DNA from: Armatimonadota bacterium
GTDB taxonomy: Bacteria > Sysuimicrobiota > Sysuimicrobiia > Sysuimicrobiales > Humicultoraceae
Reading direction: 5' to 3'
DNA length: 64,000 nucleotides
Assembly: GCA_031081715.1 (NCBI GenBank)
Contig: JAVHMA010000002.1
Span: 1-64,000, forward strand
The translations under genes and the position numbers were made by a program. Of the stretch, positions 1 through 64,000 are shown piece after piece. Numbering within the stretch: position 1 is the first letter of the stretch; every line of letters starts with the position of its first letter. The notes below the pieces were generated by a model. It was not told where the DNA came from. It was given only the letters and a program-made list of their open reading frames with translations, and did not search any database.

Positions 1-941
1 GTCCCACCGGGGGAACCGCCGATGAACATGAACACCACCAGTAGCGCCAGCGTCGGCTCGGTCAGCGACGCCACATCGAGCGTGTTAAAGCCCGCGGTCC
101 GAGGCGTCACCGCCTGGAAGAGCGTCGCAAGCACCCGTGCCGGCCAGGACAGCGCGCCCAGCGTGGCGGGATTGCCGTGCTCCAGCAACCCGATCAGCAG
201 CGCGGCGCCGCCGAGCAGCGCGCCGCTGGTGACCAGCACGGTCCTGGAGTGCAGCGACAACCGCCGCTCTCGCAGGTCGAACAGCACCGTGAACCCGAGC
301 CCGCCGAGGACCACCAGGCCCATGACCGTCAGGCTCACCACGGGATCGGCGACGTAGCCCGTCAGACTCCGAAAGCCCCCCATCAGGTCGAAGCCCGCGT
401 TGTTGAAGGCCGAGACGCTGTGAAACACGCCGTAGTAGAGCGCGCGGTCGGGTGGCATCTCCGCGGCGAACCGCGCGGTCAGCACCGCGGCCCCGATCGC
501 CTCAAAGGCCAGGGCGCCGAGGATGATGCGCCGTGTGAATCGCACCACGCCGCCGGTGTAGGGGAGGCCGTGCGCCTCGCTGAGGACGATCCGCTCGCGC
601 AGCCCGATCTTCCACCCCAGCAGGAGCGCGAGCAGCGCCCACGACGTCATGTAGCCGAACCCACCGACCTGGATCAGCGCCAGGATGACCAGCTCGCCGA
701 ACGTGGAGTAATAGTCGGCGGTGTCCACGACGACGAGCCCGGTGACGCATGTCGCCGACGTCGAGGTGAACAGCGCGGTGAGGAACGGCGTTGCGCGGCC
801 CGAGGCCGACGCCGCGGGGAGCGAGAGTAGCACCGCGCCCACGAGGATGATCGCCGTGAAGCCGGCGATGATCGACTGCGAGGGGCTCAGGGCGAACCGG
901 GTAGCCCTCGGCCGTGCCGTGACGGAAATGGACTGGGCCAT
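1..941 (-). CDS. ktrB: Ktr/Trk-type potassium uptake channel subunit, 3' end outside window
   Basis: Membrane subunit of a K+ uptake system of the TrkH/KtrB superfamily. Translating the minus strand from the ATG at 941 gives about 313 residues with all four selectivity-filter loops: SATCVTGL, AFNNAGFD, TPRTAGFN and FIGGSPGG at the truncated end. Alternating hydrophobic helices lie between the loops. The short N-terminus, starting almost directly with the first M1-P-M2 unit, resembles KtrB rather than the longer TrkH; that subtype is inference. The C-terminal helices and the stop codon lie beyond the window start. The gene lies 57 nt downstream of rplT on the same strand. No regulatory KtrA/TrkA partner is visible here; it could lie just outside. 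Confidence 0.9.
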   Translation of the reverse strand, partial: MAQSISVTARPRATRFALSPSQSIIAGFTAIILVGAVLLSLPAASASGRATPFLTALFTSTSATCVTGLVVVDTADYYSTFGELVILALIQVGGFGYMTSWALLALLLGWKIGLRERIVLSEAHGLPYTGGVVRFTRRIILGALAFEAIGAAVLTARFAAEMPPDRALYYGVFHSVSAFNNAGFDLMGGFRSLTGYVADPVVSLTVMGLVVLGGLGFTVLFDLRERRLSLHSRTVLVTSGALLGGAALLIGLLEHGNPATLGALSWPARVLATLFQAVTPRTAGFNTLDVASLTEPTLALLVVFMFIGGSPGG

Positions 942-998
942 CGCCGTCCGTCGGACCCCCGCGAGACACGGCCGCACGGCCGCCGCCCGCGAGGGGAC

Positions 999-1358
999 CT
1001 ACGAGCCCAGCCGCTCCTTGGCGCGAGCCACCAGCGCGTCGAACGCCGCGCGGTCGCGCACCGCCAGGTCGGCGAGCATCTTCCGGTTGACGCGCACACC
1101 CGCCTGGCGCAGCCCGTGGATCAGCCGGCTGTAGGTCACCCCGCTCCCGCGCGCCGCGGCGTTGATCCGGGCGACCCACAGCCGCCGGAACTGCCGCTTG
1201 CGCAACCGCCGGTCCACGAACGCCCGGGCGAGCGCCCGGGTGACGTACTGGTTGGCGAGCCGGTACCAGCGGCTCTTCGCGCCGCGGTACCCGCGGGCGA
1301 GCCGAAGGACCTTCTTGTGCCGTCGGTGCGCGGTGACGCCGCGCTTCACGCGTGCCAT
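999..1358 (-). CDS. rplT: 50S ribosomal protein L20
   Basis: Large-subunit protein that binds 23S rRNA early in assembly and in many bacteria represses its own operon. The 119-residue product is the normal length. It begins [16 protein letters not shown] and has the basic N-terminal arm followed by the globular domain ([21 protein letters not shown]). It is the last gene of infC-rpmI-rplT, 52 nt after rpmI. A perfect hairpin sits in that gap at 1390-1407. Confidence 0.98.
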
Positions 1359-1389
1359 GGCCGTTCCACCTTCCGTCGTCCGTCCATCG

Positions 1390-1407
1390 GGCCGCCCCGC
1401 GGCGGCC
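1390..1407 (-). other. Hairpin between rpmI and rplT
   Basis: On the minus strand GGCCGCC-GCGG-GGCGGCC forms a perfect 7-bp stem with a 4-nt loop, about 30 nt before the rplT start. No U-run follows, so it does not look like a terminator. L20 binds structured mRNA in this operon in other bacteria, so an autoregulatory or RNA-processing role is possible. At this GC content such stems also arise by chance. Confidence 0.35.
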
Positions 1408-1410
1408 GCG

Positions 1411-1608
1411 TCAGCCTCCCGGCAGGAGCCGGCGCAGGCGCTCCTCGTCGGCCGGGTGCACCGCCACCCGTGCCCGCAGCGACCGCTTGCGCTTGGGGCG
1501 CTTCTTCACCTTCAGGTGCCCGCCGTGCTGACGCCCCCGGGTCAACCGGCCCGTGCCGGTGACGCCGATCCGCTTGGACGTCCCCTGATGCCGCTTCGCC
1601 TTCGCCAC
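1411..1608 (-). CDS. rpmI: 50S ribosomal protein L35
   Basis: Small basic large-subunit protein. The 65 residues match family length, with the [16 protein letters not shown] segment and the basic [11 protein letters not shown] stretch that corresponds to the conserved RxLR region. It starts 15 nt after infC stops and is followed by rplT, the universal infC-rpmI-rplT order. Confidence 0.97.
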
Positions 1609-1623
1609 GTCCGCCGCTCCCCG

Positions 1624-2136
1624 CTACCCCTTCTTCGGGGCCACGATCATGATCATGTTGCGGCCCTCCAGTTTCGGCGCCGACTCCACCACGCCGACGT
1701 CCGCGACCATCTGCACGACGCGCTGCAGCAGCGCCCGGCCGACCTCCGGGTGGGCCATCTCCCGTCCCCGGAACCACATCGCCACGCGCACCTTGTCGCC
1801 GGCGGCCAGGAACTCCTTGATCTGGCGGACCTTGACCTGGAAGTCGTGCTCGCCGATCTTCGGGCTGAGCCGCATGCCCTTGAGGTCCTGTGTCTTCGAC
1901 TTCCGGTGCGCGTCGCGGTCACGCTTGCTCTGCTCGTACTTGAACCGCCCGTAGTCCATGATCTTGCAGACGGGCGGGTTTGCGGTGGGCGCCACCTCCA
2001 CGAGGTCGAGCCCGTGCTCCTGCGCGCGGGCGAGCGCGTCGCGCGTCGCGACGATGCCGAGCTGCTCTCCGCCAGGGCCGATGAGCCGGACCTCCCGTAC
2101 GCGGATCCGGTCGTTGATCCTCGCCTCGCGCTCGAT
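1624..2136 (-). CDS. infC: Translation initiation factor IF-3 (ATC start codon)
   Basis: Binds the 30S subunit, prevents premature 50S joining and checks the initiator tRNA-start codon pair. The C-terminal domain is plain (CKIMDYGRFKYEQSKR, KVRVAMWFRGREM). A GTG-initiated reading at 2001 would give only 125 residues and lose the N-domain. Extending upstream in frame restores INDRIRVREVRLIGPGGEQLG and leads to ATC at 2136-2134, preceded by a perfect AGGAGG at 2151-2146 with a 9-nt spacer. No ATG, GTG or TTG suits. This gives 170 residues, the normal length. Non-canonical AUU/AUC/AUA starts on infC are known to let IF-3 repress its own translation. The gene is driven by the promoter at 2313-2341. 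Confidence 0.95.
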   Translation of the reverse strand: MEREARINDRIRVREVRLIGPGGEQLGIVATRDALARAQEHGLDLVEVAPTANPPVCKIMDYGRFKYEQSKRDRDAHRKSKTQDLKGMRLSPKIGEHDFQVKVRQIKEFLAAGDKVRVAMWFRGREMAHPEVGRALLQRVVQMVADVGVVESAPKLEGRNMIMIVAPKKG

Positions 2137-2312
2137 GCGCCTTCGCCTCCTGTCCTCCGTGCAGTCCGGTGCGCCGCGGCCCGGAAAGTAGAGAAGGGAC
2201 GGCAGCCGCCATCCCTCCGCGCGGGCCCCACCGTGACCCGATGCGCGCCCGCCCCGCGGGGCGCTCGGGTGAGAAGCGGATGGCTTCTACTTTCGGCCGC
2301 TCAACGCTGCGG

Positions 2313-2341
2313 AGTATAGCACCGGGTCTGGACCGCGTCAA
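2313..2341 (-). promoter_or_regulatory. Sigma70-type promoter of infC-rpmI-rplT
   Basis: On the minus strand TTGACG (2341-2336) and TATACT (2318-2313) are separated by exactly 17 bp, a near-consensus promoter. Transcription should begin near 2306, leaving a leader of about 170 nt before the infC ATC start. The leader contains an AGAAGC-CATCC-GCTTCT hairpin (about 2270-2286) and a GC-only palindrome near 2257-2270. The promoter lies in the divergent gap ahead of mlaE (2137-2401). No equally good plus-strand promoter was found there. Confidence 0.85.
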
Positions 2342-2401
2342 CGGCGGGCTGGCGCCGTGGCGGGGGAAACGCCGCGGCACGCACCGAACGAAAGGGACGA
2401 G

Positions 2402-3190
2402 ATGACGCGCAGAACGGCGGCGTTGCTGACTCCAATCGAGGCGCTCGGCCGCGTGATCCTGCACGCCCTGGCGGAGGCCGGGCGCGCCGCGCTGATGCTG
2501 CGCGCGGCCGCGGGCTGGCTGGTCCGCGGCCGGTGGGAGTTTCGGGAGACGATCCGGCAGATCAACGCCATCGGCGTGGACTCGGTGCCGATCGTGCTCA
2601 TCACCGGGCTGTTCGCTGGCATGGTGCTGGCCTACCAGACCGCGCGGCAGCTCCTCACCTACGGGGGGGCGGGGTTCGTCGGCGGCCTGGTCGGGCTGTC
2701 CATGGCGCGCGAGGCCGCACCGGTCTTCACCGCGATCACGGCCGCGGGCCGGGTGGGCGCCGGGATCGCCGCCGAGCTCGGCGCGATGAACGTGACCGAG
2801 CAGACCGACGCGCTGCGGGTCCTGGCCGTGGACCCCGTCCGCTACCTCGTGGTCCCCCGGCTCGTCGCCGCGGCGTTCGCGATGCCGGGACTCGCCATGC
2901 TCGCCAACGTCGTCGGCAGCCTGGGCGGGTTCCTGGTGGCCACCAGCGTCGGGCTGAGCAGCAGCGCCTACACGCTCTCTCTACAGCAGTTCCTGCTCCC
3001 CTACGACGTGCTGGCGGGCCTGGTCAAGGCGACGTGCTTCGGCGTCATCATCGCCGCCGTGGGGTGCTTCCGCGGGCTGTCCGCCGCCGGCGGCGCCGAC
3101 GGCGTCGGCCGCGCGACCACCGGGGCGGTCGTCACAGCGGTGGTGATGATCCTCGTGGTGAACTACTTCCTGAACCTGATCTTCTTCTAG
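2402..3190 (+). CDS. mlaE: MlaE-family lipid ABC transporter permease
   Basis: Inner-membrane permease of an MCE-type ABC transporter that moves phospholipid between inner and outer membranes. The 262 residues from the ATG at 2402 match MlaE length and carry the family signatures GLFAGMVLAYQTARQL, AREAAPVFTAITAAGRVGAGIAAELG and an MNVTEQTDALRVL coupling helix, with about five hydrophobic segments. A GTG at 2357 would add 15 unlikely residues; the ATG has AAAGGGA just upstream. It is the first gene of mlaE-mlaF-mlaD, and its TAG is followed directly by the mlaF ATG. Confidence 0.95.
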   Translation: MTRRTAALLTPIEALGRVILHALAEAGRAALMLRAAAGWLVRGRWEFRETIRQINAIGVDSVPIVLITGLFAGMVLAYQTARQLLTYGGAGFVGGLVGLSMAREAAPVFTAITAAGRVGAGIAAELGAMNVTEQTDALRVLAVDPVRYLVVPRLVAAAFAMPGLAMLANVVGSLGGFLVATSVGLSSSAYTLSLQQFLLPYDVLAGLVKATCFGVIIAAVGCFRGLSAAGGADGVGRATTGAVVTAVVMILVVNYFLNLIFF

Positions 3191-3991
3191 ATGCCCGCCC
3201 CCGCCCTCCCCGCCCCGCCCGCGGACGCCCCGGCGCCGAACCCCGTGGTCGTCGCGGTGCGGGACGTCTGGAAGAGCTTCGGGGCGAAGACCGCGCTCGC
3301 GGGCGTCTCGCTGGAGGTCCGCCGCGGCGAGGTACAGGTGATCATGGGGCCCAGCGGCTGCGGCAAGAGCGTGCTCCTCAAGCACCTGGTCGCGCTGCTG
3401 CGCCCCGACCGCGGCGAGATCTGGGTCTTCGACCGGCCGGTGCACGCGCTGCCCGATGGGGAGCTCGACGCGTTGCGGATACGTATGGGCGTGGTCTTCC
3501 AGTCGGCGGCCCTGTTCGACTCGATGTCGGTCGGCGACAACGTCGCGTTCCCGCTGCGCCGGCACCGGCGCCTGGCACCCGAGACGGTCGCGCGCCGCGT
3601 CGCGGAGCTGCTGGCGATGGTGGAGATGGACGGGACGGAGGCGCTCCTGCCAGCCGCGCTGTCGGGCGGCATGCGCAAGCGCGTGGGTATCGCGCGCGCG
3701 CTGGCGCTCGACCCGGCGCTCATCCTCTACGACGAGCCCACGAGCGGGCTCGACCCGCTGACCGCGCGCACCGTGGACGATCTGATCCTCCGTCTGCGGC
3801 GCGACCTGGGCGTGACCTCGGTCGTCGTCACCCACAGCGTGGACAGCGCCTTCCGCCTGGCCGACCGGCTCGCGGTCATGGAGGCGGGCCGGCTACTGGC
3901 GTCCGGGACCCCGGCGGAGATCGTCGCCTCCGGGCATCCTTTCATCAAGCAGTTCCTGGACACTCGTGCCATCGAGGTGAAGCGGACATGA
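3191..3991 (+). CDS. mlaF: MlaF-type lipid transport ABC ATPase
   Basis: ATPase that powers the MlaE permease. The 266-residue product has Walker A GPSGCGKS (about residues 54-61), the Q-loop region VVFQSAALFDSM, signature LSGGMRKRVGIARA and Walker B ALILYDEPTSGLD, followed by the switch region VVVTHSVDSA. The LSGGMRKRV signature and the FQSAALFDSM Q-loop are typical of the MlaF/Mkl subfamily. The first 20 residues are Pro/Ala-rich and probably disordered. It begins directly after the mlaE stop and overlaps mlaD by 4 nt (ATGA). Confidence 0.95.
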   Translation: MPAPALPAPPADAPAPNPVVVAVRDVWKSFGAKTALAGVSLEVRRGEVQVIMGPSGCGKSVLLKHLVALLRPDRGEIWVFDRPVHALPDGELDALRIRMGVVFQSAALFDSMSVGDNVAFPLRRHRRLAPETVARRVAELLAMVEMDGTEALLPAALSGGMRKRVGIARALALDPALILYDEPTSGLDPLTARTVDDLILRLRRDLGVTSVVVTHSVDSAFRLADRLAVMEAGRLLASGTPAEIVASGHPFIKQFLDTRAIEVKRT

Positions 3992-5343
3992 GCGCAGAGC
4001 TGCGCGCGGGACTCGTCGCCGTCCTCTTCGTCGCCGCGCTGGTTGGATCGCTGCTGTTCCTGCGGGGCGGGACGGACTTCCGCGACCGCGGGTACGAGCT
4101 CCACATCGTGGTCCGCAACGCCGGCGGGATCGCGGTGGGCGCGTCGGTCCAGATGGCGGGTGTGCAGGTCGGCCGGGTCGTGCGCGTGGAGCTCACCCGC
4201 GACCGTCAGGCCCGGATCACCGTCCGCATCCGCGAGGGGATCGACATCCCCACCGGCTCGCGGTTCCTGCTGGCGACGACCGGCCTGCTCGGGGACCGCT
4301 ACGTCGCGATCGACCCGGAGCCGGGCGACCCCCGACCGCTCGACCCGGACACGATCGTGACCGGCGTGCCGCCGTTCAGCATCGACGAGCTGGCCGACCG
4401 CGTTACGCGCGTCGCCCAGCGCACCGAGGACGCGCTCATCTCCATCAATCGGATCGTCGGCGATCCGGAGTTGGCGCGGGGCGTGAGCGAGACCGTCCGT
4501 ACGGCCCGCGAGACGACGGCCTCGCTCCGCCGCACCGCCGAGAGCGCTGAGCGGATCGCCGCCGCCCTCGAACGGGCCGTCGGGCGCGACGTGCCGGCGA
4601 TCGCCGCGCAGCTCCGCCAGATGGCCGCGGAGCTGGCCGGCGCCGCGGCCGACGTGCGGGCGTTTTCCGCCGGCGTCGCCGCCGAGGGCCAGACCGCGCG
4701 TCAGATCCGGGGGACGATCGCCTCGATCCAGCGCGCGGCCGACGGCATCGATCGCATGGTCCGCGACCTGCAAGGGGTGGTCAACGAGCAAGAGGTGCGC
4801 GCGGTCCGCGCCTCGCTCGCGGAGGCGCGCGAGGCGGTGACCGAGGCGCGCGAGGCGGTCGGCGAGGGCCGCGCGCTGATCCGGCGCGCGGACGAGACCG
4901 TCGAGCGGATCCGGCGGGTCATCCCCGAGCGCCTGGAACTCCCTGAGTTCCGGGCAACCGTCGGGCTCGAGTACGGGCTCTGGTACGACGGCCGCCGCCT
5001 TGGCCACGACGTCATCCTGACCCTGCTGCCCGAGGCGGCCACCAACTACCTGTTCACGTACCGCGAGTTCGGCGGGATGAACCGCTTCGGTCTGCAGGTC
5101 GGCACCCGGCTCGACCCACGGCTGCGGGTGCGCTACGGCGTGGTGGACTCGCACCTGGGCGTGGGCGCCGACTACCAAGCCTCGCCGTCGATCGCCTATT
5201 CGCTCGACGTCACCAACATCGGCCAGCTCACGGTGAACGCCTACCTCCGGTACCGCATCGACGAGCGCTACGGCATCACGCTGCGGGCTCAGAGCGTCCT
5301 AAACCAGCCGACGTTCGGCGTCGGCGTCTACCGCCGCTTCTAG
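3988..5343 (+). CDS. mlaD: MlaD-like MCE protein with beta-strand-rich C-terminal domain
   Basis: Periplasmic lipid-carrying partner of MlaEF, 451 residues from the ATG that overlaps the mlaF stop. Visible parts are a single N-terminal membrane anchor (residues 6-25), one MCE domain (about 35-112: GGIAVGASVQMAGVQVGRV, LLGDRYVAI), a long Ala/Arg/Glu-rich helical region (about 130-312), and a C-terminal stretch (about 320-451) of alternating hydrophobic strands with turns, ending in phenylalanine as outer-membrane barrels often do. Proteobacterial MlaD ends soon after the MCE domain and is far shorter. A TM-MCE-helix-barrel architecture has been described for MlaD of the diderm firmicute Veillonella. 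The barrel assignment here is inference from strand pattern. Confidence 0.88.
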   Translation: MSAELRAGLVAVLFVAALVGSLLFLRGGTDFRDRGYELHIVVRNAGGIAVGASVQMAGVQVGRVVRVELTRDRQARITVRIREGIDIPTGSRFLLATTGLLGDRYVAIDPEPGDPRPLDPDTIVTGVPPFSIDELADRVTRVAQRTEDALISINRIVGDPELARGVSETVRTARETTASLRRTAESAERIAAALERAVGRDVPAIAAQLRQMAAELAGAAADVRAFSAGVAAEGQTARQIRGTIASIQRAADGIDRMVRDLQGVVNEQEVRAVRASLAEAREAVTEAREAVGEGRALIRRADETVERIRRVIPERLELPEFRATVGLEYGLWYDGRRLGHDVILTLLPEAATNYLFTYREFGGMNRFGLQVGTRLDPRLRVRYGVVDSHLGVGADYQASPSIAYSLDVTNIGQLTVNAYLRYRIDERYGITLRAQSVLNQPTFGVGVYRRF

Positions 5344-5355
5344 AAAAAGTCACGA

Positions 5356-5377
5356 GAGCACTGCGCCCGCAGTGCTC
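5356..5377. terminator. Perfect hairpin between convergent mlaD and the ltaE-side genes
   Basis: GAGCACTGC-GCCC-GCAGTGCTC is a perfect 9-bp stem with a 4-nt loop, 13 nt after the mlaD stop. On the minus strand a TTTTT run follows about 7 nt beyond the stem; on the plus strand no T-run follows. Its place between convergent transcription units suggests a shared, possibly bidirectional terminator. Confidence 0.55.
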
Positions 5378-5404
5378 CCGATGTGTGCGACCGGCGTCCG
5401 GCCG

Positions 5405-5446
5405 CTACTTGCCCTTCTTCTTCGCCTTCTTCGCCTTCTTGGCCAC
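5405..5446 (-). CDS. Lysine-rich micropeptide ORF (13 codons; 24 with an upstream ATG)
   Basis: Tiny minus-strand ORF reading M-AKKAKKAKKKGK from a GTG at 5446, with GGGAGG 8 nt upstream, an ideal ribosome binding site. An in-frame ATG at 5479 would give 24 residues (MNVGAGREAREV followed by the Lys repeat) but lacks a clear SD. AAG and GCG codons alternate, giving AKK repeats as in histone H1-like or AlgP tails. It lies between the ltaE stop and the terminator hairpin, so it may be the last cistron of the ltaE unit. Function unknown; it may be a remnant rather than a gene. Confidence 0.35.
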   Translation of the reverse strand: MAKKAKKAKKKGK

Positions 5447-5569
5447 TTCCCTCGCCTCCCTTCCAGCGCCGACATTCATCGCGGGCGTCGGCCCGCTCGT
5501 GCGTTCAAGGATTGCCTATTCGCGTCGCCGTGAGTTTTTCCTGCCGCGCGCACGCTCCCCGCGAAAAAA

Positions 5570-6631
5570 CTAGAGCACAGCGCGGAACGCCTCGACGACC
5601 TCGGGCACGTCGTCCTGCGTCACGTGACGGTTGGCGACCAGGCGGATCGCGCGCGGACCGACGAGGCTCACCCGCACGCCGCGCGCACGGAGGCGCTCGG
5701 CCACCGCGCGCGCGTCGTGACCCGGCAGCTCCACGCGCACGATGTTGGTTTGGACACGGCTCAGGTCGATGCGCACGCCGGGCAGGTTGGCGAGCGCCTC
5801 GGCCAGCCGGCGCGCCACGTGGTGGTCGTCGGCCAGCCGCTCGACCATCGTGTCGAGCGCGACGAGTCCGGCCGCCGCGATCACGCCCGCCTGCCGCATC
5901 CCGCCGCCGAGCATCTTGCGCACGTGCCGCGCGCGCGCGATGAACATCGCATCGCCGCACAACAGCGACCCGACCGGCGCGGACAGTCCCTTCGAGAGGC
6001 AGAACGCCACCGAGTCGGCCGGCGCCGCCAGCCGCGCGGCGGGCACGCCGAGCGCCACCGCCGCGTTGAACAGCCGCGCGCCATCCAGGTGCACGCGCAG
6101 CCCGTGGCGGTGCGCGGCCTCGGCCAGCTCCTCCATCGCCTCGACCGTCGCCACCGTACCGCCGTGGCGGTTGTGGGTGTTCTCGACGCAGACCAGGCGA
6201 GCCGGCGCGTGGTGCACGTCCGGCGGCCTTAGCGCGGCCTCGAGCTGCGCGCCCCGGATGATGCCGCGCTCGGTCGGCAACGGCCGCGGCATCACCCCGG
6301 CCAGGGCCGCCGCCCCGCCACCCTCCATCAGGTAGGTGTGGGCCTGGTCGTCTAAAATCACCTCGTCGCCGCGCGAGGTGTGCGCCATGACCGCGGCCAG
6401 ATTGGCCATGGTCCCGCTCGCGACGAAGAGCGCGGCCGCCTTGCCGGTACGCTCCGCGGCGGTGGCCTCGAGTCGACGCACGGTCGGATCCTCGCCCAGG
6501 ACGTCGTCCCCCACCTCGGCGCGCGCCATCGCCTCGCGCATCGCCTCGGTGGGCTGCGTGATCGTGTCGCTGCGCAGGTCGATGACCCGCCGCGCGGTGG
6601 GCTCCGCCGCGACCTCCCGGCTAGCCTTCAT
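5570..6631 (-). CDS. ltaE: Low-specificity L-threonine aldolase
   Basis: PLP enzyme cleaving threonine/allo-threonine to glycine and acetaldehyde (beta-eliminating lyase fold). The 353 residues show DLRSDTITQPTEAMREAM near the N-terminus, the GDDVLGEDPTVRRLE segment, the VHLDGARLFNAAV strand that binds PLP, and CLSKGLSAPVGS with the Schiff-base lysine at about K214. Length and motifs are complete. Its start overlaps the upstream small membrane-protein gene by 11 nt, implying co-translation. The cytosolic role is glycine supply or threonine turnover. Confidence 0.93.
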   Translation of the reverse strand: MKASREVAAEPTARRVIDLRSDTITQPTEAMREAMARAEVGDDVLGEDPTVRRLEATAAERTGKAAALFVASGTMANLAAVMAHTSRGDEVILDDQAHTYLMEGGGAAALAGVMPRPLPTERGIIRGAQLEAALRPPDVHHAPARLVCVENTHNRHGGTVATVEAMEELAEAAHRHGLRVHLDGARLFNAAVALGVPAARLAAPADSVAFCLSKGLSAPVGSLLCGDAMFIARARHVRKMLGGGMRQAGVIAAAGLVALDTMVERLADDHHVARRLAEALANLPGVRIDLSRVQTNIVRVELPGHDARAVAERLRARGVRVSLVGPRAIRLVANRHVTQDDVPEVVEAFRAVL

Positions 6632-6905
6632 CGGTGCCCCGCGCCGCGCCGTACAGCCCGATGCCGCGGTTGGCGACCACCGCGCCCGCGACCAGCATGA
6701 TCAGCAGGAAGACGCCCTTGACCGCCAGCCCCCACCAGTCCGCGCGCGCCTCGCGCCCGGGCGCGCCGAGCTGCCCGAGCACGCCGGCCGCCGCCAGGTC
6801 CCGGAACGCCGTGGCGAACACGAAGAGCAGGATCACCACGCCGAGCAGGAACACCCCGAGCCCCAGGGCCCGGGCCATCGCGTCGGTGGAACGCGGCATC
6901 TGCAT
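6621..6905 (-). CDS. Small two-helix membrane protein of unknown function
   Basis: 94 residues, not recognised. Two hydrophobic segments are clear: about 15-33 (GLGVFLLGVVILLFVFAT) and about 61-80 (LAVKGVFLLIMLVAGAVVANR), separated by a Gly/Ala/Arg loop. No catalytic motif is visible. It overlaps the start of ltaE by 11 nt and follows the MTA phosphorylase gene by about 20 nt, so all three are probably one transcript. Codon usage matches neighbours, which supports a real gene. Confidence 0.7.
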   Translation of the reverse strand: MQMPRSTDAMARALGLGVFLLGVVILLFVFATAFRDLAAAGVLGQLGAPGREARADWWGLAVKGVFLLIMLVAGAVVANRGIGLYGAARGTDEG

Positions 6906-6927
6906 GCGGCCCTCCTCCGTCCCCGGC

Positions 6928-7725
6928 CTAGCTCCGCGCCCCGGCCAGCGCCGACCGGCAGGAGCACCGGTTCTCGCGCGGCACCTGGGCGATGATGCCG
7001 GTGATGAGCTCGCGCAACCGTCCCAGGTTGGCCTGGAAGGTGCGCAGCACCTCCTCGGCGCTCACGGGCGCCGCGCGCGGATCGCCGGCCACGCCAACGT
7101 CGTAGTCGGTGATCAGCGAGATGTTCGCGTAGCAGAGTTCGGCCTCGCGCGCGAGCACCGCCTCGGGGTACTGGGTCATGTTGACGACCTCCCAGCCCGC
7201 CGCGGAGAACCACCGGCTCTCCGCCCGCGTCGAGAACCGCGGCCCCTGGATCACGACCACGGTGCCCGTCGGGTGCGCCCGCAGGCCCAACCGCTGGGCG
7301 ACCGTCCAGGCCAGCGCGCGGAGCTCCGGGCAGTACGGATCGGCGCAGCTCAAGTGGATCGTCTCGGGCCCGTCGTAGAACGTGTCGCGCCGCCCGCGCG
7401 TCCGGTCCACGAACTGGTCGCAGATGACGAAGTCGCCCGGGTGCACGTGCGGCTGCAGGCTGCCGGCCGCGGCCGGGCCGAGCAGGCGGGTGACGCCGAG
7501 CTGCCGCATCGCGTCGATGTTGGCGCGGTAGTTGATCATGTGGGGCGGCAGCTGGTGCCGGCGGCCGTGGCGCGGCAGGAACGCCACCCGTCGGCCCGCG
7601 ATCTCACCAACCGTGACGGCATCGCTGGGCTCGCCGTAGGGCGTCTGGAGGCGAACCTCCTCCGCGCCCTCGAGCAGCGAGTAGAACCCCGACCCGCCGA
7701 AGACCCCGATCTCCGCCTCCGCCAT
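6928..7725 (-). CDS. mtnP: S-methyl-5'-thioadenosine phosphorylase (MTAP/PNP family)
   Basis: Phosphorolyses methylthioadenosine to adenine and methylthioribose-1-phosphate, the first step of methionine salvage from polyamine synthesis or radical SAM by-products. The 265 residues contain the opening IGVFGGSGFYSL, FLPRHGRRHQLPPHMINYRANI, VVIQGPRFSTRAESRWF and the substrate-site segment VNMTQYPEAVLAREAELCYA, then LITDYDVG, where an Asp pair selects adenosine-type substrates. The extra C-terminal cysteines (CSCRSALAG) are unusual. A purine nucleoside phosphorylase role cannot be fully excluded. Confidence 0.9.
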   Translation of the reverse strand: MAEAEIGVFGGSGFYSLLEGAEEVRLQTPYGEPSDAVTVGEIAGRRVAFLPRHGRRHQLPPHMINYRANIDAMRQLGVTRLLGPAAAGSLQPHVHPGDFVICDQFVDRTRGRRDTFYDGPETIHLSCADPYCPELRALAWTVAQRLGLRAHPTGTVVVIQGPRFSTRAESRWFSAAGWEVVNMTQYPEAVLAREAELCYANISLITDYDVGVAGDPRAAPVSAEEVLRTFQANLGRLRELITGIIAQVPRENRCSCRSALAGARS

Positions 7726-7757
7726 CCCCTCCCGCCTCCGCGCGTCTGAACACAGAT

Positions 7758-7778
7758 CGGCCCGGGAATCCCGGGCCG
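7758..7778 (-). terminator. GC-rich hairpin between the sirtuin and mtnP genes
   Basis: CGGCCCGG-GAATC-CCGGGCCG forms a perfect 8-bp stem in the 87-nt gap after the ten-gene FmdB-to-sirtuin operon. No U-run follows, so intrinsic termination would be weak; mRNA protection is an alternative. It is the only ordered element seen in the gap. Confidence 0.4.
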
Positions 7779-7812
7779 GCTCGGCTGCAGCTACTCCCTG
7801 GCGAGCACCCGC

Positions 7813-8583
7813 TCAGTTCGTCGCGCCGGACGGCGCCTCCTCCCTACCGTCCAGGCCGCGGGAGATCGCCGGCAGGATCCGATCTGCCTCACCGTGGATC
7901 ACGACGGCCGCGTCGCGATCATAGGGCGTCGGCTCCCGGTTGACGATCACGAGCGCGCCGCCCCGGTCGAGGGTCTCGCGCGGGAGGTAGGCCGCCGGCG
8001 TCACCTGCAGCGAGGACCCCACGACGAGCATGACGTCGGCCGCGCGGGCCTCGAGCACCGCGCGCCGCCAGGCGTCCGCGGGCATCGGGTCCTCGAAGAG
8101 GACGACGTTCGGCTTCAGCAGGCCGCCGCACCGCTCGCAGCGCGGCAGCCGGCCCGCATCCAGCGGCGCTATGAGCGCGGCGATCGGCGCGATGCCCCCG
8201 CAGGCGATGCACGCGGCCTCGCGCAGGTTTCCGTGCAGCTCGACCACGTGCGCCGAGCCGGCCGCCTGGTGGAGGCCGTCCACGTTCTGCGTGAGGACCG
8301 CCCGCAGCCGGCCCGCGCGCTCCAGCGCGACCAGGGCGCGGTGGGCCGGGTTGGGCGACGCGCCGTCCAGGCGCGCGAGCCGCCCCCGGTAGAACGCGTA
8401 GAAGGCGGCCGGGTCGCGCTCGAGCGCGGTGCGCGACGCCACGGTCATCGGGTCCACCCCGACCCAGAGCCCGCCGACGGAGCGGAAGTCCGGGAGGCCG
8501 GAGGCCGTGCTCACCCCGGCCCCGGTCAGGGCGACCGCGCGCCGCGCCGCGCGCAGCCGGCGGAGGGCGTCCTCGACGCTCAC
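7813..8583 (-). CDS. cobB: SIR2-family NAD-dependent protein deacylase
   Basis: Sirtuin that removes acyl groups from lysine using NAD+. It has GAGVSTASGLPDFRS (NAD binding), TQNVDGLHQAAGSA, the catalytic-His context VELHGNL, a four-cysteine zinc site (CIACGG and CERCGG) and VVGSSLQVTPAA. The GTG at 8583 is chosen because it overlaps the upstream stop as GTGA and yields 256 residues beginning MSVEDALRRL; an ATG at 8622 inside the upstream gene would add 13 Arg-rich residues. It is the last gene of the VWA/MoxR operon. Whether it deacylates an operon product is unknown. Confidence 0.9.
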   Translation of the reverse strand: MSVEDALRRLRAARRAVALTGAGVSTASGLPDFRSVGGLWVGVDPMTVASRTALERDPAAFYAFYRGRLARLDGASPNPAHRALVALERAGRLRAVLTQNVDGLHQAAGSAHVVELHGNLREAACIACGGIAPIAALIAPLDAGRLPRCERCGGLLKPNVVLFEDPMPADAWRRAVLEARAADVMLVVGSSLQVTPAAYLPRETLDRGGALVIVNREPTPYDRDAAVVIHGEADRILPAISRGLDGREEAPSGATN

Positions 8584-9830
8584 ACCAGGTCGACCAGCCA
8601 GCCGTCGCGGTCGAACGCCCACGGCACCTGTGGCCCGACCGTGATACCCGGGCGATCCACGAGCGCGTCGGCCACCGCCTCGGAGACCAGCAGCCGTCCC
8701 AGGTGCAGTGTGTTCGCGATGCGGGCGACCCGCGCGCGCGCCGGGTCGGCGGCCTCCGACGTGGCGAGCGCCGCCGCGATCGCCTCGCGGTCGGAGTCGA
8801 AGACCAGCGGAATGAACGCGCGCTCGAGGAAGGTCGTGGTCATCGTGTTCGTGTAGGTCGTCCGCCGGTCCATCGCATCGACCAGGCGCTGCGTGGTGAC
8901 GTCGGCCAGGCCAATGCCCTGGGCATTCCCCTCCGAGCCCGCGGAGAGTCGCAGCGCCGCGATACGGGTGATGCGCGGCGCCGCCGGCTCCGGGAGCCCG
9001 CGCAGGCGGCGGCGCCCGATGACGTGCGGGTCCATGCCGGTCCCGGCGTAGTCCTTGCCGATCGCGTCCACGACGAGCACGTCGAGCTCGTCCACCGGCA
9101 ACCGCGGCATCATGGCCCTGGCCTGCTGGAAGAGCGCCGGCTCGCGCTCGAGGAGCCGTGCGGGCGGGATGGCCTCAATGATCGCGGTCTCGTCGTACGC
9201 GTTCTCCACGATCGCCAGGCCGCCGACGACCGCGCCCCGGTCGAGGTGCACCCGCGCGATGGAGGTGATGGCTGCGGCCAGGCGCGTCGCACCCTGGCGG
9301 TGGACCAGCGCCGCACCCTCGGCCTTGCCGAGCCCGACCGCGAGCATCTTGAGCAGCCCGCTCCCGAACGGCTCGTCGAAGGCGGTGTGCGGCTTGATGC
9401 GATTGACCACCAGGACGCCGTCGCAGGCCGCAGCCACGCGGTCGCAGTGGACGGCGAGCCCCTCCGCTGTGTGCCCGACGACGACCGTCTCCATGGCCGT
9501 GGAGACCGGCGCGCCCAGGGCCTCGGCGTTCAACCCCAGGTACGCGAGCACGCGGCCCTGTCCCTCGGCGGTCGCGCCGCCGTGGCTGCCCATCGCCGCC
9601 ACCACGACTGGCTCGGCGCCGAGTTCGCGAAGGTGGGCAACCGCGGCGCGCAGCACGGGCACGATGTCACGGATGCCGCGGCTACCGGCGGTGAGGGCGA
9701 CCCGGCGGCCGCGCACACGCGCACCCAGATCGAGCATGGTGAGCGCATCACGGGCAGCACGCCCGGGGTCGGCGATCCGTGGTCGCGGCAGGTCCTGGGT
9801 GAGGACGCGAAGCGGGGGGAGCACCGTCAT
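8580..9830 (-). CDS. LarA-like (DUF2088-type) protein
   Basis: 416 residues from the ATG at 9830, which overlaps the upstream stop as ATGA. It resembles the lactate-racemase LarA N-terminal-domain family: VVAAMGSHGGATAEGQ, VVVNRIKPHTAFDEPFGSGLLKMLAVGLGK and a C-terminal domain. Classical LarA carries a Ni-pincer cofactor and needs LarB/C/E, none of which are here, so a racemase role should not be assumed; many family members act on other hydroxy acids or are uncharacterised. The link to VWA proteins upstream is by operon position only. Confidence 0.75.
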   Translation of the reverse strand: MTVLPPLRVLTQDLPRPRIADPGRAARDALTMLDLGARVRGRRVALTAGSRGIRDIVPVLRAAVAHLRELGAEPVVVAAMGSHGGATAEGQGRVLAYLGLNAEALGAPVSTAMETVVVGHTAEGLAVHCDRVAAACDGVLVVNRIKPHTAFDEPFGSGLLKMLAVGLGKAEGAALVHRQGATRLAAAITSIARVHLDRGAVVGGLAIVENAYDETAIIEAIPPARLLEREPALFQQARAMMPRLPVDELDVLVVDAIGKDYAGTGMDPHVIGRRRLRGLPEPAAPRITRIAALRLSAGSEGNAQGIGLADVTTQRLVDAMDRRTTYTNTMTTTFLERAFIPLVFDSDREAIAAALATSEAADPARARVARIANTLHLGRLLVSEAVADALVDRPGITVGPQVPWAFDRDGWLVDLV

Positions 9831-12565
9831 CCGTCCGGCGGCGGCGCATCCGCCGGGCCCTCGCCGTGCTGGCGCCGGAGCCGTGCGATGTAGAGACGCG
9901 CTGCGGCCTCCATCGACGCCGCGCGCGCCGCAGCCTCGGCGGCGTCGTCGATGCGCCACCGGTCGGCGGCAGCGTATTCGGCGTCCTCGGCAGCCTGCGC
10001 CGGAGGTGGCGCGCGGCGCACGAACGCGGCCGCGGCGGCGGCGAGCCGTCCGGCGTGGTACTCGATCGCCGGGATGCGGCGCAGCGCCACCTCGGCGGTG
10101 AACCCGATCAGGGCGAGCGTGGCCGCCAGCGGCCAGGCGGGCTGCGAGCGGCGCGCCGGATTCGCCGGGGGCGCCAGCGCTTCCCGCGGGGTGGTGACGA
10201 CCCGCGCCCCGCCCACCTCCACGAGGTACGAGAGGACCGCGCGGTTCAGCCCGACCTGCTTCAGCTCGGCCGAGTAGGGGACGGCGAGCGGCACAGCGGC
10301 GCGGCCCACAGGCCCGCGCGCGTCCGCCGCGGCCACCCGCACCAGATACGCGCCCGGCGCGGGCATCGGGAGCATCGCCTCGTACCAGCCGGGCCGCGTC
10401 TGGACGAGTGAGGCCGCGGCGGCTTCCCCGCCGTCGCCGACGAGGCTCGCGGCGACCTCCCAGGCCATCAGCGGGGTGCCGTCCGCGTCGCGCGCGTCCA
10501 CCACCACGCGCACCCCGCCGGGGACGAGCTCGGCGTGCGCGTCGATCGCGTCGGCCTCGCGGCTGGCGGCCCAGCGCACCGCCTGCGACCAGAACCGCGC
10601 GGCCTCTGACCACCCCGCCCACTCCGCGGTCCAGCGGCCGCGCGCGTCGGTGGTGATCGCCACCGCGCGGCCGAGCCCGTAGGACCAGACCGCCATGACC
10701 GGGTCGTCCTGGTGCGAGAGGAGCGCGACCTCGGCCGCCGGCTTGGGGGCGGTCGCGAGGTACCCGCGCAGCGCCGGGATCGCCCCCAAGTCGCCGAGCA
10801 CCGCCGGCGTGCCGCTCCGCCTGGGCTCAAACCGCTCCTCGATCACGTAGGCGCGCGTCGCGAGCAGCGCCTCGGCCGCGAAGATCTGCGGAATGCTGTA
10901 GAGGTCGCGCGTCTCGTAGCTGCGGCCCTGGCCCCAGGCGGCGATGTTGCGCATGATCTCCAAATCCGCGTCCCGGCCGATCGCCACGGTGCTCACGGTC
11001 ATGCGCTCGGCGGCCATGCCGCGCACCAGGCGCTGGAACGCGCCGGGATCGGTCTGCCCGTCGGAGAGCACGATCACGTGCTTGATGCGCGCCTCGACCT
11101 GGCGCAGCGCGTTGCGGGCGGCCTCGAGCGCCGGGTAGAGGTTGGTACCGCCGCCCGCCTGGATCCGGCTGACGGCCTCCAGGATCCGGGCACGCTCGGC
11201 CGCCGGTGTGGGCCGGACCAGCCATCGCGGCGCCTGGTCGAACGCGATCACCCCGATCAGGTCGCGCTCGCCGAGCAGGTCGATGACCGACTGCGCCGTC
11301 TCCTTGGCCAGCTCCACCTTCGCGAGCTCGGTCCCGAAGCTCCCCATGCTGCCCGAGGCGTCGAGCACCAGGATCATCGCCATCGTGGGGACGGCCAGCC
11401 GGTGGCGGACGTCCATGCTGACGGGGAGCGCCTCCTCGATCGGTGTGTCCGCGTAGCCGCCGATCCCGAAGCTGCGCGTCCCGCCCACGGCCACGAGCCC
11501 GCCGCCGCCGCGCACGAAGTCGCGGATGGCCACCTGCTGGCGCGCGTTGAGGAGGTAGGCCGGCACGTCGTCCAGCACCACCGCGGCCGCGCCCTGATAG
11601 GCCGCGACCGACGCGGGCAGGCCCGCGGGCGCCACGCGGCGCACGCGCAGCCCCTGCGCCTCCAGCGCCGCCGCCAGCGGGCCGTCAGAGGGCCCGACAT
11701 AGTAGACGAACGGCGGGCCGGTGACGTAGGTGAGTGCGAACCCGCGGTTGTTGCCGGGCTCGCCGTCGGGCGTCGCGTCCACGATGGCGTCCAGGCGCAG
11801 CAGCCCGGGTTGCGTGGCGAGCGGCTCGAGGTCCACGCGGGTGCGGCCGGCTCGCAGCTCCAGGTCGCGCGCGACCAGGAGCGTCCCGTTGGCGCGCACA
11901 CGGAGCGCGGCCTGCGCGGGCGCCGTGGCGCGGAGGACGACGGTCACGGGGAGGCGCTCACCTACAGCCGCGGTCTGCGGCGCCTGCACCTCCTCCACGA
12001 GGACGTCGGCCGGCGGGTCGGCGGCGGCGGGCACCACCACCAGCTCCACACCTCGGCGACGGACCTCGGCAAGCGCGGGCGCCAGGTCACCGGTCGTTGC
12101 CTGGCCGTCGGTCAGCAGGACGATACGCCGGCCCGCGCCCTCGGGCAACGCGGACAGCGCGCTGGTGATCGCGGCGGCGATGTCGGTACCGTCGCTGCGG
12201 GGCCGCGCGGCGAGCGCGAGCCGGGGTTGGGCCGAGGGTGTTTCCTCGAGGACGGCCTCCGCCCCGAAGCTCACCAGGCCGATACGGCGCGCGGCGTGGG
12301 CTGACGTCCGCAGGTCGTCCAGGAACGCGCGAATCAGGCGGTCGCCGTCAGGCCCGAGGCTGTCGGATCGGTCCGCCGCCACCACCACGGTCAGGTCGGG
12401 CATCGCGCGGGTGATCTGAAGCCCGGCGGCGCTGACCACCAGCAGCATCGTCGCGGCCAGACGCAGCGCGACGAGCGGGCGTCGGCCGCGGCCCCGCAGC
12501 GCGAGCGGGACCAACGGCAACAGCAGCAGCGCCGCCAGGACCTCGGGCGAGGTGAAGCGGATCAC
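9827..12565 (-). CDS. Large VWA/glutamine-amidotransferase-like membrane protein
   Basis: 912 residues from a GTG at 12565 that overlaps the preceding stop (GTGA), with GGAGG just upstream. In order: two N-terminal membrane helices (about 8-45); a first von Willebrand A domain with an intact MIDAS (DRSDS) and LLTDGQATTG; two immunoglobulin-like segments; a GATase1-like region (FVYYVGPSDG, VLDDVPAYLL, GGGGLVAVGGTRSFG); a second VWA domain (VLDASGSMGSFG, VLSDGQTD); and a late membrane helix (about 815-835) with a cytosolic tail. Most of the protein is probably periplasmic. Such proteins accompany MoxR/DUF58 genes and are thought to act in metal-dependent assembly or envelope stability; the substrate is unknown. 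Confidence 0.85.
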   Translation of the reverse strand: MIRFTSPEVLAALLLLPLVPLALRGRGRRPLVALRLAATMLLVVSAAGLQITRAMPDLTVVVAADRSDSLGPDGDRLIRAFLDDLRTSAHAARRIGLVSFGAEAVLEETPSAQPRLALAARPRSDGTDIAAAITSALSALPEGAGRRIVLLTDGQATTGDLAPALAEVRRRGVELVVVPAAADPPADVLVEEVQAPQTAAVGERLPVTVVLRATAPAQAALRVRANGTLLVARDLELRAGRTRVDLEPLATQPGLLRLDAIVDATPDGEPGNNRGFALTYVTGPPFVYYVGPSDGPLAAALEAQGLRVRRVAPAGLPASVAAYQGAAAVVLDDVPAYLLNARQQVAIRDFVRGGGGLVAVGGTRSFGIGGYADTPIEEALPVSMDVRHRLAVPTMAMILVLDASGSMGSFGTELAKVELAKETAQSVIDLLGERDLIGVIAFDQAPRWLVRPTPAAERARILEAVSRIQAGGGTNLYPALEAARNALRQVEARIKHVIVLSDGQTDPGAFQRLVRGMAAERMTVSTVAIGRDADLEIMRNIAAWGQGRSYETRDLYSIPQIFAAEALLATRAYVIEERFEPRRSGTPAVLGDLGAIPALRGYLATAPKPAAEVALLSHQDDPVMAVWSYGLGRAVAITTDARGRWTAEWAGWSEAARFWSQAVRWAASREADAIDAHAELVPGGVRVVVDARDADGTPLMAWEVAASLVGDGGEAAAASLVQTRPGWYEAMLPMPAPGAYLVRVAAADARGPVGRAAVPLAVPYSAELKQVGLNRAVLSYLVEVGGARVVTTPREALAPPANPARRSQPAWPLAATLALIGFTAEVALRRIPAIEYHAGRLAAAAAAFVRRAPPPAQAAEDAEYAAADRWRIDDAAEAAARAASMEAAARLYIARLRRQHGEGPADAPPPDG

Positions 12566-14346
12566 CGCGGCCTCCGCCGGACCGCGGGTGGCGGCACGGT
12601 CCGCGACCACAGCAGCCACTCGCCGACCACGAGCACCGCCGCGGCGGCCAGCAGCCACGGCGCGAGCGGGACGTGCGCCGGCGGCGCCGCGGCGTCCGCG
12701 GGGGCCGACGGCGGGTCGGGGACGGTGAGGTCCGACTCGCCGGCCTCGGCCGTGGACACGACCCAGCGCCGCTGCCACGCGCCTGCGCGCAGGGTCCAGA
12801 CGCCGACGCGGTCCAGGGGCGGCAGGGTGAAGAGTCCTTCACGCGCGGCGACGCGCACCGTCGCGCCCGAGGGATCGAGCAACGTCGCCTCACGCGCGGC
12901 CCCGGCGGCGACCACCGGGCCCTCGCCCGCGGCGATCGCTGAGGGTCCGGCGAGCCAGCTCACGGCGTTGGCCACCATGACCGGGAACGCCGGGTGGAGC
13001 GCCAGGTCGGACTGCTCCAGCAAGAACGGCAGCGCGACCACGCGCAAGCCCTGGCCCTCGTACGCCCAGGCCAGCGGGACGTCGCCCTCGGCGAGCACGG
13101 TACCGGCGCGCGGCCGCAGGATGAAGCCCGACGCCACGCGGACGCCACGCAGGTCCGCGAGCCGCGTGACCGGGTGGGTCGCCGCCGCGCTGCGGATGAC
13201 CTGATCGCGCGCGGTGCCCTCCACGGCGGCGGGCAGGTTCTCCCCGAGCGTCCCGATGAGGAGATACGCGCCGGGCGGCAGCACGAGCGGCTGCAGCCCA
13301 TCAAGCACGATCAGGTCGGCCCGCGCCCACTCGGCCGGGACGAGGCGGTCGGTGCGCACCACCCCGCCGGTGGGCACCGCGGCGAGCACCGCGTCCAGCG
13401 GCGGATTGGGCTCGCCGACGACGAGCACGCGCGGCAGCCCCTCGCGGCCGGCCAGCAGCACCGCGCGATCGTCCGCCGCCAGCGCGTCGTGGCCCTCGAG
13501 GCGGACCACCAGCGCGCCCTCGGTGGGAGGCAGCTCGAACACCGCGGCCACCGGCGCGCCCGGCGCAGGCCGTACCTCGCGTGCGGCGATCGTGCGGCCG
13601 CCGGCAGAGACCACGAGACGCCGTGGCGGCCCCTCACGACCAAACGCCTCGACCCGGACCAGCAGGCGTCCGCCGCCGGGCACCGCCCGCAGCGCCACGC
13701 GCGTGATCGCCGCGTTGGGCGCGCCCCGCCCCACCCGGTGCCACACCACGTCTGGTGCGGCGGGCGGGCGGTCGCCGAAGAGGTGGACTCGCGCCGGACG
13801 ACCGTCCGCCCGCAGGTCGCGTGCCAGGGCCACGGCGGCGTCCGTGGCGCTGCGGGCGTCCGAGGCGCGCAGGCCGGTGATCGCAGCGGCGAGCGCGCGG
13901 CGGTCGGTCGAGAAGTCATGCGCGAGCACCGGACGCCGGCCGGCGACGACGACGGCCGCAGGCTGCCGGGCGCCGAGCCGACCGAGCACCTCGCGCGCGG
14001 CCGCCTGGGCCGCGGCCAGCCGCGACGGGGCCTCGTCGGTGGCTTGCATACTGGCACCAGCCTGCACGACCAGCACCACGGCGTCGCCCGACAGCCCCGG
14101 CAGCGCGAGCGACGGCCGGGCCAGCGCGAGCGCCACGAGCGCGACGGCGATCACCTGCAGCAACAGGAGCAGGCTGCGCTCCAGCCGGCGCACGGGCAGG
14201 CGCGCGACCAGATCGCGCGTGGCGCGCTCCCACAGCAGGGTGCTCGGGACGAGCTGCACCTGGCGCCGCGCGCGCAACATGTAGAGCAGCACGATCAGGG
14301 GTACCAGGAGCAACCACCACAGCGCGGCCGGCGCGCCGAGGAGCAT
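12562..14346 (-). CDS. BatA-type membrane protein with degenerate VWA domain
   Basis: 594 residues from the ATG at 14346. The N-terminus [21 protein letters not shown] and VPSTLLWERATRDL are the BatA aerotolerance-regulator signature: two helices (about 5-25 and 60-80) flanking a short basic loop. The VWA-like domain that follows reads VVQAGASMQA where a MIDAS would read DxSxS, so metal binding is probably lost. Ig-like and GATase-like regions follow, and a C-terminal helix (about 560-580) ends in a basic tail. It overlaps DUF58 by 1 nt (TGATG) and the VWA gene by 4 nt, so the two proteins are probably made in fixed ratio. Confidence 0.82.
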   Translation of the reverse strand: MLLGAPAALWWLLLVPLIVLLYMLRARRQVQLVPSTLLWERATRDLVARLPVRRLERSLLLLLQVIAVALVALALARPSLALPGLSGDAVVLVVQAGASMQATDEAPSRLAAAQAAAREVLGRLGARQPAAVVVAGRRPVLAHDFSTDRRALAAAITGLRASDARSATDAAVALARDLRADGRPARVHLFGDRPPAAPDVVWHRVGRGAPNAAITRVALRAVPGGGRLLVRVEAFGREGPPRRLVVSAGGRTIAAREVRPAPGAPVAAVFELPPTEGALVVRLEGHDALAADDRAVLLAGREGLPRVLVVGEPNPPLDAVLAAVPTGGVVRTDRLVPAEWARADLIVLDGLQPLVLPPGAYLLIGTLGENLPAAVEGTARDQVIRSAAATHPVTRLADLRGVRVASGFILRPRAGTVLAEGDVPLAWAYEGQGLRVVALPFLLEQSDLALHPAFPVMVANAVSWLAGPSAIAAGEGPVVAAGAAREATLLDPSGATVRVAAREGLFTLPPLDRVGVWTLRAGAWQRRWVVSTAEAGESDLTVPDPPSAPADAAAPPAHVPLAPWLLAAAAVLVVGEWLLWSRTVPPPAVRRRPR

Positions 14347-15229
14347 CACGCGATCAGCCCGCCCGCGCGCAGGTAGCGCAGGATTAGGTCGTCGAACGCG
14401 ATCGAGGTCGAGGCGCGCAGGTACTCCACCTGGTAGCGCCGGCACGCGGCCTCGATGTCGGCGAGGTACCGGTCGCGGGCGCGCGCGTAGGCGGCGAGCG
14501 TGCCGGCGTCCGCGGTGACCTCGACCGCGGCCGCGGTCTCGCTGTCCACGAGGCGCAAATCCCCGGCGATCGCGGGCGCGAGCTCGTCGTCCGCCAGCAG
14601 GTGGATCACGAACGTCTCGAACCGGTGGGCGCGGGCGACGCGCAGGCCCGCCGCGACCCCGGCGGGGAGCATCAGGTCGGAGAGCACCACGAGGACGCCG
14701 CGGCGACGTGTGCGCACGGCGTACTCCTCGAGGCTCGCGGCCAGGTCGCTGCGGCCGCCGCCGGTCGCCTCGCCCAGGAAGTGGAAGAGGCGGTGCACGC
14801 CCGGGCGGCCGCGCAGCGGCGGCAGCGTCCGCAGCAGCCGGTCGGCGTAGAGCACCGCGCCCACGCGGTCCAGGTTGGCGAGCCCGATGTACCCGAGGGC
14901 CGCCGCGACCTGCACCGCGTAGTCGAGCTTGGACGGCTCGCCCCACGCCATCGAGCGGCTGACATCCACCAGGAGGTGGACATTGACGTCCTCCTCCTCG
15001 CTGAACAGCTTGACGAACAGACGGTCGAGCCGCGAGTAGATGTGCCAGTCGATGTACCGGTAGTCGTCACCGACGTGGTAGGACCGGTGGTCCGCGAACT
15101 CCACCCCGCGGCCGAGCGTCGTGCTGCGGCGCTCGCCGCGGATGCCGCCCCGGTACAGGCGGTGCGAGAGCAGGGTCAACTGTTCGAGCCGGGCCAGGAA
15201 CTCGGGGTCGAAGAGGGTCCGCGGCCGGG

Positions 15230-15242
<13 letters not shown>
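14346..15242 (-). CDS. DUF58 domain protein
   Basis: 298 residues with the DUF58 hallmark [19 protein letters not shown] (about 74-92) and a VWA-like fold with an intact DVSRSM motif (about 113-118). DUF58 proteins are encoded next to MoxR AAA+ ATPases and are thought to be MoxR substrates or adaptors in protein activation. No membrane segment is visible, so it should be cytosolic or peripheral. Its start overlaps the MoxR gene by 13 nt. Confidence 0.92.
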
Positions 15243-16248
<1,006 letters not shown>

Positions 16249-16252
<4 letters not shown>

Positions 16253-17805
16253 CGCGCGCCCGCCAGCGCCTCGAAGTAGCGCCGCACGATCTCGCGGTAC
16301 TCGGGCGGCACGCGCAGCCGCGCCAGGTAGCGATCCGCCTCCGCGCGCGCCGCGGCAACCGCCGGGCGCGCCGGTGCGGTCACGCGCGCGGCCCGGCCCG
16401 GGCCGAGCAGCTCCGAGGTGATGGTGCGGCCCTCGCCACGGAGGCCCTCGATCCGGGTCTGCTCGCGGTCGGCCTGGAGCCGCTGGGTGCGCGCGCCGAG
16501 CTTCTGCTCGATCGCTCCCTCGCCCGGGGTCGTGCCCTGGTTCGGACCAGGAAGCGGTTCGGCCTGCTCCTGCCCGCGGGCCTCCGACGGCGGGCGGTCG
16601 CCCGGGGCCGGGGGACCGGGCCGCGCGCCGGCCTGCGGGAGCTCGTCGGCGGCCTCCTCGGGGCTCGCGCGACCGCCGGCGATCTGGTCGGCGGAGCGCC
16701 GCAGGTCGCGCTGCGCCTGCTCGAGTCCCTCCTCGTCGGCGAGCATCGCCCGGAGGTCGTCGAGCTCCGAGGCGCTCTGCTGCAGCGTGCGGCGCGCCGC
16801 GGCCGCGTCACCGCCGGCCATCTGTTGGCGGGCGGCCTCGGCCTGCTCCCGGGTGCGCGCCGGGACGTCACCCTGCTCGCCGCCGCCGGCCAGGAGCGCG
16901 AGCTGCCGCATCAGCGCCGCGCGCTCCTCGGGCGTCCGCGCGGTGGCCAGGCGATCCGTCAGCTCGCGGATCTGTCGGAGCGCGCGGTCGACAGCGGCGC
17001 GCTGCTGGAACAGGTCGGAGGGCAACTCGGGCCGGCCCGGCCGCTCGCCGGCCAGCTGCTCGCGGCGCGCGCGCACGTTTCGGCGCTCGGCCTCCACCTG
17101 GCGGCCGAGGGCCTCGAGCCGGGCGAGCGCGTCGCGGCGTTCCATGCGCTCGCGCTGCAACGCTTCGCCCAACCGCTGGAGCGCGGGCGCGGTGCGGCGC
17201 GCGATGCGCGCGCGCTCGGCGCGCGCGCGCTCCTCGATCGTCTCAGCCGCGCGCTCGAGCCGGCGGCCCTCGCGCTTGATGGTGCGCACCACCTCGTGCG
17301 CGGGCGTTCCGGGCAGGGCAAGCCCCCCGAGCGCACCGCCCAGCGCGGCGGCCAGCGCGGCCATCAGGACCGCGGCCGCCATCGTGCGGTCGGGCCCGCC
17401 CGGTAGCGTGCGCCGAAGCTCGAGTGCCGCGGCGTGCGCCGCGGCGTCGTCCACCGCGACCGCGGCCAGCGCGGTTTGCGGGTGACGTCCTATCAGCAGT
17501 TCGACCGCGGTCGCGAGCCGGTCGGCGAGACCGAACCGCCGGTCGAGGACCTGCGCCGCGATCAGGGGGGAGGGCCGCGTCGCCAGACGCACGCCGGCGG
17601 CCGCCACCAGGCCGGCGGCCACCGCGCCGACGGCAACGATTGCCGGCGGAATCTCGACCGGGATGACCGCGCGCACGACGACCAGGATGAGCGCCGCCCC
17701 GGCGCCGGTCAGCGCCACGCGGCCGCCCCACCACCACGCCCGCCGCGCCGCCAGGCGTCGGCGGGCATCTTCGACCACGCGGAGGAGCGCATCGTGCTCG
17801 GTCAT
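16249..17805 (-). CDS. Membrane-anchored coiled-coil protein (DUF4175-like)
   Basis: 518 residues from the ATG at 17805, which shares one base with the preceding stop (TGATG). Two or three N-terminal helices (about 25-45, 48-72 and 138-160) are followed by a very long Arg/Glu/Ala-rich coiled coil (about 170-400), a Pro/Gly-rich linker (about 405-450) and a helical C-terminus ending [16 protein letters not shown]. The layout resembles DUF4175 proteins found beside BatA/MoxR clusters; the match is by architecture, not strong motifs. It may be a periplasmic scaffold for the VWA proteins. Confidence 0.78.
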
Positions 17806-18524
17806 CAGGCGCCGACCTCCCCGGCCCTCGCGTACCCGAGGTACCGCGCGCACAGCCAGGCCCCTGCTGCGGCCACCGCCGCCCACCCGGCGGCGACGGC
17901 CGCGAGCCACGGCGTGGGCCCATCGCGCACCAGGCGGTCGATCAGGCGGATCGGGTTGAGCGGCCACCACGCGGCGGGCAGCAGCGCCGTGCCGCCGAAG
18001 GCGACGACGAGCAGGACCCAGTGCGCCAGGCTTCGCGTGAAGTCCGAGGCCAGCCGTCCGCCGAGCCACGTACCCCACACGCCGGCCGCGGTCCCCAACG
18101 GGACCACCAGCCCGGCGCTGAGCCCGATGGGCGCGACCGGTGCGCCGCGCAACGCGGCGGCGAGAACGAACAGCGGCATCGCGATGAGCACGAGATAGAT
18201 AGCGTACAGCGCGCTCGAAACCACCTTCCCCGAGACGATCACTGCGGTGGGAAACGCCGAGAGCGCCAAGTCGGGAAGACCCTTCTCGCCTTCGAGGGCG
18301 ATCTCGGCGCTCGCGGTGGCCGAGCAGAGGTAGGTGACGGCGACCACCTGCACGGCGAGGAACGCCAGGAGCAGATTGGCGTCGCGCACGTCGAGGCGGC
18401 CCAGCTCAGGGGGCAGCGAGAGCAGCAGGAACGCGCTACAGACCGCCAGGTAGACGGTCTGGACACGAAGCCCGCGCGCGGACCCGAGCCGCGCGTACAG
18501 GTCGCCCCGGGCGACGGCGTTCAC
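17805..18524 (-). CDS. ABC-2-type permease
   Basis: 239 residues from a GTG at 18524, the first start after the upstream stop at 18550. About six hydrophobic helices are visible. The segment TASAEIALEGEKGLPDLALS followed by VIVSGKVVSSALYAIYLV matches the coupling-helix region of ABC-2/NatB-like permeases, which usually reads E-x-E-x-GT-x-D-L-L. Similar permeases occur in MoxR/DUF58 clusters next to an ATPase; here no ATPase gene is present in the operon, so the partner must be encoded elsewhere. Confidence 0.75.
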   Translation of the reverse strand: MNAVARGDLYARLGSARGLRVQTVYLAVCSAFLLLSLPPELGRLDVRDANLLLAFLAVQVVAVTYLCSATASAEIALEGEKGLPDLALSAFPTAVIVSGKVVSSALYAIYLVLIAMPLFVLAAALRGAPVAPIGLSAGLVVPLGTAAGVWGTWLGGRLASDFTRSLAHWVLLVVAFGGTALLPAAWWPLNPIRLIDRLVRDGPTPWLAAVAAGWAAVAAAGAWLCARYLGYARAGEVGA

Positions 18525-18549
18525 CCCCCGCGTAGCCGCACCTCGCAGG

Positions 18550-20157
18550 TCACGGCCGGGTGGCGAGCGGCACGAGCACGAGCTGCTGCGGGGTCTGGAG
18601 ACGGCCGTCCCACCGCAACGCCAGCGAGGGATCGCGCCACCAACCGACCAGCCAGGCCGGAGTCGCCTTGAGTATAGCATCGCCATCGAGACGGGAGAAC
18701 GCCCAGGTCAGCAGCGCGTGACCTTCGGCACGCTGGAGACGCTCGTGGGGCTGCCAACGCGTCTCGTCGAGCGAGAGCTCCAGGCGCTCGCCGACCGGCG
18801 GCAGGGCATGCACGCGGCCCGCCCGGAAGACCCAGGCGCGCTCGAGCACGCGGCCCGACGCGTTGGCGACCTGGATGGCATCGCCACGGGCGGTCACGGT
18901 GCCGGTGATCGGCGCGGGTACCAGGCCCGAACCGAAGAACCCCACCGCCGCCCCCCGGCCGACGAGCGTCACGCCGTCCGCCCAGACCACGTCGAGCGAT
19001 GCGGGCGGCGTCGGCCGGACCAGGACGCCGGGGGCCAGCGACACCGCGAACGCCCCACCGTGCGAGGAGATTGTACGACCCGCCACCCACAACAGCCCGT
19101 GTCCGCTACCGGGAATCGCTTCCACCACGGCGGCGCTGACCACGCCCGAGGCCTCGGCCCGCGCGCGCACCGCGACCTGCCCGGCGCCGACGGTGGCCGC
19201 CGCCACCAGGACGAGCCAGACGGCGACTGCCGGCCACCGCAGCGCGGCGAGCCTGCGGCTCGTCCACCGGACGGCCACGACGTAGAGCGCCACGAGCGCG
19301 CCGATCGCCGCGTAGACGGGCAGCGGCACCGGCCGGCCTGCGGGCAGGGTCGCCTCCAGCACCGGTGTTGCCGGGACCGGCGCGGCCGCGAGCACCGCGT
19401 CCCATCCACGGTCGAGCGCCGGCGAGGCGCGCAGCGCGGGATGCGCGGCGTCGTCGGTCCAGACGATGAGCCGGCCCCGACCGAGCCCGGTGGCGGCCGC
19501 GGCGCGCAGCGGCGCGAAGGTAGGACCGCGCAGGTGGCGGAGGTCATCACCGGCCGGCATCAGGACGACCCGGCCGCCGGCCTGGAGCCACTCGCGGATC
19601 GCGATCCGCTGGCGATCGTCTACGCGGCGGTCGTCGAACGTCCGGACCACCAGCACGCGCACGGTCTCGTACGCCTGCCAGACCGGCGGTAAGCGCTCGG
19701 CCTGAAGATACGCGACCTCGAGACCGTCGGCCCGGGCGGCCGCGGCCTCCAGGCTGAGGGGCTCGTCGGAGAGTACGAGGGCGAGTTGCTCCACCGGCCG
19801 CAGGCGCGGGACCGCCACCGCCGCCAGTCGCCGGCCACGGTCCTCCAGCGCCACGGTGCCGGGCGTGCGCGCGTCGAGAAAGGTAGCGGGGACGAAGACC
19901 CGGACCCGCGCGCCCGCCGCGGCGCGCACGGGCGTGGCGAACCGCACGACGGGCTGGCCGAGCGGGGAAGGTGCCTCCACCACGACCGTCGCGTCCAGAT
20001 CGCGGCCGGCCGCGGTGACATCCACCCACACCGGTGTCCACGCGCCCGGGCGCGCGAAGCCGGCGAACCCGACCTCCACGAGCGCGAGCTCCGGGCCCTG
20101 CGCCATGGCAGGCACGGCCAGCAGCAGGATAAGCGCCAGTGCCGCGCCCGTCGCCAT
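18550..20157 (-). CDS. Exported GATase-like membrane protein of the BatA/MoxR operon
   Basis: 535 residues with a signal peptide (ALALILLLAVPAMAQG, cleavage after about residue 19), an Ig-like N-terminal region, a GATase1-like Rossmann segment (about 120-255: VLVVRTFDDRRVDD, LQAGGRVVLMPAGDD), two membrane helices (about 280-325: PVYAAIGALVALYVVAVRW and AVAVWLVLVAAATVGAG) and a beta-rich C-terminal domain. No catalytic Cys-His-Glu triad was identified, so enzymatic activity is doubtful. It starts 17 nt after the FmdB gene. Function unknown beyond its association with MoxR/VWA proteins. Confidence 0.75.
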   Translation of the reverse strand: MATGAALALILLLAVPAMAQGPELALVEVGFAGFARPGAWTPVWVDVTAAGRDLDATVVVEAPSPLGQPVVRFATPVRAAAGARVRVFVPATFLDARTPGTVALEDRGRRLAAVAVPRLRPVEQLALVLSDEPLSLEAAAARADGLEVAYLQAERLPPVWQAYETVRVLVVRTFDDRRVDDRQRIAIREWLQAGGRVVLMPAGDDLRHLRGPTFAPLRAAAATGLGRGRLIVWTDDAAHPALRASPALDRGWDAVLAAAPVPATPVLEATLPAGRPVPLPVYAAIGALVALYVVAVRWTSRRLAALRWPAVAVWLVLVAAATVGAGQVAVRARAEASGVVSAAVVEAIPGSGHGLLWVAGRTISSHGGAFAVSLAPGVLVRPTPPASLDVVWADGVTLVGRGAAVGFFGSGLVPAPITGTVTARGDAIQVANASGRVLERAWVFRAGRVHALPPVGERLELSLDETRWQPHERLQRAEGHALLTWAFSRLDGDAILKATPAWLVGWWRDPSLALRWDGRLQTPQQLVLVPLATRP

Positions 20158-20174
20158 GGGGCGTCGGGACCGGG

Positions 20175-20435
20175 TTAGACCTTGTCCTTGTGCTCGGAGC
20201 CGGCCGGGGCGGGGGAGGACTCCGCGGGCTTACTCGAGGCCTCGCCGTTGGGCGAGGGCGCCCGTCGGTAGTCGGTCGCGTGGAACCCGCTGCCCTTGAA
20301 GATCAGGCCGACCGACGCGTACACCTTCCGGGACGGGCTCCCGCACCTTGGGCACTCCGGCGCCGGGTCGCCCACGGCCTGGTAGCGCTCGAACATGTGC
20401 TGGCAGTGCGTACACCGGTACTCGTACGTCGGCAT
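20175..20435 (-). CDS. FmdB-family zinc-ribbon protein
   Basis: 86 residues: MPTYEYRCTHCQHMFERYQ and ECPRCGSPSRKVY supply two CxxC pairs for zinc, followed by the typical GSGFHATDYRR segment and a Ser/Pro/Lys-rich tail. FmdB proteins are small putative regulatory proteins of unknown target. A GGAGG site lies about 6 nt before the ATG and a TATAAT box sits just upstream, so this gene heads the long operon. A regulatory role for the operon is inference. Confidence 0.9.
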   Translation of the reverse strand: MPTYEYRCTHCQHMFERYQAVGDPAPECPRCGSPSRKVYASVGLIFKGSGFHATDYRRAPSPNGEASSKPAESSPAPAGSEHKDKV

Positions 20436-20463
20436 AACGGTCCTCCAACCACGGTTGTCCCTT

Positions 20464-20469
20464 ATTATA
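20464..20469 (-). promoter_or_regulatory. Consensus -10 box of the FmdB/MoxR/VWA operon
   Basis: The minus strand carries a perfect TATAAT at 20469-20464. The best -35 with a 16-bp spacer is TTCCAG, a weak match, so an activator or another sigma factor may help. Transcription should start near 20457, only about 22 nt before the FmdB ATG. The short gap to the beta-propeller gene (stop at 20477) holds nothing else. Confidence 0.65.
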
Positions 20470-20476
20470 GCGGCCC

Positions 20477-21481
20477 CTACCGCGCCTGGAACCGGGCGAT
20501 CCACACCCGGCCCAGCGTTGTGCCCGTGTTTGTGCCGAAGGCCAGACGCAGACCGTCCGGCGACCAGACCAGCGAGCGGCCGGGGCTCGGGTGCGAGGCG
20601 TCGTGCGGATGCGCTGCCACCCGCACGCGCGCCGCGCCGACGACCGACGCGGCGTAGATCTCGGCGGCGGGACCGCCCGCCTCGACGGCGTAGGCCACCT
20701 TGTCGCTGTGCGGGCTCCAGGCGAGGCCGGTGAGCCGAGCGGCCGGGCCGGCGATGACCCGGGCGCCGCTGCCGTCGGCGCGCTGGACCAGCAGACGCTC
20801 GCCGCCCCGTTCGCCAGCAATCACCGCGATCCACTCCGCGTTGGGCGCCATCGCGGCCTCCACCGCGCCGGGCGGCGGCGCGGGCAACCGCCGGAAGTCG
20901 GGGTAGGCGATGCGCACCCGCCACCACTCGGTGATCGTCTCCCCGTCGGGCGCGGCGAGCGCGACGAACAGGTGCACGGCATCGGGATACCAGGAGAGCG
21001 CCGCGATCTCGCGGCCGTGGGTCTCCCACAGGATCGGGCGCAGGGTCGCGCCGTCCGGGCTCGCCAGCCACAGCCGCGTGCGCCGCGGCCCGGTCTCCCG
21101 GACGACGAAGGCGAGCCGGTCGCCGCCCGGCGCCCAGACTGGCCGCAGCACCAATCCCGGCGTCGGAATCCGTCGCCCGCCCCCGCCGTCCGGCCGTACG
21201 GTGTAGAGGGTCCCGCGGTCGACATAGGCGATGCGGTCCGCGGGCAGCGACCAGGCCACGGCGCCTACCGGCCCCCCGGTGGCGACGAGGCGCTCGACCG
21301 GACCGCGCGGGTCGTGCACCCAGACCCCGTCGCGGGCGCCGTAGGCGAATCGCCGGCCGTCCGGCGCCCAGGCGACCGGGCTCAACGCCTCGCGCTCGGA
21401 GACCGCGGCCACGCCGACGACCGCGAGCCGGCTCGCGCCCACAGGTGCCGGCTCGCGCCGCACCTGGCAGCTGACCGCCAC
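20477..21481 (-). CDS. TolB-like beta-propeller lipoprotein (start unresolved)
   Basis: About 334 residues of WD40/PD40-type repeats: SPVAWAPDGRRFAYGA, AWSLPADRIAYVD, RPVWAPGGDRLAFVV, GLAWSPHSDKVAYAV and LVWSPDGLRLAFGT, one blade each. From the GTG at 21481 the protein starts MAVSC. Upstream in frame lie [19 protein letters not shown], making a textbook lipoprotein signal with lipobox VAVS-C, but no ATG, GTG or TTG precedes it before an in-frame stop. An ATC at 21550 with GGAGGG 5 nt before it (inside the end of metK) is one candidate start. The role is unknown, probably envelope-associated. Confidence 0.85.
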   Translation of the reverse strand: MAVSCQVRREPAPVGASRLAVVGVAAVSEREALSPVAWAPDGRRFAYGARDGVWVHDPRGPVERLVATGGPVGAVAWSLPADRIAYVDRGTLYTVRPDGGGGRRIPTPGLVLRPVWAPGGDRLAFVVRETGPRRTRLWLASPDGATLRPILWETHGREIAALSWYPDAVHLFVALAAPDGETITEWWRVRIAYPDFRRLPAPPPGAVEAAMAPNAEWIAVIAGERGGERLLVQRADGSGARVIAGPAARLTGLAWSPHSDKVAYAVEAGGPAAEIYAASVVGAARVRVAAHPHDASHPSPGRSLVWSPDGLRLAFGTNTGTTLGRVWIARFQAR

Positions 21482-21536
21482 AAGCGCGGCGACCGCCAGG
21501 ACGGCGGCCGCGGCGAGCCTGACAGCGCGGGAGGCG

Positions 21537-22739
21537 TCAGACGACCGGATAGCGACCCTCCGCCAGATCCTGGGTCAGCGCGCCGATTTCGGAGAGCTCC
21601 CGGTCCAGGACCTCCCGCACGCGACGCTCCACCGGCGCGCGCCGCGCGCGCGGCGAAAGCACGATCTGCGCGGCGGCGATCTTGGGCTGGTCGATGGGGG
21701 CGCCGATCTGGCTGAGCAGCCAGACGTAGACCTCCAGGACGCCCGGCACCTCGCGATAGATCTTGTTGGCCACCTGGTGGGTCATGATCGTGTAGATCTT
21801 CCCGACGTGGGAAACCGGGTTCTTGCCGGCCGCGGCCTCGGTCCCCATCGGGCGGTTGAGCGCGATCACCCCATTGACCTTGTTGCCCCGTCCCACCTGC
21901 CCGGAATCACCGCTCTCCGCGGACGTGCCCGTGACCGACAGGTACATGCCACCGAGCCCGCGGCCGGGCTCGTCGAGCGTGTTGATGTAGAAGTGGGTCT
22001 GGCGAAAGGCGGCCTTGGTGCGGAGCACGTCCATGACCGCGTCATGCAGCGCCGCCTTGCGCCGGAAGTAGGTGGCCTCGCTGTCGATATAGCGGTCCAC
22101 CATCGCCACCGCCGCGGTCAGGTGCAGCTCGTCCCCGCGCCGGTAGCCCATCACCTTGATATCCTCGCCCACCTCGGGGAAGTGCTCCTTGAAGGTTCGT
22201 GAGTTCATCAGCCGCTCGACCTCGAGCACGATCTGCTCGGTCGGTGTGAGCGGCGCGTAGCCCACGGCCGCCGAGGTATCGTTGGCCGGGGGCCGGTCCC
22301 GCATGAAGATGTCCACCAGCTCGGGCGAGCCGGGCTTGATCTGCACGTCGTAGCGCACGTGCGCCTCGGGGTCCACGAACCGCAGGTTCTCCCGGATCCA
22401 GTCCCTGGCGGTCTTGACCGCGATCTCCGCGACCGGCACGTGCTCCCCGTTGGCCACGGCGGTCGCCCGGTCGCCGAAGATCAGGCGCATGGGGTCGGTG
22501 ACCCGTCCGCCGCCGAGGCGGATCTCGGCGTCGCCGGCCACCAGGAAGGCCTTGTCGATGTTGTGGTGGAGGATCTTGCCGAAGCGGTCGAGGTACTCCC
22601 GGCTGAGCGCGATGGACACGCGTTCCATGATGGCGTCGCAGATCGAGTCCGGGTGCCCGACGCCCTTCCGTTCGACGATCTCGACTTGGTGCCCGGCCAC
22701 GGGCGTGCGGGCCAGGACCTCGACCGTGATGTTGCGCAT
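21537..22739 (-). CDS. metK: S-adenosylmethionine synthetase, archaeal-type
   Basis: Makes SAM from ATP and methionine. The 400 residues from the ATG at 22739 follow the archaeal MAT family, not the usual bacterial Met[110 protein letters not shown] precedes the start. An extended -10 promoter lies at 22780-22788. Archaeal-type MAT occurs in scattered bacteria, so ancient transfer is possible. Codon usage matches the neighbours. Confidence 0.93.
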
Positions 22740-22779
22740 TCCCACCCTCCCTCTTGGCGTCGCGTCGGCCACGCGGACC

Positions 22780-22788
22780 ACTATAGCA
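22780..22788 (-). promoter_or_regulatory. Extended -10 promoter of metK
   Basis: The minus strand reads TGC-TATAGT, an extended -10 element, about 40 nt before the metK ATG. The -35 region overlaps the end of the rhomboid gene and has no good hexamer. No SAM riboswitch-like fold was recognised; the leader of roughly 35 nt is too short for one. Confidence 0.6.
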
Positions 22789-22792
22789 GACC

Positions 22793-23473
22793 TCACCAGG
22801 GCGCGGGTAGCGCCCGTCGCCGGCGACGGGCGAAGACCCGAACCAGCGCGAGGCCGGCGACGAACCCGCCCACGTGGGCCCACCAGGCGACGGTGGTGAC
22901 CCCGGGCGCGCTCAAGGCCGCGAGCCCCTCGACCACCTGGAGCACGAACCAGACGCCGAGCACGAGCAGCGCCGGCAGCTCCACGAGCCGGATGAAGAAG
23001 AACACAAAGACCAGCGAGAGGATGCGCGCGCCCGGGTAGAGCACGACGTAGGCGCCGAGCACCCCGGCGATCGCGCCGCTCGCGCCGACCAGCGGCACCG
23101 CGGACCCGGGGTGAACGGCGATGTGCACGAGCGCCGCGGCGACCCCGGTCGTCAGGTAGAAGACCAGGAAGCCCAGGTGGCCCATCGCATCCTCGACGTT
23201 GTCGCCGAAAACCCAGAGGTAGAGCATGTTGAAGCCCAGGTGGGCCCAGCCGCCGTGCAGGAACATCGACGTCACCAGGGGCGGCCACGACGCGGGCCAC
23301 GGTCCCCGGAGCACCGCGGCGGGGACGGCGCCGTAGGCCTGGTAGAACGCCATGGCCGCCCCGGTCGCCTCCAGGCGGGTGGTGTGCAGGAAGACGAGCA
23401 CGCAGGCCGCGATCAGCCCGACCACGACGAGCGGGGCCGAGCGCGCGCGCGTGCTGTCGCGGAGGGGGATCAC
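22793..23473 (-). CDS. Rhomboid-family intramembrane serine protease
   Basis: 226 residues with six or seven hydrophobic segments. The catalytic dyad is present: GASGAIAG with Ser132 and AHVGGFVAG with His200. The oxyanion-region asparagine is in the HLGFNMLYLWVFGDNVE loop. Rhomboids cleave transmembrane substrates; the target is unknown. It is the last gene of the chain running down from rpsB, 6 nt after the MgtC-like gene, and metK then has its own promoter. Confidence 0.93.
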   Translation of the reverse strand: MIPLRDSTRARSAPLVVVGLIAACVLVFLHTTRLEATGAAMAFYQAYGAVPAAVLRGPWPASWPPLVTSMFLHGGWAHLGFNMLYLWVFGDNVEDAMGHLGFLVFYLTTGVAAALVHIAVHPGSAVPLVGASGAIAGVLGAYVVLYPGARILSLVFVFFFIRLVELPALLVLGVWFVLQVVEGLAALSAPGVTTVAWWAHVGGFVAGLALVRVFARRRRRALPAPW

Positions 23474-23479
23474 GGCGCG

Positions 23480-24130
23480 CTACGATTCCCAGCGCGCCTC
23501 GTCGACGCCTCCGATCTCGCCGAGCGCCAGCAGGACGTCGTCGCGGCTCACCCGCACCGGGAGCCGCAGCTGGAGGTCGAGCCGAACCTTCTGATCGAGC
23601 TTCTCGGTGAACTCGACCCGGTCGATGTTCACGCCCATCGCGCCCAGCGCCGTCCCGATCCGGCCGAGCTGCCCGGGCACGTCGGCCATGAGCACGATGC
23701 AGTGCCCGACGCCCCGCCGTGGCAACCGGCGCTCCAGGCTCTTCATCACCGTGAGCACGCCGATCACGATGAGCGTCGCGCCCACAGCGCCGGCGTAGAA
23801 GCCGATGCCGGTGGCGGTGCCGATCGCGGCCACGGTCCACAGGCTCGCCGCGGTGGTCAGCCCCTGCACCCCGCCGCCGGTGCGGAAGATCGTCCCCGCC
23901 CCTAGAAAGCCGATGCCCACGACGATGTTGCTGGCCACGCGCGAGGGGTCGGCCCCCGAGCCGAAGAACCCCTCGCGGGAGACGAGCGCGAACAGCGCAG
24001 CGCCCACGCACACCAGGATGTGCGTGCGGAACCCGGCGGGCTTGTCCACGCTCTCGCGCTCGAACCCGATCAGCCCGCCCAGCATGAGCGCGAGCAGCAG
24101 GCGGACGACCGTCTCCCACCAGGGGATCAC
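23480..24130 (-). CDS. MgtC/SapB-family membrane protein
   Basis: 216 residues from a GTG at 24130 that overlaps the ispG stop (GTGA). The MgtC signature LMLGGLIGFERESVDKPAGFRTHILVCVGAAL and GIGFLGAGTI is followed by TAASLWTVAAIGTATGIGFY; then comes a C-terminal soluble ACT-like domain (about 145-216). MgtC proteins modulate Mg2+ homeostasis and membrane potential by interaction with ATP synthase in pathogens; the role in environmental bacteria is open. It lacks a visible Mg2+ leader and is embedded in the ispG transcript. Confidence 0.9.
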   Translation of the reverse strand: MIPWWETVVRLLLALMLGGLIGFERESVDKPAGFRTHILVCVGAALFALVSREGFFGSGADPSRVASNIVVGIGFLGAGTIFRTGGGVQGLTTAASLWTVAAIGTATGIGFYAGAVGATLIVIGVLTVMKSLERRLPRRGVGHCIVLMADVPGQLGRIGTALGAMGVNIDRVEFTEKLDQKVRLDLQLRLPVRVSRDDVLLALGEIGGVDEARWES

Positions 24131-25254
24131 GACGGCAACCCGCCCACCCCGACCGCGTCGGGCGACGCATCGGTCAGTCCGTAGCGCTCGCGGGCCACGC
24201 GCCAGACGTGCTCCATCAGCCCGTCGATCAGTCGGTCCTCGGGCAGGCTGGCCACGATGCGGCCGTCCTGGAAGATGAGCCCCATACCGCGGCCGCACGC
24301 GATGCCCAGATCGGCCATGCGCGCCTCGCCCGGCCCGTTCACCGCGCACCCCATCACCGCCACCTTCACCGGCGCTGGGATGTGGCGCAGGCGGCGCTCG
24401 ACCTCCTGCGCGATATGGATGATGTCCACCTCGGCCCGACCGCACGACGGGCAGGCGACGAACTGCACGCCGCGCGTCCGCAGCCCCAGGCTCTTGAGGA
24501 TCTCGTAGGCGGCCCGGACCTCCTCCACCGGGTCGGCGGCCAGCGAGACCCGGATGGTGTCACCGATGCCCCGCGCGAGCACCGTGCCGATCCCGACCGC
24601 GGACTTCAGCCCGCCGGCCCACGCGGTGCCGGCCTCGGTCACGCCGACGTGGAGCGGGTAGGCCACGCGGTCCGCGAGCATCAGGTAGGCGTCGATCATC
24701 ATCGGGACTTCGCTGGCCTTGACCGAGATCACGATGTCGCGGAACTCTAGGTCCTCGAGCACCCGGACGTCCTCCAGCGCGCTCTCCACCAGGGCCTCCG
24801 CGCACGGGCGGCCGAAGCGGCGCAGCGTGGCCTTCGACAGCGAGCCGATGTTGGCGCCGATCCGAATGGGCACGCCCCGGGCCTTCGCCTCGCGCGCCAC
24901 GATCCGCGTCCGGTCGCGGCTCCCGATGTTCCCGGGGTTGATGCGTAACTTGTCGACGCCGGCCTCCAGCGAGCGCAGCGCGAGCCGGTAGTCGAACTGG
25001 ATGTCCGCGACGATCGGGAGCGGACTGCGGGGCTTGATCGCGGCGAGCGCCGCGGCCGCCTCGCCGTCGGGCACCGCGAGCCGGACGACCTCGCAGCCTT
25101 CGGCCGCGAGCTGGTAGATCTGGGACAGGGTCCCGTCCACGTCGCGGGTGTCGGTGATCGTCATGGACTGCACCGAGATCGGCGCCCCGCCGCCGATGGT
25201 CACGCGGCCCACCGTGACCGGGCGCGTGCTGGCGCGATGGGCCGGCGCGCTCAA
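24127..25254 (-). CDS. ispG: 4-hydroxy-3-methylbut-2-enyl diphosphate synthase
   Basis: Fe-S enzyme of the MEP isoprenoid pathway that converts MEcPP to HMBPP. The product shows VGGVTIGGGAPISVQSMT-like opening, ADIQFDYRLALRSLEAG, KLRINPGNIG, and the [4Fe-4S] cysteines CPSCGR and VAVMGCAVNGPGEA. No bacterial-type ATG fits; a TTG at 25254 overlapping the rseP stop as TTGA gives 375 residues, a normal length. Downstream GTG codons would cut into the TIM barrel. It sits next to rseP and dxr, with dxr in the same pathway. Confidence 0.94.
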   Translation of the reverse strand: MSAPAHRASTRPVTVGRVTIGGGAPISVQSMTITDTRDVDGTLSQIYQLAAEGCEVVRLAVPDGEAAAALAAIKPRSPLPIVADIQFDYRLALRSLEAGVDKLRINPGNIGSRDRTRIVAREAKARGVPIRIGANIGSLSKATLRRFGRPCAEALVESALEDVRVLEDLEFRDIVISVKASEVPMMIDAYLMLADRVAYPLHVGVTEAGTAWAGGLKSAVGIGTVLARGIGDTIRVSLAADPVEEVRAAYEILKSLGLRTRGVQFVACPSCGRAEVDIIHIAQEVERRLRHIPAPVKVAVMGCAVNGPGEARMADLGIACGRGMGLIFQDGRIVASLPEDRLIDGLMEHVWRVARERYGLTDASPDAVGVGGLPS

Positions 25255-26294
25255 CCCCCGGCCCCGATCAGCCGCCGGACGTCCTGCACGGTCAGAAAGA
25301 CCAGCAGCAAGATGAGCAGCGCGAATCCGACCATGTGCACCCAGCCCTCGCGCCGCGGATCGATGGGCCGCCGCCGGATGCCCTCCAGCGCGAGGAACGC
25401 CAGGCGCGCGCCGTCGAGCGCCGGAATCGGGAACAGGTTGAACAGCCCGATCATGACGCTGAGGAACGCGGTGAGCTGCAGGTAGGTCTGCACGCCGAGC
25501 GTCGCCGCCTGCGTGAGCATGCTGCCCGCGGCCAGCGGCCCGCCCAGATTCTCCAGGAACCGCCCCTCGCGGATCAGCATGCCGATGATGCCGACGATCA
25601 GCCCGACGATCTGCCCGGTGCGCTCGACCCCCCACCACAGCGACCGCAGGGGGTCCAGCCGCGTCATGATCGGCTCGGGCGAGAAGCCGATCCGGCCGAC
25701 GCCGCGCGCGGCGTCCAGACGTGGGGTCACGCGCGCCGTCAGCACCTCCCCCCCGCGCCGCACCTCCAGCACGATCTCGCGCCCGGCGCTGCGGTGAATC
25801 GTCTGGATCACCCGCTCGCCCGACGTCATGGGCACGCCGTCGATCGCCACGATCTCGTCACCGGGTTGCAGTCCGGCCGCCGCCGCCGGCCATCCGGGTT
25901 CCAGCGTCCCGATGCGGGTGCTGGCGCCGCCCGGCACGCCACCCGTGGCCGCGGAGACCGCCAGGATGATGATCGCGAGCAGGAAGTTCATGGCCGGCCC
26001 GCCGGCGATGATCGCCATGCGCGCGGGCACGCTCTTCGAGCGGAAGCTGGCCACCGACCCGTCGCCCTCGGCGTCCTCGCCCTCCATCCGCACGTAGCCG
26101 CCGAGCGGCAGCGCGTTCCACGAGTAGGTGGTCTCGCCCCGGCGCCACGCCAGGATGGTCGGACCGAAACCGATGGCGAAGGCGTGCACGCGCACGCCCA
26201 CGCGCCGAGCCAGGATGAAGTGCCCGAACTCGTGCACCAGGATCATCGCCCCGAACGCCAGCACCGCCAGGGCGATCGCCGGGGGGGTGGTCAA
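25251..26294 (-). CDS. rseP: Site-2 intramembrane zinc metalloprotease RseP
   Basis: Cleaves membrane-bound anti-sigma factors and signal-peptide remnants. It has the zinc motif ILVHEFGHFILARR (His pair and Glu at about residues 20-25), one PDZ domain (about 110-190: GWPAAAAGLQPGDEIVAIDG) and the distal ligand motif FNLFPIPALDGARL, in 347 residues. Translation appears to begin at a TTG (26294), giving the usual 20-residue lead before HEFGH. It follows dxr by 4 nt, and its stop overlaps the ispG start. Confidence 0.94.
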   Translation of the reverse strand: MTTPPAIALAVLAFGAMILVHEFGHFILARRVGVRVHAFAIGFGPTILAWRRGETTYSWNALPLGGYVRMEGEDAEGDGSVASFRSKSVPARMAIIAGGPAMNFLLAIIILAVSAATGGVPGGASTRIGTLEPGWPAAAAGLQPGDEIVAIDGVPMTSGERVIQTIHRSAGREIVLEVRRGGEVLTARVTPRLDAARGVGRIGFSPEPIMTRLDPLRSLWWGVERTGQIVGLIVGIIGMLIREGRFLENLGGPLAAGSMLTQAATLGVQTYLQLTAFLSVMIGLFNLFPIPALDGARLAFLALEGIRRRPIDPRREGWVHMVGFALLILLLVFLTVQDVRRLIGAGG

Positions 26295-26298
26295 GGTG

Positions 26299-27444
26299 TC
26301 ATCTCACTCCTTCGAGGATCGCCCGGGCCTCGCGCCGTGCCCAGCCATCCGCCTCCAGCACGGCTTCCAGCGAGTCCGCCGGCCGCGGGTCATGGGCGTC
26401 GAGCACGGCCCGCGCGGCGGCCACGATGTCGGTGAACCGCATCGCGCCGGCCAGGAAGCGCTCCACCGCCACCTCGTTCGCGGCGTTCAGGACCGCCGGC
26501 GCGGTGCCCCCGCGCCGCAGGGCTTCCCGGGCGAGATCCAGCGCCGGGAACCGCCGAGGGTCCGGTTCCTCAAACGTCCACACCTGCCGGTGCCATTCCA
26601 CCGGCCGTACCAGGCCGGGCCGGCGGCCGGGCGCGGTGAGCGCGTACTGGATCGGTCCCCGCATGTCCGGCGTCGCCACGTGGGCGATCGTGCTCCCGTC
26701 CACGAACTCGACCATCGAGTGGACGACGCTCTGCGTGTGGATGACCACCTCGATCGCCGTCGGCGGCACCCCGAACAGCCAGTATGCCTCGATGATCTCC
26801 AGCCCCTTGTTCATCAAGGTGGCCGAGTCGATCGTAACTTTCCGGCCCATATTCCACGTCGGGTGGGCGAGCGCCTCCCCCACGGTGACGTCGCGCAGCT
26901 CCGCCTCGGGCCGGCGCAGGAACGGCCCGCCCGACGCCGTGAGGATCAACCGGCGCACGGTCGCGCGGTCGGCACCGGCCAGGCACTGGGCCAGCGCAGA
27001 GTGCTCGCTGTCAATCGGGATCAGCCGGGCCCCGGCGCGGTCACGCGCCGCGACCACCAGGCCGCCGCCCGCCACCAGCGCCTCCTTGTTGGCGAGCGCG
27101 ACGTCGCGTCCCGCCTCCAGCGCCGCGAGGGTCGGACCCAGGCCGGCGGCCCCAACGAGCGCGACCACCACCATGTCCGCCGCGACCTCGCGGACCAGCC
27201 GCGCCGCCGCGTCCGGCCCCGCGAATAGCGCGGTGCCCTCGGGCAGCGCGGGCGCCGCCGCGCGAGCCGCGGCGGGATCATCGAGCGCGACCGCCGCCGG
27301 CCGCCAGTGCGCCGCCTGCGCCGCGAGCACCGCAGCGTTCGCGCGCGCGGCGAGGCCAACCACGGTCACGTCGCCCAGCGCCGCGGCGACCTCCAGGGTC
27401 GCGCGGCCGATGCTCCCGGTGGATCCGAGCACAACCAGCTTCAC
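26299..27444 (-). CDS. dxr: 1-deoxy-D-xylulose 5-phosphate reductoisomerase
   Basis: Second enzyme of the MEP pathway (DXP to MEP, NADPH-dependent). The 381 residues begin MKLVVLGSTGSIGRATLEV (NADPH site) and include ALANKEALVAGG, PIDSEHSALAQCL, LTASGGPF, HPTWNMGRKVTIDSATLMNKGLE and the C-terminal helical domain. The GTG at 27444 is preferred: it overlaps the cdsA stop (GTGA), has GGAG at 9 nt and matches the family start. An ATG at 27453 would add MAA. Confidence 0.96.
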   Translation of the reverse strand: MKLVVLGSTGSIGRATLEVAAALGDVTVVGLAARANAAVLAAQAAHWRPAAVALDDPAAARAAAPALPEGTALFAGPDAAARLVREVAADMVVVALVGAAGLGPTLAALEAGRDVALANKEALVAGGGLVVAARDRAGARLIPIDSEHSALAQCLAGADRATVRRLILTASGGPFLRRPEAELRDVTVGEALAHPTWNMGRKVTIDSATLMNKGLEIIEAYWLFGVPPTAIEVVIHTQSVVHSMVEFVDGSTIAHVATPDMRGPIQYALTAPGRRPGLVRPVEWHRQVWTFEEPDPRRFPALDLAREALRRGGTAPAVLNAANEVAVERFLAGAMRFTDIVAAARAVLDAHDPRPADSLEAVLEADGWARREARAILEGVR

Positions 27445-28253
27445 AGCAGCCATCTCCAAAGGTAGTACCCGACCGGCACCCCGAACAGCAGCGCGTCGAA
27501 CCGGTCCAGGATGCCGCCGTGCCCGGGTAGCACGTCGCCCGAGTCCTTGACGCCCGCGCTGCGTTTCATCACCGACTCCCACAGGTCCCCGGCGACTGCG
27601 GCCGCGGCCACAGCCAGCCCGAGCACCGCCGCGCGCCCCACCGGCCAGCCCAGCGCCGGGCCGCTCGCGGCGCCGGCCAGCGTCGCCGCGACCAGCCCGG
27701 CGGCAAGTCCCTCGAGGCTCTTGCCCGGGCTGAGCGCCGGCGCCAGTGGCCGGCGGCCCCACGCCACGCCCACGAAGTAGGCCGCGATGTCGTTCACCCA
27801 AACCACGGCGACGACGGCCAGCACGGCGGCGAACCCGGCCGCGTCGCGGAAGACGATGACGTGCGCGAACAGCCCCCCCAGGTAGACCGCGCCCAGCAGG
27901 TCCGCCGCGGCGCCCGCGATCGCCTGCGGCCGGTGCGCTCCGGCGACCGCCAGCCCGGCGGCGAGCGCGGCGACCGCGAGCAGCGCCGACCAGGCGGCGT
28001 CCCACCGCCCGGCGGCGGCCAGCAGCGGGAACGCCAGGGCACCGGCGCCAAGGGCGGGCGAGGTCGGTAGACCGGCCGCGCGCGCGAGCCGCCGGAACTC
28101 CTCGGCGCCCGCGACCGCGAGGACCACGACGAGCAGGGCGAGCGGGATGCCGCCGTACCAGATCGCGCCGAGCACGATGGGACCGCCCAACAGGACGACC
28201 GCCGCCCGACGCGCCAAACCGGTGCGCGCCCAGGGACCGGACGGATCAGCCAC
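27441..28253 (-). CDS. cdsA: Phosphatidate cytidylyltransferase
   Basis: Makes CDP-diacylglycerol from phosphatidate and CTP, the branch point of phospholipid synthesis. The multi-spanning 270-residue protein ends with the full CDS signature KRSAGVKDSGDVLPGHGGILDRFD (positions about 228-251). The GTG at 28253 overlaps the uppS stop by 8 nt; upstream ATG readings would run far into uppS. Its partner enzymes are outside the window, but mlaEFD within it handles the lipids made. Confidence 0.95.
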   Translation of the reverse strand: MADPSGPWARTGLARRAAVVLLGGPIVLGAIWYGGIPLALLVVVLAVAGAEEFRRLARAAGLPTSPALGAGALAFPLLAAAGRWDAAWSALLAVAALAAGLAVAGAHRPQAIAGAAADLLGAVYLGGLFAHVIVFRDAAGFAAVLAVVAVVWVNDIAAYFVGVAWGRRPLAPALSPGKSLEGLAAGLVAATLAGAASGPALGWPVGRAAVLGLAVAAAAVAGDLWESVMKRSAGVKDSGDVLPGHGGILDRFDALLFGVPVGYYLWRWLL

Positions 28254-28995
28254 CTGGGGCCGCGCCGAAGCGCCGCTGCCGTTGCTGATAGGTGGCGATC
28301 GCCGCGACGAGATGGTCCCGTCCGAAGTCCGGCCACAGCACGTCGAGGAAAACAAGCTCAGCGTACGCGCACTGCCACAGCAGGAAGTTGGACAGGCGCT
28401 GCTCGCGGCCGGTGCGGATCAGCAGGTCGGGATCCGGCAGGCCAGCGGTGTACAGCCGCGCCGCGACCGCGGCCTCGTCGATGCTCTCGGGTGTGCGGGC
28501 GCCGGCGGCCACGTCGGCCGCGAGCAGGCGCGCGGCCCGCGCCAGCTCCGCCCGGCTGCCGTAGTTGAACGCGATGTTGAGGATCAGCGCGGCCCCGCCC
28601 GAGGTCAGCGCCACCACCCGGTCGAGCTCCGCCCGGGTCTCGGGCGCCAGGCCGTCGAGCGCGCCGCAGACGCGGAGCTGGATGCCGCTGCGGTGGAGCT
28701 CCTCGGCCTCGGCGAGCACGGCCTCGTGGAGCAACGCCAGCAGCGCGCCGACCTCGTCGCTCGGCCGCCGCCAGTTCTCCGTGGAGAACGCGTAGAGGGT
28801 GAGCACGTCCACCCCGAGCTCGCGCGCCGCCTCGACGGTCCGTCGCACGGCGTCGCGGCCGGCGCGGTGCCCGGCGGCGCGCGGCAGGCCGCGGGCGGAA
28901 GCCCACCGCCCGTTGCCGTCCATGATGATCGCGACGTGCGCCGGCACCGGGGAGCCGACCGCCGCGAGAGCGGGCCGGGCCGAGGGGCTAGCCAT
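28246..28995 (-). CDS. uppS: Isoprenyl (undecaprenyl) diphosphate synthase
   Basis: cis-Prenyltransferase making the C55 carrier for peptidoglycan from FPP and IPP. The 249 residues contain IIMDGNGRWA (catalytic Asp26), LTLYAFSTENWRRP, ILNIAFNYGSRAELARA and DLLIRTGREQRLSNFLLWQ plus the terminal ELVFLDVLWPDF. The start overlaps the small PASTA-like gene by 8 nt. Product chain length cannot be judged from sequence alone. Confidence 0.95.
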   Translation of the reverse strand: MASPSARPALAAVGSPVPAHVAIIMDGNGRWASARGLPRAAGHRAGRDAVRRTVEAARELGVDVLTLYAFSTENWRRPSDEVGALLALLHEAVLAEAEELHRSGIQLRVCGALDGLAPETRAELDRVVALTSGGAALILNIAFNYGSRAELARAARLLAADVAAGARTPESIDEAAVAARLYTAGLPDPDLLIRTGREQRLSNFLLWQCAYAELVFLDVLWPDFGRDHLVAAIATYQQRQRRFGAAPGG

Positions 28996-29200
28996 CCTGC
29001 GGTCCCGGGGGCTCGTAGCGCTCGCGCGTCACCACCAGCGCCACGGTCCCCTCGGCGGTCTCGCGTTGACGCACCACGCGGAGCGCCCCGGCCAGGCGCA
29101 CCCGGCGCGTCGTGCGGGTCTCGGTGACCTCGACCCGCCGGCCCGCCGCCTCCAGCGCGGCCCGCGCGGCGTCGAGCTCCCAGCCCAGGACGTCGATCAC
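28988..29200 (-). CDS. Small PASTA-like protein between frr and uppS
   Basis: 70 residues from a GTG at 29200, 7 nt after frr. The stretch VLGWELDAARAALEAAGRRVEVTET resembles the opening helix and strand of a PASTA repeat (V-G-x2-x3-A-x3-L-x2-A-G-L-x-V), followed by a second half with strands VALVVTRERYEPP. No signal peptide or membrane segment is visible, so it is not an evident cell-wall sensor. Function unknown; its overlaps with both neighbours imply real translation. Confidence 0.7.
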   Translation of the reverse strand: MIDVLGWELDAARAALEAAGRRVEVTETRTTRRVRLAGALRVVRQRETAEGTVALVVTRERYEPPGPQDG

Positions 29201-29207
29201 GCCGGCT

Positions 29208-29765
29208 CTAGACTTCCATGATCTCCTGCTCCTTGGCCTGGAGCAGGCGGTCGAGCTGGGCGATCGCCTCGTCGGTCTGCTGCTGGAGCCGCTCGAGCCC
29301 GCGGTGGCTCTCGTCCTCCGAGATCTCGCCCTCCTGCTCGAGCTGCTCGAGCATCTCCTTGGCCTCGCGCCGGATGTTGCGGATGGCCACGCGCCCCTCC
29401 TCGGCGTGGCGGCGGGCGAGGCGGACGAGGTCGCGGCGGCGCTCCTCGGTCAGCGGCGGGATGGGGATGCGGAAGACGGTGCCGTCGAAGCTCGGGTTCA
29501 GCCCCAGGTCGCTCTGGAGGATGGCCCGCTCGATCTCCCTGACGGCGTTGCGGTCGAACGGCTTGACCACGAGCAGCCGCGGCTCGGGCGCGGTGGTCGA
29601 GGCGAGTTGCTGCAGCGGTGTGGGCGCCCCGTAGTAATCTACGCGCACGTGCTCCAGCAGCGCCGGGTTCGCGCGGCCCGCCCGCAGGGTCGCGAACTCG
29701 CGGCGGGTGGCCTCGATCGCCTTCCCCATGCGCGCCTTCGCGTCGGCGAGGACCTCGTCGGTCAT
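29208..29765 (-). CDS. frr: Ribosome recycling factor
   Basis: Splits post-termination ribosomes together with EF-G. The 185-residue protein has the standard features: ATRREFATLRAGRANPALLEHVRVDYYG, PTPLQQLASTTAPEPRLLVVKPFD, LNPSFDGTVFRIPIPPLTEERRRDL and the helical C-terminus. The ATG at 29765 overlaps the pyrH stop (ATGA). It is part of the classic rpsB-tsf-pyrH-frr order. Confidence 0.98.
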   Translation of the reverse strand: MTDEVLADAKARMGKAIEATRREFATLRAGRANPALLEHVRVDYYGAPTPLQQLASTTAPEPRLLVVKPFDRNAVREIERAILQSDLGLNPSFDGTVFRIPIPPLTEERRRDLVRLARRHAEEGRVAIRNIRREAKEMLEQLEQEGEISEDESHRGLERLQQQTDEAIAQLDRLLQAKEQEIMEV

Positions 29766-30514
29766 CGGCGCGCCCCGCCGACCAGTGTGCCGATCGGGTC
29801 GCCCGCCACCGCGCGCACGATATTGCCCGGACGCGCCACGTCGAAGACCACGATGTCCATGTTGTTGTCCTTGCACAGCGCCGCAGCGGTGGCGTCCATG
29901 ACGCGCAGGTCGCGGTTGAGGATGTCCATGTAGTCCAGGTGGGCGTACATCACCGCGTCGGGGTGCTCGCGCGGGTCCTTGTCGTAGACCCCCGAGACGC
30001 CCTTCTTGGCCATGAGCAGGGCGTCGGCCTGGATCTCGATCGCGCGGAGCGCGGCCGCGGTGTCGGTGCTGAAGTACGGGGAGCCGGTGCCGCCGACGAA
30101 GATGACCACCCGGCCCTTCTCGAGGTGGCGCAGCGCCCGGCGGCGGATGAACGGCTCGGCGATCTCGTGCATCTCGATCGAGGACTGCACCCGCACGACC
30201 AGCCCGACCCGCTCCATCGCGTCCATGAGCGCCAGGCCGTTGACGACGGTCGCCAGGATGCCCATCGTGTGCCCGGTCACCTCGTCGATGCCGAGCCGGC
30301 GGCTCAAATCGGAGCCGCGCGCGATGTTCCCGCCGCCGACGACGATGGCCACCTGGACCCCGCGGCGACTGACCTCGAGGACCTCGGTGGCGACGAGCTG
30401 GAGGACCGTGGGGTCGAAGCCCGTCCCGCCTTCGCCGGCCAGCGCCTCGCCGCTCAGTTTCAGCAGCACCCGCCGGTAGGCGGGGCGCCGGTCGGGATCG
30501 GGCGGGGGGGTCAT
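29762..30514 (-). CDS. pyrH: UMP kinase
   Basis: Bacterial UMP kinase of the amino-acid-kinase fold, making UDP. The 250 residues contain YRRVLLKLSGEALAGEGG (phosphate site), VVGGGNIARGSDLSRRLG, TGHTMGILATVVNGLALMDAM and FVGGTGSPYFSTDTAAALRA. It begins 21 nt after tsf, and the N-terminal ten residues (TPPPDPDRRP) are a non-conserved extension. Confidence 0.98.
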   Translation of the reverse strand: MTPPPDPDRRPAYRRVLLKLSGEALAGEGGTGFDPTVLQLVATEVLEVSRRGVQVAIVVGGGNIARGSDLSRRLGIDEVTGHTMGILATVVNGLALMDAMERVGLVVRVQSSIEMHEIAEPFIRRRALRHLEKGRVVIFVGGTGSPYFSTDTAAALRAIEIQADALLMAKKGVSGVYDKDPREHPDAVMYAHLDYMDILNRDLRVMDATAAALCKDNNMDIVVFDVARPGNIVRAVAGDPIGTLVGGARR

Positions 30515-30535
30515 GGGGATGCTCCTCGCGGGCGG

Positions 30536-31117
<582 letters not shown>

Positions 31118-31119
31118 CG

Positions 31120-31935
31120 CTAGCCCCGGGACTCCTCGGACTCGACCGCCGCCGGCTCGAACTCCGCCTCGCGCACGACCGGCGCGTCGAACGCCTCTCC
31201 CGCGCCGTCGGCGGCCGCCTCGGCCTCCTCCTCGTGGATCTCGTGCTTGCGGCGCTCCTCGAGCCCCTCCAGGCAGGCGTTGGCCACGCGGTTGGTGATC
31301 AGCCGGACGGCGCGGATCGCGTCGTCGTTACCCGGGATCGCGTAGTCCACCTCGTCGGGGTCGCAGTTGGTGTCGAGGATCGCGACCACCGGGATGCCGA
31401 GCTTGCGCGCCTCGGCGACCGCGATGTGTTCCTGGCGGGTGTCCACGATGTAGACCGCGGCCGGCAGTCGCGTCATCCCCTTGATACCGCCGAGGAACTT
31501 CTCGAGCCGCGCGGCCTCCTCGGCCAGGCGGGCCTGCTCGCGCTTGGGCAGCAGCTCCATCACGCCCCGGGTCTTCATGTCCTCGATCTCCCGCAGGCGC
31601 TCGACGCGCCGGCGGATCGTCTGGAAGTTGGTGAGCATGCCGCCCAGCCACCGCTGGTTGACGAACGGCTGCTGCGCGCGGGTCGCCTCCTCGCGGATCG
31701 CGTCCTGGGCCTGCTTCTTGGTGCCGACGAACAGCACGTCGCCGCCCTGGGCCGTGACCTCGCGGACGAAGCGGTACGCCTCCTCAATGAGCGGCACGCT
31801 CTTCTGGAGGTCGATGATGTGGATGCCGTTGCGCTCGGTAAAGATGAACCGGCTCATCTTGGGGTTCCACCGCCGGGTCTGGTGGCCGAAGTGGACCCCT
31901 GCCTCGAGCAACTGCTTCATGGTGACGACTGGCAC
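31120..31935 (-). CDS. rpsB: 30S ribosomal protein S2
   Basis: Small-subunit protein. From the GTG at 31935 (AGGGAGG 6 nt upstream) the product has 271 residues and starts [27 protein letters not shown], with [44 protein letters not shown] and [22 protein letters not shown]. The last 45 residues are an acidic extension. The first codon choice rests on the ideal SD and the family start. It heads the long chain down to the rhomboid gene. Confidence 0.97.
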
Positions 31936-32158
31936 GCGCTGCCTCCCTGTGGACGCCGGCGCCCGCCGGCCGCCCGAGTGGTTGTGTCCTCCGCTCCCCT
32001 CCTCCCCGTCGTGCGGGCCCGAGGTCGCCGTGCGACACCCTCGGCGGGTCCGGGAGCGTGCGATCTTAACCGGGGTCGAGCGCACAGAAATCCCGCAAAA
32101 TCGCTGCCGACTTTGCGGGAGGCGTGCGTGGCGACCGCGCGGCGGCAAATCCTGCGGT
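31936..32158 (-). promoter_or_regulatory. Structured 5' leader of the rpsB chain
   Basis: About 220 nt of mRNA leader lie between the predicted start site and the rpsB GTG, with no ORF. Two stems stand out: TCCCGCAAA pairing with TTTGCGGGA around a 12-nt loop (32091-32120), and GCCGGC-GCCC-GCCGGC (31955-31970) 7 nt before the Shine-Dalgarno. Neither is followed by a U-run. Ribosomal protein S2 represses its own mRNA in other bacteria, so these may be the target; that is inference. Confidence 0.45.
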
Positions 32159-32167
32159 AGTATAGCA
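32159..32167 (-). promoter_or_regulatory. Extended -10 promoter of rpsB-tsf-pyrH-frr
   Basis: The minus strand reads TGC-TATACT at 32167-32159, about 70 nt after the xerC stop. The -35 region (TTTCCT with a 17-bp spacer) is weak, as expected when an extended -10 TG motif is present. Transcription should begin near 32152. The gap back to xerC (32165-32235) is otherwise featureless. Confidence 0.65.
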
Positions 32168-32235
32168 CGGCCCGGGGTGGAAGGAAACGGCCGGCGGCCG
32201 CGCGGCCGAAGTACCGCGCGGCCCGCCCGCGGCGG

Positions 32236-33120
32236 CTATGCGCGCGGGTGGGCCTGCGCGTAGACGCGCTTGAGGCGCTCGCGCGAGACGTGGGTGTAGA
32301 TCTGCGTCGTGGCCAGGCTGGCGTGGCCCAGCAGCTCCTGGACGGCCCGCAGGTCGGCGCCGCCGTCCAGCAGGTGCGTGGCGAAGGTGTGGCGCAGCAC
32401 GTGCGGGGTCGTGCGCACCTGGACTGCGGCCGCGCGGACCCACCGGTCCACCAGGAGCTGCACCGCGCGCGCCGACAGCGGCCGGCCCCGGGCGTTGAGG
32501 AACAGCGCGTCCCCTTCTCCCCGCGCCAGGCGCGGCCGACCCTCGTGCAGGTAGCGGCGCAGCGCGGCCTGCGCCTGCGCGCCGATGAGCACCGTGCGGT
32601 CGCGGCCGCCCTTGCCGCGAACGTGGATCTCGTCGTCGCTCACCTGCGCCAGGCGCAGCGCGATCAGCTCGCTGACCCGCAGCCCGGCGGCGTAGAGGAG
32701 CTCGAGGATCGCGCGGTCACGGAGCCCCGCCGGCCGGTCGAGCGGCGGGGCGCCGAGCAGCGCCGCGACCGCGTCGTGCGGGAGCGCCGCCGGCAGTCGG
32801 CGGCCGCGCCGCGGCGCGCTGAGCAACCGCAGCGGGCTGTGGGCCACACGGCCCTCCCGGCGCAGGAATCGGTAAAAGGTCCTTAGCGCCGCCAGCCGCC
32901 GCGCGACCGAGCCGCGTGCGTACCGGCCGTGGAGCGAGGCCAGGTACCGCCGCGCCACGGCCGGGGTCACCGCGTCCCACCCGCGCACGCCCTGAGCGGC
33001 CAGGAAGCGGCGAAACGCCTCCACGTCGCGGCGGTAGGCGGTCAGCGTGTGGGGCGAGGCGCCGACCTCGGCCTCGAGGACATCCAGGAACGCCGCCAGG
33101 TCGCGATCGACGGCGACCAC
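32236..33120 (-). CDS. xerC: Tyrosine recombinase XerC
   Basis: Site-specific recombinase that resolves chromosome dimers at dif. The 294 residues have an N-terminal SAM-like domain (about 5-90) and a catalytic domain with the full residue set: Arg148 (AGLRVSEL), Lys170, His240-x2-Arg243 (TPHVLRHTFATHLL), His266 and Tyr275 (LGHASLATTQIYTHVS). It starts at a GTG 3 nt after topA, in the conserved dprA-topA-xerC order. No dif-like site was seen nearby. Confidence 0.95.
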   Translation of the reverse strand: MVAVDRDLAAFLDVLEAEVGASPHTLTAYRRDVEAFRRFLAAQGVRGWDAVTPAVARRYLASLHGRYARGSVARRLAALRTFYRFLRREGRVAHSPLRLLSAPRRGRRLPAALPHDAVAALLGAPPLDRPAGLRDRAILELLYAAGLRVSELIALRLAQVSDDEIHVRGKGGRDRTVLIGAQAQAALRRYLHEGRPRLARGEGDALFLNARGRPLSARAVQLLVDRWVRAAAVQVRTTPHVLRHTFATHLLDGGADLRAVQELLGHASLATTQIYTHVSRERLKRVYAQAHPRA

Positions 33121-33123
33121 GGG

Positions 33124-35289
33124 TCAGTGCGTCGGACCCGGGGCGCCGGCGCGCGCGGGCACGCGGTCACCCGGGGCGGCTGCGGGTTCGGCCGGCTCGC
33201 GGTGGCCGCAGTCGGTGTTGGTACAACGCAGCTCTGGCCCGCGGCGCAGCGGCTTGTAGACCATCAAGCTGCCGCAGCGCGGGCAGGACCGGTCCACCGG
33301 CCGGTCCCACGAGGTGAAGGTGCACGACGGATAGGTGCTGCAGCCGTAGAACGTGCGGCCGCGCCGCGTCCGCCGCGCGACGATCTCCCCGCCGCAGCGC
33401 GGGCAGGCCACGCCGATGCCCACGGGCCGCGTGTACCGGCACTCCGGGTAGCCCGAGCAGGCGATGAACTCGCCGAAGCGGCCGTGCTTACGCACCAGCG
33501 GCCGGCCGCACTGCGGGCAGCTCTCGCCGATTTCCACCTCGGGCATCTCGACGACCGGGATCTTCGCCTCGGCGCGCGCGAGCGTCCGTTCGAACGGCTC
33601 GTAGAAGTTGCGTACGATCTGCTGCCAGTCGGCGCGGCCATCCTCGATGTGGTCCAGGTCGTCCTCGACTCGGGCCGTGAAGTCGACGTCCACGATCTCC
33701 GGGAAGTGCTCGACCAGCAGGTCGGTCACCATCCGGCCGACGTCGGTGGGCGCGAGCCGGCGATCGCGCGAGGTCACGTAGCCGCGCTTCTTGATCGTCT
33801 CGATCGTCGGCGCGTAGGTGCTGGGCCGACCGATGCCACGCTCCTCGAGCGCCCGCACGAGCGACGCCTCGGTGTAACGGGGCGGCGGCTGGGTGAAGTG
33901 CTGCTCCGGGTCCAGCGCGGCCAGCACGAGCGGGTCGCCTGTTTCCAACGGCGGCAGCCAGCCCTCGCGCTCGTCGTCGGCGTCCTCCCGCGCCTCTCGG
34001 TAGAGGATCAGGAACCCGGGGAACTTCACCCGGCTCCCGGTCGCCCGGAACAGGAACTCGCCGCCGGTGATGTCCACCGACAGGGTGTCCACGATCGCCG
34101 AGGCCATCTGGCTCGCCAGGAAACGCTCCCAGATCAACCGGTAGAGCCGCAGCTGGTCCGACTTGAGGTGGGGCTTCAGCCGCTCCGGCGTGCGGGCCAG
34201 GCTCGTCGGCCGGATGGCCTCGTGCGCGTCCTGCGCGTCGCGGCGCGAGCGGTACTGGCGCGGCCGTTCGGGCACGTAGGTCTCGCCGAACGTGCGCGCG
34301 ATGTAGTCCCGGGCCTCGTGCTGCGCCGAGGCCGCGACGCGCACCGAGTCGGTCCGCATGTAGGTGATGAGGCCCACCGGGCCGCCCGCGCCCACATCGA
34401 GGCCCTCGTAGAGCTGTTGGGCGACCGCCATGGTGCGCGACGCGGAGAAGCCGAGCTTGCGATTCGCCTCCTGCTGGAGCGTGCTCGTGGTGAACGGCGG
34501 CGAGGGATGCCGGGCCTGGTCCTTCCGCCGCACCTCGGCGACCGCGTACGCCGCCCCCCGCAGCCGCGCGACCAGCGACGAGGCCTCGGCCTCGTCGCCG
34601 ATGACCGCCGCGCCCTCGTCACCCGGCACGCCGTACTTCCGGTCGCCGCGCGCGAACAGCCGCGCCTTGAAGCTCTCGCCGGCCCGCGTGCGGAAGGTAC
34701 CCTCGATCGACCAGTACTCGCGCGGGACGAACGCCTCGATCTCGCGTTCGCGGTCCACGATGAGGCGCACCGCTACCGACTGCACGCGGCCCGCGGACAG
34801 CCCGCCGCGGATCTTGCGCCACAGCAGGGGGCTGAGCTTGTAGCCCACGAGCCGGTCGAGAATCCGGCGCGCCTGCTGCGCGTTGACCAGGTTCTGGTCG
34901 ATCTCGCGCGGGTGGCGCATCGCCCGACTGACCGCCTCCCTGGTGACCTCGTGGAACTCGATCCGCCGGATCTGGGGGTTCACCGGCCGCAGGACCTCGG
35001 AGAGGTGCCAGGAGATCGCCTCGCCCTCCCGATCCGGGTCGGTCGCCATATAGACCGCGGATGCGCGCCGGGCGGCATCCTTGAGCTCCTTGATGACCGG
35101 CCCCTTGCCCTTGATGACGATGTAGCGCGGGGTGAAGTTGTCGTCCACGTCGACTCCGAGCCGGCTCTTGGGCAGGTCCTTGACGTGGCCCATGGATGCC
35201 TTGACCTCGTAGGGCCGGGACAGCAGCTTCGACAGCGTCCGGGCCTTCGTCGGCGACTCCACGACCACGAGCGACTTGGCAGTTGCCAC
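33124..35289 (-). CDS. topA: DNA topoisomerase I
   Basis: Type IA topoisomerase relaxing negative supercoils. The 721 residues open with the TOPRIM domain (SLVVVESPTKARTL, ATDPDREGEAISWHL), have the active Tyr310 in GLITYMRTDS, and end with three C-terminal four-cysteine zinc ribbons (CPQCGRPLVRKHGRFGEF, CPRCGGEIVARR, CPRCGSLMVYKP) plus a Pro/Ala-rich tail. It follows dprA by 8 nt. Confidence 0.97.
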   Translation of the reverse strand: MATAKSLVVVESPTKARTLSKLLSRPYEVKASMGHVKDLPKSRLGVDVDDNFTPRYIVIKGKGPVIKELKDAARRASAVYMATDPDREGEAISWHLSEVLRPVNPQIRRIEFHEVTREAVSRAMRHPREIDQNLVNAQQARRILDRLVGYKLSPLLWRKIRGGLSAGRVQSVAVRLIVDREREIEAFVPREYWSIEGTFRTRAGESFKARLFARGDRKYGVPGDEGAAVIGDEAEASSLVARLRGAAYAVAEVRRKDQARHPSPPFTTSTLQQEANRKLGFSASRTMAVAQQLYEGLDVGAGGPVGLITYMRTDSVRVAASAQHEARDYIARTFGETYVPERPRQYRSRRDAQDAHEAIRPTSLARTPERLKPHLKSDQLRLYRLIWERFLASQMASAIVDTLSVDITGGEFLFRATGSRVKFPGFLILYREAREDADDEREGWLPPLETGDPLVLAALDPEQHFTQPPPRYTEASLVRALEERGIGRPSTYAPTIETIKKRGYVTSRDRRLAPTDVGRMVTDLLVEHFPEIVDVDFTARVEDDLDHIEDGRADWQQIVRNFYEPFERTLARAEAKIPVVEMPEVEIGESCPQCGRPLVRKHGRFGEFIACSGYPECRYTRPVGIGVACPRCGGEIVARRTRRGRTFYGCSTYPSCTFTSWDRPVDRSCPRCGSLMVYKPLRRGPELRCTNTDCGHREPAEPAAAPGDRVPARAGAPGPTH

Positions 35290-35297
35290 GATTTCGT

Positions 35298-36539
35298 CTA
35301 GTCCTCTCCGACCGTCTGCTCGCGGCCGCGCCGCGGCGCGGCCGGCGACGGCCCCGAGCCGCCCTGGGCTCGCATCAGCATCTGCCCCGGCAGCACCCGA
35401 ATCAGACCCGCCACCTCCAGCCAGCCCGCCAGCGCGCCCACACGCGAGGCCGGCAGGCCCAGCGCCTCCACCAGGTCGTCGAACGCGAGCGGCCCGGCGG
35501 CCAGCGCCGCGAGCAGGCGCCCCTCGTCGGCGGAACGCAGGCGGGGCAGTCCATGTTCCCCCGAGGCCGGCGCCCCAGCCGGTGCCTCCGGCGCGCCGCC
35601 TGGCCCCTCCGGCACCGCAGGCGCGGGGGACAGCGCCGGGACCACCGTCACCCCGAGCTCCTCGAGCACGTCCGCCGCGGTCTCCACCACGCGCGCGCCC
35701 TGACGCAGGAGTGCGTGCGGCGCGCGGCTCATCACGCTGAAGATGCTCCCTGGCACCGCGAACACCTCGCGCCCCTGGTCGAGAGCGTAGTCCACGGTGA
35801 CCAGCGCCCCGCTGTCCTCCGCGCCCTCCACCACCACGACGCCGAGCGCGAGCCCGCTGATGATCCGGTTGCGCCGTGGGAACTGCTCAGGCCGCGGCGG
35901 CGTTGCAGGCGCGAACTCGCTGACCAGCGCGCCCCGCGCCGCAACGTCGGCGGCCAGCCGCCGGTGCTCACGCGGGTAGATCACATCCGGGCCGCTGCCG
36001 AGCACCGCCACCGTGCGGCCCCCGGCTGCCAGTGCCCCTCGGTGTGCCGCGCCGTCGATCCCGCGCGCCAGCCCGCTCACCACGGTGACGCCCGCAGCGG
36101 CCAGGTCGAACCCGAGCCGTTCGGCCGCAGCGAGCCCGTACGCCGTGGCCGCCCGCGCGCCGACCACGGCCACGGCCGGCCCTTCGTCGAGCGTCCCGCG
36201 CACGAACAGCGCCGGGGGCGGGTCGGCGATCGCGCGCAGCAGCGCCGGGTAGCACGGGTCCGTCCACACGAGCACCGCCAGGCCCTGCGCCCGGGCGCGC
36301 GCCACGACCGCAGCACCGTCGATCGCCGCCCGCGCGGTCAGGACCGCCGCCAGATCCCGATGGCCGGCCGCCAGCGCGGGTAACCCGCGCCACGCCGCCG
36401 CCGCCGAGCCCGCGGCATCGATCCAGCGCCGCACCGTCCGGGGCCCCACGCCAGGCAGCAGGCCGAGGGCGACGCTGGCGGCTACCTCGTCGTCCCCTGG
36501 GCGCTCAGACCGTCGGGGCGGGGGGGCCGCGAAGTTCAT
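35298..36539 (-). CDS. dprA: DNA-processing protein DprA
   Basis: Loads RecA on incoming single strands during natural transformation. The 413 residues comprise an N-terminal SAM/HhH part (LLPGVGPRTVRRWIDAAG), the Rossmann fold (VAVVGARAATAYGLA, SGLARGIDGAAHRGAL, AVLGSGPDVIYPREHR, SEFAPATPPRPEQFPRRNRIISGLA) and a C-terminal winged helix (about 335-390). A 21-nt gap separates it from comM, another transformation gene. The pair suggests competence, although no uptake machinery is in the window. Confidence 0.95.
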   Translation of the reverse strand: MNFAAPPPRRSERPGDDEVAASVALGLLPGVGPRTVRRWIDAAGSAAAAWRGLPALAAGHRDLAAVLTARAAIDGAAVVARARAQGLAVLVWTDPCYPALLRAIADPPPALFVRGTLDEGPAVAVVGARAATAYGLAAAERLGFDLAAAGVTVVSGLARGIDGAAHRGALAAGGRTVAVLGSGPDVIYPREHRRLAADVAARGALVSEFAPATPPRPEQFPRRNRIISGLALGVVVVEGAEDSGALVTVDYALDQGREVFAVPGSIFSVMSRAPHALLRQGARVVETAADVLEELGVTVVPALSPAPAVPEGPGGAPEAPAGAPASGEHGLPRLRSADEGRLLAALAAGPLAFDDLVEALGLPASRVGALAGWLEVAGLIRVLPGQMLMRAQGGSGPSPAAPRRGREQTVGED

Positions 36540-36560
36540 CCTCTAAACTAGCACAGGCTG

Positions 36561-38078
36561 TCAAGCGTCCAGGGCCGCCGGGCGGTCGAGGACGCGATAC
36601 CGGACGGCCTCGGCGACATGGGAAGCGGTGACGGCCTGCGCGCCATCCAGGTCTGCGATCGCGCGGGCCGCCCGCAGGACCCGGTTCGTCGCCCGGGCGC
36701 CGAGCATGAGCCGGTCGGCCGCAGCCCGCACCAGGGCCAGGGCGCTCCTGTCCGCGGGCCACCAGGCTTCGGTGCCGCGCGGGGGCGGGTGATCGTTCCA
36801 GGCGGCCCGCCGCTGTGCGGCGCGGGTCGTGGCGGCCAGCACCCGCGCCCGCACCGCCGCGGAGGGTTCCGGCTCTTTGCCGCCTAGCGCACCACCGGCC
36901 GCGGGCCGGGGAACCTCGACGTGCAGGTCGATGCGATCGAGCAGCGGTCCGGACAGGCGCGCCAGATAGCGCTGCACCTGTGCCGGCGTGCAGGTGCACG
37001 GCCGGCGCGGATCGCCGCGATAGCCGCAGGGACAGGGGTTCATCGCGGCCACCAGCGTGCATGCTGCCGGATACCGCACGGTGCCGTGCGAGCGCGCCAC
37101 GACCACCGCGCCGTCTTCCAGGGGCTGGCGGAGTGCTTCGAGCACGTCGCGCCGGAACTCCGGCAGTTCGTCCAGGAACAGGATGCCGCGGTGCGCGAGC
37201 GTCACCTCGCCCGGCCGGCCGGCGCCGCCGATGACCGCTGCGGCGCTCGCGGTATGATGCGGCGAACGGAACGGACGGTGCCAGCGCAGGCCCGCGTGCG
37301 GCGGCAGGCGACCGGCGGCGCTATAGATCTTGGTCACCTCGAGCGCGTCCTCGAGCGCAAGCGGCGGGAGCAACCCGGGCAGGCGTCGCGCGAGCATCGT
37401 CTTGCCGACCCCGGGCGGGCCGACGAGCAGCAGGTTGAGCCCGCCCGCGGCCGCGACCTCGAGCGCGCGCCGGGCCGCCGGCTGCCCCCTGACGTCCGCG
37501 AGGTCGGGGTAGGGGGCTCCCGCCGGCGGCGGGTCGTCGCGCGCCGCCGGCACCGGCGCAAGCGGAGCGCGGCCCGCCAGGTGCTCCACGGCCCCCCGCA
37601 GCGCACCGAGCCCATAGACCGTCACCTCCTCGAGGACGGCCGCCTCGCGCGCGTTCGCCGCGGGCACCAGCACGCCGCGCGCCCCGAGGCCGCGCGCGGC
37701 CTCGGCGGCCGCGAGCGCGCCGGGCACCGGGCGGAGCGTGCCGTCGAGCGCGAGCTCTCCCAGGGCCAGGTAGCCGGTCACCGCGTCGGGCGCGATCTGC
37801 CCGGTGGCCACCAGCAGTGCCAGCGCGATCGGCAGGTCGAACGCCGGGCCCTCCTTGCGCCGGTCGGCGGGTGCCAGATTCACCACGACGCGGCGCGGCG
37901 GTAGGTCGAAGCCGGAGTTGCGGATCGCCGAGCGCACCCGCTCGCGCGCCTCGCAGACCGCGGCGTCGGGCAGCCCGACGATGGCGAACGAGGGCAGGCC
38001 AGGCCCGACGTCCACCTCGACCGACACGGCCAGCGCGTCGAGACCGTCGAGCGTGGCGCTCAACACACTGGCCAGCAT
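36561..38078 (-). CDS. comM: YifB/ComM-family Mg-chelatase-like AAA+ ATPase
   Basis: Helicase-like AAA+ that promotes branch migration in natural transformation. The 505 residues start MLASVLSATLDGLDALAVSVEV and have the LonB-like front domain (GLPSFAIVGLPDAAVCEARERV), Walker A GPPGVGKTMLARRLPGLLPP, Walker B GILFLDELPEF, FRSPHHTASAAAVIGGAGRPGEVTLAH and the zinc segment NPCPCGYRGDP-(CTC). An ATG 27 nt further upstream (38105) would add nine non-family residues and has no SD. It is first in comM-dprA-topA-xerC. The gap to the TRAP gene holds no clear promoter. Confidence 0.95.
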   Translation of the reverse strand: MLASVLSATLDGLDALAVSVEVDVGPGLPSFAIVGLPDAAVCEARERVRSAIRNSGFDLPPRRVVVNLAPADRRKEGPAFDLPIALALLVATGQIAPDAVTGYLALGELALDGTLRPVPGALAAAEAARGLGARGVLVPAANAREAAVLEEVTVYGLGALRGAVEHLAGRAPLAPVPAARDDPPPAGAPYPDLADVRGQPAARRALEVAAAGGLNLLLVGPPGVGKTMLARRLPGLLPPLALEDALEVTKIYSAAGRLPPHAGLRWHRPFRSPHHTASAAAVIGGAGRPGEVTLAHRGILFLDELPEFRRDVLEALRQPLEDGAVVVARSHGTVRYPAACTLVAAMNPCPCGYRGDPRRPCTCTPAQVQRYLARLSGPLLDRIDLHVEVPRPAAGGALGGKEPEPSAAVRARVLAATTRAAQRRAAWNDHPPPRGTEAWWPADRSALALVRAAADRLMLGARATNRVLRAARAIADLDGAQAVTASHVAEAVRYRVLDRPAALDA

Positions 38079-38172
38079 CGCGGCGGGATCGCCTCCCGCC
38101 TGCATCTATCGGAACGCGGGCGTCATCTGTGCGGGGAGGACTGGATCGCGTGGCGCGAGATCAGGCCACCGT

Positions 38173-40134
38173 CTAGGGTGTGCCCCCGGCACCGGCCGGC
38201 GCCGCCGCCGGCGTCGTGCGCGGCCGCAGCCGCTGCGCGACGACCGCCGCCGCGAGCAGGCCCAGCCCGACCACGTCGGTCACCAGGCCCGGCTTGATCA
38301 GCGCGAGCGCCGCGCCGAGCAGTAAGGCCCGCTCCGGCCAGGTCGCTGGCCGCAGCAGGTAGCCGATCACCGCGGCGGCCAGGCACAGCACGCCGATGCT
38401 CCCGGTGAGCAGCGCGAGCGCCGACTCCGTCCACGGCGTCTGCCCGAGCAAGATCTGCGGGCCGTAGACGAACATGTAGGGCACGATGAAGCCGGCAATC
38501 GACAGGCGGGTCGCCTGGATGCCGGTGGCCCACATTGGCGCCTTCGCGATGCTGGCCGCGGCGAACGCCGCCAGCGCGACCGGCGGCGTGACGGCCGAGA
38601 TCACCGCGAAGTAGAACAGGAACATGTGCGCGCCCAGCGGGGTCACGCCCAGCCGGATCAGCGCGGGCGCGAGCACGCTCGCGCCGATCGCGTACGCCGC
38701 GGTCGTCGGCATCCCCATCCCGAGCACGATCGCCACGATCATCGTGGCCCCGAGCGCGAGCAGCAGGTTGTTGCCGGAGATGTTGATCAGCAGCTCGGAG
38801 AACTTGCCGCCCAGCCCGGTGAGCGAGAGCACGCCCACGATGATGCCCGCGGCGGCGCAGGTCGCGCCGATCTCGATGGTGCGCGTGGCGCCGTCCTGCA
38901 TCGCACCGACGATCTTCGGCAGCGTCAACCGGGTGTCCGTGCGCAGCCACGAGAGCACCAGCGTGGCCGCCAGCGCGTAGAGCGCGGCCCGGAACGGCGA
39001 GGCCGCCTGGCCCATGACCAGGTAGAGCAGCAGCACGATGGGCGTCAGCAGGTACCCGTGCCGCCGGAGGATGTCGCCCAACCGGGGAAGCTGCGCCCGC
39101 GGCAACCCGAACAGCCTCGCCTGGGCCGCGTAGAGGTCGATCATCCAGTACGCGGCGACGTAGTAGAGCAGGGCGGGCCCGACCGCGCCGATCGCCACGG
39201 TGGAGTACGGCACGCCGATGATGTCCGCCATCAGGAACGCCGCGGCGCCCATGACCGGCGGGACAATCTGGCCGCCGGTGCTGTTCATCGCCTCGACGCC
39301 GCCGGCCACGGTGGGCGTAAAGCCCGTCGCCTTCATCAGCGGGATGTTGATGACGCCGTCCACCATGACGTTGGCGACCGACGAGCCACTGGCGGTGCCG
39401 AACAAGGCGCTGGTGATGATCGAAACCTTCGCCGGGCCGCCGCGCGTGCCGCCCGCCAGGCCCAGGCCCAGGTTGACGATGAACTTGCCAATGCCCGAGG
39501 CCTCGATGAAGGCGCCGAACAGGATAAACAGGTAGACGTACCGCGCCGAGACCCCCAGCGGCACGCCGTAGATGCCGTTGTCGCTGAACAGGAACGAGAC
39601 CAGCGAATCGTACGAGAACCCCTTGTGGGCGAGCAGCCCGGGCAGGTACGGGCCGGCAAAGACGTAGAGCACGAAGATTCCACAGACGATCGGCAGCACG
39701 AGCCCGGTGGAGCGCCGCACGGCCTCCACCGTGACGATGACGAGCATCGTGCCGACGATCACGTCCTCGCGCGTCGGGAAGACGCCCGCGCGGCCGGTCA
39801 GGTCCTTGAAGGTGGCGAAGAGGTACCAGACGACGATCAGGCTGAAGGCGATCAGCACCCAGTCCACGATCGACGGCCGCACCGCGCCCCGGCGCCCGGG
39901 GATGACCAGGAAGGCCAGCACGAGCACGAAGGTCAGGTGGACCGCGTAGAGCTTCTGCGGGTCGGTCACGACGCCGAAGAACCCGCCGAGCTGGAGGATG
40001 TGGTAGCCGGCCATCGCGACGCCGAGCGCGCGCACCACCACAGACAGAACACCCCGGAGCTCGCGCGTGGCGATCTCCGAGGTGTCCCCGAGTCGGTCGA
40101 CGTCGACGGGCAAGCCGGGCGGTCGTTCGGCCAC
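38173..40134 (-). CDS. TRAP transporter fused permease (4TM/12TM)
   Basis: Secondary transporter membrane component combining the small (DctQ-like) and large (DctM-like) subunits in one 653-residue chain with roughly 16-18 hydrophobic segments. The N-terminal part is the small subunit, and the DctM part is recognised by GVSARYVYLFILFGAFIEASG, GTASGSSVANVMVDGVINIPLMKATGF and GAAAFLMADIIGVPYS. Fused permeases of this type pair with TAXI binding proteins, and one lies 25 nt upstream. The driving ion is usually Na+; substrate not predictable, often C4 acids or amino acids. Confidence 0.92.
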   Translation of the reverse strand: MAERPPGLPVDVDRLGDTSEIATRELRGVLSVVVRALGVAMAGYHILQLGGFFGVVTDPQKLYAVHLTFVLVLAFLVIPGRRGAVRPSIVDWVLIAFSLIVVWYLFATFKDLTGRAGVFPTREDVIVGTMLVIVTVEAVRRSTGLVLPIVCGIFVLYVFAGPYLPGLLAHKGFSYDSLVSFLFSDNGIYGVPLGVSARYVYLFILFGAFIEASGIGKFIVNLGLGLAGGTRGGPAKVSIITSALFGTASGSSVANVMVDGVINIPLMKATGFTPTVAGGVEAMNSTGGQIVPPVMGAAAFLMADIIGVPYSTVAIGAVGPALLYYVAAYWMIDLYAAQARLFGLPRAQLPRLGDILRRHGYLLTPIVLLLYLVMGQAASPFRAALYALAATLVLSWLRTDTRLTLPKIVGAMQDGATRTIEIGATCAAAGIIVGVLSLTGLGGKFSELLINISGNNLLLALGATMIVAIVLGMGMPTTAAYAIGASVLAPALIRLGVTPLGAHMFLFYFAVISAVTPPVALAAFAAASIAKAPMWATGIQATRLSIAGFIVPYMFVYGPQILLGQTPWTESALALLTGSIGVLCLAAAVIGYLLRPATWPERALLLGAALALIKPGLVTDVVGLGLLAAAVVAQRLRPRTTPAAAPAGAGGTP

Positions 40135-40159
40135 GGCCCCCTCCTTCCCGCCCGCCGGG

Positions 40160-41149
40160 CTAGCGCTTCATCTCAGGCGGAATCTGCTCGTCGGTGAGCC
40201 GCACGTTCTGCTCGCGGAAGAAGCGGACCGCGCCCGGGTGCAGTGGCAGCTTCACGTAGAAGATGTTGACCGGCAGCGTCTCGTTGGCGGTCGGGTGCAC
40301 CGTCGCCAGGAACTCGCGGTTGGCGAAGATTGTCCTGACCAGCTCGTAGACGAAGTCCTCGGGCATGTCCTTGTGGACAACCGCGGCGTTGTACATCTGG
40401 ACGGTCGGAATCGGCTGGTCCTGCCCGCGGTAGACGCCGCCTCGAATCGAGGCCCGGGCCAGATAGGGGTAGCGCTCGGTTAGCGTTTCGATCTGCTCGC
40501 GCGTGAAGCCGAAGAACCGCGCGGGCCGAGTGAGCGACGCCTCCACCCACGCGGGCACCGGCACACCGATCACGCCGAAGTTGGCGTCGACCACGCCGTC
40601 GCGCATGGCGGTGGCACCGTCGGCGAACCCCAGGTAGACCACGCGGCGCGGCCTGATGTTGAACAGCTCCAGCACGCGGTCGCCCAGGAACTCCGCCGAG
40701 CCGCCCCGCGGGCCGAGGCTCACGACGCGGCCGCCGAGGTCCGCCACCGACCGGATTGGCGAGTCGCCGCCTACCATCCAGTGGGCGAACGAGGTGTACA
40801 TCGGGAACGCCACGCGGATCGTGTCGATCTTGCGGCCGCGGAACTCGCCGATGCCGTTGAGGGCCTCGTACGCCGGGCCGGTTGTGGTCAGGCCGAGTTC
40901 CAGCTCCTTCGTGTGGGTGAGCTGGACGTTCTGCACGGGCCCTCCGGTGACGCGGTTCGTGGCCGGCAGCCCCATCCGCTCGCTGATGACGCGGGCGTAG
41001 CCGCCCGCGATGACGTGGTAGACGCCCCCGATGGACGCGGAGCCGATGGTCACGCTGCGGGGCCACCCGGGCCTGGGCTGGGCCCCGGCGCTCCCGATGA
41101 ACAGTGCGGCAGCGAACAACAGCACGAGCGCCATGCGCAGTGCCCTCAT
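40160..41149 (-). CDS. TAXI-family TRAP solute-binding protein
   Basis: Periplasmic binding partner of the fused permease. The 329 residues have a signal peptide (MALVLLFAAALFIGSAGAQ, cleavage near residue 23) and the TAXI signature TIGSASIGGVYHVIAGGYARVIS, followed by the TGGPVQNVQLTHTKELELGLTTTGPAYEAL segment and GRVVSLGPRGGSAEFLGDRVLE. GGGAGGGG precedes the ATG. The specificity of this family is broad. It is transcribed away from the haem operon. Confidence 0.93.
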   Translation of the reverse strand: MRALRMALVLLFAAALFIGSAGAQPRPGWPRSVTIGSASIGGVYHVIAGGYARVISERMGLPATNRVTGGPVQNVQLTHTKELELGLTTTGPAYEALNGIGEFRGRKIDTIRVAFPMYTSFAHWMVGGDSPIRSVADLGGRVVSLGPRGGSAEFLGDRVLELFNIRPRRVVYLGFADGATAMRDGVVDANFGVIGVPVPAWVEASLTRPARFFGFTREQIETLTERYPYLARASIRGGVYRGQDQPIPTVQMYNAAVVHKDMPEDFVYELVRTIFANREFLATVHPTANETLPVNIFYVKLPLHPGAVRFFREQNVRLTDEQIPPEMKR

Positions 41150-41464
41150 GTCAACCCCTCCCGGCGACGTTCGGCTGCCGTAGCCTGTTTAGATTCTGCG
41201 CCGACCCGGTGATCCTCCTACCCCGAGGGCCGGGTACGACCCAGGGTAGCGACCGGTCCCGAGCACCGCCATCGGGCCGCGGCCCGATGCTCGCCGCCCG
41301 GCCCGCCGCCGCCCCGTCGGCCCGCGGCCGGGGCGCGGTCGGGCGCCGGCCCGATGGGCGCGGCCGCCCCACCTGTCAGAATGGGGGTGAGCGCGTCGCA
41401 GAGATTCGCAGGATTGCGCAGGATTCCATAGAAACAGGATGGCAGGAATCGTCGTGGGGAATCC
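41150..41464. promoter_or_regulatory. Divergent intergenic region with CAGGAT-type repeats
   Basis: 315 bp between the divergent TAXI gene and the haem operon. The middle is plain GC-rich DNA with local palindromes such as CATCGGGCC / GGCCCGATG and no gene. The haem-proximal end carries four CAGGAT-like units on the plus strand, CAGGATT (41409-41415), CAGGATT (41419-41425), CAGGATG (41435-41441) and CAGGAAT (41443-41449), the first two exactly 10 bp apart. A -10-like TAGAAA sits between units 2 and 3. No strong consensus promoter was found on either strand. Confidence 0.5.
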
Positions 41465-42130
41465 GTGAAGGCCCTCGGAGACCAGGACGCCCGCTGGCTG
41501 TCGCTCGGCGAGGCCGCCTCGCGCCTCGGCGTGGACGAGGCGACACTGCGGCACTGGGCGGACACGGGCCGCATCCGGACGTTCCGCACCCCGGGCGGCC
41601 ACCGCCGGTTCCTGGCCGCCGACCTCGGGGCGCTGCTCCAGCGCGAGACCCCACGCGTCGAGGACCTCGGGCAGCTCGTCGAGCGCCGCAGTGCCAGGGT
41701 GCTGGCGCGCTCGCCGGCCAAGTCCCTGCGCAACCGGCCCTGGTTTCTGGCGTTGGACGCCGCCGCGCGGAAGCGTGCGCGCGGTTACGGCCGCCAGCTG
41801 TTTGGCGCCATCGTCCGCTACATGTCCGAGCCACAGGCGCGGCGCGCGCTGCGCGTGCAGCTGCTGGCGCATGGCCGGCGCTACGGCCGCGAGATCCGCG
41901 GCGCGGGCCTGGGCCCGGCGGAGGCCGCCGAGGCGTTCGGGTTCTTCCGCGGCCTCGTGCTGAAACTGGTCACGGAGCCGCGCGGCCGAGGCGGCATGCT
42001 CGACGAAACCCAGATCCGCACGCTGCTCGAGGTGAGCGGGCTGCTGGACGAGATCTTCGGCGCGATCCTCCACGCGTGGGACAGCGAGGGGAGCGCGCCG
42101 CGCCCGGCGCGGGGAGACGCGGCGCGATGA
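41465..42130 (+). CDS. BldC/MerR-type HTH regulator of the haem operon
   Basis: 221 residues starting at a GTG (GGGGA just upstream). Residues about 12-62 (WLSLGEAASRLGVDEATLRHWADTG, FRTPGGHRRFLAADL) form an excisionase/BldC-type winged helix-turn-helix. The remainder (about 75-215) is a single all-alpha Arg/Leu-rich domain without a recognised ligand pocket and without a B12-binding motif, so it is not a CarH/LitR photoreceptor. The stop overlaps the hemC start (ATGA), so it is co-translated with the haem genes and may control them through the upstream repeats. Confidence 0.85.
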   Translation: MKALGDQDARWLSLGEAASRLGVDEATLRHWADTGRIRTFRTPGGHRRFLAADLGALLQRETPRVEDLGQLVERRSARVLARSPAKSLRNRPWFLALDAAARKRARGYGRQLFGAIVRYMSEPQARRALRVQLLAHGRRYGREIRGAGLGPAEAAEAFGFFRGLVLKLVTEPRGRGGMLDETQIRTLLEVSGLLDEIFGAILHAWDSEGSAPRPARGDAAR

Positions 42131-43035
42131 TCGTGCGAGTCGGCACCCGGGCCAGCGCGCTGGCGCGCGCCCAGACCGCGCGCGTCGCGGCCGCGCTCGG
42201 TGCACAGGGCGTGCGCTGCCGGATCCTCACGATCCAGACCGAAGGTGACCTCCATCCCCGGACGCCGACCGCCGCGCTTGGCGTCGGCGCCTTCGTCAAG
42301 GCGCTGGAGGTGGCGCTGGCCGAGGGCCGCATCGACGCCGCCGTGCACAGCGCGAAGGACCTGCCGGCCCAGGCGCGCGACGACCTCACCCTGGCCGCCT
42401 TCCTGCCGCGCGACGACCCGCGCGACGTGCTGGTGACCCGCACGGGCGCCGACCTCGCCGGTCTCCCGGCAGGAGCGGTTGTCGGCACCGACAGCCCGCG
42501 TCGCCGCGCCTTCCTGCTGGCCACCCGTCCGGACCTGGACGTGCGCGGGGTACGCGGCAACGTGGACACGCGCCTGCGCAGGCTCGACGCGGGGCACCTG
42601 GACGCGCTCGTCCTCGCGGCGGCCGGGCTGGCGCGGCTCGGCCTCGAGGGCCGCGCGACCGAGCGCCTCGACCCGTCGGTCATGCTGCCCGCGGTCGGCC
42701 AGGGCGCCATCGTCGTGCAGACGCGTACCGGATCCGGTCCGCTGGCCGACTGCCTGGCGGCTATTGACCACGCGGCCACGCGCGCGGCCGTCACCGCCGA
42801 ACGCGCGCTGCTGGCTGCGCTCGGCGGCGGCTGCCGCCGGCCGGTCGCCTCCCTCGGCGAGTGCGCCGGCAGCCGGCTCTACCTGGATGCCGCCGTGCTC
42901 GACCCCGACGGCGCGCGGATCGTCCGCGACCGCTTCGAGGGTGACGCCGCGCGGCCCGAGGAGGCCGGCCGCACGCTCGCGCAACGGCTGCTCGGGCTCG
43001 GCGCGGGCGCGATTCTCTACGAGGTGGCGTCGTGA
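42127..43035 (+). CDS. hemC: Porphobilinogen deaminase (hydroxymethylbilane synthase)
   Basis: Joins four porphobilinogens into hydroxymethylbilane. The 302 residues have VGTRASALARAQTARVAAAL, HSAKDLPAQARDD, VRGNVDTRLRRLDAGHLDALVLAAAGL and LGGGCRRPVAS with the cysteine that holds the dipyrromethane cofactor. The usual GTSSLRR motif reads GTDSPRRRA, a mild variation. The stop overlaps the hemD GTG start (GTGA). Confidence 0.96.
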   Translation: MIVRVGTRASALARAQTARVAAALGAQGVRCRILTIQTEGDLHPRTPTAALGVGAFVKALEVALAEGRIDAAVHSAKDLPAQARDDLTLAAFLPRDDPRDVLVTRTGADLAGLPAGAVVGTDSPRRRAFLLATRPDLDVRGVRGNVDTRLRRLDAGHLDALVLAAAGLARLGLEGRATERLDPSVMLPAVGQGAIVVQTRTGSGPLADCLAAIDHAATRAAVTAERALLAALGGGCRRPVASLGECAGSRLYLDAAVLDPDGARIVRDRFEGDAARPEEAGRTLAQRLLGLGAGAILYEVAS

Positions 43036-43844
43036 GGCCTAGCGGTCCGCTCGCCCGACGGCGCGTCCTGGTGACGCGGCCCCGCGCGCAGAGCGGGCCC
43101 CTGGTAGCGCGCCTGCGCGCCCTGGGGGCCGAGGCGATCGCCGTCCCGACCATCGGCATTGCCGGCCCGCGCGCGGGCGGCCCGCTGGACGCGGCGCTGC
43201 GGCGCTTGGCCGACTACGACTGGGTGGTGGTCACCAGCGCCAACGGCGCGCGGGCATGCCGCGTGCGGGCGCGCGCGCTGGGAGCCGACCTGCGCGGGCC
43301 GCGGCCGCGGTGGGCCGCGGTGGGCCCGGCAACCGCACGCGCGCTGCGCGCTGCGGGCGTGGCCGTGGCGATGATGCCCTCGCGGTTCCTGACCGAGGCG
43401 ATCGCCGAGGAAGTGCCGGTGGCCGCCGGCGACCGGGTGCTCCTGCCGCGCACCGAGGCCGCGCCGCCGGGTCTGGCCCAGGCGCTGCGACGCCGGGGCG
43501 CCGTGGTCGACGAGGTGGTGGCCTACCGCACCGTCATCGCGCCGCCGCGGTCGCGACCCCGCCTGCATGCGGCGATCCGCCGCGGGGTGGACGCGGTCGT
43601 GCTCACCAGCCCGTCCACGGTGCACGGCCTGGTCCGACTGCTCGGCGACCGCCGTGGTGCGCTCGGCCGCGCGGCCATCGCGTGCATCGGCCCGGTGACC
43701 GCAACTGCGGCGATCGAGGAAGGCCTGCGGCCGGCCGTTGTGGCCGGCGAGCACACCGTCGACGGACTGCTCGACGCCCTGGTCGCGCACTACACGGCGC
43801 GCCCCCGAGGAGGCAGCCATGCGCGAGACCGCGCGGCGCGGTAA
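43032..43844 (+). CDS. hemD: Uroporphyrinogen-III synthase
   Basis: Cyclises hydroxymethylbilane with ring D inversion. The 270-residue product has the two-domain fold with weak conservation as usual: RRVLVTRPRAQSGPLVARLRALGA at the start, DYDWVVVTSANGARA, and VDAVVLTSPSTVHGLVRLLG. Placement between hemC and hemB confirms the call. Its last 26 nt overlap hemB. GTG start at 43032 with GTGA coupling. Confidence 0.92.
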   Translation: MRPSGPLARRRVLVTRPRAQSGPLVARLRALGAEAIAVPTIGIAGPRAGGPLDAALRRLADYDWVVVTSANGARACRVRARALGADLRGPRPRWAAVGPATARALRAAGVAVAMMPSRFLTEAIAEEVPVAAGDRVLLPRTEAAPPGLAQALRRRGAVVDEVVAYRTVIAPPRSRPRLHAAIRRGVDAVVLTSPSTVHGLVRLLGDRRGALGRAAIACIGPVTATAAIEEGLRPAVVAGEHTVDGLLDALVAHYTARPRGGSHARDRAAR

Positions 43845-44829
43845 GCTCATCCACCGGCCCCGCCGCCTTCGGCGTACCGAGGCCCTGCGTGCCCTGGTGC
43901 GCGAGACGCACCTCAGCCCGACAGGCTTCGTCGCCCCCATGTTCGTGCGGCCCGGCCGCGGTGTGCGCGAGCCGATCGCCTCGCTGCCCGGGGTCGCCCG
44001 GCTGTCCGCCGACGAAGCGGTGCGCGAGGCCGACGCGCTCGCCGCGCTCGGCGTGCGCGCGGTGCTCCTCTTCGGCGTGCCCGACGCAAAAGACGCGCAG
44101 GCCACCGGCGCCTACGCCGACGACGGGGTCGTGCAGCAGGCCGTGCGGCTGCTGCGGCGGCGGTCCCCGGACCTGGTCATCGCGACCGACGTGTGCGCGT
44201 GCGGCTACACGGACCACGGCCACTGCGGCCTGCTCCACGGCGGCGAGCTGGACAACGACGCCACCCTGGACCTGCTCGCCCGGATCGCCGCCTCGCACGC
44301 CGCCGCTGGCGCCGACATCGTCGCGCCCTCGGCCATGATGGACGGCCAGGTCGCCGCGATCCGCGAGGCGCTGGACGCGGCCGGTTTCACCGGGGTAGCG
44401 ATCATGGCCTACGCCGCCAAGCACGCCTCGGCCTTCTACGGCCCGTTCCGCGACGCCGCGGCGTCCGCCCCGCAGTTCGGCGACCGGCGCGGCTACCAGA
44501 TGGACCCGGCCAACGGGCGCGAGGCGCTGCGCGAGGTCGCGCTCGACGTCGCGGAAGGCGCGGACATCGTCATGATCAAGCCAGCCCTGGCCTACCTGGA
44601 CGTGATCAGGGCTGCGCGCGAGGCCGTCAGGCTGCCGGTGGCGGCGTACTGGGTGAGCGGCGAGTACGCCATGCTCAAGGCGGCCGCGGCGAACGGCTGG
44701 CTGGAGGAACGCCGCGCGGTGCTGGAGGTGCTCACCGCGATCCGCCGTGCGGGCGCTGATATCATCATCACCTACGCGGCCGCGGACGCTGCCCGCTGGC
44801 TGGCCGGGCGCGACGGCCCCGCGGTGTGA
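43819..44829 (+). CDS. hemB: Porphobilinogen synthase (delta-aminolevulinate dehydratase), zinc type
   Basis: Condenses two 5-aminolevulinates. The 336 residues from the ATG at 43819 (GAGGAGG just upstream) show the zinc site DVCACGYTDHGHCG with all three cysteines, the Schiff-base lysine in MIKPALAYLDVI, and AKHASAFYGPFRDAA. The three cysteines mark the zinc-dependent rather than the Mg type. The gene starts inside the end of hemD. Confidence 0.97.
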   Translation: MRETARRGKLIHRPRRLRRTEALRALVRETHLSPTGFVAPMFVRPGRGVREPIASLPGVARLSADEAVREADALAALGVRAVLLFGVPDAKDAQATGAYADDGVVQQAVRLLRRRSPDLVIATDVCACGYTDHGHCGLLHGGELDNDATLDLLARIAASHAAAGADIVAPSAMMDGQVAAIREALDAAGFTGVAIMAYAAKHASAFYGPFRDAAASAPQFGDRRGYQMDPANGREALREVALDVAEGADIVMIKPALAYLDVIRAAREAVRLPVAAYWVSGEYAMLKAAAANGWLEERRAVLEVLTAIRRAGADIIITYAAADAARWLAGRDGPAV

Positions 44830-44846
44830 GAGGTACGGTCGGTCCG

Positions 44847-46118
44847 ATGTTGACGCTTGCCGGGGTCAGCTTCCGCACCTCGCCCGTGGCGCTGCGCGAG
44901 CGCGTCGCGCTCCCCGAGCACGCGCTGGCCGCGACCACCGCGGCGCTGCGCGCACGTCCCGGGGTGCGCGAAGCGCTGGTGCTCTCCACGTGCAACCGCA
45001 CGGAGCTCTACGTGGTCGCCGACGACGCGCCCGACGCCGCGGCGCTGGCGGCCTGGCTGGCCGACCGCTGCGGCGTACCGGCCGACGCGCTGCACCCCGC
45101 GCTGTATTTGCGCCACGATGCCGACGCGGTGCGTCACCTGCTGCGTGTGGCCTCGGGGCTCGACTCGATGGTCGTCGGCGAGGCCCAGATCCTGGGCCAG
45201 GTGCGCCGCGCCTATGACGCGGCCCGCGCGGGCGGCGGCCCCGGCGTGGTTCTGCACCGCCTGCTCCAGACCGCGATCACCACGGGCCGGCGCGTGCGGC
45301 GCGAGACCGGCCTGGCGCTGCGCTCGCCCTCGGTGCCGCGCGCGGCGCTGGCGCTGGCCGAGCGACTGATCGGCCCGGTGCGCGGCCGGCGGGTGGCGAT
45401 CGTCGGTGCCGGCGCCATCGCCGGGATCGCAGCGGACGCCTTCGGGGCCGCGGGCGCGGTTATCACCGCCGTGCTCAACCGCACCGCCGGTCCGGCCGAA
45501 GCGCTGGCCGCGCGGGTGGGAGCGGTGGCGCTACCGCTCGACCACGTGGGCGAGGCGGCCGCGGAGGCGACGGTGCTGCTCGCGTGCGTGGGCCCCTCGC
45601 GGCCGGTGGTGACCCGGGCGCGGCTTGCGCCGGCGCTACGCGGGATGCCGCTGTTGATCATCGACCTCGGGGTCCCGCGCGGCGTGGAGCCGGCGGTGGC
45701 CGGCCTACCCGGCGTCACGCTGCGCGTGCTCGACGATCTCTCCGGCGAGGAACTGCAGCCGGGGCTCTCCGGCGAGGGCCGAGAGCGCGCCCGCGCGCTC
45801 ATCGAGGCCGCCGCGGCCAGGTTCGACCGGTGGCTGGCCGCCCGCGAGGCCTCGCCGGTGATCGCCGCGCTTTGCGACCGCGCCGAGGCCATTGTGGACC
45901 TCGAGCTGCGGCGGAACCGCCGCCGGCTGGGCGAGCTGGACGAAGCCCAGCAGCGGGCGGTCCGCGCCGCGGTAGACGCTGTGGTGCGCAAGCTCCTCCA
46001 CCATCCCCTGGTGTCGCTCCGCGAGTCTGCGGCCCGTCGCGACGGCCGCGTACTCGAGGTCGCCAGGGCGCTGTTCGACCTCCCCTCCGGTAACGGCAAG
46101 CCGGGAGCCACAGCATGA
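44847..46118 (+). CDS. hemA: Glutamyl-tRNA reductase
   Basis: Reduces glutamyl-tRNA to glutamate-1-semialdehyde, the committed step of C5-pathway tetrapyrrole synthesis. The 423 residues begin MLTLAGVSFRTSPVALRERV, with the catalytic Cys in LSTCNRTELYVV, then HLLRVASGLDSMVVGEAQILGQV, the NADPH fold VAIVGAGAIAGIA and a C-terminal dimer helix. An earlier GTG (44826) overlapping the hemB stop would add seven non-family residues; the ATG at 44847 is preferred. Confidence 0.96.
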   Translation: MLTLAGVSFRTSPVALRERVALPEHALAATTAALRARPGVREALVLSTCNRTELYVVADDAPDAAALAAWLADRCGVPADALHPALYLRHDADAVRHLLRVASGLDSMVVGEAQILGQVRRAYDAARAGGGPGVVLHRLLQTAITTGRRVRRETGLALRSPSVPRAALALAERLIGPVRGRRVAIVGAGAIAGIAADAFGAAGAVITAVLNRTAGPAEALAARVGAVALPLDHVGEAAAEATVLLACVGPSRPVVTRARLAPALRGMPLLIIDLGVPRGVEPAVAGLPGVTLRVLDDLSGEELQPGLSGEGRERARALIEAAAARFDRWLAAREASPVIAALCDRAEAIVDLELRRNRRRLGELDEAQQRAVRAAVDAVVRKLLHHPLVSLRESAARRDGRVLEVARALFDLPSGNGKPGATA

Positions 46119-47413
46119 GCCGCCAGGACCTCGCGCCATCGCGCAGCGCGGCGATCTTCGCCGAGAGCGAGGGATACTTCCCAGGCGGCGTCAACAGCCC
46201 GGTGCGCGCGTTCCGCGCCGTGGGCGGCAGCCCGGTTGTCGTGCGCGAGGGCCGCGGCGCGCACGTCACCGACGCCGACGGTCGGCGCTTCCTCGACTAC
46301 ATCGGCTCGTGGGGCGCGGCGATCCTCGGGCACGCGGACCCCGAGGTGACCGAGGCGCTCCGCGAGGCCGCGGGCCGCGGCACCGGGTTCGGCATGCCGA
46401 CGCCCTACGAGCTCGACCTGGCCCGCGCGGTCCGAGCCGCCATGCCCTCGCTCGAGCGCCTCCGGTTCGTCAGCTCCGGCACCGAGGCGGCCATGAGCGC
46501 TTTGCGGGTCGCGCGCGGGGCCACCGGCCGCGACCACGTCGTGAAGTTCGCGGGCTGCTACCACGGGCACGCCGACCATCTCCTGGCGCAGGCCGGGTCC
46601 GGCCTGGCGACCTTCGGCCTCCCCAGCAGCGCCGGCGTGCCCGCGGCCACGGTCGGGCAGACGCTGGTGGCGCCCTACAACGACCTGGACGCGGTGCGCG
46701 CGATCCTCGCCGCGCACCCGCGCCGCGTCGCCGCGGTCATCGTGGAGCCCGTGGCAGCCAACATGGGCGTGGTCGCTCCGCGGCCCGGTTTCCTCGAAGG
46801 GCTGCGCGAGCTCACCCGCGCCGACGGTGCGCTACTCGTCTTCGACGAGGTCATCACCGGGTTCAGGATGGGCCGCGGCGGCGCCCAGGCGCGCTTTGGG
46901 ATCGCACCCGACCTGACGTGCCTGGGCAAGATCGTCGGCGGCGGCCTGCCGGTCGGCGTCTACGGCGGCCGGCGCGACCTCATGGAGCGCGTGGCGCCGC
47001 TCGGGCCGGTCTACCAGGCCGGGACGCTGTCGGGCAACCCGCTGACCATGGCCGCGGGTGCCGCCACGCTGCGCCGGCTCACGGACGAGGCCTACGCCGT
47101 CCTCGAGGCGCGCGCGGCGCGCCTGGCCGAGGGCCTGGCCGACGCCGCGCGGCGCGCGGGCGCAGTCGCGACGGTGGTGCGCGAGGCCTCGATGCTCACG
47201 GTGTTCTTCTTGCCTATGGCGCCGCGCGACTACGCCGAGGCGAGAGGGGCCGACGTGGCCCGCTACGCGCGGTTCTTCCGCGCCATGCTCGACCGCGGGG
47301 TGCTGCTGCCGCCGTCGCAGTTCGAGGCCTGGTTCGTTTCGACGGCGCACACCGACGACCACGTGGCCGCGACCCTCGCGGCCGCGGACGACGCATTCCG
47401 GGCCGCCGGCTGA
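46115..47413 (+). CDS. hemL: Glutamate-1-semialdehyde 2,1-aminomutase
   Basis: PLP enzyme converting glutamate-1-semialdehyde to 5-aminolevulinate. The 432 residues have YFPGGVNSPVRAFRAVGG, FVSSGTEAAMSALRVARG, KFAGCYHGHADHLL, LVFDEVITGFRMG and the PLP lysine in CLGKIVGGGLPVG. ATGA overlap with hemA means that the first two enzymes of the pathway are co-translated, which suits the known GluTR-GSAM complex. Confidence 0.97.
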   Translation: MSRQDLAPSRSAAIFAESEGYFPGGVNSPVRAFRAVGGSPVVVREGRGAHVTDADGRRFLDYIGSWGAAILGHADPEVTEALREAAGRGTGFGMPTPYELDLARAVRAAMPSLERLRFVSSGTEAAMSALRVARGATGRDHVVKFAGCYHGHADHLLAQAGSGLATFGLPSSAGVPAATVGQTLVAPYNDLDAVRAILAAHPRRVAAVIVEPVAANMGVVAPRPGFLEGLRELTRADGALLVFDEVITGFRMGRGGAQARFGIAPDLTCLGKIVGGGLPVGVYGGRRDLMERVAPLGPVYQAGTLSGNPLTMAAGAATLRRLTDEAYAVLEARAARLAEGLADAARRAGAVATVVREASMLTVFFLPMAPRDYAEARGADVARYARFFRAMLDRGVLLPPSQFEAWFVSTAHTDDHVAATLAAADDAFRAAG

Positions 47414-47434
47414 GCGGCCGCCGGAGGGACGCGG

Positions 47435-48139
47435 ATGGACGAGCAGTGGCGGTACGTGCACGTGCTGGGGCTCAAGGTGGACCCGTTGTGGCGCCGGCTC
47501 CCCGACGACGTCCGCGCGCGCGACGCCGAGGCGTTCGAGCAGGCCGCGGACGCGGCCGGCGCGCGGGTGCGCGCGTTCACCTACTCGATGATCGGGCTGC
47601 GCACCGAGGTGGACCTGTTGTTCTGGCGGCTGGGCCCGTCGGTGCAGGCGCTGGAGGAGACCGCGGCGGCGATGCTGCGCACCGGCCTCGGCCGCCACCT
47701 CACCGTCGGGCACACCATGCTCGGCTACGTGCGACCGTCGCAGTACGTCAAGAAGCCCACCACGCAGGAGCAGGCGATGTTCGCCGGCCGCCGGCAGGCC
47801 TACCTGATCGTCTACCCCTTCACCAAGACCGCGGACTGGTACCTGCTCGACCAGCCGGCGCGCCAGGCGATGATGAACGAGCACATGAAGGTCGGCCACC
47901 AGTTCCCCATGATCCAACAGCTGTTGGCCTACTCGTTCGGACTGGACGACCAGGAGTTCATCGTCGCCTACGAGACCGACGACCTGCCCGCGTTCGTCGA
48001 GCTCGTCTACGCGCTGCGGATGACCCAGGGGCGCCGCTACACCCTGCGCGACACCCCGATCCTCACCGGCGTCCACCGGCCGCTGCGGGAGATCCTCGGC
48101 TTGCTCGGCGCGCCGGTCACCACGGAGGCCGCGCGATGA
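47435..48139 (+). CDS. hemQ: Coproheme decarboxylase HemQ (chlorite dismutase fold)
   Basis: Final enzyme of the coproporphyrin-dependent haem route: decarboxylates Fe-coproporphyrin III to haem b using H2O2. The 234 residues match the firmicute-type ChdC pattern in VYPFTKTADWYLL and MNEHMKVGHQF: the catalytic Tyr127, Lys131 and Trp135 and the axial His150 align with Tyr145, Lys149, Trp157 and His172 of the Geobacillus enzyme. Oxygen- or peroxide-dependent activity is therefore plausible. Context with hemE, hemH and hemG/Y supports the assignment. Confidence 0.93.
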   Translation: MDEQWRYVHVLGLKVDPLWRRLPDDVRARDAEAFEQAADAAGARVRAFTYSMIGLRTEVDLLFWRLGPSVQALEETAAAMLRTGLGRHLTVGHTMLGYVRPSQYVKKPTTQEQAMFAGRRQAYLIVYPFTKTADWYLLDQPARQAMMNEHMKVGHQFPMIQQLLAYSFGLDDQEFIVAYETDDLPAFVELVYALRMTQGRRYTLRDTPILTGVHRPLREILGLLGAPVTTEAAR

Positions 48140-49263
48140 CCGAGCCCCAGGCCCCCCCGGCCGGCCCGGCGGGCCGTCCGTCGTACCACGCAGTGCGCGA
48201 GGCGCAGACCGGCTACGTCTACGACCGCGCGCCGATGCTCGTCTACTGGGAGCTGACCCGCGCGTGCGACCTGGCCTGCCATCACTGCCGCGCCGAGGCG
48301 ATCAGCCATCGCGACCCGGACGAGCTGACGTTCGACGAGGCGACCGACGTGCTGCAGCAGGTGGTGGAGTTCGGCCCGCCGCTCCCTCACCTGGTCTTCA
48401 CCGGCGGCGACCCGCTCAAGCGGGGGGACCTGGAGGCGCTCGTGCGCGAGGCGGCGCGGCTGGGCATCGGCGCCTCGCTGGCGCCGGCCGCCACGCCGCT
48501 GCTGCGCCGCGAGGCGATCGTCCGGCTGCGCGACGCGGGGATCCAGAGCATCTCGCTCAGCCTGGACGGCAGCTGCCCGGACCAGCACGATGCGTTCCGG
48601 GGCGTCCCGGGGTGCTTTGACCAGACGGTCCGCGCGGTGAACTGGGTGGCCGAGGCCGGCCTGCCCCTGCAGATCAACACGCTGGTCACCGACCGGACCG
48701 TCGCGGACCTGCCCGCGATCTACCGGCTTCTTACCGCCTGGCCCGTCGAGCGGTGGAGCCTGTTCTTCCTTATCGCCGTGGGCCGGGGCCAGGCGCTGCG
48801 TGAGCTCGACCCGGCCTCGGCCGAGCGGCTCATGGACTGGCTCTACGACCTGGCGGCCGACTCACCGTTTGCGATCAAGACCACCGAGGCGCCCCACTAC
48901 CGGCGCGTGGCGGTCGAGCGGATGCGCGCGGCCGGCTGGGATGGCGCCCGCATCCGGCGCAGCAGCGTGGGCCGCGGCTTCGGCATCCGGGACGGCAATG
49001 GCATCCTCTTCATCTCCCGCACGGGCGACGTCACGCCCTCGGGGTTCCTCCCGATGGCGGCTGGGAACGTCCGGCGCGCACGGCTGGTGGACCTGTACCG
49101 GTCGAGTGCGCTGTTCACCGCGCTGCGCGACCCAAGCCGGTTCGCCGGCCGCTGCGGCCGGTGCGAGTACCACACGATCTGCGGCGGATCGCGCGCGCGC
49201 GCGTTCGCGCACACCGGCGACCCGCTGGCGAGCGACCCGCTCTGCCCCTACGTGCCCGCATGA
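48136..49263 (+). CDS. Radical SAM/SPASM protein of the AhbC/AhbD/NirJ type
   Basis: 375 residues from the ATG overlapping the hemQ stop. The radical SAM cluster motif is C44-x3-C48-x2-C51 (TRACDLACHHCRAEA), with FTGGDPLKRGDLEAL and SLSLDGSCPDQHDAFRG, and the C-terminal SPASM-like cysteines CGRCEYHTICGGSRARA and DPLCPY. The ending matches tetrapyrrole side-chain modifying enzymes AhbC, AhbD and NirJ. Next to hemQ it is best read as an oxygen-independent coproheme decarboxylase (AhbD-like), but the sequence alone does not exclude other porphyrin reactions. Confidence 0.85.
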   Translation: MTEPQAPPAGPAGRPSYHAVREAQTGYVYDRAPMLVYWELTRACDLACHHCRAEAISHRDPDELTFDEATDVLQQVVEFGPPLPHLVFTGGDPLKRGDLEALVREAARLGIGASLAPAATPLLRREAIVRLRDAGIQSISLSLDGSCPDQHDAFRGVPGCFDQTVRAVNWVAEAGLPLQINTLVTDRTVADLPAIYRLLTAWPVERWSLFFLIAVGRGQALRELDPASAERLMDWLYDLAADSPFAIKTTEAPHYRRVAVERMRAAGWDGARIRRSSVGRGFGIRDGNGILFISRTGDVTPSGFLPMAAGNVRRARLVDLYRSSALFTALRDPSRFAGRCGRCEYHTICGGSRARAFAHTGDPLASDPLCPYVPA

Positions 49264-50297
49264 CCGACCGGTTCCTGCGCGCCTGCCGGCGCGAGCCCAC
49301 CGACCGCACACCGGTGTGGTTCATGCGGCAGGCCGGCCGGTCGCAGCCCGAGTATCGGGCGCTGCGCGAGCGCTACTCGCTGCTCGAAATCTGCCGGACC
49401 CCGGAGCTGTGCGCCGAGGTGACGCTGCGACCGGCCGCGCAGCTCGGGGTCGACGCCGTCATTCTCTTCGCCGACATCACGCTGCCGTTGCTGGGGCTGG
49501 GCGTCGAGTTCGACCTCATCGAAGGCCAGGGCCCCGTCATCGCCCGACCGCTGCGCACCGCCGCCGACGTGCGGCGGCTGCGGCCGCTCGACCCGGCGCG
49601 GGACGTTCCCTTCGTGCTGGAGGCGATCCACCTGGTGCGGCGCGACGCGCGCGTGCCGCTCATCGGGTTCGCCGGCGCGCCGTTCACCCTGGCCAGCTAT
49701 CTCGTCGAGGGCCGAGGGGCGCGCGACCTCCTACTCACCAAGCGGATGCTGTTCGAGGCGCCCGAGGTCTGGGACACGCTGATGGCGCACCTGGTGGACG
49801 CGACCGTGGCCTACCTGCGGGCGCAGGTGGACGCCGGCGCGCAGGCGCTGCAGCTCTTCGACTCGTGGGTGGGCGCGCTCGCCCCCGACGACTACGCCCG
49901 CGCGGTGCTCCCCCACATGCGCCGGCTGTTCGACGGCCTGCGGGCGCTACGCGTTCCGGTCATCCACTTCGGCACCGGCACCGCGGGCCTGCTGCGGCTG
50001 ATGGCACAGGCGGGCGGGGACGTCATCGGCGTGGACTGGCGCATCAGGCTCGCCGATGCCTGGGCCCTGGTCGGCGACCGGGGCATCCAGGGCAACCTCG
50101 ACCCGGCGGCGCTGCTCGCGCCGTTCGAGGTCGCCGCGCGGGCCGCGCACACGATCCTGACCGACGCCGCCGGCCGGCCCGGACACATCTTCAACCTGGG
50201 GCATGGCGTCCTGCCGCACACTCCGCAGGATCACCTGCGCCGGCTGGTCGCCCTGGTGCACGAGCACGTCCCGCTTCCAGCCGGAGGCGCGCGGTGA
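49260..50297 (+). CDS. hemE: Uroporphyrinogen decarboxylase
   Basis: Decarboxylates the four acetates of uroporphyrinogen III to coproporphyrinogen III. The 345 residues carry the signature PVWFMRQAGRSQPEYRALR, the catalytic Asp region VILFADITLPLLGLG, GFAGAPFTLASYLVEG and FNLGHGVLPHTP. ATGA overlap with the radical SAM gene. Confidence 0.97.
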   Translation: MTDRFLRACRREPTDRTPVWFMRQAGRSQPEYRALRERYSLLEICRTPELCAEVTLRPAAQLGVDAVILFADITLPLLGLGVEFDLIEGQGPVIARPLRTAADVRRLRPLDPARDVPFVLEAIHLVRRDARVPLIGFAGAPFTLASYLVEGRGARDLLLTKRMLFEAPEVWDTLMAHLVDATVAYLRAQVDAGAQALQLFDSWVGALAPDDYARAVLPHMRRLFDGLRALRVPVIHFGTGTAGLLRLMAQAGGDVIGVDWRIRLADAWALVGDRGIQGNLDPAALLAPFEVAARAAHTILTDAAGRPGHIFNLGHGVLPHTPQDHLRRLVALVHEHVPLPAGGAR

Positions 50298-51235
50298 CCG
50301 GCCTGCTCGTGATGGCCTACGGCAGCCCGCGCGGCCTCGCAGACCTGGAGGCGTACTACACGCACATTCGCGGCGGCCGACGGCCATCCCCCGAGCTGCT
50401 CGAGGAGCTGGCCGGCCGCTACCGCGCGATCGGCGGCCGCTCCCCGCTCCCCGAGATTACCGAGCGCCAGGCGCGCGCCCTGGAGACGCGGCTCAACGCC
50501 GGCGGCGCCGGCCCGTACCGTGCCTACATCGGCATGAAGCACGCGGCGCCCTTCATCGCCGACGCGGTCGCGGCGATGGCCGCCGACGGCGTGACCGAGG
50601 GCGTCGGGGTCGTGCTGGCGCCTCACTACTCGCGCATGAGCGTCGGCACCTACATCGGCACCGCCGAGGTCGCGCGGCGACGGCTGCCGGCGCCGTTTCC
50701 GATGCGCTACGTGGAGCGCTGGGGCGAGCACCCGGCCTTTGTCGAGGCGCTCGCCGCGAGCCTGCGCGCGGCGCTCGCTGCGCTCCCCGACGACGAACGG
50801 CCGCGCGCGACGGCGATCTTCACCGCCCACAGCCTGCCCGAGACGATCCTCGCCTGGGGCGACCCCTATCCCGACGAGCTGCGCCGGACCTCGGCCGCGG
50901 TGGCGGCGCGCGCCGGCGTGACCGCGTGGCGGTTCGCGTTCCAGAGCGCGGGCCGCACACCCGACCCCTGGCTCGGGCCCGATGTCGGCGAGGTGATCGC
51001 CGAGCTCGGCGCCGCGGGCGTGCCGGCGGTGGCGGTCTGCCCGGTCGGCTTCGTCGCCGACCACCTCGAGGTGCTCTACGACCTGGAGATCGAGGCGCGC
51101 GCCCAGGCGGGCCGGCTCGGCATGCGGTTCGTGCGCGCCGCCTCGCTCAACGATCACCCGCTGCTCATCGACGCCCTGGCGGACGTCGTGCTCCACCAGG
51201 CGGTCGAACCGGTCACCGGGCTCAGCGCGCACTGA
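50294..51235 (+). CDS. hemH: Ferrochelatase (coproporphyrin type, CpfC)
   Basis: Inserts Fe2+ into the porphyrin. The 313 residues from the GTG at 50294 (GTGA overlap) show MTGLLVMAYGSPRGLADLEAYYTHIRGGR, AAPFIADAVAAM, FTAHSLPETI with the catalytic His, WRFAFQSAGRTPDPWLGPD and VCPVGFVADHLEVLYDLEIEA with the Glu. In the presence of HemQ the substrate should be coproporphyrin III rather than protoporphyrin. No membrane anchor. Confidence 0.96.
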   Translation: MTGLLVMAYGSPRGLADLEAYYTHIRGGRRPSPELLEELAGRYRAIGGRSPLPEITERQARALETRLNAGGAGPYRAYIGMKHAAPFIADAVAAMAADGVTEGVGVVLAPHYSRMSVGTYIGTAEVARRRLPAPFPMRYVERWGEHPAFVEALAASLRAALAALPDDERPRATAIFTAHSLPETILAWGDPYPDELRRTSAAVAARAGVTAWRFAFQSAGRTPDPWLGPDVGEVIAELGAAGVPAVAVCPVGFVADHLEVLYDLEIEARAQAGRLGMRFVRAASLNDHPLLIDALADVVLHQAVEPVTGLSAH

Positions 51236-51236
51236 C

Positions 51237-52685
51237 GTGTCCGACGCTCCGCCGCCGTCGCCCCACGTGCTCGTCGTCGGCGGCGGCATCACCGGGCTCG
51301 CCGCGGCCTACACGCTGGTCACCGACCCAAGGGCAAAGTGCCTGGGCGTGGCGTGCACCGTGATCGAGAGCGAGCCGCGCCTGGGCGGGAAACTCCGCAC
51401 CGAGCGGATCGATGGGTGCCTGGTCGAGCACGGTCCCGACTCGTTCCTGGCGACGAAACCCTGGGCCGCCGAGCTCTGCCGCGCGCTCGGTATCGGCGAC
51501 CGCCTGATCCCCACGCTGCCGGGCCGCGCGGTCTACGTCGCGTCCCGCGGCCGGCTCCACCCGCTACCGGATGGCCTGACCTTCGGCGTGCCGACCCGCC
51601 TCCGATCGCTGCTAGGCACCAAGCTGCTCTCCCCGCTCGAGAAGTTGCGGGTCGCGGCGGACCTGGTGCTACCGAGGCGCCGCGACGACAGCGACGAGAG
51701 TCTCGGCGGCCTGCTGCGACGCCGCCTGGGCGACGCGGTCGTGCGGCGCGTCGCCGGCCCGCTGCTCGGCGGCATCTACGCGGGCGACCCGGACCAGTTG
51801 AGCGCGCGCGCGACGTTTCCCCTGCTGCCGCAGTGGGAAGCGTCCCATCGCAGCCTCGTGCTGGCCGCGCTCGACCGGCGCCGGCAGGCCGCGTCCACGC
51901 CGAACGAACCGATGTTCCTGAGCCTGGCCGGCGGGGTCGGCGAGCTGGTGGAGCACCTGCGGGCCGCGCTGGCCGGGGTGACGCTCCTGACCGGGCGCAC
52001 GGTCGTCCACCTCGCGCGGCGCCGTCACGGCGGCCAAGGGTATCACGTCCGCCTGGACGACGGGCAGACCCTCGACGCGGACGCGGTCGTGCTCACGGTA
52101 CCCGCCTTCGCCGCCGCGGCGCTGCTCGCGCCCCTCTCGCGGCCGGTGGTGGCCGCGCTGCGGACGATCCCCTACGTCTCAACCGCGGCGGTCACGCTGG
52201 CCTACGACCGCGACCGCATCCGCCATCCGCTCGACGGGCACGGCTTCGTGGTCGCCCGCGACGAACCGCTGGCGATTGTGGCCTGCACCTGGCTCTCCTC
52301 GAAGTGGCCGCACCGCGCGCCGCCGAACCGCGCGCTGCTGCGGTGTTACCTCGGCGCGGCAGGCCGCGAGGCGGTGGTCGACGAGCCGGACGAGCGCTTG
52401 GTTGCGCTCGCGCGCGCCGACCTCGCGAAGACGATGGGCATCGACGCGGCGCCCCGCTTCGCCGTGGTCGCACGCTGGCCGAAAGCCATGCCCCAGTACC
52501 CGCCCGGGCACCTGGAACGGCTCCAGGCCATGGAGGCGGGGCTGGCGTCGCTGCCCGGGCTCGCGCTCGCCGGCGCGGGCTACCGTGGGATCGGTATCCC
52601 GGACTGCATCCGGCAGGGCACAGAGGCCGCCCGGCGAGTCCTGGACAACCTGGCCGGCCGGGTGCCCCAGGCGACCTGGCTGTAG
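51237..52685 (+). CDS. hemG: Coproporphyrinogen/protoporphyrinogen oxidase (HemY/CgoX type)
   Basis: FAD-dependent oxidase making coproporphyrin III (or protoporphyrin) with O2. The 482 residues have the GxGxxG Rossmann start VLVVGGGITGLAAAYTL, ERIDGCLVEHGPDSFLA, FGVPTRLRSLLG and the C-terminal FAD motif GLALAGAGYRGIGIPDCIRQGTEAA. This is the family called HemY or CgoX; with HemQ in the operon the coproporphyrinogen substrate is favoured. GTG start at 51237, one base after the hemH stop. The 57-nt gap to the convergent yraN gene has no convincing terminator. Confidence 0.95.
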   Translation: MSDAPPPSPHVLVVGGGITGLAAAYTLVTDPRAKCLGVACTVIESEPRLGGKLRTERIDGCLVEHGPDSFLATKPWAAELCRALGIGDRLIPTLPGRAVYVASRGRLHPLPDGLTFGVPTRLRSLLGTKLLSPLEKLRVAADLVLPRRRDDSDESLGGLLRRRLGDAVVRRVAGPLLGGIYAGDPDQLSARATFPLLPQWEASHRSLVLAALDRRRQAASTPNEPMFLSLAGGVGELVEHLRAALAGVTLLTGRTVVHLARRRHGGQGYHVRLDDGQTLDADAVVLTVPAFAAAALLAPLSRPVVAALRTIPYVSTAAVTLAYDRDRIRHPLDGHGFVVARDEPLAIVACTWLSSKWPHRAPPNRALLRCYLGAAGREAVVDEPDERLVALARADLAKTMGIDAAPRFAVVARWPKAMPQYPPGHLERLQAMEAGLASLPGLALAGAGYRGIGIPDCIRQGTEAARRVLDNLAGRVPQATWL

Positions 52686-52742
52686 TCGCAGGGATTCTGG
52701 TGTAGTGTCTGCTCACACCGGCCGGCGTCGCCGACCCTACCT

Positions 52743-53114
52743 TCATAGCTCGAACGCACCCGGCAGATGGTCGACCACGCGGGGCACCCCGGCCGCATCT
52801 AGGTGCACCGCGATCACGTCGAACCGCGCGGGAGACCCGGCGAGGCCGTGCCCGGCTAAAAACGCGGCGGCCAGGTGCGCGAGCCGCCGTTGCTTGCGGC
52901 CGGCGACCGCCTCCGCCGGGTGGCCGAACGCCGCGCTCGATCGACTCTTGACCTCCACGAAGACGACGAGCGCGCCCTGGCGCGCCACCAGGTCGATCTC
53001 GCCGAACCGCGTGCGCGCGTTGCGCGCCAGGATCTCGTAGCCGCGCGCGGCGAGCCAGGCCGCCGCGGCCTGCTCCCCGGCCAGGCCGAGCTGCGTGCGG
53101 CGGGTGGGCGCCAT
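52743..53114 (-). CDS. YraN family (UPF0102) putative endonuclease
   Basis: 123 residues with the UPF0102 pattern: GLAGEQAAAAWLAARGYEILARNARTRFGEIDLVA, VVFVEVKSRSS (E-x-K), FGHPAEAVAGRKQRRLAHLA. The fold is PD-(D/E)xK nuclease-like and the function unsettled; a role in DNA or RNA repair has been proposed. It terminates the rplS-lepB-rnhB-yraN unit, 42 nt after rnhB. Confidence 0.93.
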   Translation of the reverse strand: MAPTRRTQLGLAGEQAAAAWLAARGYEILARNARTRFGEIDLVARQGALVVFVEVKSRSSAAFGHPAEAVAGRKQRRLAHLAAAFLAGHGLAGSPARFDVIAVHLDAAGVPRVVDHLPGAFEL

Positions 53115-53156
53115 GCCGCCCTTTTCATCGGCGCGGGGGTAGCCGGCGCGCGGGGG

Positions 53157-53990
53157 TCAGGCGCGCAGGGGCAGGTCGAGCTGGCGAAGGGCGGCGGGGA
53201 GGTAGCGCCGACGGTGCACCGGCGAGGGGCCGAAGCGCCGGAGCGCCGCCAGATGGTCGGCGGTCGCGTATCCCTTGTGCCGGGCGAAGCCGTACTGCGG
53301 GTAGCGCCGGTCGAGGTCCACCATCAACCGGTCGCGGGTCACCTTGGCGATGACCGACGCTGCGGCGATCGACGCGCAGCGCGCGTCGCCCTTCACGACG
53401 GTACGCTGGGGTATGGGCAGCGGGCCCGGACAGTTCCCGTCGAGCAGCACCAGCGCCGGGACCGCCGGCAGCGAGGCGACCGCGCGCGCCCAGGCGAGCT
53501 GCGTGGCGCCGAGGATGTTGTGGTGCTCGATCTCGTCCACATCCGACAGCCCGATCCCGATGGATGCGCCGCTGGAGGCAATCTCGTCGTAGAGGCGATC
53601 GCGGTCACGCGGGCCGAGCTGCTTGGAGTCGCGCAGTCGCCGCAGCGCCGCTACCGCCGGGAAGACCACCGCGGCCGCCACCACCGGCCCGGCGAGCGGG
53701 CCGCGCCCGGCCTCGTCCACGCCCGCGACCGTGGTCGCTCCCGCCTCCCACGCCGCGGCCTCGTACGCGAAGAGCGCCTCAAGCCGCCGGCGCTCGGTCT
53801 CCAGGTGGGCCTGGCGGCGGGCCCAGCGCTCCGCCAGGTGGCGCGCCCCGGCGCGCGGGTCGGCCTCCAGCGCCGCGGGGTCGAGGGTCCCGGCGCGCAG
53901 CGCCGCGGTCAGGCTGGCGAGGGTGGGACGCGGCGCGGGCGGTGGCCGGTCGGCCGCGGACCGCTCCGCGCGCGCCCCGCGCCCGCTCAC
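53157..53990 (-). CDS. rnhB: Ribonuclease HII with N-terminal extension
   Basis: Removes ribonucleotides from DNA:RNA hybrids. The 277-residue product has an 85-residue extension (LASLTAALRAGTLDPAALEADPRAGARHLA and a helix up to about 85) similar to the extra N-terminal domain of firmicute RnhB, followed by the catalytic domain: GVDEAGRGPLAGPVVAAAVV, LRDSKQLGPRDRDRLY, GDARCASIAAASVIAKVTRDRLM and QYGFARHKGYAT. Four acidic residues of the RNase H site are in place. The GTG at 53990 overlaps the lepB stop (GTGA). Confidence 0.94.
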   Translation of the reverse strand: MSGRGARAERSAADRPPPAPRPTLASLTAALRAGTLDPAALEADPRAGARHLAERWARRQAHLETERRRLEALFAYEAAAWEAGATTVAGVDEAGRGPLAGPVVAAAVVFPAVAALRRLRDSKQLGPRDRDRLYDEIASSGASIGIGLSDVDEIEHHNILGATQLAWARAVASLPAVPALVLLDGNCPGPLPIPQRTVVKGDARCASIAAASVIAKVTRDRLMVDLDRRYPQYGFARHKGYATADHLAALRRFGPSPVHRRRYLPAALRQLDLPLRA

Positions 53991-54652
53991 CGCGGCAGGC
54001 CGATCCGGTCGGGCGGCCAGTAGACGGCGAGCGCCCGGCCCACGATGTTCTGCTTCGGCACGAAGCCGAAGAAGCGCGAGTCCTCGCTGTTGCACCGGTT
54101 GTCGCCGAGCACGAACACCGACCCCTCCGGCACGACGACCGGCGCGTAGTTGCTGCGGCAGGCGTGGTCCCCACCGGGCAGGGCGGTCGGGTAGACCTCC
54201 GACAGCGGCCGACCGTCGATCAGCACCAGGCCGTCCTTCATCTCCACCCGCTCGCCGGGCAGGCCGATGACGCGCTTCACGAAGTCCTTGTTGGGGTTCA
54301 GCGGATACCGGAAGACGATGATGTCACCGCGGCGGATCTCCCAGAACCGGTACGTGAACTTGCCGACCAGGATGCGGTCGCCCGTCCGCAGCGTCGGCTC
54401 CATCGAGCCCGAGGGGATGAAGAACGCCTGCACGACGAAGACGATGATGACCAGACTGAGGAGCGCGGCGAAGATGGTGGCGTCGAGGGTCTCGACGATG
54501 GAGAGGCGCACGCGGGGCGACAGCGCGTAGAGCCGGCGGACGACCGCGCGGAGAACGACCAGGAACAGGGCGAAGCCGAGGATGAGCGTCGGGATGCCGA
54601 GGGGCAGCCGCTCGGCCGCCCACTCGACGAGGGGGCGCAGGGCGTCGGGCAT
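53987..54652 (-). CDS. lepB: Signal peptidase I
   Basis: Cleaves signal peptides of exported proteins. The 221 residues have two N-terminal membrane helices (about 20-40 and 57-78; most firmicute SPases have one), the Ser83 nucleophile in IPSGSMEPTL, Lys126 in DFVKRVIGLPGE and the GDNRCNSEDSRFFGFV box. Start 15 nt after rplS. It processes, for instance, the TAXI binding protein seen in this window. Confidence 0.96.
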   Translation of the reverse strand: MPDALRPLVEWAAERLPLGIPTLILGFALFLVVLRAVVRRLYALSPRVRLSIVETLDATIFAALLSLVIIVFVVQAFFIPSGSMEPTLRTGDRILVGKFTYRFWEIRRGDIIVFRYPLNPNKDFVKRVIGLPGERVEMKDGLVLIDGRPLSEVYPTALPGGDHACRSNYAPVVVPEGSVFVLGDNRCNSEDSRFFGFVPKQNIVGRALAVYWPPDRIGLPR

Positions 54653-54667
54653 CGGCCGGATTCCGGG

Positions 54668-55009
54668 TCAGCGCTCTTCCTTGATGCGGGTCTCCTTCCC
54701 CACCTTGCCCCGCAGGTAGTGCAGTTTCGCGCGGCGCACGCGGCCGCGGCGCACGACGTCGATCTTCTCCACGCGCGGCGAGTGCAGCGGGAAGATGCGC
54801 TCGACGCCCACGCCGTGGCTGATGCGGCGGACCGTGAACGACTCGGAGACCCCGGCCCCGCGGCGGCCGATCACGGTCCCCTCGAAGGCCTGCACGCGCT
54901 CGCGGCCGCCCTCGGTGATCTTGATGTGGACCCGCACGGTGTCCCCGGGCGCGAACGCGGGCAGCGCCTTCTTGACCTGGGCCGCCTCGACCAGCCTCAC
55001 CTTCTCCAT
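54668..55009 (-). CDS. rplS: 50S ribosomal protein L19
   Basis: Bridge protein at the 30S-50S interface. The 113 residues from the ATG at 55009 (GGGGAGG 9 nt upstream) have [35 protein letters not shown], the typical [33 protein letters not shown], and the [11 protein letters not shown] end. Its own extended -10 box lies at 55065-55070, so it is separable from trmD upstream. Confidence 0.98.
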
Positions 55010-55064
55010 GACCGTCTGCCTCCCCGACCGCCAGCGCCGCACGGCGCCGCAGTCACGATTCGGA

Positions 55065-55073
55065 ATTGTATCA
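55065..55073 (-). promoter_or_regulatory. Extended -10 promoter of rplS-lepB-rnhB-yraN
   Basis: The minus strand reads TGA-TACAAT at 55073-55065 (TG extension plus five of six -10 positions), overlapping the trmD stop. The -35 is not recognisable. Transcription should begin about 55058, giving a leader of around 50 nt before the rplS start. Confidence 0.6.
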
Positions 55074-55799
55074 CAGCGACCCGTCGTCACGCAGCAGCGC
55101 CCGATCCTCCTCGCTCAGTCGGTCCCACGCGATCAGGTCGGGCCGACGCGCGACCGTGCGCCGCAACTGCTCGCGCCGCCGCCAGCGCCGGATCGCCTCG
55201 TGGTGGCCAGAGAGCAGCACCTCGGGCACGGCCATCCCGCGGAACTCCGCGGGCCGGGTGTAGTGCGGGTGGTCGAGGAGCCCGCTGGTGAACGAGTCGG
55301 CCGCGATCGACGCCTGGTCACCCACCACGCCGGGCAGCAGCCGCGCCACCGCCTCGACGATCACCATGGCGGGCAGCTCGCCGCCGTTGAGGATATAGTC
55401 GCCGATGGAGACCTCCTCGGCCGGCAGGCCCTGCGCCACGCGCTCGTCCACGCCCTCGTACCGGCCGCACAGCAGCGCCAGGTGCCGCTCGCGCGCCAGC
55501 TCCTCGGCATAGCGCTGATCGAACCGTCGGCCCTGCGGCGAGGTCAGCAGCACGCGCGGCCGCCCAGCGGCCTCCGCCGCGATCGCCTCGACCGCGGCGA
55601 AGAACGGTTCAGGCTTCATCACCATTCCCGGGCCGCCGCCGTAGGGGACGTCGTCCACCTGGCGGTGCCGGTCGACGGTGAAGTCGCGCAGGTTCCACAC
55701 GCGCACCTGGAGCAGGCCGCGGTCGCGGGCGCGCGCCAGCAGCGACACCTCAAGTGGCGCCAACGCTTCGGGGAAGATCGAGACGATGTCAACGCGCAC
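55071..55799 (-). CDS. trmD: tRNA (guanine37-N1)-methyltransferase
   Basis: SPOUT-fold methyltransferase modifying G37 of tRNAs with SAM. The 242-residue product has [64 protein letters not shown] (SAM knot) and [25 protein letters not shown]. It overlaps rimM by 11 nt, in the normal rpsP-rimM-trmD-rplS order. Confidence 0.98.
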
Positions 55800-56355
55800 G
55801 GGTGCCCGCCTCGAGGCCGTCGGGCAGCGCGACGATTAGCTCGCCGGCCTCGCGATCGACCCGCCGCACGACCGCGCGCACCGCAGGCACGAGCACCTCG
55901 CCGGCCGGGCCGCGCACCACGTAGACGTCGTGCGCCCTCCCGCGCATCACCTCGGCCACCACCCCGAGCGCGCGGCCGTCCTCGGCCCGCACGCGCAGGC
56001 CCACGATCTCGAAGACGTAGAACGCGTCCGGGCCGAGCGGCACGAGCGCGTCGCGGGCGACCGCCAGCGCGGCACCCCGCAGGGCGTCGGCCGTGGCCCG
56101 GTCGCCGACGCCATCGAGGGTGAGCAGCACCGCCTCGCCGTGCCGGCGCGCGCCCCTGATCGTCACCGGCTCCGCGCGGCCACCACGCACCAGGAACGCC
56201 CGGCGCAGGCCCGCGAAGCGCTCCGGGAAGTCGGTCTCCGGCCGCACCCGCACCTCGCCGCGCACGCCGTGCGGCGCGGCGATCCGGCCGATGGTCACCA
56301 GGCCGGAGGCGGCGGGGACGCCGCTACTCCTCGCGGATCTCGATGACGATGCCAT
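55789..56355 (-). CDS. rimM: Ribosome maturation factor RimM
   Basis: Helps mature the 30S head via S19. The N-domain has VTIGRIAAPHGVRGEVRV and the C-terminal PRC-barrel contains DAFYVFEIVGLRVRAEDGRALG and the V-V-R-R-V-D region. The ATG at 56355 overlaps the upstream gene by 32 nt and adds a poor-SD Ser-rich lead of about 19 residues; a GTG at 56298 starts exactly at the family beginning (169 residues). The start is unsettled but the gene is certain. Confidence 0.93.
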   Translation of the reverse strand: MASSSRSARSSGVPAASGLVTIGRIAAPHGVRGEVRVRPETDFPERFAGLRRAFLVRGGRAEPVTIRGARRHGEAVLLTLDGVGDRATADALRGAALAVARDALVPLGPDAFYVFEIVGLRVRAEDGRALGVVAEVMRGRAHDVYVVRGPAGEVLVPAVRAVVRRVDREAGELIVALPDGLEAGTRAR

Positions 56356-56728
56356 CCTTCACGACGACCTCGGCCCGCCCCAGCCGGGTGAGGAAGTTGT
56401 CGCCCACGTTGAGCTGGACCAGGCTCTCGATGGTTCCCTGGGAGAACTCCGAGTTGAGCTCGAGGCCCTCGGCCTCCTTGATGCGCGCCTGCAGCTCCAG
56501 CCGCGCGGCCTCCTGGCGGGAGCGCTCGACCTCGAGCTGCTGCCGGAACGCCCGCATCTGCGGGGTGAGCTGCCGCTCGAGCTCCGCGCGGCGAATCTGC
56601 ACGTCGATCTGCTGGACGACCGCGTCGAGCCGCCTGACGGTCTCCTCCAGGTCGCTGATGTACTGCTTCTTGAACGCCTCGGTCACGATGGCCTTGATCA
56701 CCACCGGGCGGACCACGGTCATCCCCAT
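56324..56728 (-). CDS. YlqD-family protein
   Basis: 134 residues: a central coiled coil (about 25-95, ERQLTPQMRAFRQQLEVERSRQ) flanked by conserved edges MTVVRPVVIKAIVTEAFKKQYI and LVQLNVGDNFLTRLGRAEVVVKDGIVIEIRE. Length, content and position between khpA and rimM match YlqD of firmicutes, whose function is unknown. No membrane segment is visible. Confidence 0.85.
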   Translation of the reverse strand: MGMTVVRPVVIKAIVTEAFKKQYISDLEETVRRLDAVVQQIDVQIRRAELERQLTPQMRAFRQQLEVERSRQEAARLELQARIKEAEGLELNSEFSQGTIESLVQLNVGDNFLTRLGRAEVVVKDGIVIEIREE

Positions 56729-56754
56729 GCGGACCTCCGTCTCCCCGGGGTCGC

Positions 56755-57000
56755 TTACCCCAGGATCTCCACCATCACGCGCCGCCGGCCGGGGGCGGCC
56801 GCGGCCTTCGCCAGTGTCCGGATAGCACCCACGACACGGCCGCGGCGCCCGATCACCTTGCCCACCTCGTCGGGCGCGACGCGGACCTCGACCACGAGCA
56901 GGCGGTCGCGCTCGCTCGCGCGCACGCTCACCGCCTCGGGCCGCTCCACCACGCCGCGCACCAGGAACTCCACGAGCCGCCGCGGGTCGGCGGGCGCCAT
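56755..57000 (-). CDS. khpA: KH-domain RNA-binding protein KhpA
   Basis: Small KH RNA-binding protein; with KhpB it affects cell division and sRNA in firmicutes. The 81 residues contain LVRGVVERPEAVSV, the beta strand VVEVRVAPDEVGKVIGRRGRVVGAIRTL (GxxG loop IGRRGR) and a VMVEILG end. Preceded by rpsP (7-nt gap) and followed by ylqD. Confidence 0.95.
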   Translation of the reverse strand: MAPADPRRLVEFLVRGVVERPEAVSVRASERDRLLVVEVRVAPDEVGKVIGRRGRVVGAIRTLAKAAAAPGRRRVMVEILG

Positions 57001-57007
57001 CGCGGCC

Positions 57008-57286
57008 TCAGGCCGGCCGGCCGGCACGGCCCGCCTCCCACCGCTGGAGGATGCCGGTCTTCTCCAGCAGGACCCGGGCCGCGTCCGAGGGCCGGGCCCC
57101 GCGGTCGAGCCACTTGCGCGCCTTGGCCTCGTCGATCTGGATGACCGAGGGCTCGCGGCGCGGGTTGTAGTGCCCGAGGGCCTCGAGGTACCGGCCGCCG
57201 CGGGGCGTGCGCGCGTCGGCGACCACCACACGGTAGTGCGGCTGCCCCCGCGCGCCGGTGCGCATCAGTCGGATCTTGACCGCCAT
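57008..57286 (-). CDS. rpsP: 30S ribosomal protein S16
   Basis: Small-subunit assembly protein. The 92 residues start MAVKIRLMRTGARGQPHYRVVVADARTPRGGRYLEALGHYNPR, followed by AKARKWLDRGARPSDAARVLLEKTGI. It lies 5 nt after ffh. Confidence 0.98.
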   Translation of the reverse strand: MAVKIRLMRTGARGQPHYRVVVADARTPRGGRYLEALGHYNPRREPSVIQIDEAKARKWLDRGARPSDAARVLLEKTGILQRWEAGRAGRPA

Positions 57287-57291
57287 GCTGC

Positions 57292-58614
57292 CTACCTCCC
57301 AGGGAAGAGTCGGCCCATCCGGCCGCGGTCGTCGAACTGCCGCATGAGCCGGCGGACCTGGTCGAACTGCTTGAGGAGCCGGTTGACGTCCTGCACGGTG
57401 GTCCCGCTCCCCGCGGCGATGCGCCGCCGACGGCTGCCATCGATAAGTTGCGGCTGCGCGCGCTCCTGCGGGGTCATCGACTGGATCATCGCCTCGATCC
57501 GCCGCAGCTGCGACTCGTCCACGGTCAGGCCGGGCAGCTTCGCGCGCGAGAACCCCGGAATCATCTCGAGGAGCTGGTCGATCGGGCCCATCTGCCGCAC
57601 CTGCCGGAGCTGGTCGAGGAAGTCGGCGAAGGTGAACTGGGCGCGCCGCAGCTTGCGCTCGAGCTCCGCGGCCTGCTCGGCCGACAGCGTCTGCTCGGCG
57701 CGCTCGATCAGCGTGAGCACGTCGCCCATGCCCAGGATACGCGAGGCCATCCGGTCGGGGTGGAACGTCTCGAGCGCCTCGGGCCGCTCGCCGGTCCCCA
57801 CGAACAGGATCGGCAGCCCGGTCGCCGCCACGGCCGAGAGCGCGGCGCCGCCGCGGGCGTCGCCGTCCAGCTTGGTGAGGATGAGCCCGTCCAGGCGCAG
57901 CCGGGCCGCGAACTGCTCGGCCATCCGCACCGCGTCCTGGCCGGCCATCGCGTCGAGCACGAGCAGCGTTTCCTGCGGCCGCAGGGCCTCGTGCATCGCC
58001 GCGAGCTCGGCCATCAGCGCGTCGTCGGCGTGCTGTCGCCCGGCCGAGTCCACCACCACCACGTCGTGGCCGTCGGCGACCGCCTGCGCCACCGCCCGGC
58101 GCGCCACCGCCACCGGGTCGGTCGCGCCCTCGGGGGCGAACACCGGCACGCGGACCGCCGCGCCCACCACCTGGAGCTGCCGGACCGCGGCCGGCCGCCG
58201 CAGGTCGGTCGCGACCAGCAGTGGTGCGCGGCCCCGCCGTCGCAGCAACGCGGCGAGCTTACCCGCGGTGGTGGTCTTGCCCACCCCGTGGAGCCCGACG
58301 AGCAGCACGACGGTCGGCGGCTGCGGCGCGAACCGCAGCTCGCGCGTCGCGCCGCCGAGCAGCGACGTGAGCTCCCGGTGGACGATCTTGACCACTTGCT
58401 GGCCGGGACTGAGGTGCTTCCAGACTTCCTGCCCGACCGCGGCCTGCCGCACGCGCTCGACGAACTCGCGCGCGACCTTGAAGTTCACGTCGGCCTCCAG
58501 CAGCGCGAGGCGCACCTCGCGGAGCGCCGCGTCCACGTCCTCGGGGCTCAGCGCGCCGCGGCCGGTGAGTCGCTTGACGATCTCGCCCAGCCGCGCCTGG
58601 AGCCCCTCAAACAC
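57292..58614 (-). CDS. ffh: Signal recognition particle protein Ffh (SRP54)
   Basis: GTPase that, with 4.5S RNA, targets membrane proteins to FtsY. The 440 residues start MFEGLQARLGEIVKRLTGRG and have the N domain, GLHGVGKTTTAGKLA (G1), the insertion box, DSAGRQHADD, TKLDGDARGGAA, and the Met-rich M-domain (MGPIDQLLEMIPGF, SMTPQERAQP). The GTG at 58614, with GGGGAAGG 8 nt before it, overlaps the upstream stop; an ATG at 58650 would add twelve residues. Confidence 0.97.
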   Translation of the reverse strand: MFEGLQARLGEIVKRLTGRGALSPEDVDAALREVRLALLEADVNFKVAREFVERVRQAAVGQEVWKHLSPGQQVVKIVHRELTSLLGGATRELRFAPQPPTVVLLVGLHGVGKTTTAGKLAALLRRRGRAPLLVATDLRRPAAVRQLQVVGAAVRVPVFAPEGATDPVAVARRAVAQAVADGHDVVVVDSAGRQHADDALMAELAAMHEALRPQETLLVLDAMAGQDAVRMAEQFAARLRLDGLILTKLDGDARGGAALSAVAATGLPILFVGTGERPEALETFHPDRMASRILGMGDVLTLIERAEQTLSAEQAAELERKLRRAQFTFADFLDQLRQVRQMGPIDQLLEMIPGFSRAKLPGLTVDESQLRRIEAMIQSMTPQERAQPQLIDGSRRRRIAAGSGTTVQDVNRLLKQFDQVRRLMRQFDDRGRMGRLFPGR

Positions 58615-59467
58615 CGTCGTCGCCTTCCCCGCGCCGCGCCTCGTAGACACGGTAGCCGCCGGCGGCCGCCGCCTGCCGCGCGTCGCCGAAGCGCACCGCG
58701 ATGAGCCGCGCCAGTGTCTTCGCGCCCTGCGCGGTGCGCGCCACCAGGTAGAACCGTCCGCCCGGGCGCAGCACCCGCCAGGCGTCCTCGATGAACGCGC
58801 GGACGACCGCGCGGCCCGCGCGGATCGGCGGATTGGTGACGACCAGGTCCATCGTGGCGTCTGCCAGCGGCGCGGCGGCGTCGGCCACGAGTACGCGGAC
58901 GTTGGTCAGGCGCGCCGCGGCCGCGTTGTCCGCGGCGAGCGCCGCGGCCCGGCGGTTCGCGTCCACCAGCCATGCCTCGCCGCGCGGCGCCAGCGCCGCG
59001 GCGACCAGGCCGGCCGGCCCGTACCCGCACCCCAGGTCGAGCACCCGGTCCGCGCGGCCGACGCGCATCGTCTCGATCAGCAGGCGGGTGCCCGGGTCGA
59101 GCCCCCGCCGCGCGAAGACCCCGCGGTCGGTGCGGAAGGTCCACCTGCGGCCGCGAACGGTCGTGGTGAACGCCGACGGCCGGGGCCGCGAGCGCGGGGT
59201 GCTCGCAAAGTAGTGCTCCCCATCCGGGGCGCCGCGCACGAGGCCCATGGCGTGCTCGTAGCGCTCCAACGCGGCCAGCGCCCGGCGCAGGCCGTCGTGC
59301 ACCGCCTGGCGGGAGATACGCATCTGCGCCCCGATCTCGCCCAGCGACAGGTCGTCCTGGTAGTACCGGCGGAGCAGCCGCTGCTGCTGCGCGGTCAAGA
59401 GCGCGCCATAGGCGTCGAAGAGCCGGTTGGCGCGGTCGCGGGAGGCGAGGGTACGGCCCGTCGGCAT
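58607..59467 (-). CDS. YlxM HTH-RsmC-like methyltransferase fusion
   Basis: 286 residues in one uninterrupted frame from an ATG at 59467. Residues about 1-80 are YlxM (UPF0122): RANRLFDAYGALLTAQQQRLLRRYYQDDLSLGEIGAQMRISRQAVHDGLRRALAALERYE, an HTH protein coded next to ffh in firmicutes. Residues about 90-280 form an RsmC/YbiN-type class I SAM methyltransferase: ADRVLDLGCGYGPAGLVAAAL (motif I), TNVRVLVADAAAPLAD and the NPPIR motif (DLVVTNPPIRAGRAV), a catalytic signature of N2-guanine or adenine MTases. Its target is probably rRNA. The usual short YlxM is thus fused with a methyltransferase. Confidence 0.88.
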   Translation of the reverse strand: MPTGRTLASRDRANRLFDAYGALLTAQQQRLLRRYYQDDLSLGEIGAQMRISRQAVHDGLRRALAALERYEHAMGLVRGAPDGEHYFASTPRSRPRPSAFTTTVRGRRWTFRTDRGVFARRGLDPGTRLLIETMRVGRADRVLDLGCGYGPAGLVAAALAPRGEAWLVDANRRAAALAADNAAAARLTNVRVLVADAAAPLADATMDLVVTNPPIRAGRAVVRAFIEDAWRVLRPGGRFYLVARTAQGAKTLARLIAVRFGDARQAAAAGGYRVYEARRGEGDDGV

Positions 59468-59469
59468 GG

Positions 59470-59491
59470 TGTCAAGGATTCTCCCTTGACA
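59470..59491 (-). promoter_or_regulatory. Inverted repeat at the transcription start of the ylxM fusion
   Basis: TGTCAAGG-N6-CCTTGACA, a perfect 8-bp inverted repeat with a 6-nt spacer (59470-59491), spans the predicted start site and ends 2 nt before the ATG. The AGGGAG ribosome site lies in the stem and loop, so an RNA hairpin would hide it. DNA operator and RNA attenuator are both possible readings. Confidence 0.5.
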
Positions 59492-59520
59492 AGGGTACTC
59501 GCTAACAGGCACAGCGTCAA
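59492..59520 (-). promoter_or_regulatory. Promoter of the ylxM fusion-ffh-rpsP-trmD unit
   Basis: TTGACG (59520-59515) and TACCCT (59497-59492) are separated by 17 bp on the minus strand; the -35 is good and the -10 poor. The start site is expected about 59485, inside the inverted repeat. The gap 59521-59624 before the restriction gene is ordinary GC-rich sequence with a CCCCT-CAG-AGGGG stem at about 59531-59543. Confidence 0.6.
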
Positions 59521-59624
59521 GGCCGTGCGGCCCCTCAGAGGGGCGTGCCGGCCACGTGAAGGACGCCGTGCCGCCGGCCACGTAGAGGTTGTGTGCTCGG
59601 CGTTGCTGATCCCATGTCGTACGG

Positions 59625-60209
59625 ATGCGTGACAGGGGAATGCCCTTGCCCCCGGACCTGAAGCCCATTCACGTTCGAAAGGCTGTCGCCTACATCCAGC
59701 GAGAGGCGCGGGAATTCATCGATCTCTACATCGAGCAACCGAATGTGTTCAGTGCCATCATCGGCATCCTCGGGACAAAGGCGCTGGATGCGGTGAGCCC
59801 CTACGAGAAGAACCCGCACAAGCACTTGGCGGCGAGCCGGTTCCCAGACCTGCGCCGGCGCGGGGCAAGGATGCCGCTTCGCCCGATGGATAGTCTTGAA
59901 TCAAAGGGTAGCAAGCGACCATACGCCGTCGACTCACACTATGACCACGAGGGCTGGTATATCATCTGGCGCTATCTGGTGGACCCGACCACATCCATGG
60001 GAACGCCAGTCGTGATCTGGAGGGTCGATTGCGCGTACCTCCGGAAGGCGGACTGGCGATATCAGGGCAGCACCGCGGGCACGTCGGGTGGCGGAAGAAC
60101 ACACACCTTCAACCTCAGAGACCCGAAGCGCGTCTTGGGGGCACCCGCGTATGTCCATCCCCAGGTGCGATTGAGCAGCGGCAAGCCTGTCATCACAGAG
60201 GGGGAGTAG
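59625..60209 (+). CDS. Candidate type II restriction endonuclease (PD-(D/E)xK)
   Basis: 194 residues, no family recognised. A nuclease-like core is visible: PD at residues 74-75 in SRFPDLRRRG and E92-S-K94 in DSLESKGSKR, spaced as in PD-(D/E)xK enzymes (PvuII-like size). A later part is rich in aromatic beta strands (HEGWYIIWRYLVDP, VVIWRVDCAYLRKADWRYQG). It converges with an adjacent DNA methyltransferase gene (6 nt between the two stops), the classical R-M pair. GC content is visibly lower than neighbours. ATG 59625 is used; an ATG at 59640 is an alternative. Function is inferred from motif and context. Confidence 0.6.
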   Translation: MRDRGMPLPPDLKPIHVRKAVAYIQREAREFIDLYIEQPNVFSAIIGILGTKALDAVSPYEKNPHKHLAASRFPDLRRRGARMPLRPMDSLESKGSKRPYAVDSHYDHEGWYIIWRYLVDPTTSMGTPVVIWRVDCAYLRKADWRYQGSTAGTSGGGRTHTFNLRDPKRVLGAPAYVHPQVRLSSGKPVITEGE

Positions 60210-60215
60210 ACACCC

Positions 60216-61184
60216 CTACGACCTGCTGTTGCCGCCGTTGTACGACTCAAAGGACTCCCAGTTGACATCAAGCACGGCCAGCTTCGGAACAGCGCGCTCA
60301 GCCATCACAAAGAAGTCGCGTTGCTTCTCGATGCCAATGGCCTTGTAGCCAACGGCCACCGCTGCAGACACCGTCGATCCGCTGCCCATGAACGGATCCA
60401 GGACAACGCCCTCGCCCAGCGGAAGCGCGGCCCATGCAATCTGCCGCATGAAGCGCTGCGGCTTCAGCGATGGGTGCGGTGCAATCGCCTCCTCGTTGGC
60501 CGGTGGTGTCTCACTCTTCAACACATCGGGGAACGGACGACCGTCAGGTGTCCTGCGGAGACCTCCGGTCTTCCACCTGCGGAGGTTGTCGGCCACAGTC
60601 CGCTCTCGAAGCGGCTTGCGAAACACACCCCAGGGTTCATAGCAGCTTCGCGCCATGACGCTGACACCGCCGTACTCCCGCTCCGCCAGCTTGGGTCGGT
60701 CTCCACCGCGCAGCGTGCGAACGAGCCGGATGATCTCTCCACGGCGCTCGAAACCGACCGCCATCAAGGCTGACGCCACAAGCGGCGAGAGAAGAGGGTT
60801 CCCCGCAATGATCAGGTGCGCCCCCGGGACGAGGATGCGGAGTGCCTCTCGACCCCACCGCTCGAAGAACGTGACGAGCGAGTCAACCTCATGCTGCCTG
60901 AGGACCGTGAACCTTGGGAGCGGCTTGCGCTGCACCCCATCGAGCTCAGGCGGGATTCTCCAGACCCCCCCTTTGCCCGCTTGAAGCTTCGTCAGCTGGT
61001 CATCACTATACTCCACGAGGCCGAACGGGGGATCGGTGACGATCGCCTCGACTGTCGCCTCCTCTCGATTCCTCATCCACAGGAAGCAGTCCTCGTGAAC
61101 AAGGTCGTACCTAGCGCCGCTGTGATTTCCAACCGGCACCTTCGTCATGCCTTTGAGGCTGAGGCTCCGCATCGCTTCCCCCAC
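60216..61184 (-). CDS. DNA methyltransferase, beta class (N4-cytosine or N6-adenine)
   Basis: Methylates a specific DNA site, probably protecting it against the neighbouring endonuclease. Motif order identifies the beta class: DPPFG at 51-55 (motif IV), HPSLKPQRFMRQIA (about 237-250, motif X-like) and DPFMGSGSTVSAAVAVGYKAIGIE (263-286, motif I). DPPF occurs in both amino-methylating types. Of the possible starts (61184, 61172 with GGGGGAA, 61148), the longest is given. It has its own promoter and lower GC than ftsY. Codon usage differs from the surrounding core genes, suggesting horizontal acquisition. Confidence 0.9.
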   Translation of the reverse strand: MGEAMRSLSLKGMTKVPVGNHSGARYDLVHEDCFLWMRNREEATVEAIVTDPPFGLVEYSDDQLTKLQAGKGGVWRIPPELDGVQRKPLPRFTVLRQHEVDSLVTFFERWGREALRILVPGAHLIIAGNPLLSPLVASALMAVGFERRGEIIRLVRTLRGGDRPKLAEREYGGVSVMARSCYEPWGVFRKPLRERTVADNLRRWKTGGLRRTPDGRPFPDVLKSETPPANEEAIAPHPSLKPQRFMRQIAWAALPLGEGVVLDPFMGSGSTVSAAVAVGYKAIGIEKQRDFFVMAERAVPKLAVLDVNWESFESYNGGNSRS

Positions 61185-61278
61185 CCATCCTTCCGGGCAG
61201 GTTGGATTTCTGATTCCTCAACTCCTTGTGGGCATGCTGTGGAGAAGTCCAAGATATGGTGGACCGACAGTCACAACC

Positions 61279-61308
61279 AGAATAGTCGAACGTATGTTTG
61301 TACGTCAA
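61279..61308 (-). promoter_or_regulatory. Promoter of the DNA methyltransferase with internal inverted repeat
   Basis: TTGACG (61308-61303) and TATTCT (61284-61279) are spaced by 18 bp on the minus strand. The spacer contains ACGTA-N6-TACGT (61290-61305), a perfect 5-bp dyad overlapping the -35. Transcription would begin near 61272, leaving a leader of about 90 nt. The gap to ftsY (stop 61332) holds nothing else. Confidence 0.6.
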
Positions 61309-61331
61309 GGGCATTCACAGGGCGCACTGCG

Positions 61332-62252
61332 TCAACGCAATGGCGGCGCGGCGAGCAGCGCCTCCACGAACGCGTCCGGGTCGAACGGCACCAGGTCGTC
61401 GGGCCGTTCGCCCACACCCACGAAGGTGATCGGGATTCTCAGTTCGTGCGCGACCGCCACCACAATCCCGCCCTTGGCGGTCCCGTCGAGCTTGGCGAGG
61501 ACCGCGCCGGTCAGCCCCACCGCCCCGTGGAAGTGGCGCGCCTGTGCCAGCCCGTTCTGCCCGGTGCTCGCGTCGAGCACCAGCAGTCGCTCGACCGGCG
61601 CCTGGGGCAGGGCACGCGCGATAACGCGGTCGATCTTCTTGAGCTCCTCCATGAGGTTCACCTTCGTGTGCAGCCGGCCAGCGGTGTCCACGATGAGGGC
61701 GTCCGCGCGGCGGGCGGCGGCGGCCTGCGCCGCGTCGAAGACGACGGCGGCCGGGTCGGCGCCGGCCTGGTGGCGCACCACCGGCGCGCCAACCCGCTCG
61801 CCCCAGAGCTCGAGCTGCTCGATCGCCGCGGCGCGGAAGGTATCACCCGCGGCCAGCAGCACGCGGCGGCCCTCGGCGCGCAGCCGGTAAGCGAGTTTGC
61901 CGATGGTCGTGGTCTTCCCCGACCCGTTCACGCCGAGCACGAGCACGACCGCCGGCGGCGGGTCCAGGCGCAGCGTCCCGGGCGGGCCGAGCGCCTCCCG
62001 TAGCCGCGCCGCCAGCGCGGCGCGCACGGCCTCGGGGGTGCGGGCCCGCGGGTCGCGGCGCACGGCGTCCACGATCGCGGCGCTGAGCGCGGCGCCCACG
62101 TCCGCAGTGACGAGCAACTCCTCCAGCCGGTCGTAGAACGCCTCGTCGGGCGGTGCGGCGAGCAGGGCGTCCAGGCGCTCCCCGAACGTCTCGCGCGTGC
62201 GCGCGAGCGACGCGCGCAGGCGCGCGAGCCAGCCCCGGGGCTCGGTGGCCAC
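61332..62252 (-). CDS. ftsY: Signal recognition particle receptor FtsY
   Basis: GTPase receptor for the SRP complex. The 306 residues lack the acidic A domain of E. coli and start almost at the N domain, as in Thermus or firmicutes. Motifs: VLGVNGSGKTTTIGKLA (G1), AAGDTFRAAAIEQLELW, VDTAGRLHTKVNLMEEL, LAKLDGTAKGGIVV and FVGVGERPDDL. It lies one base after smc. Downstream comes the restriction-modification island rather than ylxM. Confidence 0.97.
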   Translation of the reverse strand: MATEPRGWLARLRASLARTRETFGERLDALLAAPPDEAFYDRLEELLVTADVGAALSAAIVDAVRRDPRARTPEAVRAALAARLREALGPPGTLRLDPPPAVVLVLGVNGSGKTTTIGKLAYRLRAEGRRVLLAAGDTFRAAAIEQLELWGERVGAPVVRHQAGADPAAVVFDAAQAAAARRADALIVDTAGRLHTKVNLMEELKKIDRVIARALPQAPVERLLVLDASTGQNGLAQARHFHGAVGLTGAVLAKLDGTAKGGIVVAVAHELRIPITFVGVGERPDDLVPFDPDAFVEALLAAPPLR

Positions 62253-62253
62253 G

Positions 62254-64000
62254 CTACTCGGCGGGCAGGGCGACCACCGGGCGGGCGGCGTCCGGTGGGT
62301 CGGCGGCCTCTTGCGGCGCGGCGTCCGGCGGCCGGTCGCCGTTGCCCGACGGCGGCACCAGGCGGACCGACACGATCGAGGAGAGCCCCGGCTCCTGCAT
62401 GGTGACGCCGTAGAGGATGTCGGCAGCGGCCATCGTGCCCTTGTTGTGCGTGATGATGAGCACCTGCGTCCGCTCGGCCAGGTCGCGCAGCAGCTCGGTG
62501 AACCGCTTCGTGTTGGCGTCGTCGAGTGCGGCCTCGACCTCGTCGAAGATGCAGAACGGGCTGGGGTGCACGCGCAGCATGGCGAAGATCAGCGTGAGCG
62601 CCACCAGCGCGCGCTCTCCGCCCGAGAGCGCCACGAGCGGCCGGCGGCGCTTGCCCGGGAGCTGCGCGATGACCTCGAGCCCCGGCTCACCGCCGAGTTC
62701 GTCCTCGACGAGCTCGAGCGCGCCCTCGCCCCCCTCGAACAGCCGCTGGAACAGGCGGCCGAACTCGCGGTTGACGTCCTCGAACGTCTGGTGGAAGCGC
62801 ACGCGGAGCTGGGCGTTGATCTGCGCGATCGCCGCGCGCAGCGCGTCGCGCGAGGCGGCCAGGTCGTCGAGGTGGGCGCGCAGCGCCGCGGCGCGCGCGG
62901 CCACCGCCGCGTGCTCCTCGATCGCGCGCAGGTTCACCGGGCCAAGCGCGGCCAGCGCCGCCTGCAGCTCGCCGGCGCGCCGCCGCGCCTCCTCACGCGA
63001 GCCCTCCAGGCGCCGCGTCGCCGCGGCGTCCAGGTCGATGCCGTACTGCTCCTGCAGCCGGACGGCCGCGGCGCCGAGCTCCGCCTCGGCCTGCGCGGCG
63101 CGGAGCTCGGTGCGATGCAGCGTCGCCTCGGCCGCGCGCGCGGCCTCGACGGCCTCGGCGTGCTCGGCCTGCCGCCGTACCAGCTCGTCGCGCAGCCTGG
63201 TGCGCTCGGCCGAGAGCCGCTCGACTTCCCGACGGTCCTCGGCCTGCCCGGCGGCGAGCCGGTCGTAGGCGGCGACCGCGGAGGCCCGCTGGCGCAGGAC
63301 CTCCTCCAGATCGTTCGCCAGCCTCTGGGCGGCCGCGGCGAGCGCGGCTTCGTGCGCCTCCAGCTCGGCCAGCGCCGCCGACCGGTCGGCGGCCCGCACC
63401 CGCGCGGCCTCGCCCTCGGCCAAGGCGGTGGCCAGCGCCATGCGCGCCGCGGTCAGCGCCTCGGTGGCGGTCACCTCGGCCGCGGTCGCGCGTCGCCGCG
63501 ACATCGTAGCCTCCGCGGCCGCGGCGTCGAGCGCCGCGACCTCCACCTCGAGGCGGCCGGCGTCGGCCTCGAGCCGGTCGAGCTCCGCCCGCAGGCGCGC
63601 GAGCGTCTCGCCGGCAGCCTGCACGTCCGCAGCCTGCGCGGTCTCCTGCTCGGCGGCCCGCGCGGCCTCGGCGTCGGCGCGCGCGACATCCGCCAGGCGA
63701 TCGGCCAGGAGGGCCGCGGCGGCCGCGCGGTCGGCCTGTGCCCGCTGCAGGCGGTCCGCGGCTGCGCGCAGGGCGGCCTCCGCTTCCGCTCGCCGGCCGC
63801 GCGCAGTCGCGGCATCCGCCGCCGCGCCGGCGGCGTCGGCGCGCAGCTGCGCGATCGTCTGGTGGCGGCCGAGCGGGCTTCCCTCACCCGCCGCCCCGGC
63901 CAGCACCACGACGCCGTCGGGGCCGAGTACCGCGCCGTCGGACGTCGCGATTGGACCGGTCGCGCCGCGCGCGCGCAGCGCCCACGCGGCGTCTAGGTCA
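62254..64000 (-). CDS. smc: Chromosome segregation protein SMC, C-terminal half (cut by window end)
   Basis: Partial gene, stop at 62254, no start in the window. The visible C-terminal 581 residues contain the end of the hinge (GPIATSDGAVLGPDGVVVLAGA), a long Ala/Arg/Glu-rich returning coiled coil and the ATPase head: VHPSPFCIFDEVEAALDDANT (Walker B/D-loop) and LSGGERALVALTLIFAM (signature), plus LIITHNKGTMAAADILYGVTMQEPGLS. SMC condenses DNA with ScpA/B, not encoded nearby. The remainder (N-terminal Walker A) lies past 64000. Confidence 0.96.
   Translation of the reverse strand, partial: DLDAAWALRARGATGPIATSDGAVLGPDGVVVLAGAAGEGSPLGRHQTIAQLRADAAGAAADAATARGRRAEAEAALRAAADRLQRAQADRAAAAALLADRLADVARADAEAARAAEQETAQAADVQAAGETLARLRAELDRLEADAGRLEVEVAALDAAAAEATMSRRRATAAEVTATEALTAARMALATALAEGEAARVRAADRSAALAELEAHEAALAAAAQRLANDLEEVLRQRASAVAAYDRLAAGQAEDRREVERLSAERTRLRDELVRRQAEHAEAVEAARAAEATLHRTELRAAQAEAELGAAAVRLQEQYGIDLDAAATRRLEGSREEARRRAGELQAALAALGPVNLRAIEEHAAVAARAAALRAHLDDLAASRDALRAAIAQINAQLRVRFHQTFEDVNREFGRLFQRLFEGGEGALELVEDELGGEPGLEVIAQLPGKRRRPLVALSGGERALVALTLIFAMLRVHPSPFCIFDEVEAALDDANTKRFTELLRDLAERTQVLIITHNKGTMAAADILYGVTMQEPGLSSIVSVRLVPPSGNGDRPPDAAPQEAADPPDAARPVVALPAE

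Follow-up and report, generated by a model that had tools for sequence, protein, structure and literature searches.

A candidate type II restriction-modification cassette between ftsY and ylxM with a putative LexA operator in its methyltransferase promoter

Type II restriction-modification (R-M) systems must keep modification ahead of restriction, a balance achieved in known cases by controller proteins, by self-repressing methyltransferases or by antisense RNAs. A cassette of only two genes, with no regulator gene, lies between ftsY and ylxM in the window (the whole 64-kb stretch of DNA analysed), raising the questions of what the cassette is, how it came there and what balances it. We consider it probable, from the sequence features described below, that the cassette is a horizontally acquired type II R-M system, composed of a PD-(D/E)XK endonuclease and a beta-class methyltransferase, and that its modification gene is placed under the SOS control of the host.

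On the minus strand, from high to low coordinates, the gene order is smc, ftsY, the cassette, a YlxM-MTS fusion gene and ffh (Table 1). The original prediction described a lower-GC cassette carrying a convergent endonuclease candidate and a beta-class methyltransferase with closely spaced stop codons; the open reading frames and domain matches bore out this arrangement, and the GC content of the 1.7 kb that separates ylxM from ftsY (0.614) was the lowest of all 1.7 kb windows across the 64 kb (mean 0.738, sd 0.026). These data support the view that the 1.7 kb cassette is a restriction-modification pair of foreign composition. No terminator-like site was found in the cassette, and no transposase or integrase was recognised among its ORFs.

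Table 1. Positions of the cassette features, the flanking genes and the second boxed methyltransferase (window coordinates unless a contig is named).
Feature	Position	Strand	Remarks
ffh	57292-58650		cassette flank
YlxM fused to MTS methyltransferase	58607-59467		cassette flank
Cassette	about 59.5-61.33 kb		two convergent ORFs (nuclease candidate on +, methyltransferase on -)
-35 hexamer TTGACG of ylxM promoter (left CGTCAAGG copy)	59515..59520	-	ancestral; same hexamer in cassette-free relatives
PD-(D/E)XK restriction endonuclease candidate	59625..60209	+	about 190 aa; ATG at 59625 or 59640
Predicted catalytic segment PD...ExK	59844..59906	+	from alignment
Gap between convergent stop codons	60210..60215		6 nt
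Beta-class DNA methyltransferase	60216..61184	-	DPPF motif IV, DPFMGSGST motif I; start codon uncertain (61136-61184)
Methyltransferase promoter	61279..61308	-	TTGACG, 18 nt, TATTCT
LexA (SOS) box CAAACATACGTTCG	61287..61300	-	in promoter spacer (-35/-10); 1 mismatch to CGAACRTAYGTTCG
-35 hexamer TTGACG of methyltransferase promoter (right CGTCAAGG copy)	61303..61308	-	
ftsY	61332-62252		cassette flank
Second boxed methyltransferase	C15:2422-3387		321 aa; N6_N4, E 2e-52; in GC dip (locus L087:2155-3458)

The minus-strand gene matched Pfam N6_N4_Mtase (E 4.3e-16) and PADLOC MTase_II PDLC03215 (E 1.7e-102). The encoded enzyme is probably of the N6-adenine type, as suggested by its DPPF motif IV. 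The gene adjoins the nuclease candidate, and this pairing recurs on plasmids, viral contigs and chromosomes.

The plus-strand ORF gave no match in Pfam, NCBIfam, PADLOC, PHROGs or PDB sequences, and none in the phage collection; naming it from sequence libraries was therefore dropped, and motif, linkage and fold evidence was used instead. Relatives of the nuclease were collected by a genome scan and from loci found via the methyltransferase in viral contigs. P70-D71 and E88-x-K90 (numbering from 59637) are among the few residues invariant across 8 relatives, and the alignment spans two branches at about 22-25% identity, in both of which PD...ExK is kept. Because these residues are the signature of PD-(D/E)XK nucleases, the ORF is assigned as a candidate of this type; its branch has no Pfam or NCBIfam model. 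In every relative read, the same methyltransferase family adjoins the nuclease. The two genes are convergent in the second copy of the cassette (contig L003, see below), in viral-contig loci and on plasmids of Citrobacter, Rhizobium, Gordonia, Iamia and Acidiphilium, and co-directional and overlapping in L004 and L005. The nuclease relatives on enterobacterial, rhizobial and actinobacterial plasmids are annotated “hypothetical”.

A fold search with the AlphaFold2 model of the window nuclease (pLDDT 77) gave only weak matches, none significant, with BglI as the best (E 0.15) and BglI, SfiI and DpnI within the first twelve. The model of the relative L068 (pLDDT 80) matched EcoRV chains in all 12 of its best hits, the best with E 0.002 and a probability of 0.97, but with a TM-score of only about 0.33; nucleases of the L068 type also match PADLOC REase_II PDLC03564 weakly. 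The motif, the linkage and the EcoRV-like model of L068 are consistent with the plus-strand ORF being the endonuclease of an R-M pair. As an avoided recognition site, GACGTC was rejected, since it occurs 44 times in the window against 48 expected. A nuclease fragment was also seen at a contig end of a family member, G003 (L002:3-107 and L006:2961-3065), beside a carA-like gene; it corresponds to about residues 82-120 and is 91% identical, and G003 gave no methyltransferase match.

The proposal that the cassette interrupts the order smc-ftsY-ylxM-ffh was confirmed by the family junctions in which both neighbours are visible, all of which are empty: in L008, L009, L010, L012 and L013, little intergenic DNA separates ftsY from ylxM. 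A YlxM-MTS match was present in 41 of the 42 relatives searched, and the methyltransferase was absent from all 42. The missing methyltransferase and the adjacent ftsY and ylxM together show that the cassette was inserted. Orthologues of host-like composition always occupying this position would have argued the opposite; the methyltransferase is instead present in one of 43 genomes, in the stretch of lowest GC.

One further contig, L003, carries the cassette at the same ftsY-ylxM site. It is filed as part of a Pirellulales genome and is probably misbinned, because it shares 93% identity with the window in Ffh and YlxM and its genome bin holds further ftsY- and ffh-like matches on other contigs. 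Between the window and L003, the nuclease had a dN/dS of 0.06 and the methyltransferase one of 0.13; neither value exceeds those of the core genes (YlxM-MTS, 0.14; Ffh, 0.15), and the synonymous divergence of the cassette was about twice that of the core genes. The low dN/dS therefore shows that both genes are under selection. In the explanation that we favor, the cassette probably entered the ftsY-ylxM junction in an ancestor shared by two or more species. The FtsY of L003 (L003:4075-4992) is about 88% identical to that of the window in its 3' third and about 60-70% elsewhere, and its gene is not followed by smc, which may reflect recombination or a chimeric contig.

The copies of CGTCAAGG at the two cassette edges, which had been proposed as a promoter duplication or an insertion trace, lie at 59515-59522 and 61303-61310 as predicted, and both form -35 elements, the left in the promoter of ylxM and the right in that of the methyltransferase gene. 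Their reading as a scar was not supported. The empty sites of the relatives have the same TTGACG hexamer directly after ftsY, so that the left -35 element is ancestral, and the right copy is not conserved, L003 reading TCTTGACA (coding strand) in its place. A target-site duplication was not accepted for these reasons. Five copies of CGTCAAGG occur in the window, where 1.8 are expected, but shuffled sequence reaches that number 6 times in 100, so the pair alone is weak evidence; since the left copy belongs to the ancestral ylxM promoter, the copies are no proof of an insertion scar. Judged from the sequence, the two -35 elements suffice to explain the pair.

The original prediction missed a LexA box inside the promoter of the methyltransferase gene. 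This promoter is the only sigma-70-like site on either strand in 59400-61420, and the box occupies its spacer, fitting the motif at 13 of 14 positions; the one that differs is an outer position. All 14 positions match in L003, though the surrounding intergenic DNA is only 60-75% identical. With at most one mismatch, CGAACRTAYGTTCG occurs at 7 places in the genome (2984 kb) against 0 for the reversed control. Apart from the cassette box, the motif precedes lexA (L057:1156-1782), imuA-imuB, dnaB, a radical-SAM gene and the gene of a second DNA methyltransferase, and it occurs near an ORF start on contig C10. The box is located between the -35 and -10 elements in five promoters: those of lexA (-35, TTGATA), imuA (TTGACT), dnaB (TTGCAA), the radical-SAM gene (TTGACT) and the cassette methyltransferase (TTGACG). 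Summed over 43 genomes, 197 motif sites were found versus 5 control sites. Among 40 box loci of relatives read with tblastn were those of LexA (7), DnaB (8), the radical-SAM protein (5) and ImuAB (1), and one more of the loci was a DNA polymerase III alpha gene. These comparisons suggest that the LexA operator of the host clade sits in the methyltransferase promoter. The LexA box of Bacillus subtilis is GAACN4GTTC (PMC4234289). Methyltransferase motifs were found at none of the 40 loci; the association of the box with methyltransferases is therefore local to this genus. Two of the SOS-box genes of the genome, dnaB and the radical-SAM gene, contain intein domains (L056:1-1722 and L058:1663-3159).

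We regard it as unlikely, though not negligibly so, that the cassette is an ordinary inserted type II R-M system with a constitutive methyltransferase, its LexA-like box being coincidental or too weak to have an effect. The window box does have a mismatch, sites with up to three mismatches are common within the 64 kb, and under-expression of the methyltransferase would be dangerous. The upstream regions of related R-M genes elsewhere in the family also lack the box, apart from a questionable match on a Mycobacterium avium plasmid (L078), where CGAACACATGTTCG lies about 390 bp upstream of the methyltransferase gene; it could be an independent LexA site, but a single match in some 15 upstream regions does not clearly exceed chance. 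Against coincidence stand the rarity of sites with at most one mismatch in 2.98 Mb, the exact placement of the box in the spacer of the only promoter-like site, its perfect form in L003 and the box at a second acquired methyltransferase.

The genome contains five N6_N4_Mtase matches, and the box lies directly upstream of two of them, whereas about 0.004 boxes would be expected in five 300-bp upstream regions by arithmetic from 7 sites in 2984 kb, random placement being assumed. The second of these genes has a one-mismatch box 58 bp upstream of its GTG and is followed by an 80-aa remnant matching the C-terminal part of Endonuc-BglII. No good box was found close to the methyltransferases at C15:12946 and C24:55880. 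On contig C15 (L162:7806-9352), a low-GC methyltransferase gene without a good LexA box overlaps the start of a 218-aa ORF in the same direction, which may encode its partner nuclease. We tentatively propose, with slightly less than even confidence, that the host SOS response acts as a sensor balancing a type II R-M system and that boxes have been recruited at least twice to acquired methyltransferases in this lineage.

For the cassette itself, we infer LexA binding, induction and feedback at the methyltransferase promoter. LexA bound to the spacer operator of the sigma-70 promoter would hold the methyltransferase at a low but sufficient level, and the SOS response would derepress its gene. 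If modification lagged, the nuclease would cut the chromosome, RecA would be activated and LexA would cleave itself; with the loss of LexA, the methyltransferase would rise and the DNA would be re-protected. The host damage response would in this way replace the controller protein or the self-repressing methyltransferase of other type II systems. Because the genes converge and no terminator was found, strong transcription of the modification gene on derepression may also extend into the nuclease gene as antisense. Unbalanced type II R-M activity has been reported to induce the SOS response (PMC3874152). Pure damage protection, in which induced modification would spare repair-synthesised DNA from cutting, is compatible with the data as an alternative, and the two readings differ only in the origin of the damage. 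A LexA operator on a modification gene, if confirmed, would be a simple alternative to the known devices and would sense the consequence of the imbalance, namely DNA breaks, and not the enzyme levels; it could explain how cassettes of this kind survive on entering a new host, and it could make chromosomal R-M systems less lethal.

SOS control of a complete system is also preferred over decay, in which nuclease activity has been or is being lost and the methyltransferase remains as a solitary, SOS-tuned epigenetic enzyme. The nuclease gene of L003 has a one-base deletion causing a frameshift near residue 26, G003 retains only its nuclease fragment, and the second boxed methyltransferase adjoins the BglII-like remnant. 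However, the window nuclease is intact, its dN/dS of 0.06 indicates strong selection until recently, and the frameshift of L003 could reflect either recent decay or an assembly error; we therefore judge decay improbable for the cassette.

The same methyltransferase family, a PD...ExK nuclease and convergent genes are shared with the PADLOC MTase_II PDLC03215/REase_II PDLC03564 group of plasmids and viral contigs. Several plasmid members (L077-L082 and L084, from Actinomycetota, Alphaproteobacteria and Gammaproteobacteria) have in common a small conserved domain, without a convincing Pfam match, upstream of or fused to the N-terminus of the methyltransferase, together with a GACGTC-NN-GACGTC promoter repeat, possibly a self-regulation module. 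In contrast, the window and L003 lack both the domain and the repeat and have the LexA box instead. It is very improbable that a regulator other than LexA, such as one borne by the cassette or the methyltransferase itself, uses the palindrome as its operator. In favor of this reading, plasmid relatives carry an operator-like repeat of their own and the small N-terminal domain, and the Acidiphilium relative has an HTH_3 gene before the nuclease gene; against it, the window cassette contains no HTH or other regulator gene, its methyltransferase lacks the domain, and the sequence of the palindrome recurs at lexA and imuAB within this genome.

Type II systems controlled by C proteins (such as Esp1396I and Kpn2I) face the same problem of timing modification against restriction; they have a controller gene, whereas host LexA is the proposed regulator of the window cassette. 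Restriction alleviation of the type I system EcoKI is similar in that damage leads to less self-restriction. It is due to ClpXP proteolysis of HsdR, and its plasmid-triggered form is independent of SOS induction (PMC11109961); our proposal, in contrast, concerns transcription of the modification gene. Integron integrases are SOS-controlled mobile genes (PMC3108266) and SymE is a LexA-repressed toxin (PMC3874152), so that a mobile or accessory gene is likewise placed under a LexA operator, but here that gene encodes the protecting enzyme of an R-M pair. In the review PMC3874152, LexA comes up only in connection with toxin-antitoxin systems, and no description of a LexA-controlled R-M gene was found in the literature searched, most subscription journals lying outside its scope. 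The locus looks like a known type of system, a type II R-M, in a new regulatory arrangement.

The left flank of the cassette has features of its own. In the window, the YlxM DNA-binding domain and the MTS (RsmC-like) methyltransferase domain are encoded in one gene (58607-59467), and in some relatives the two halves are in different frames or separated. Between the -10 element and the start codon of ylxM lies a palindrome, TGTCAAGG-N6-CCTTGACA (59470-59491), which is also found in L003 and L008-L013, sometimes with one changed base, and in weaker form in L025. It resembles an operator for the ylxM-ffh unit, and YlxM itself may be the protein that binds it.
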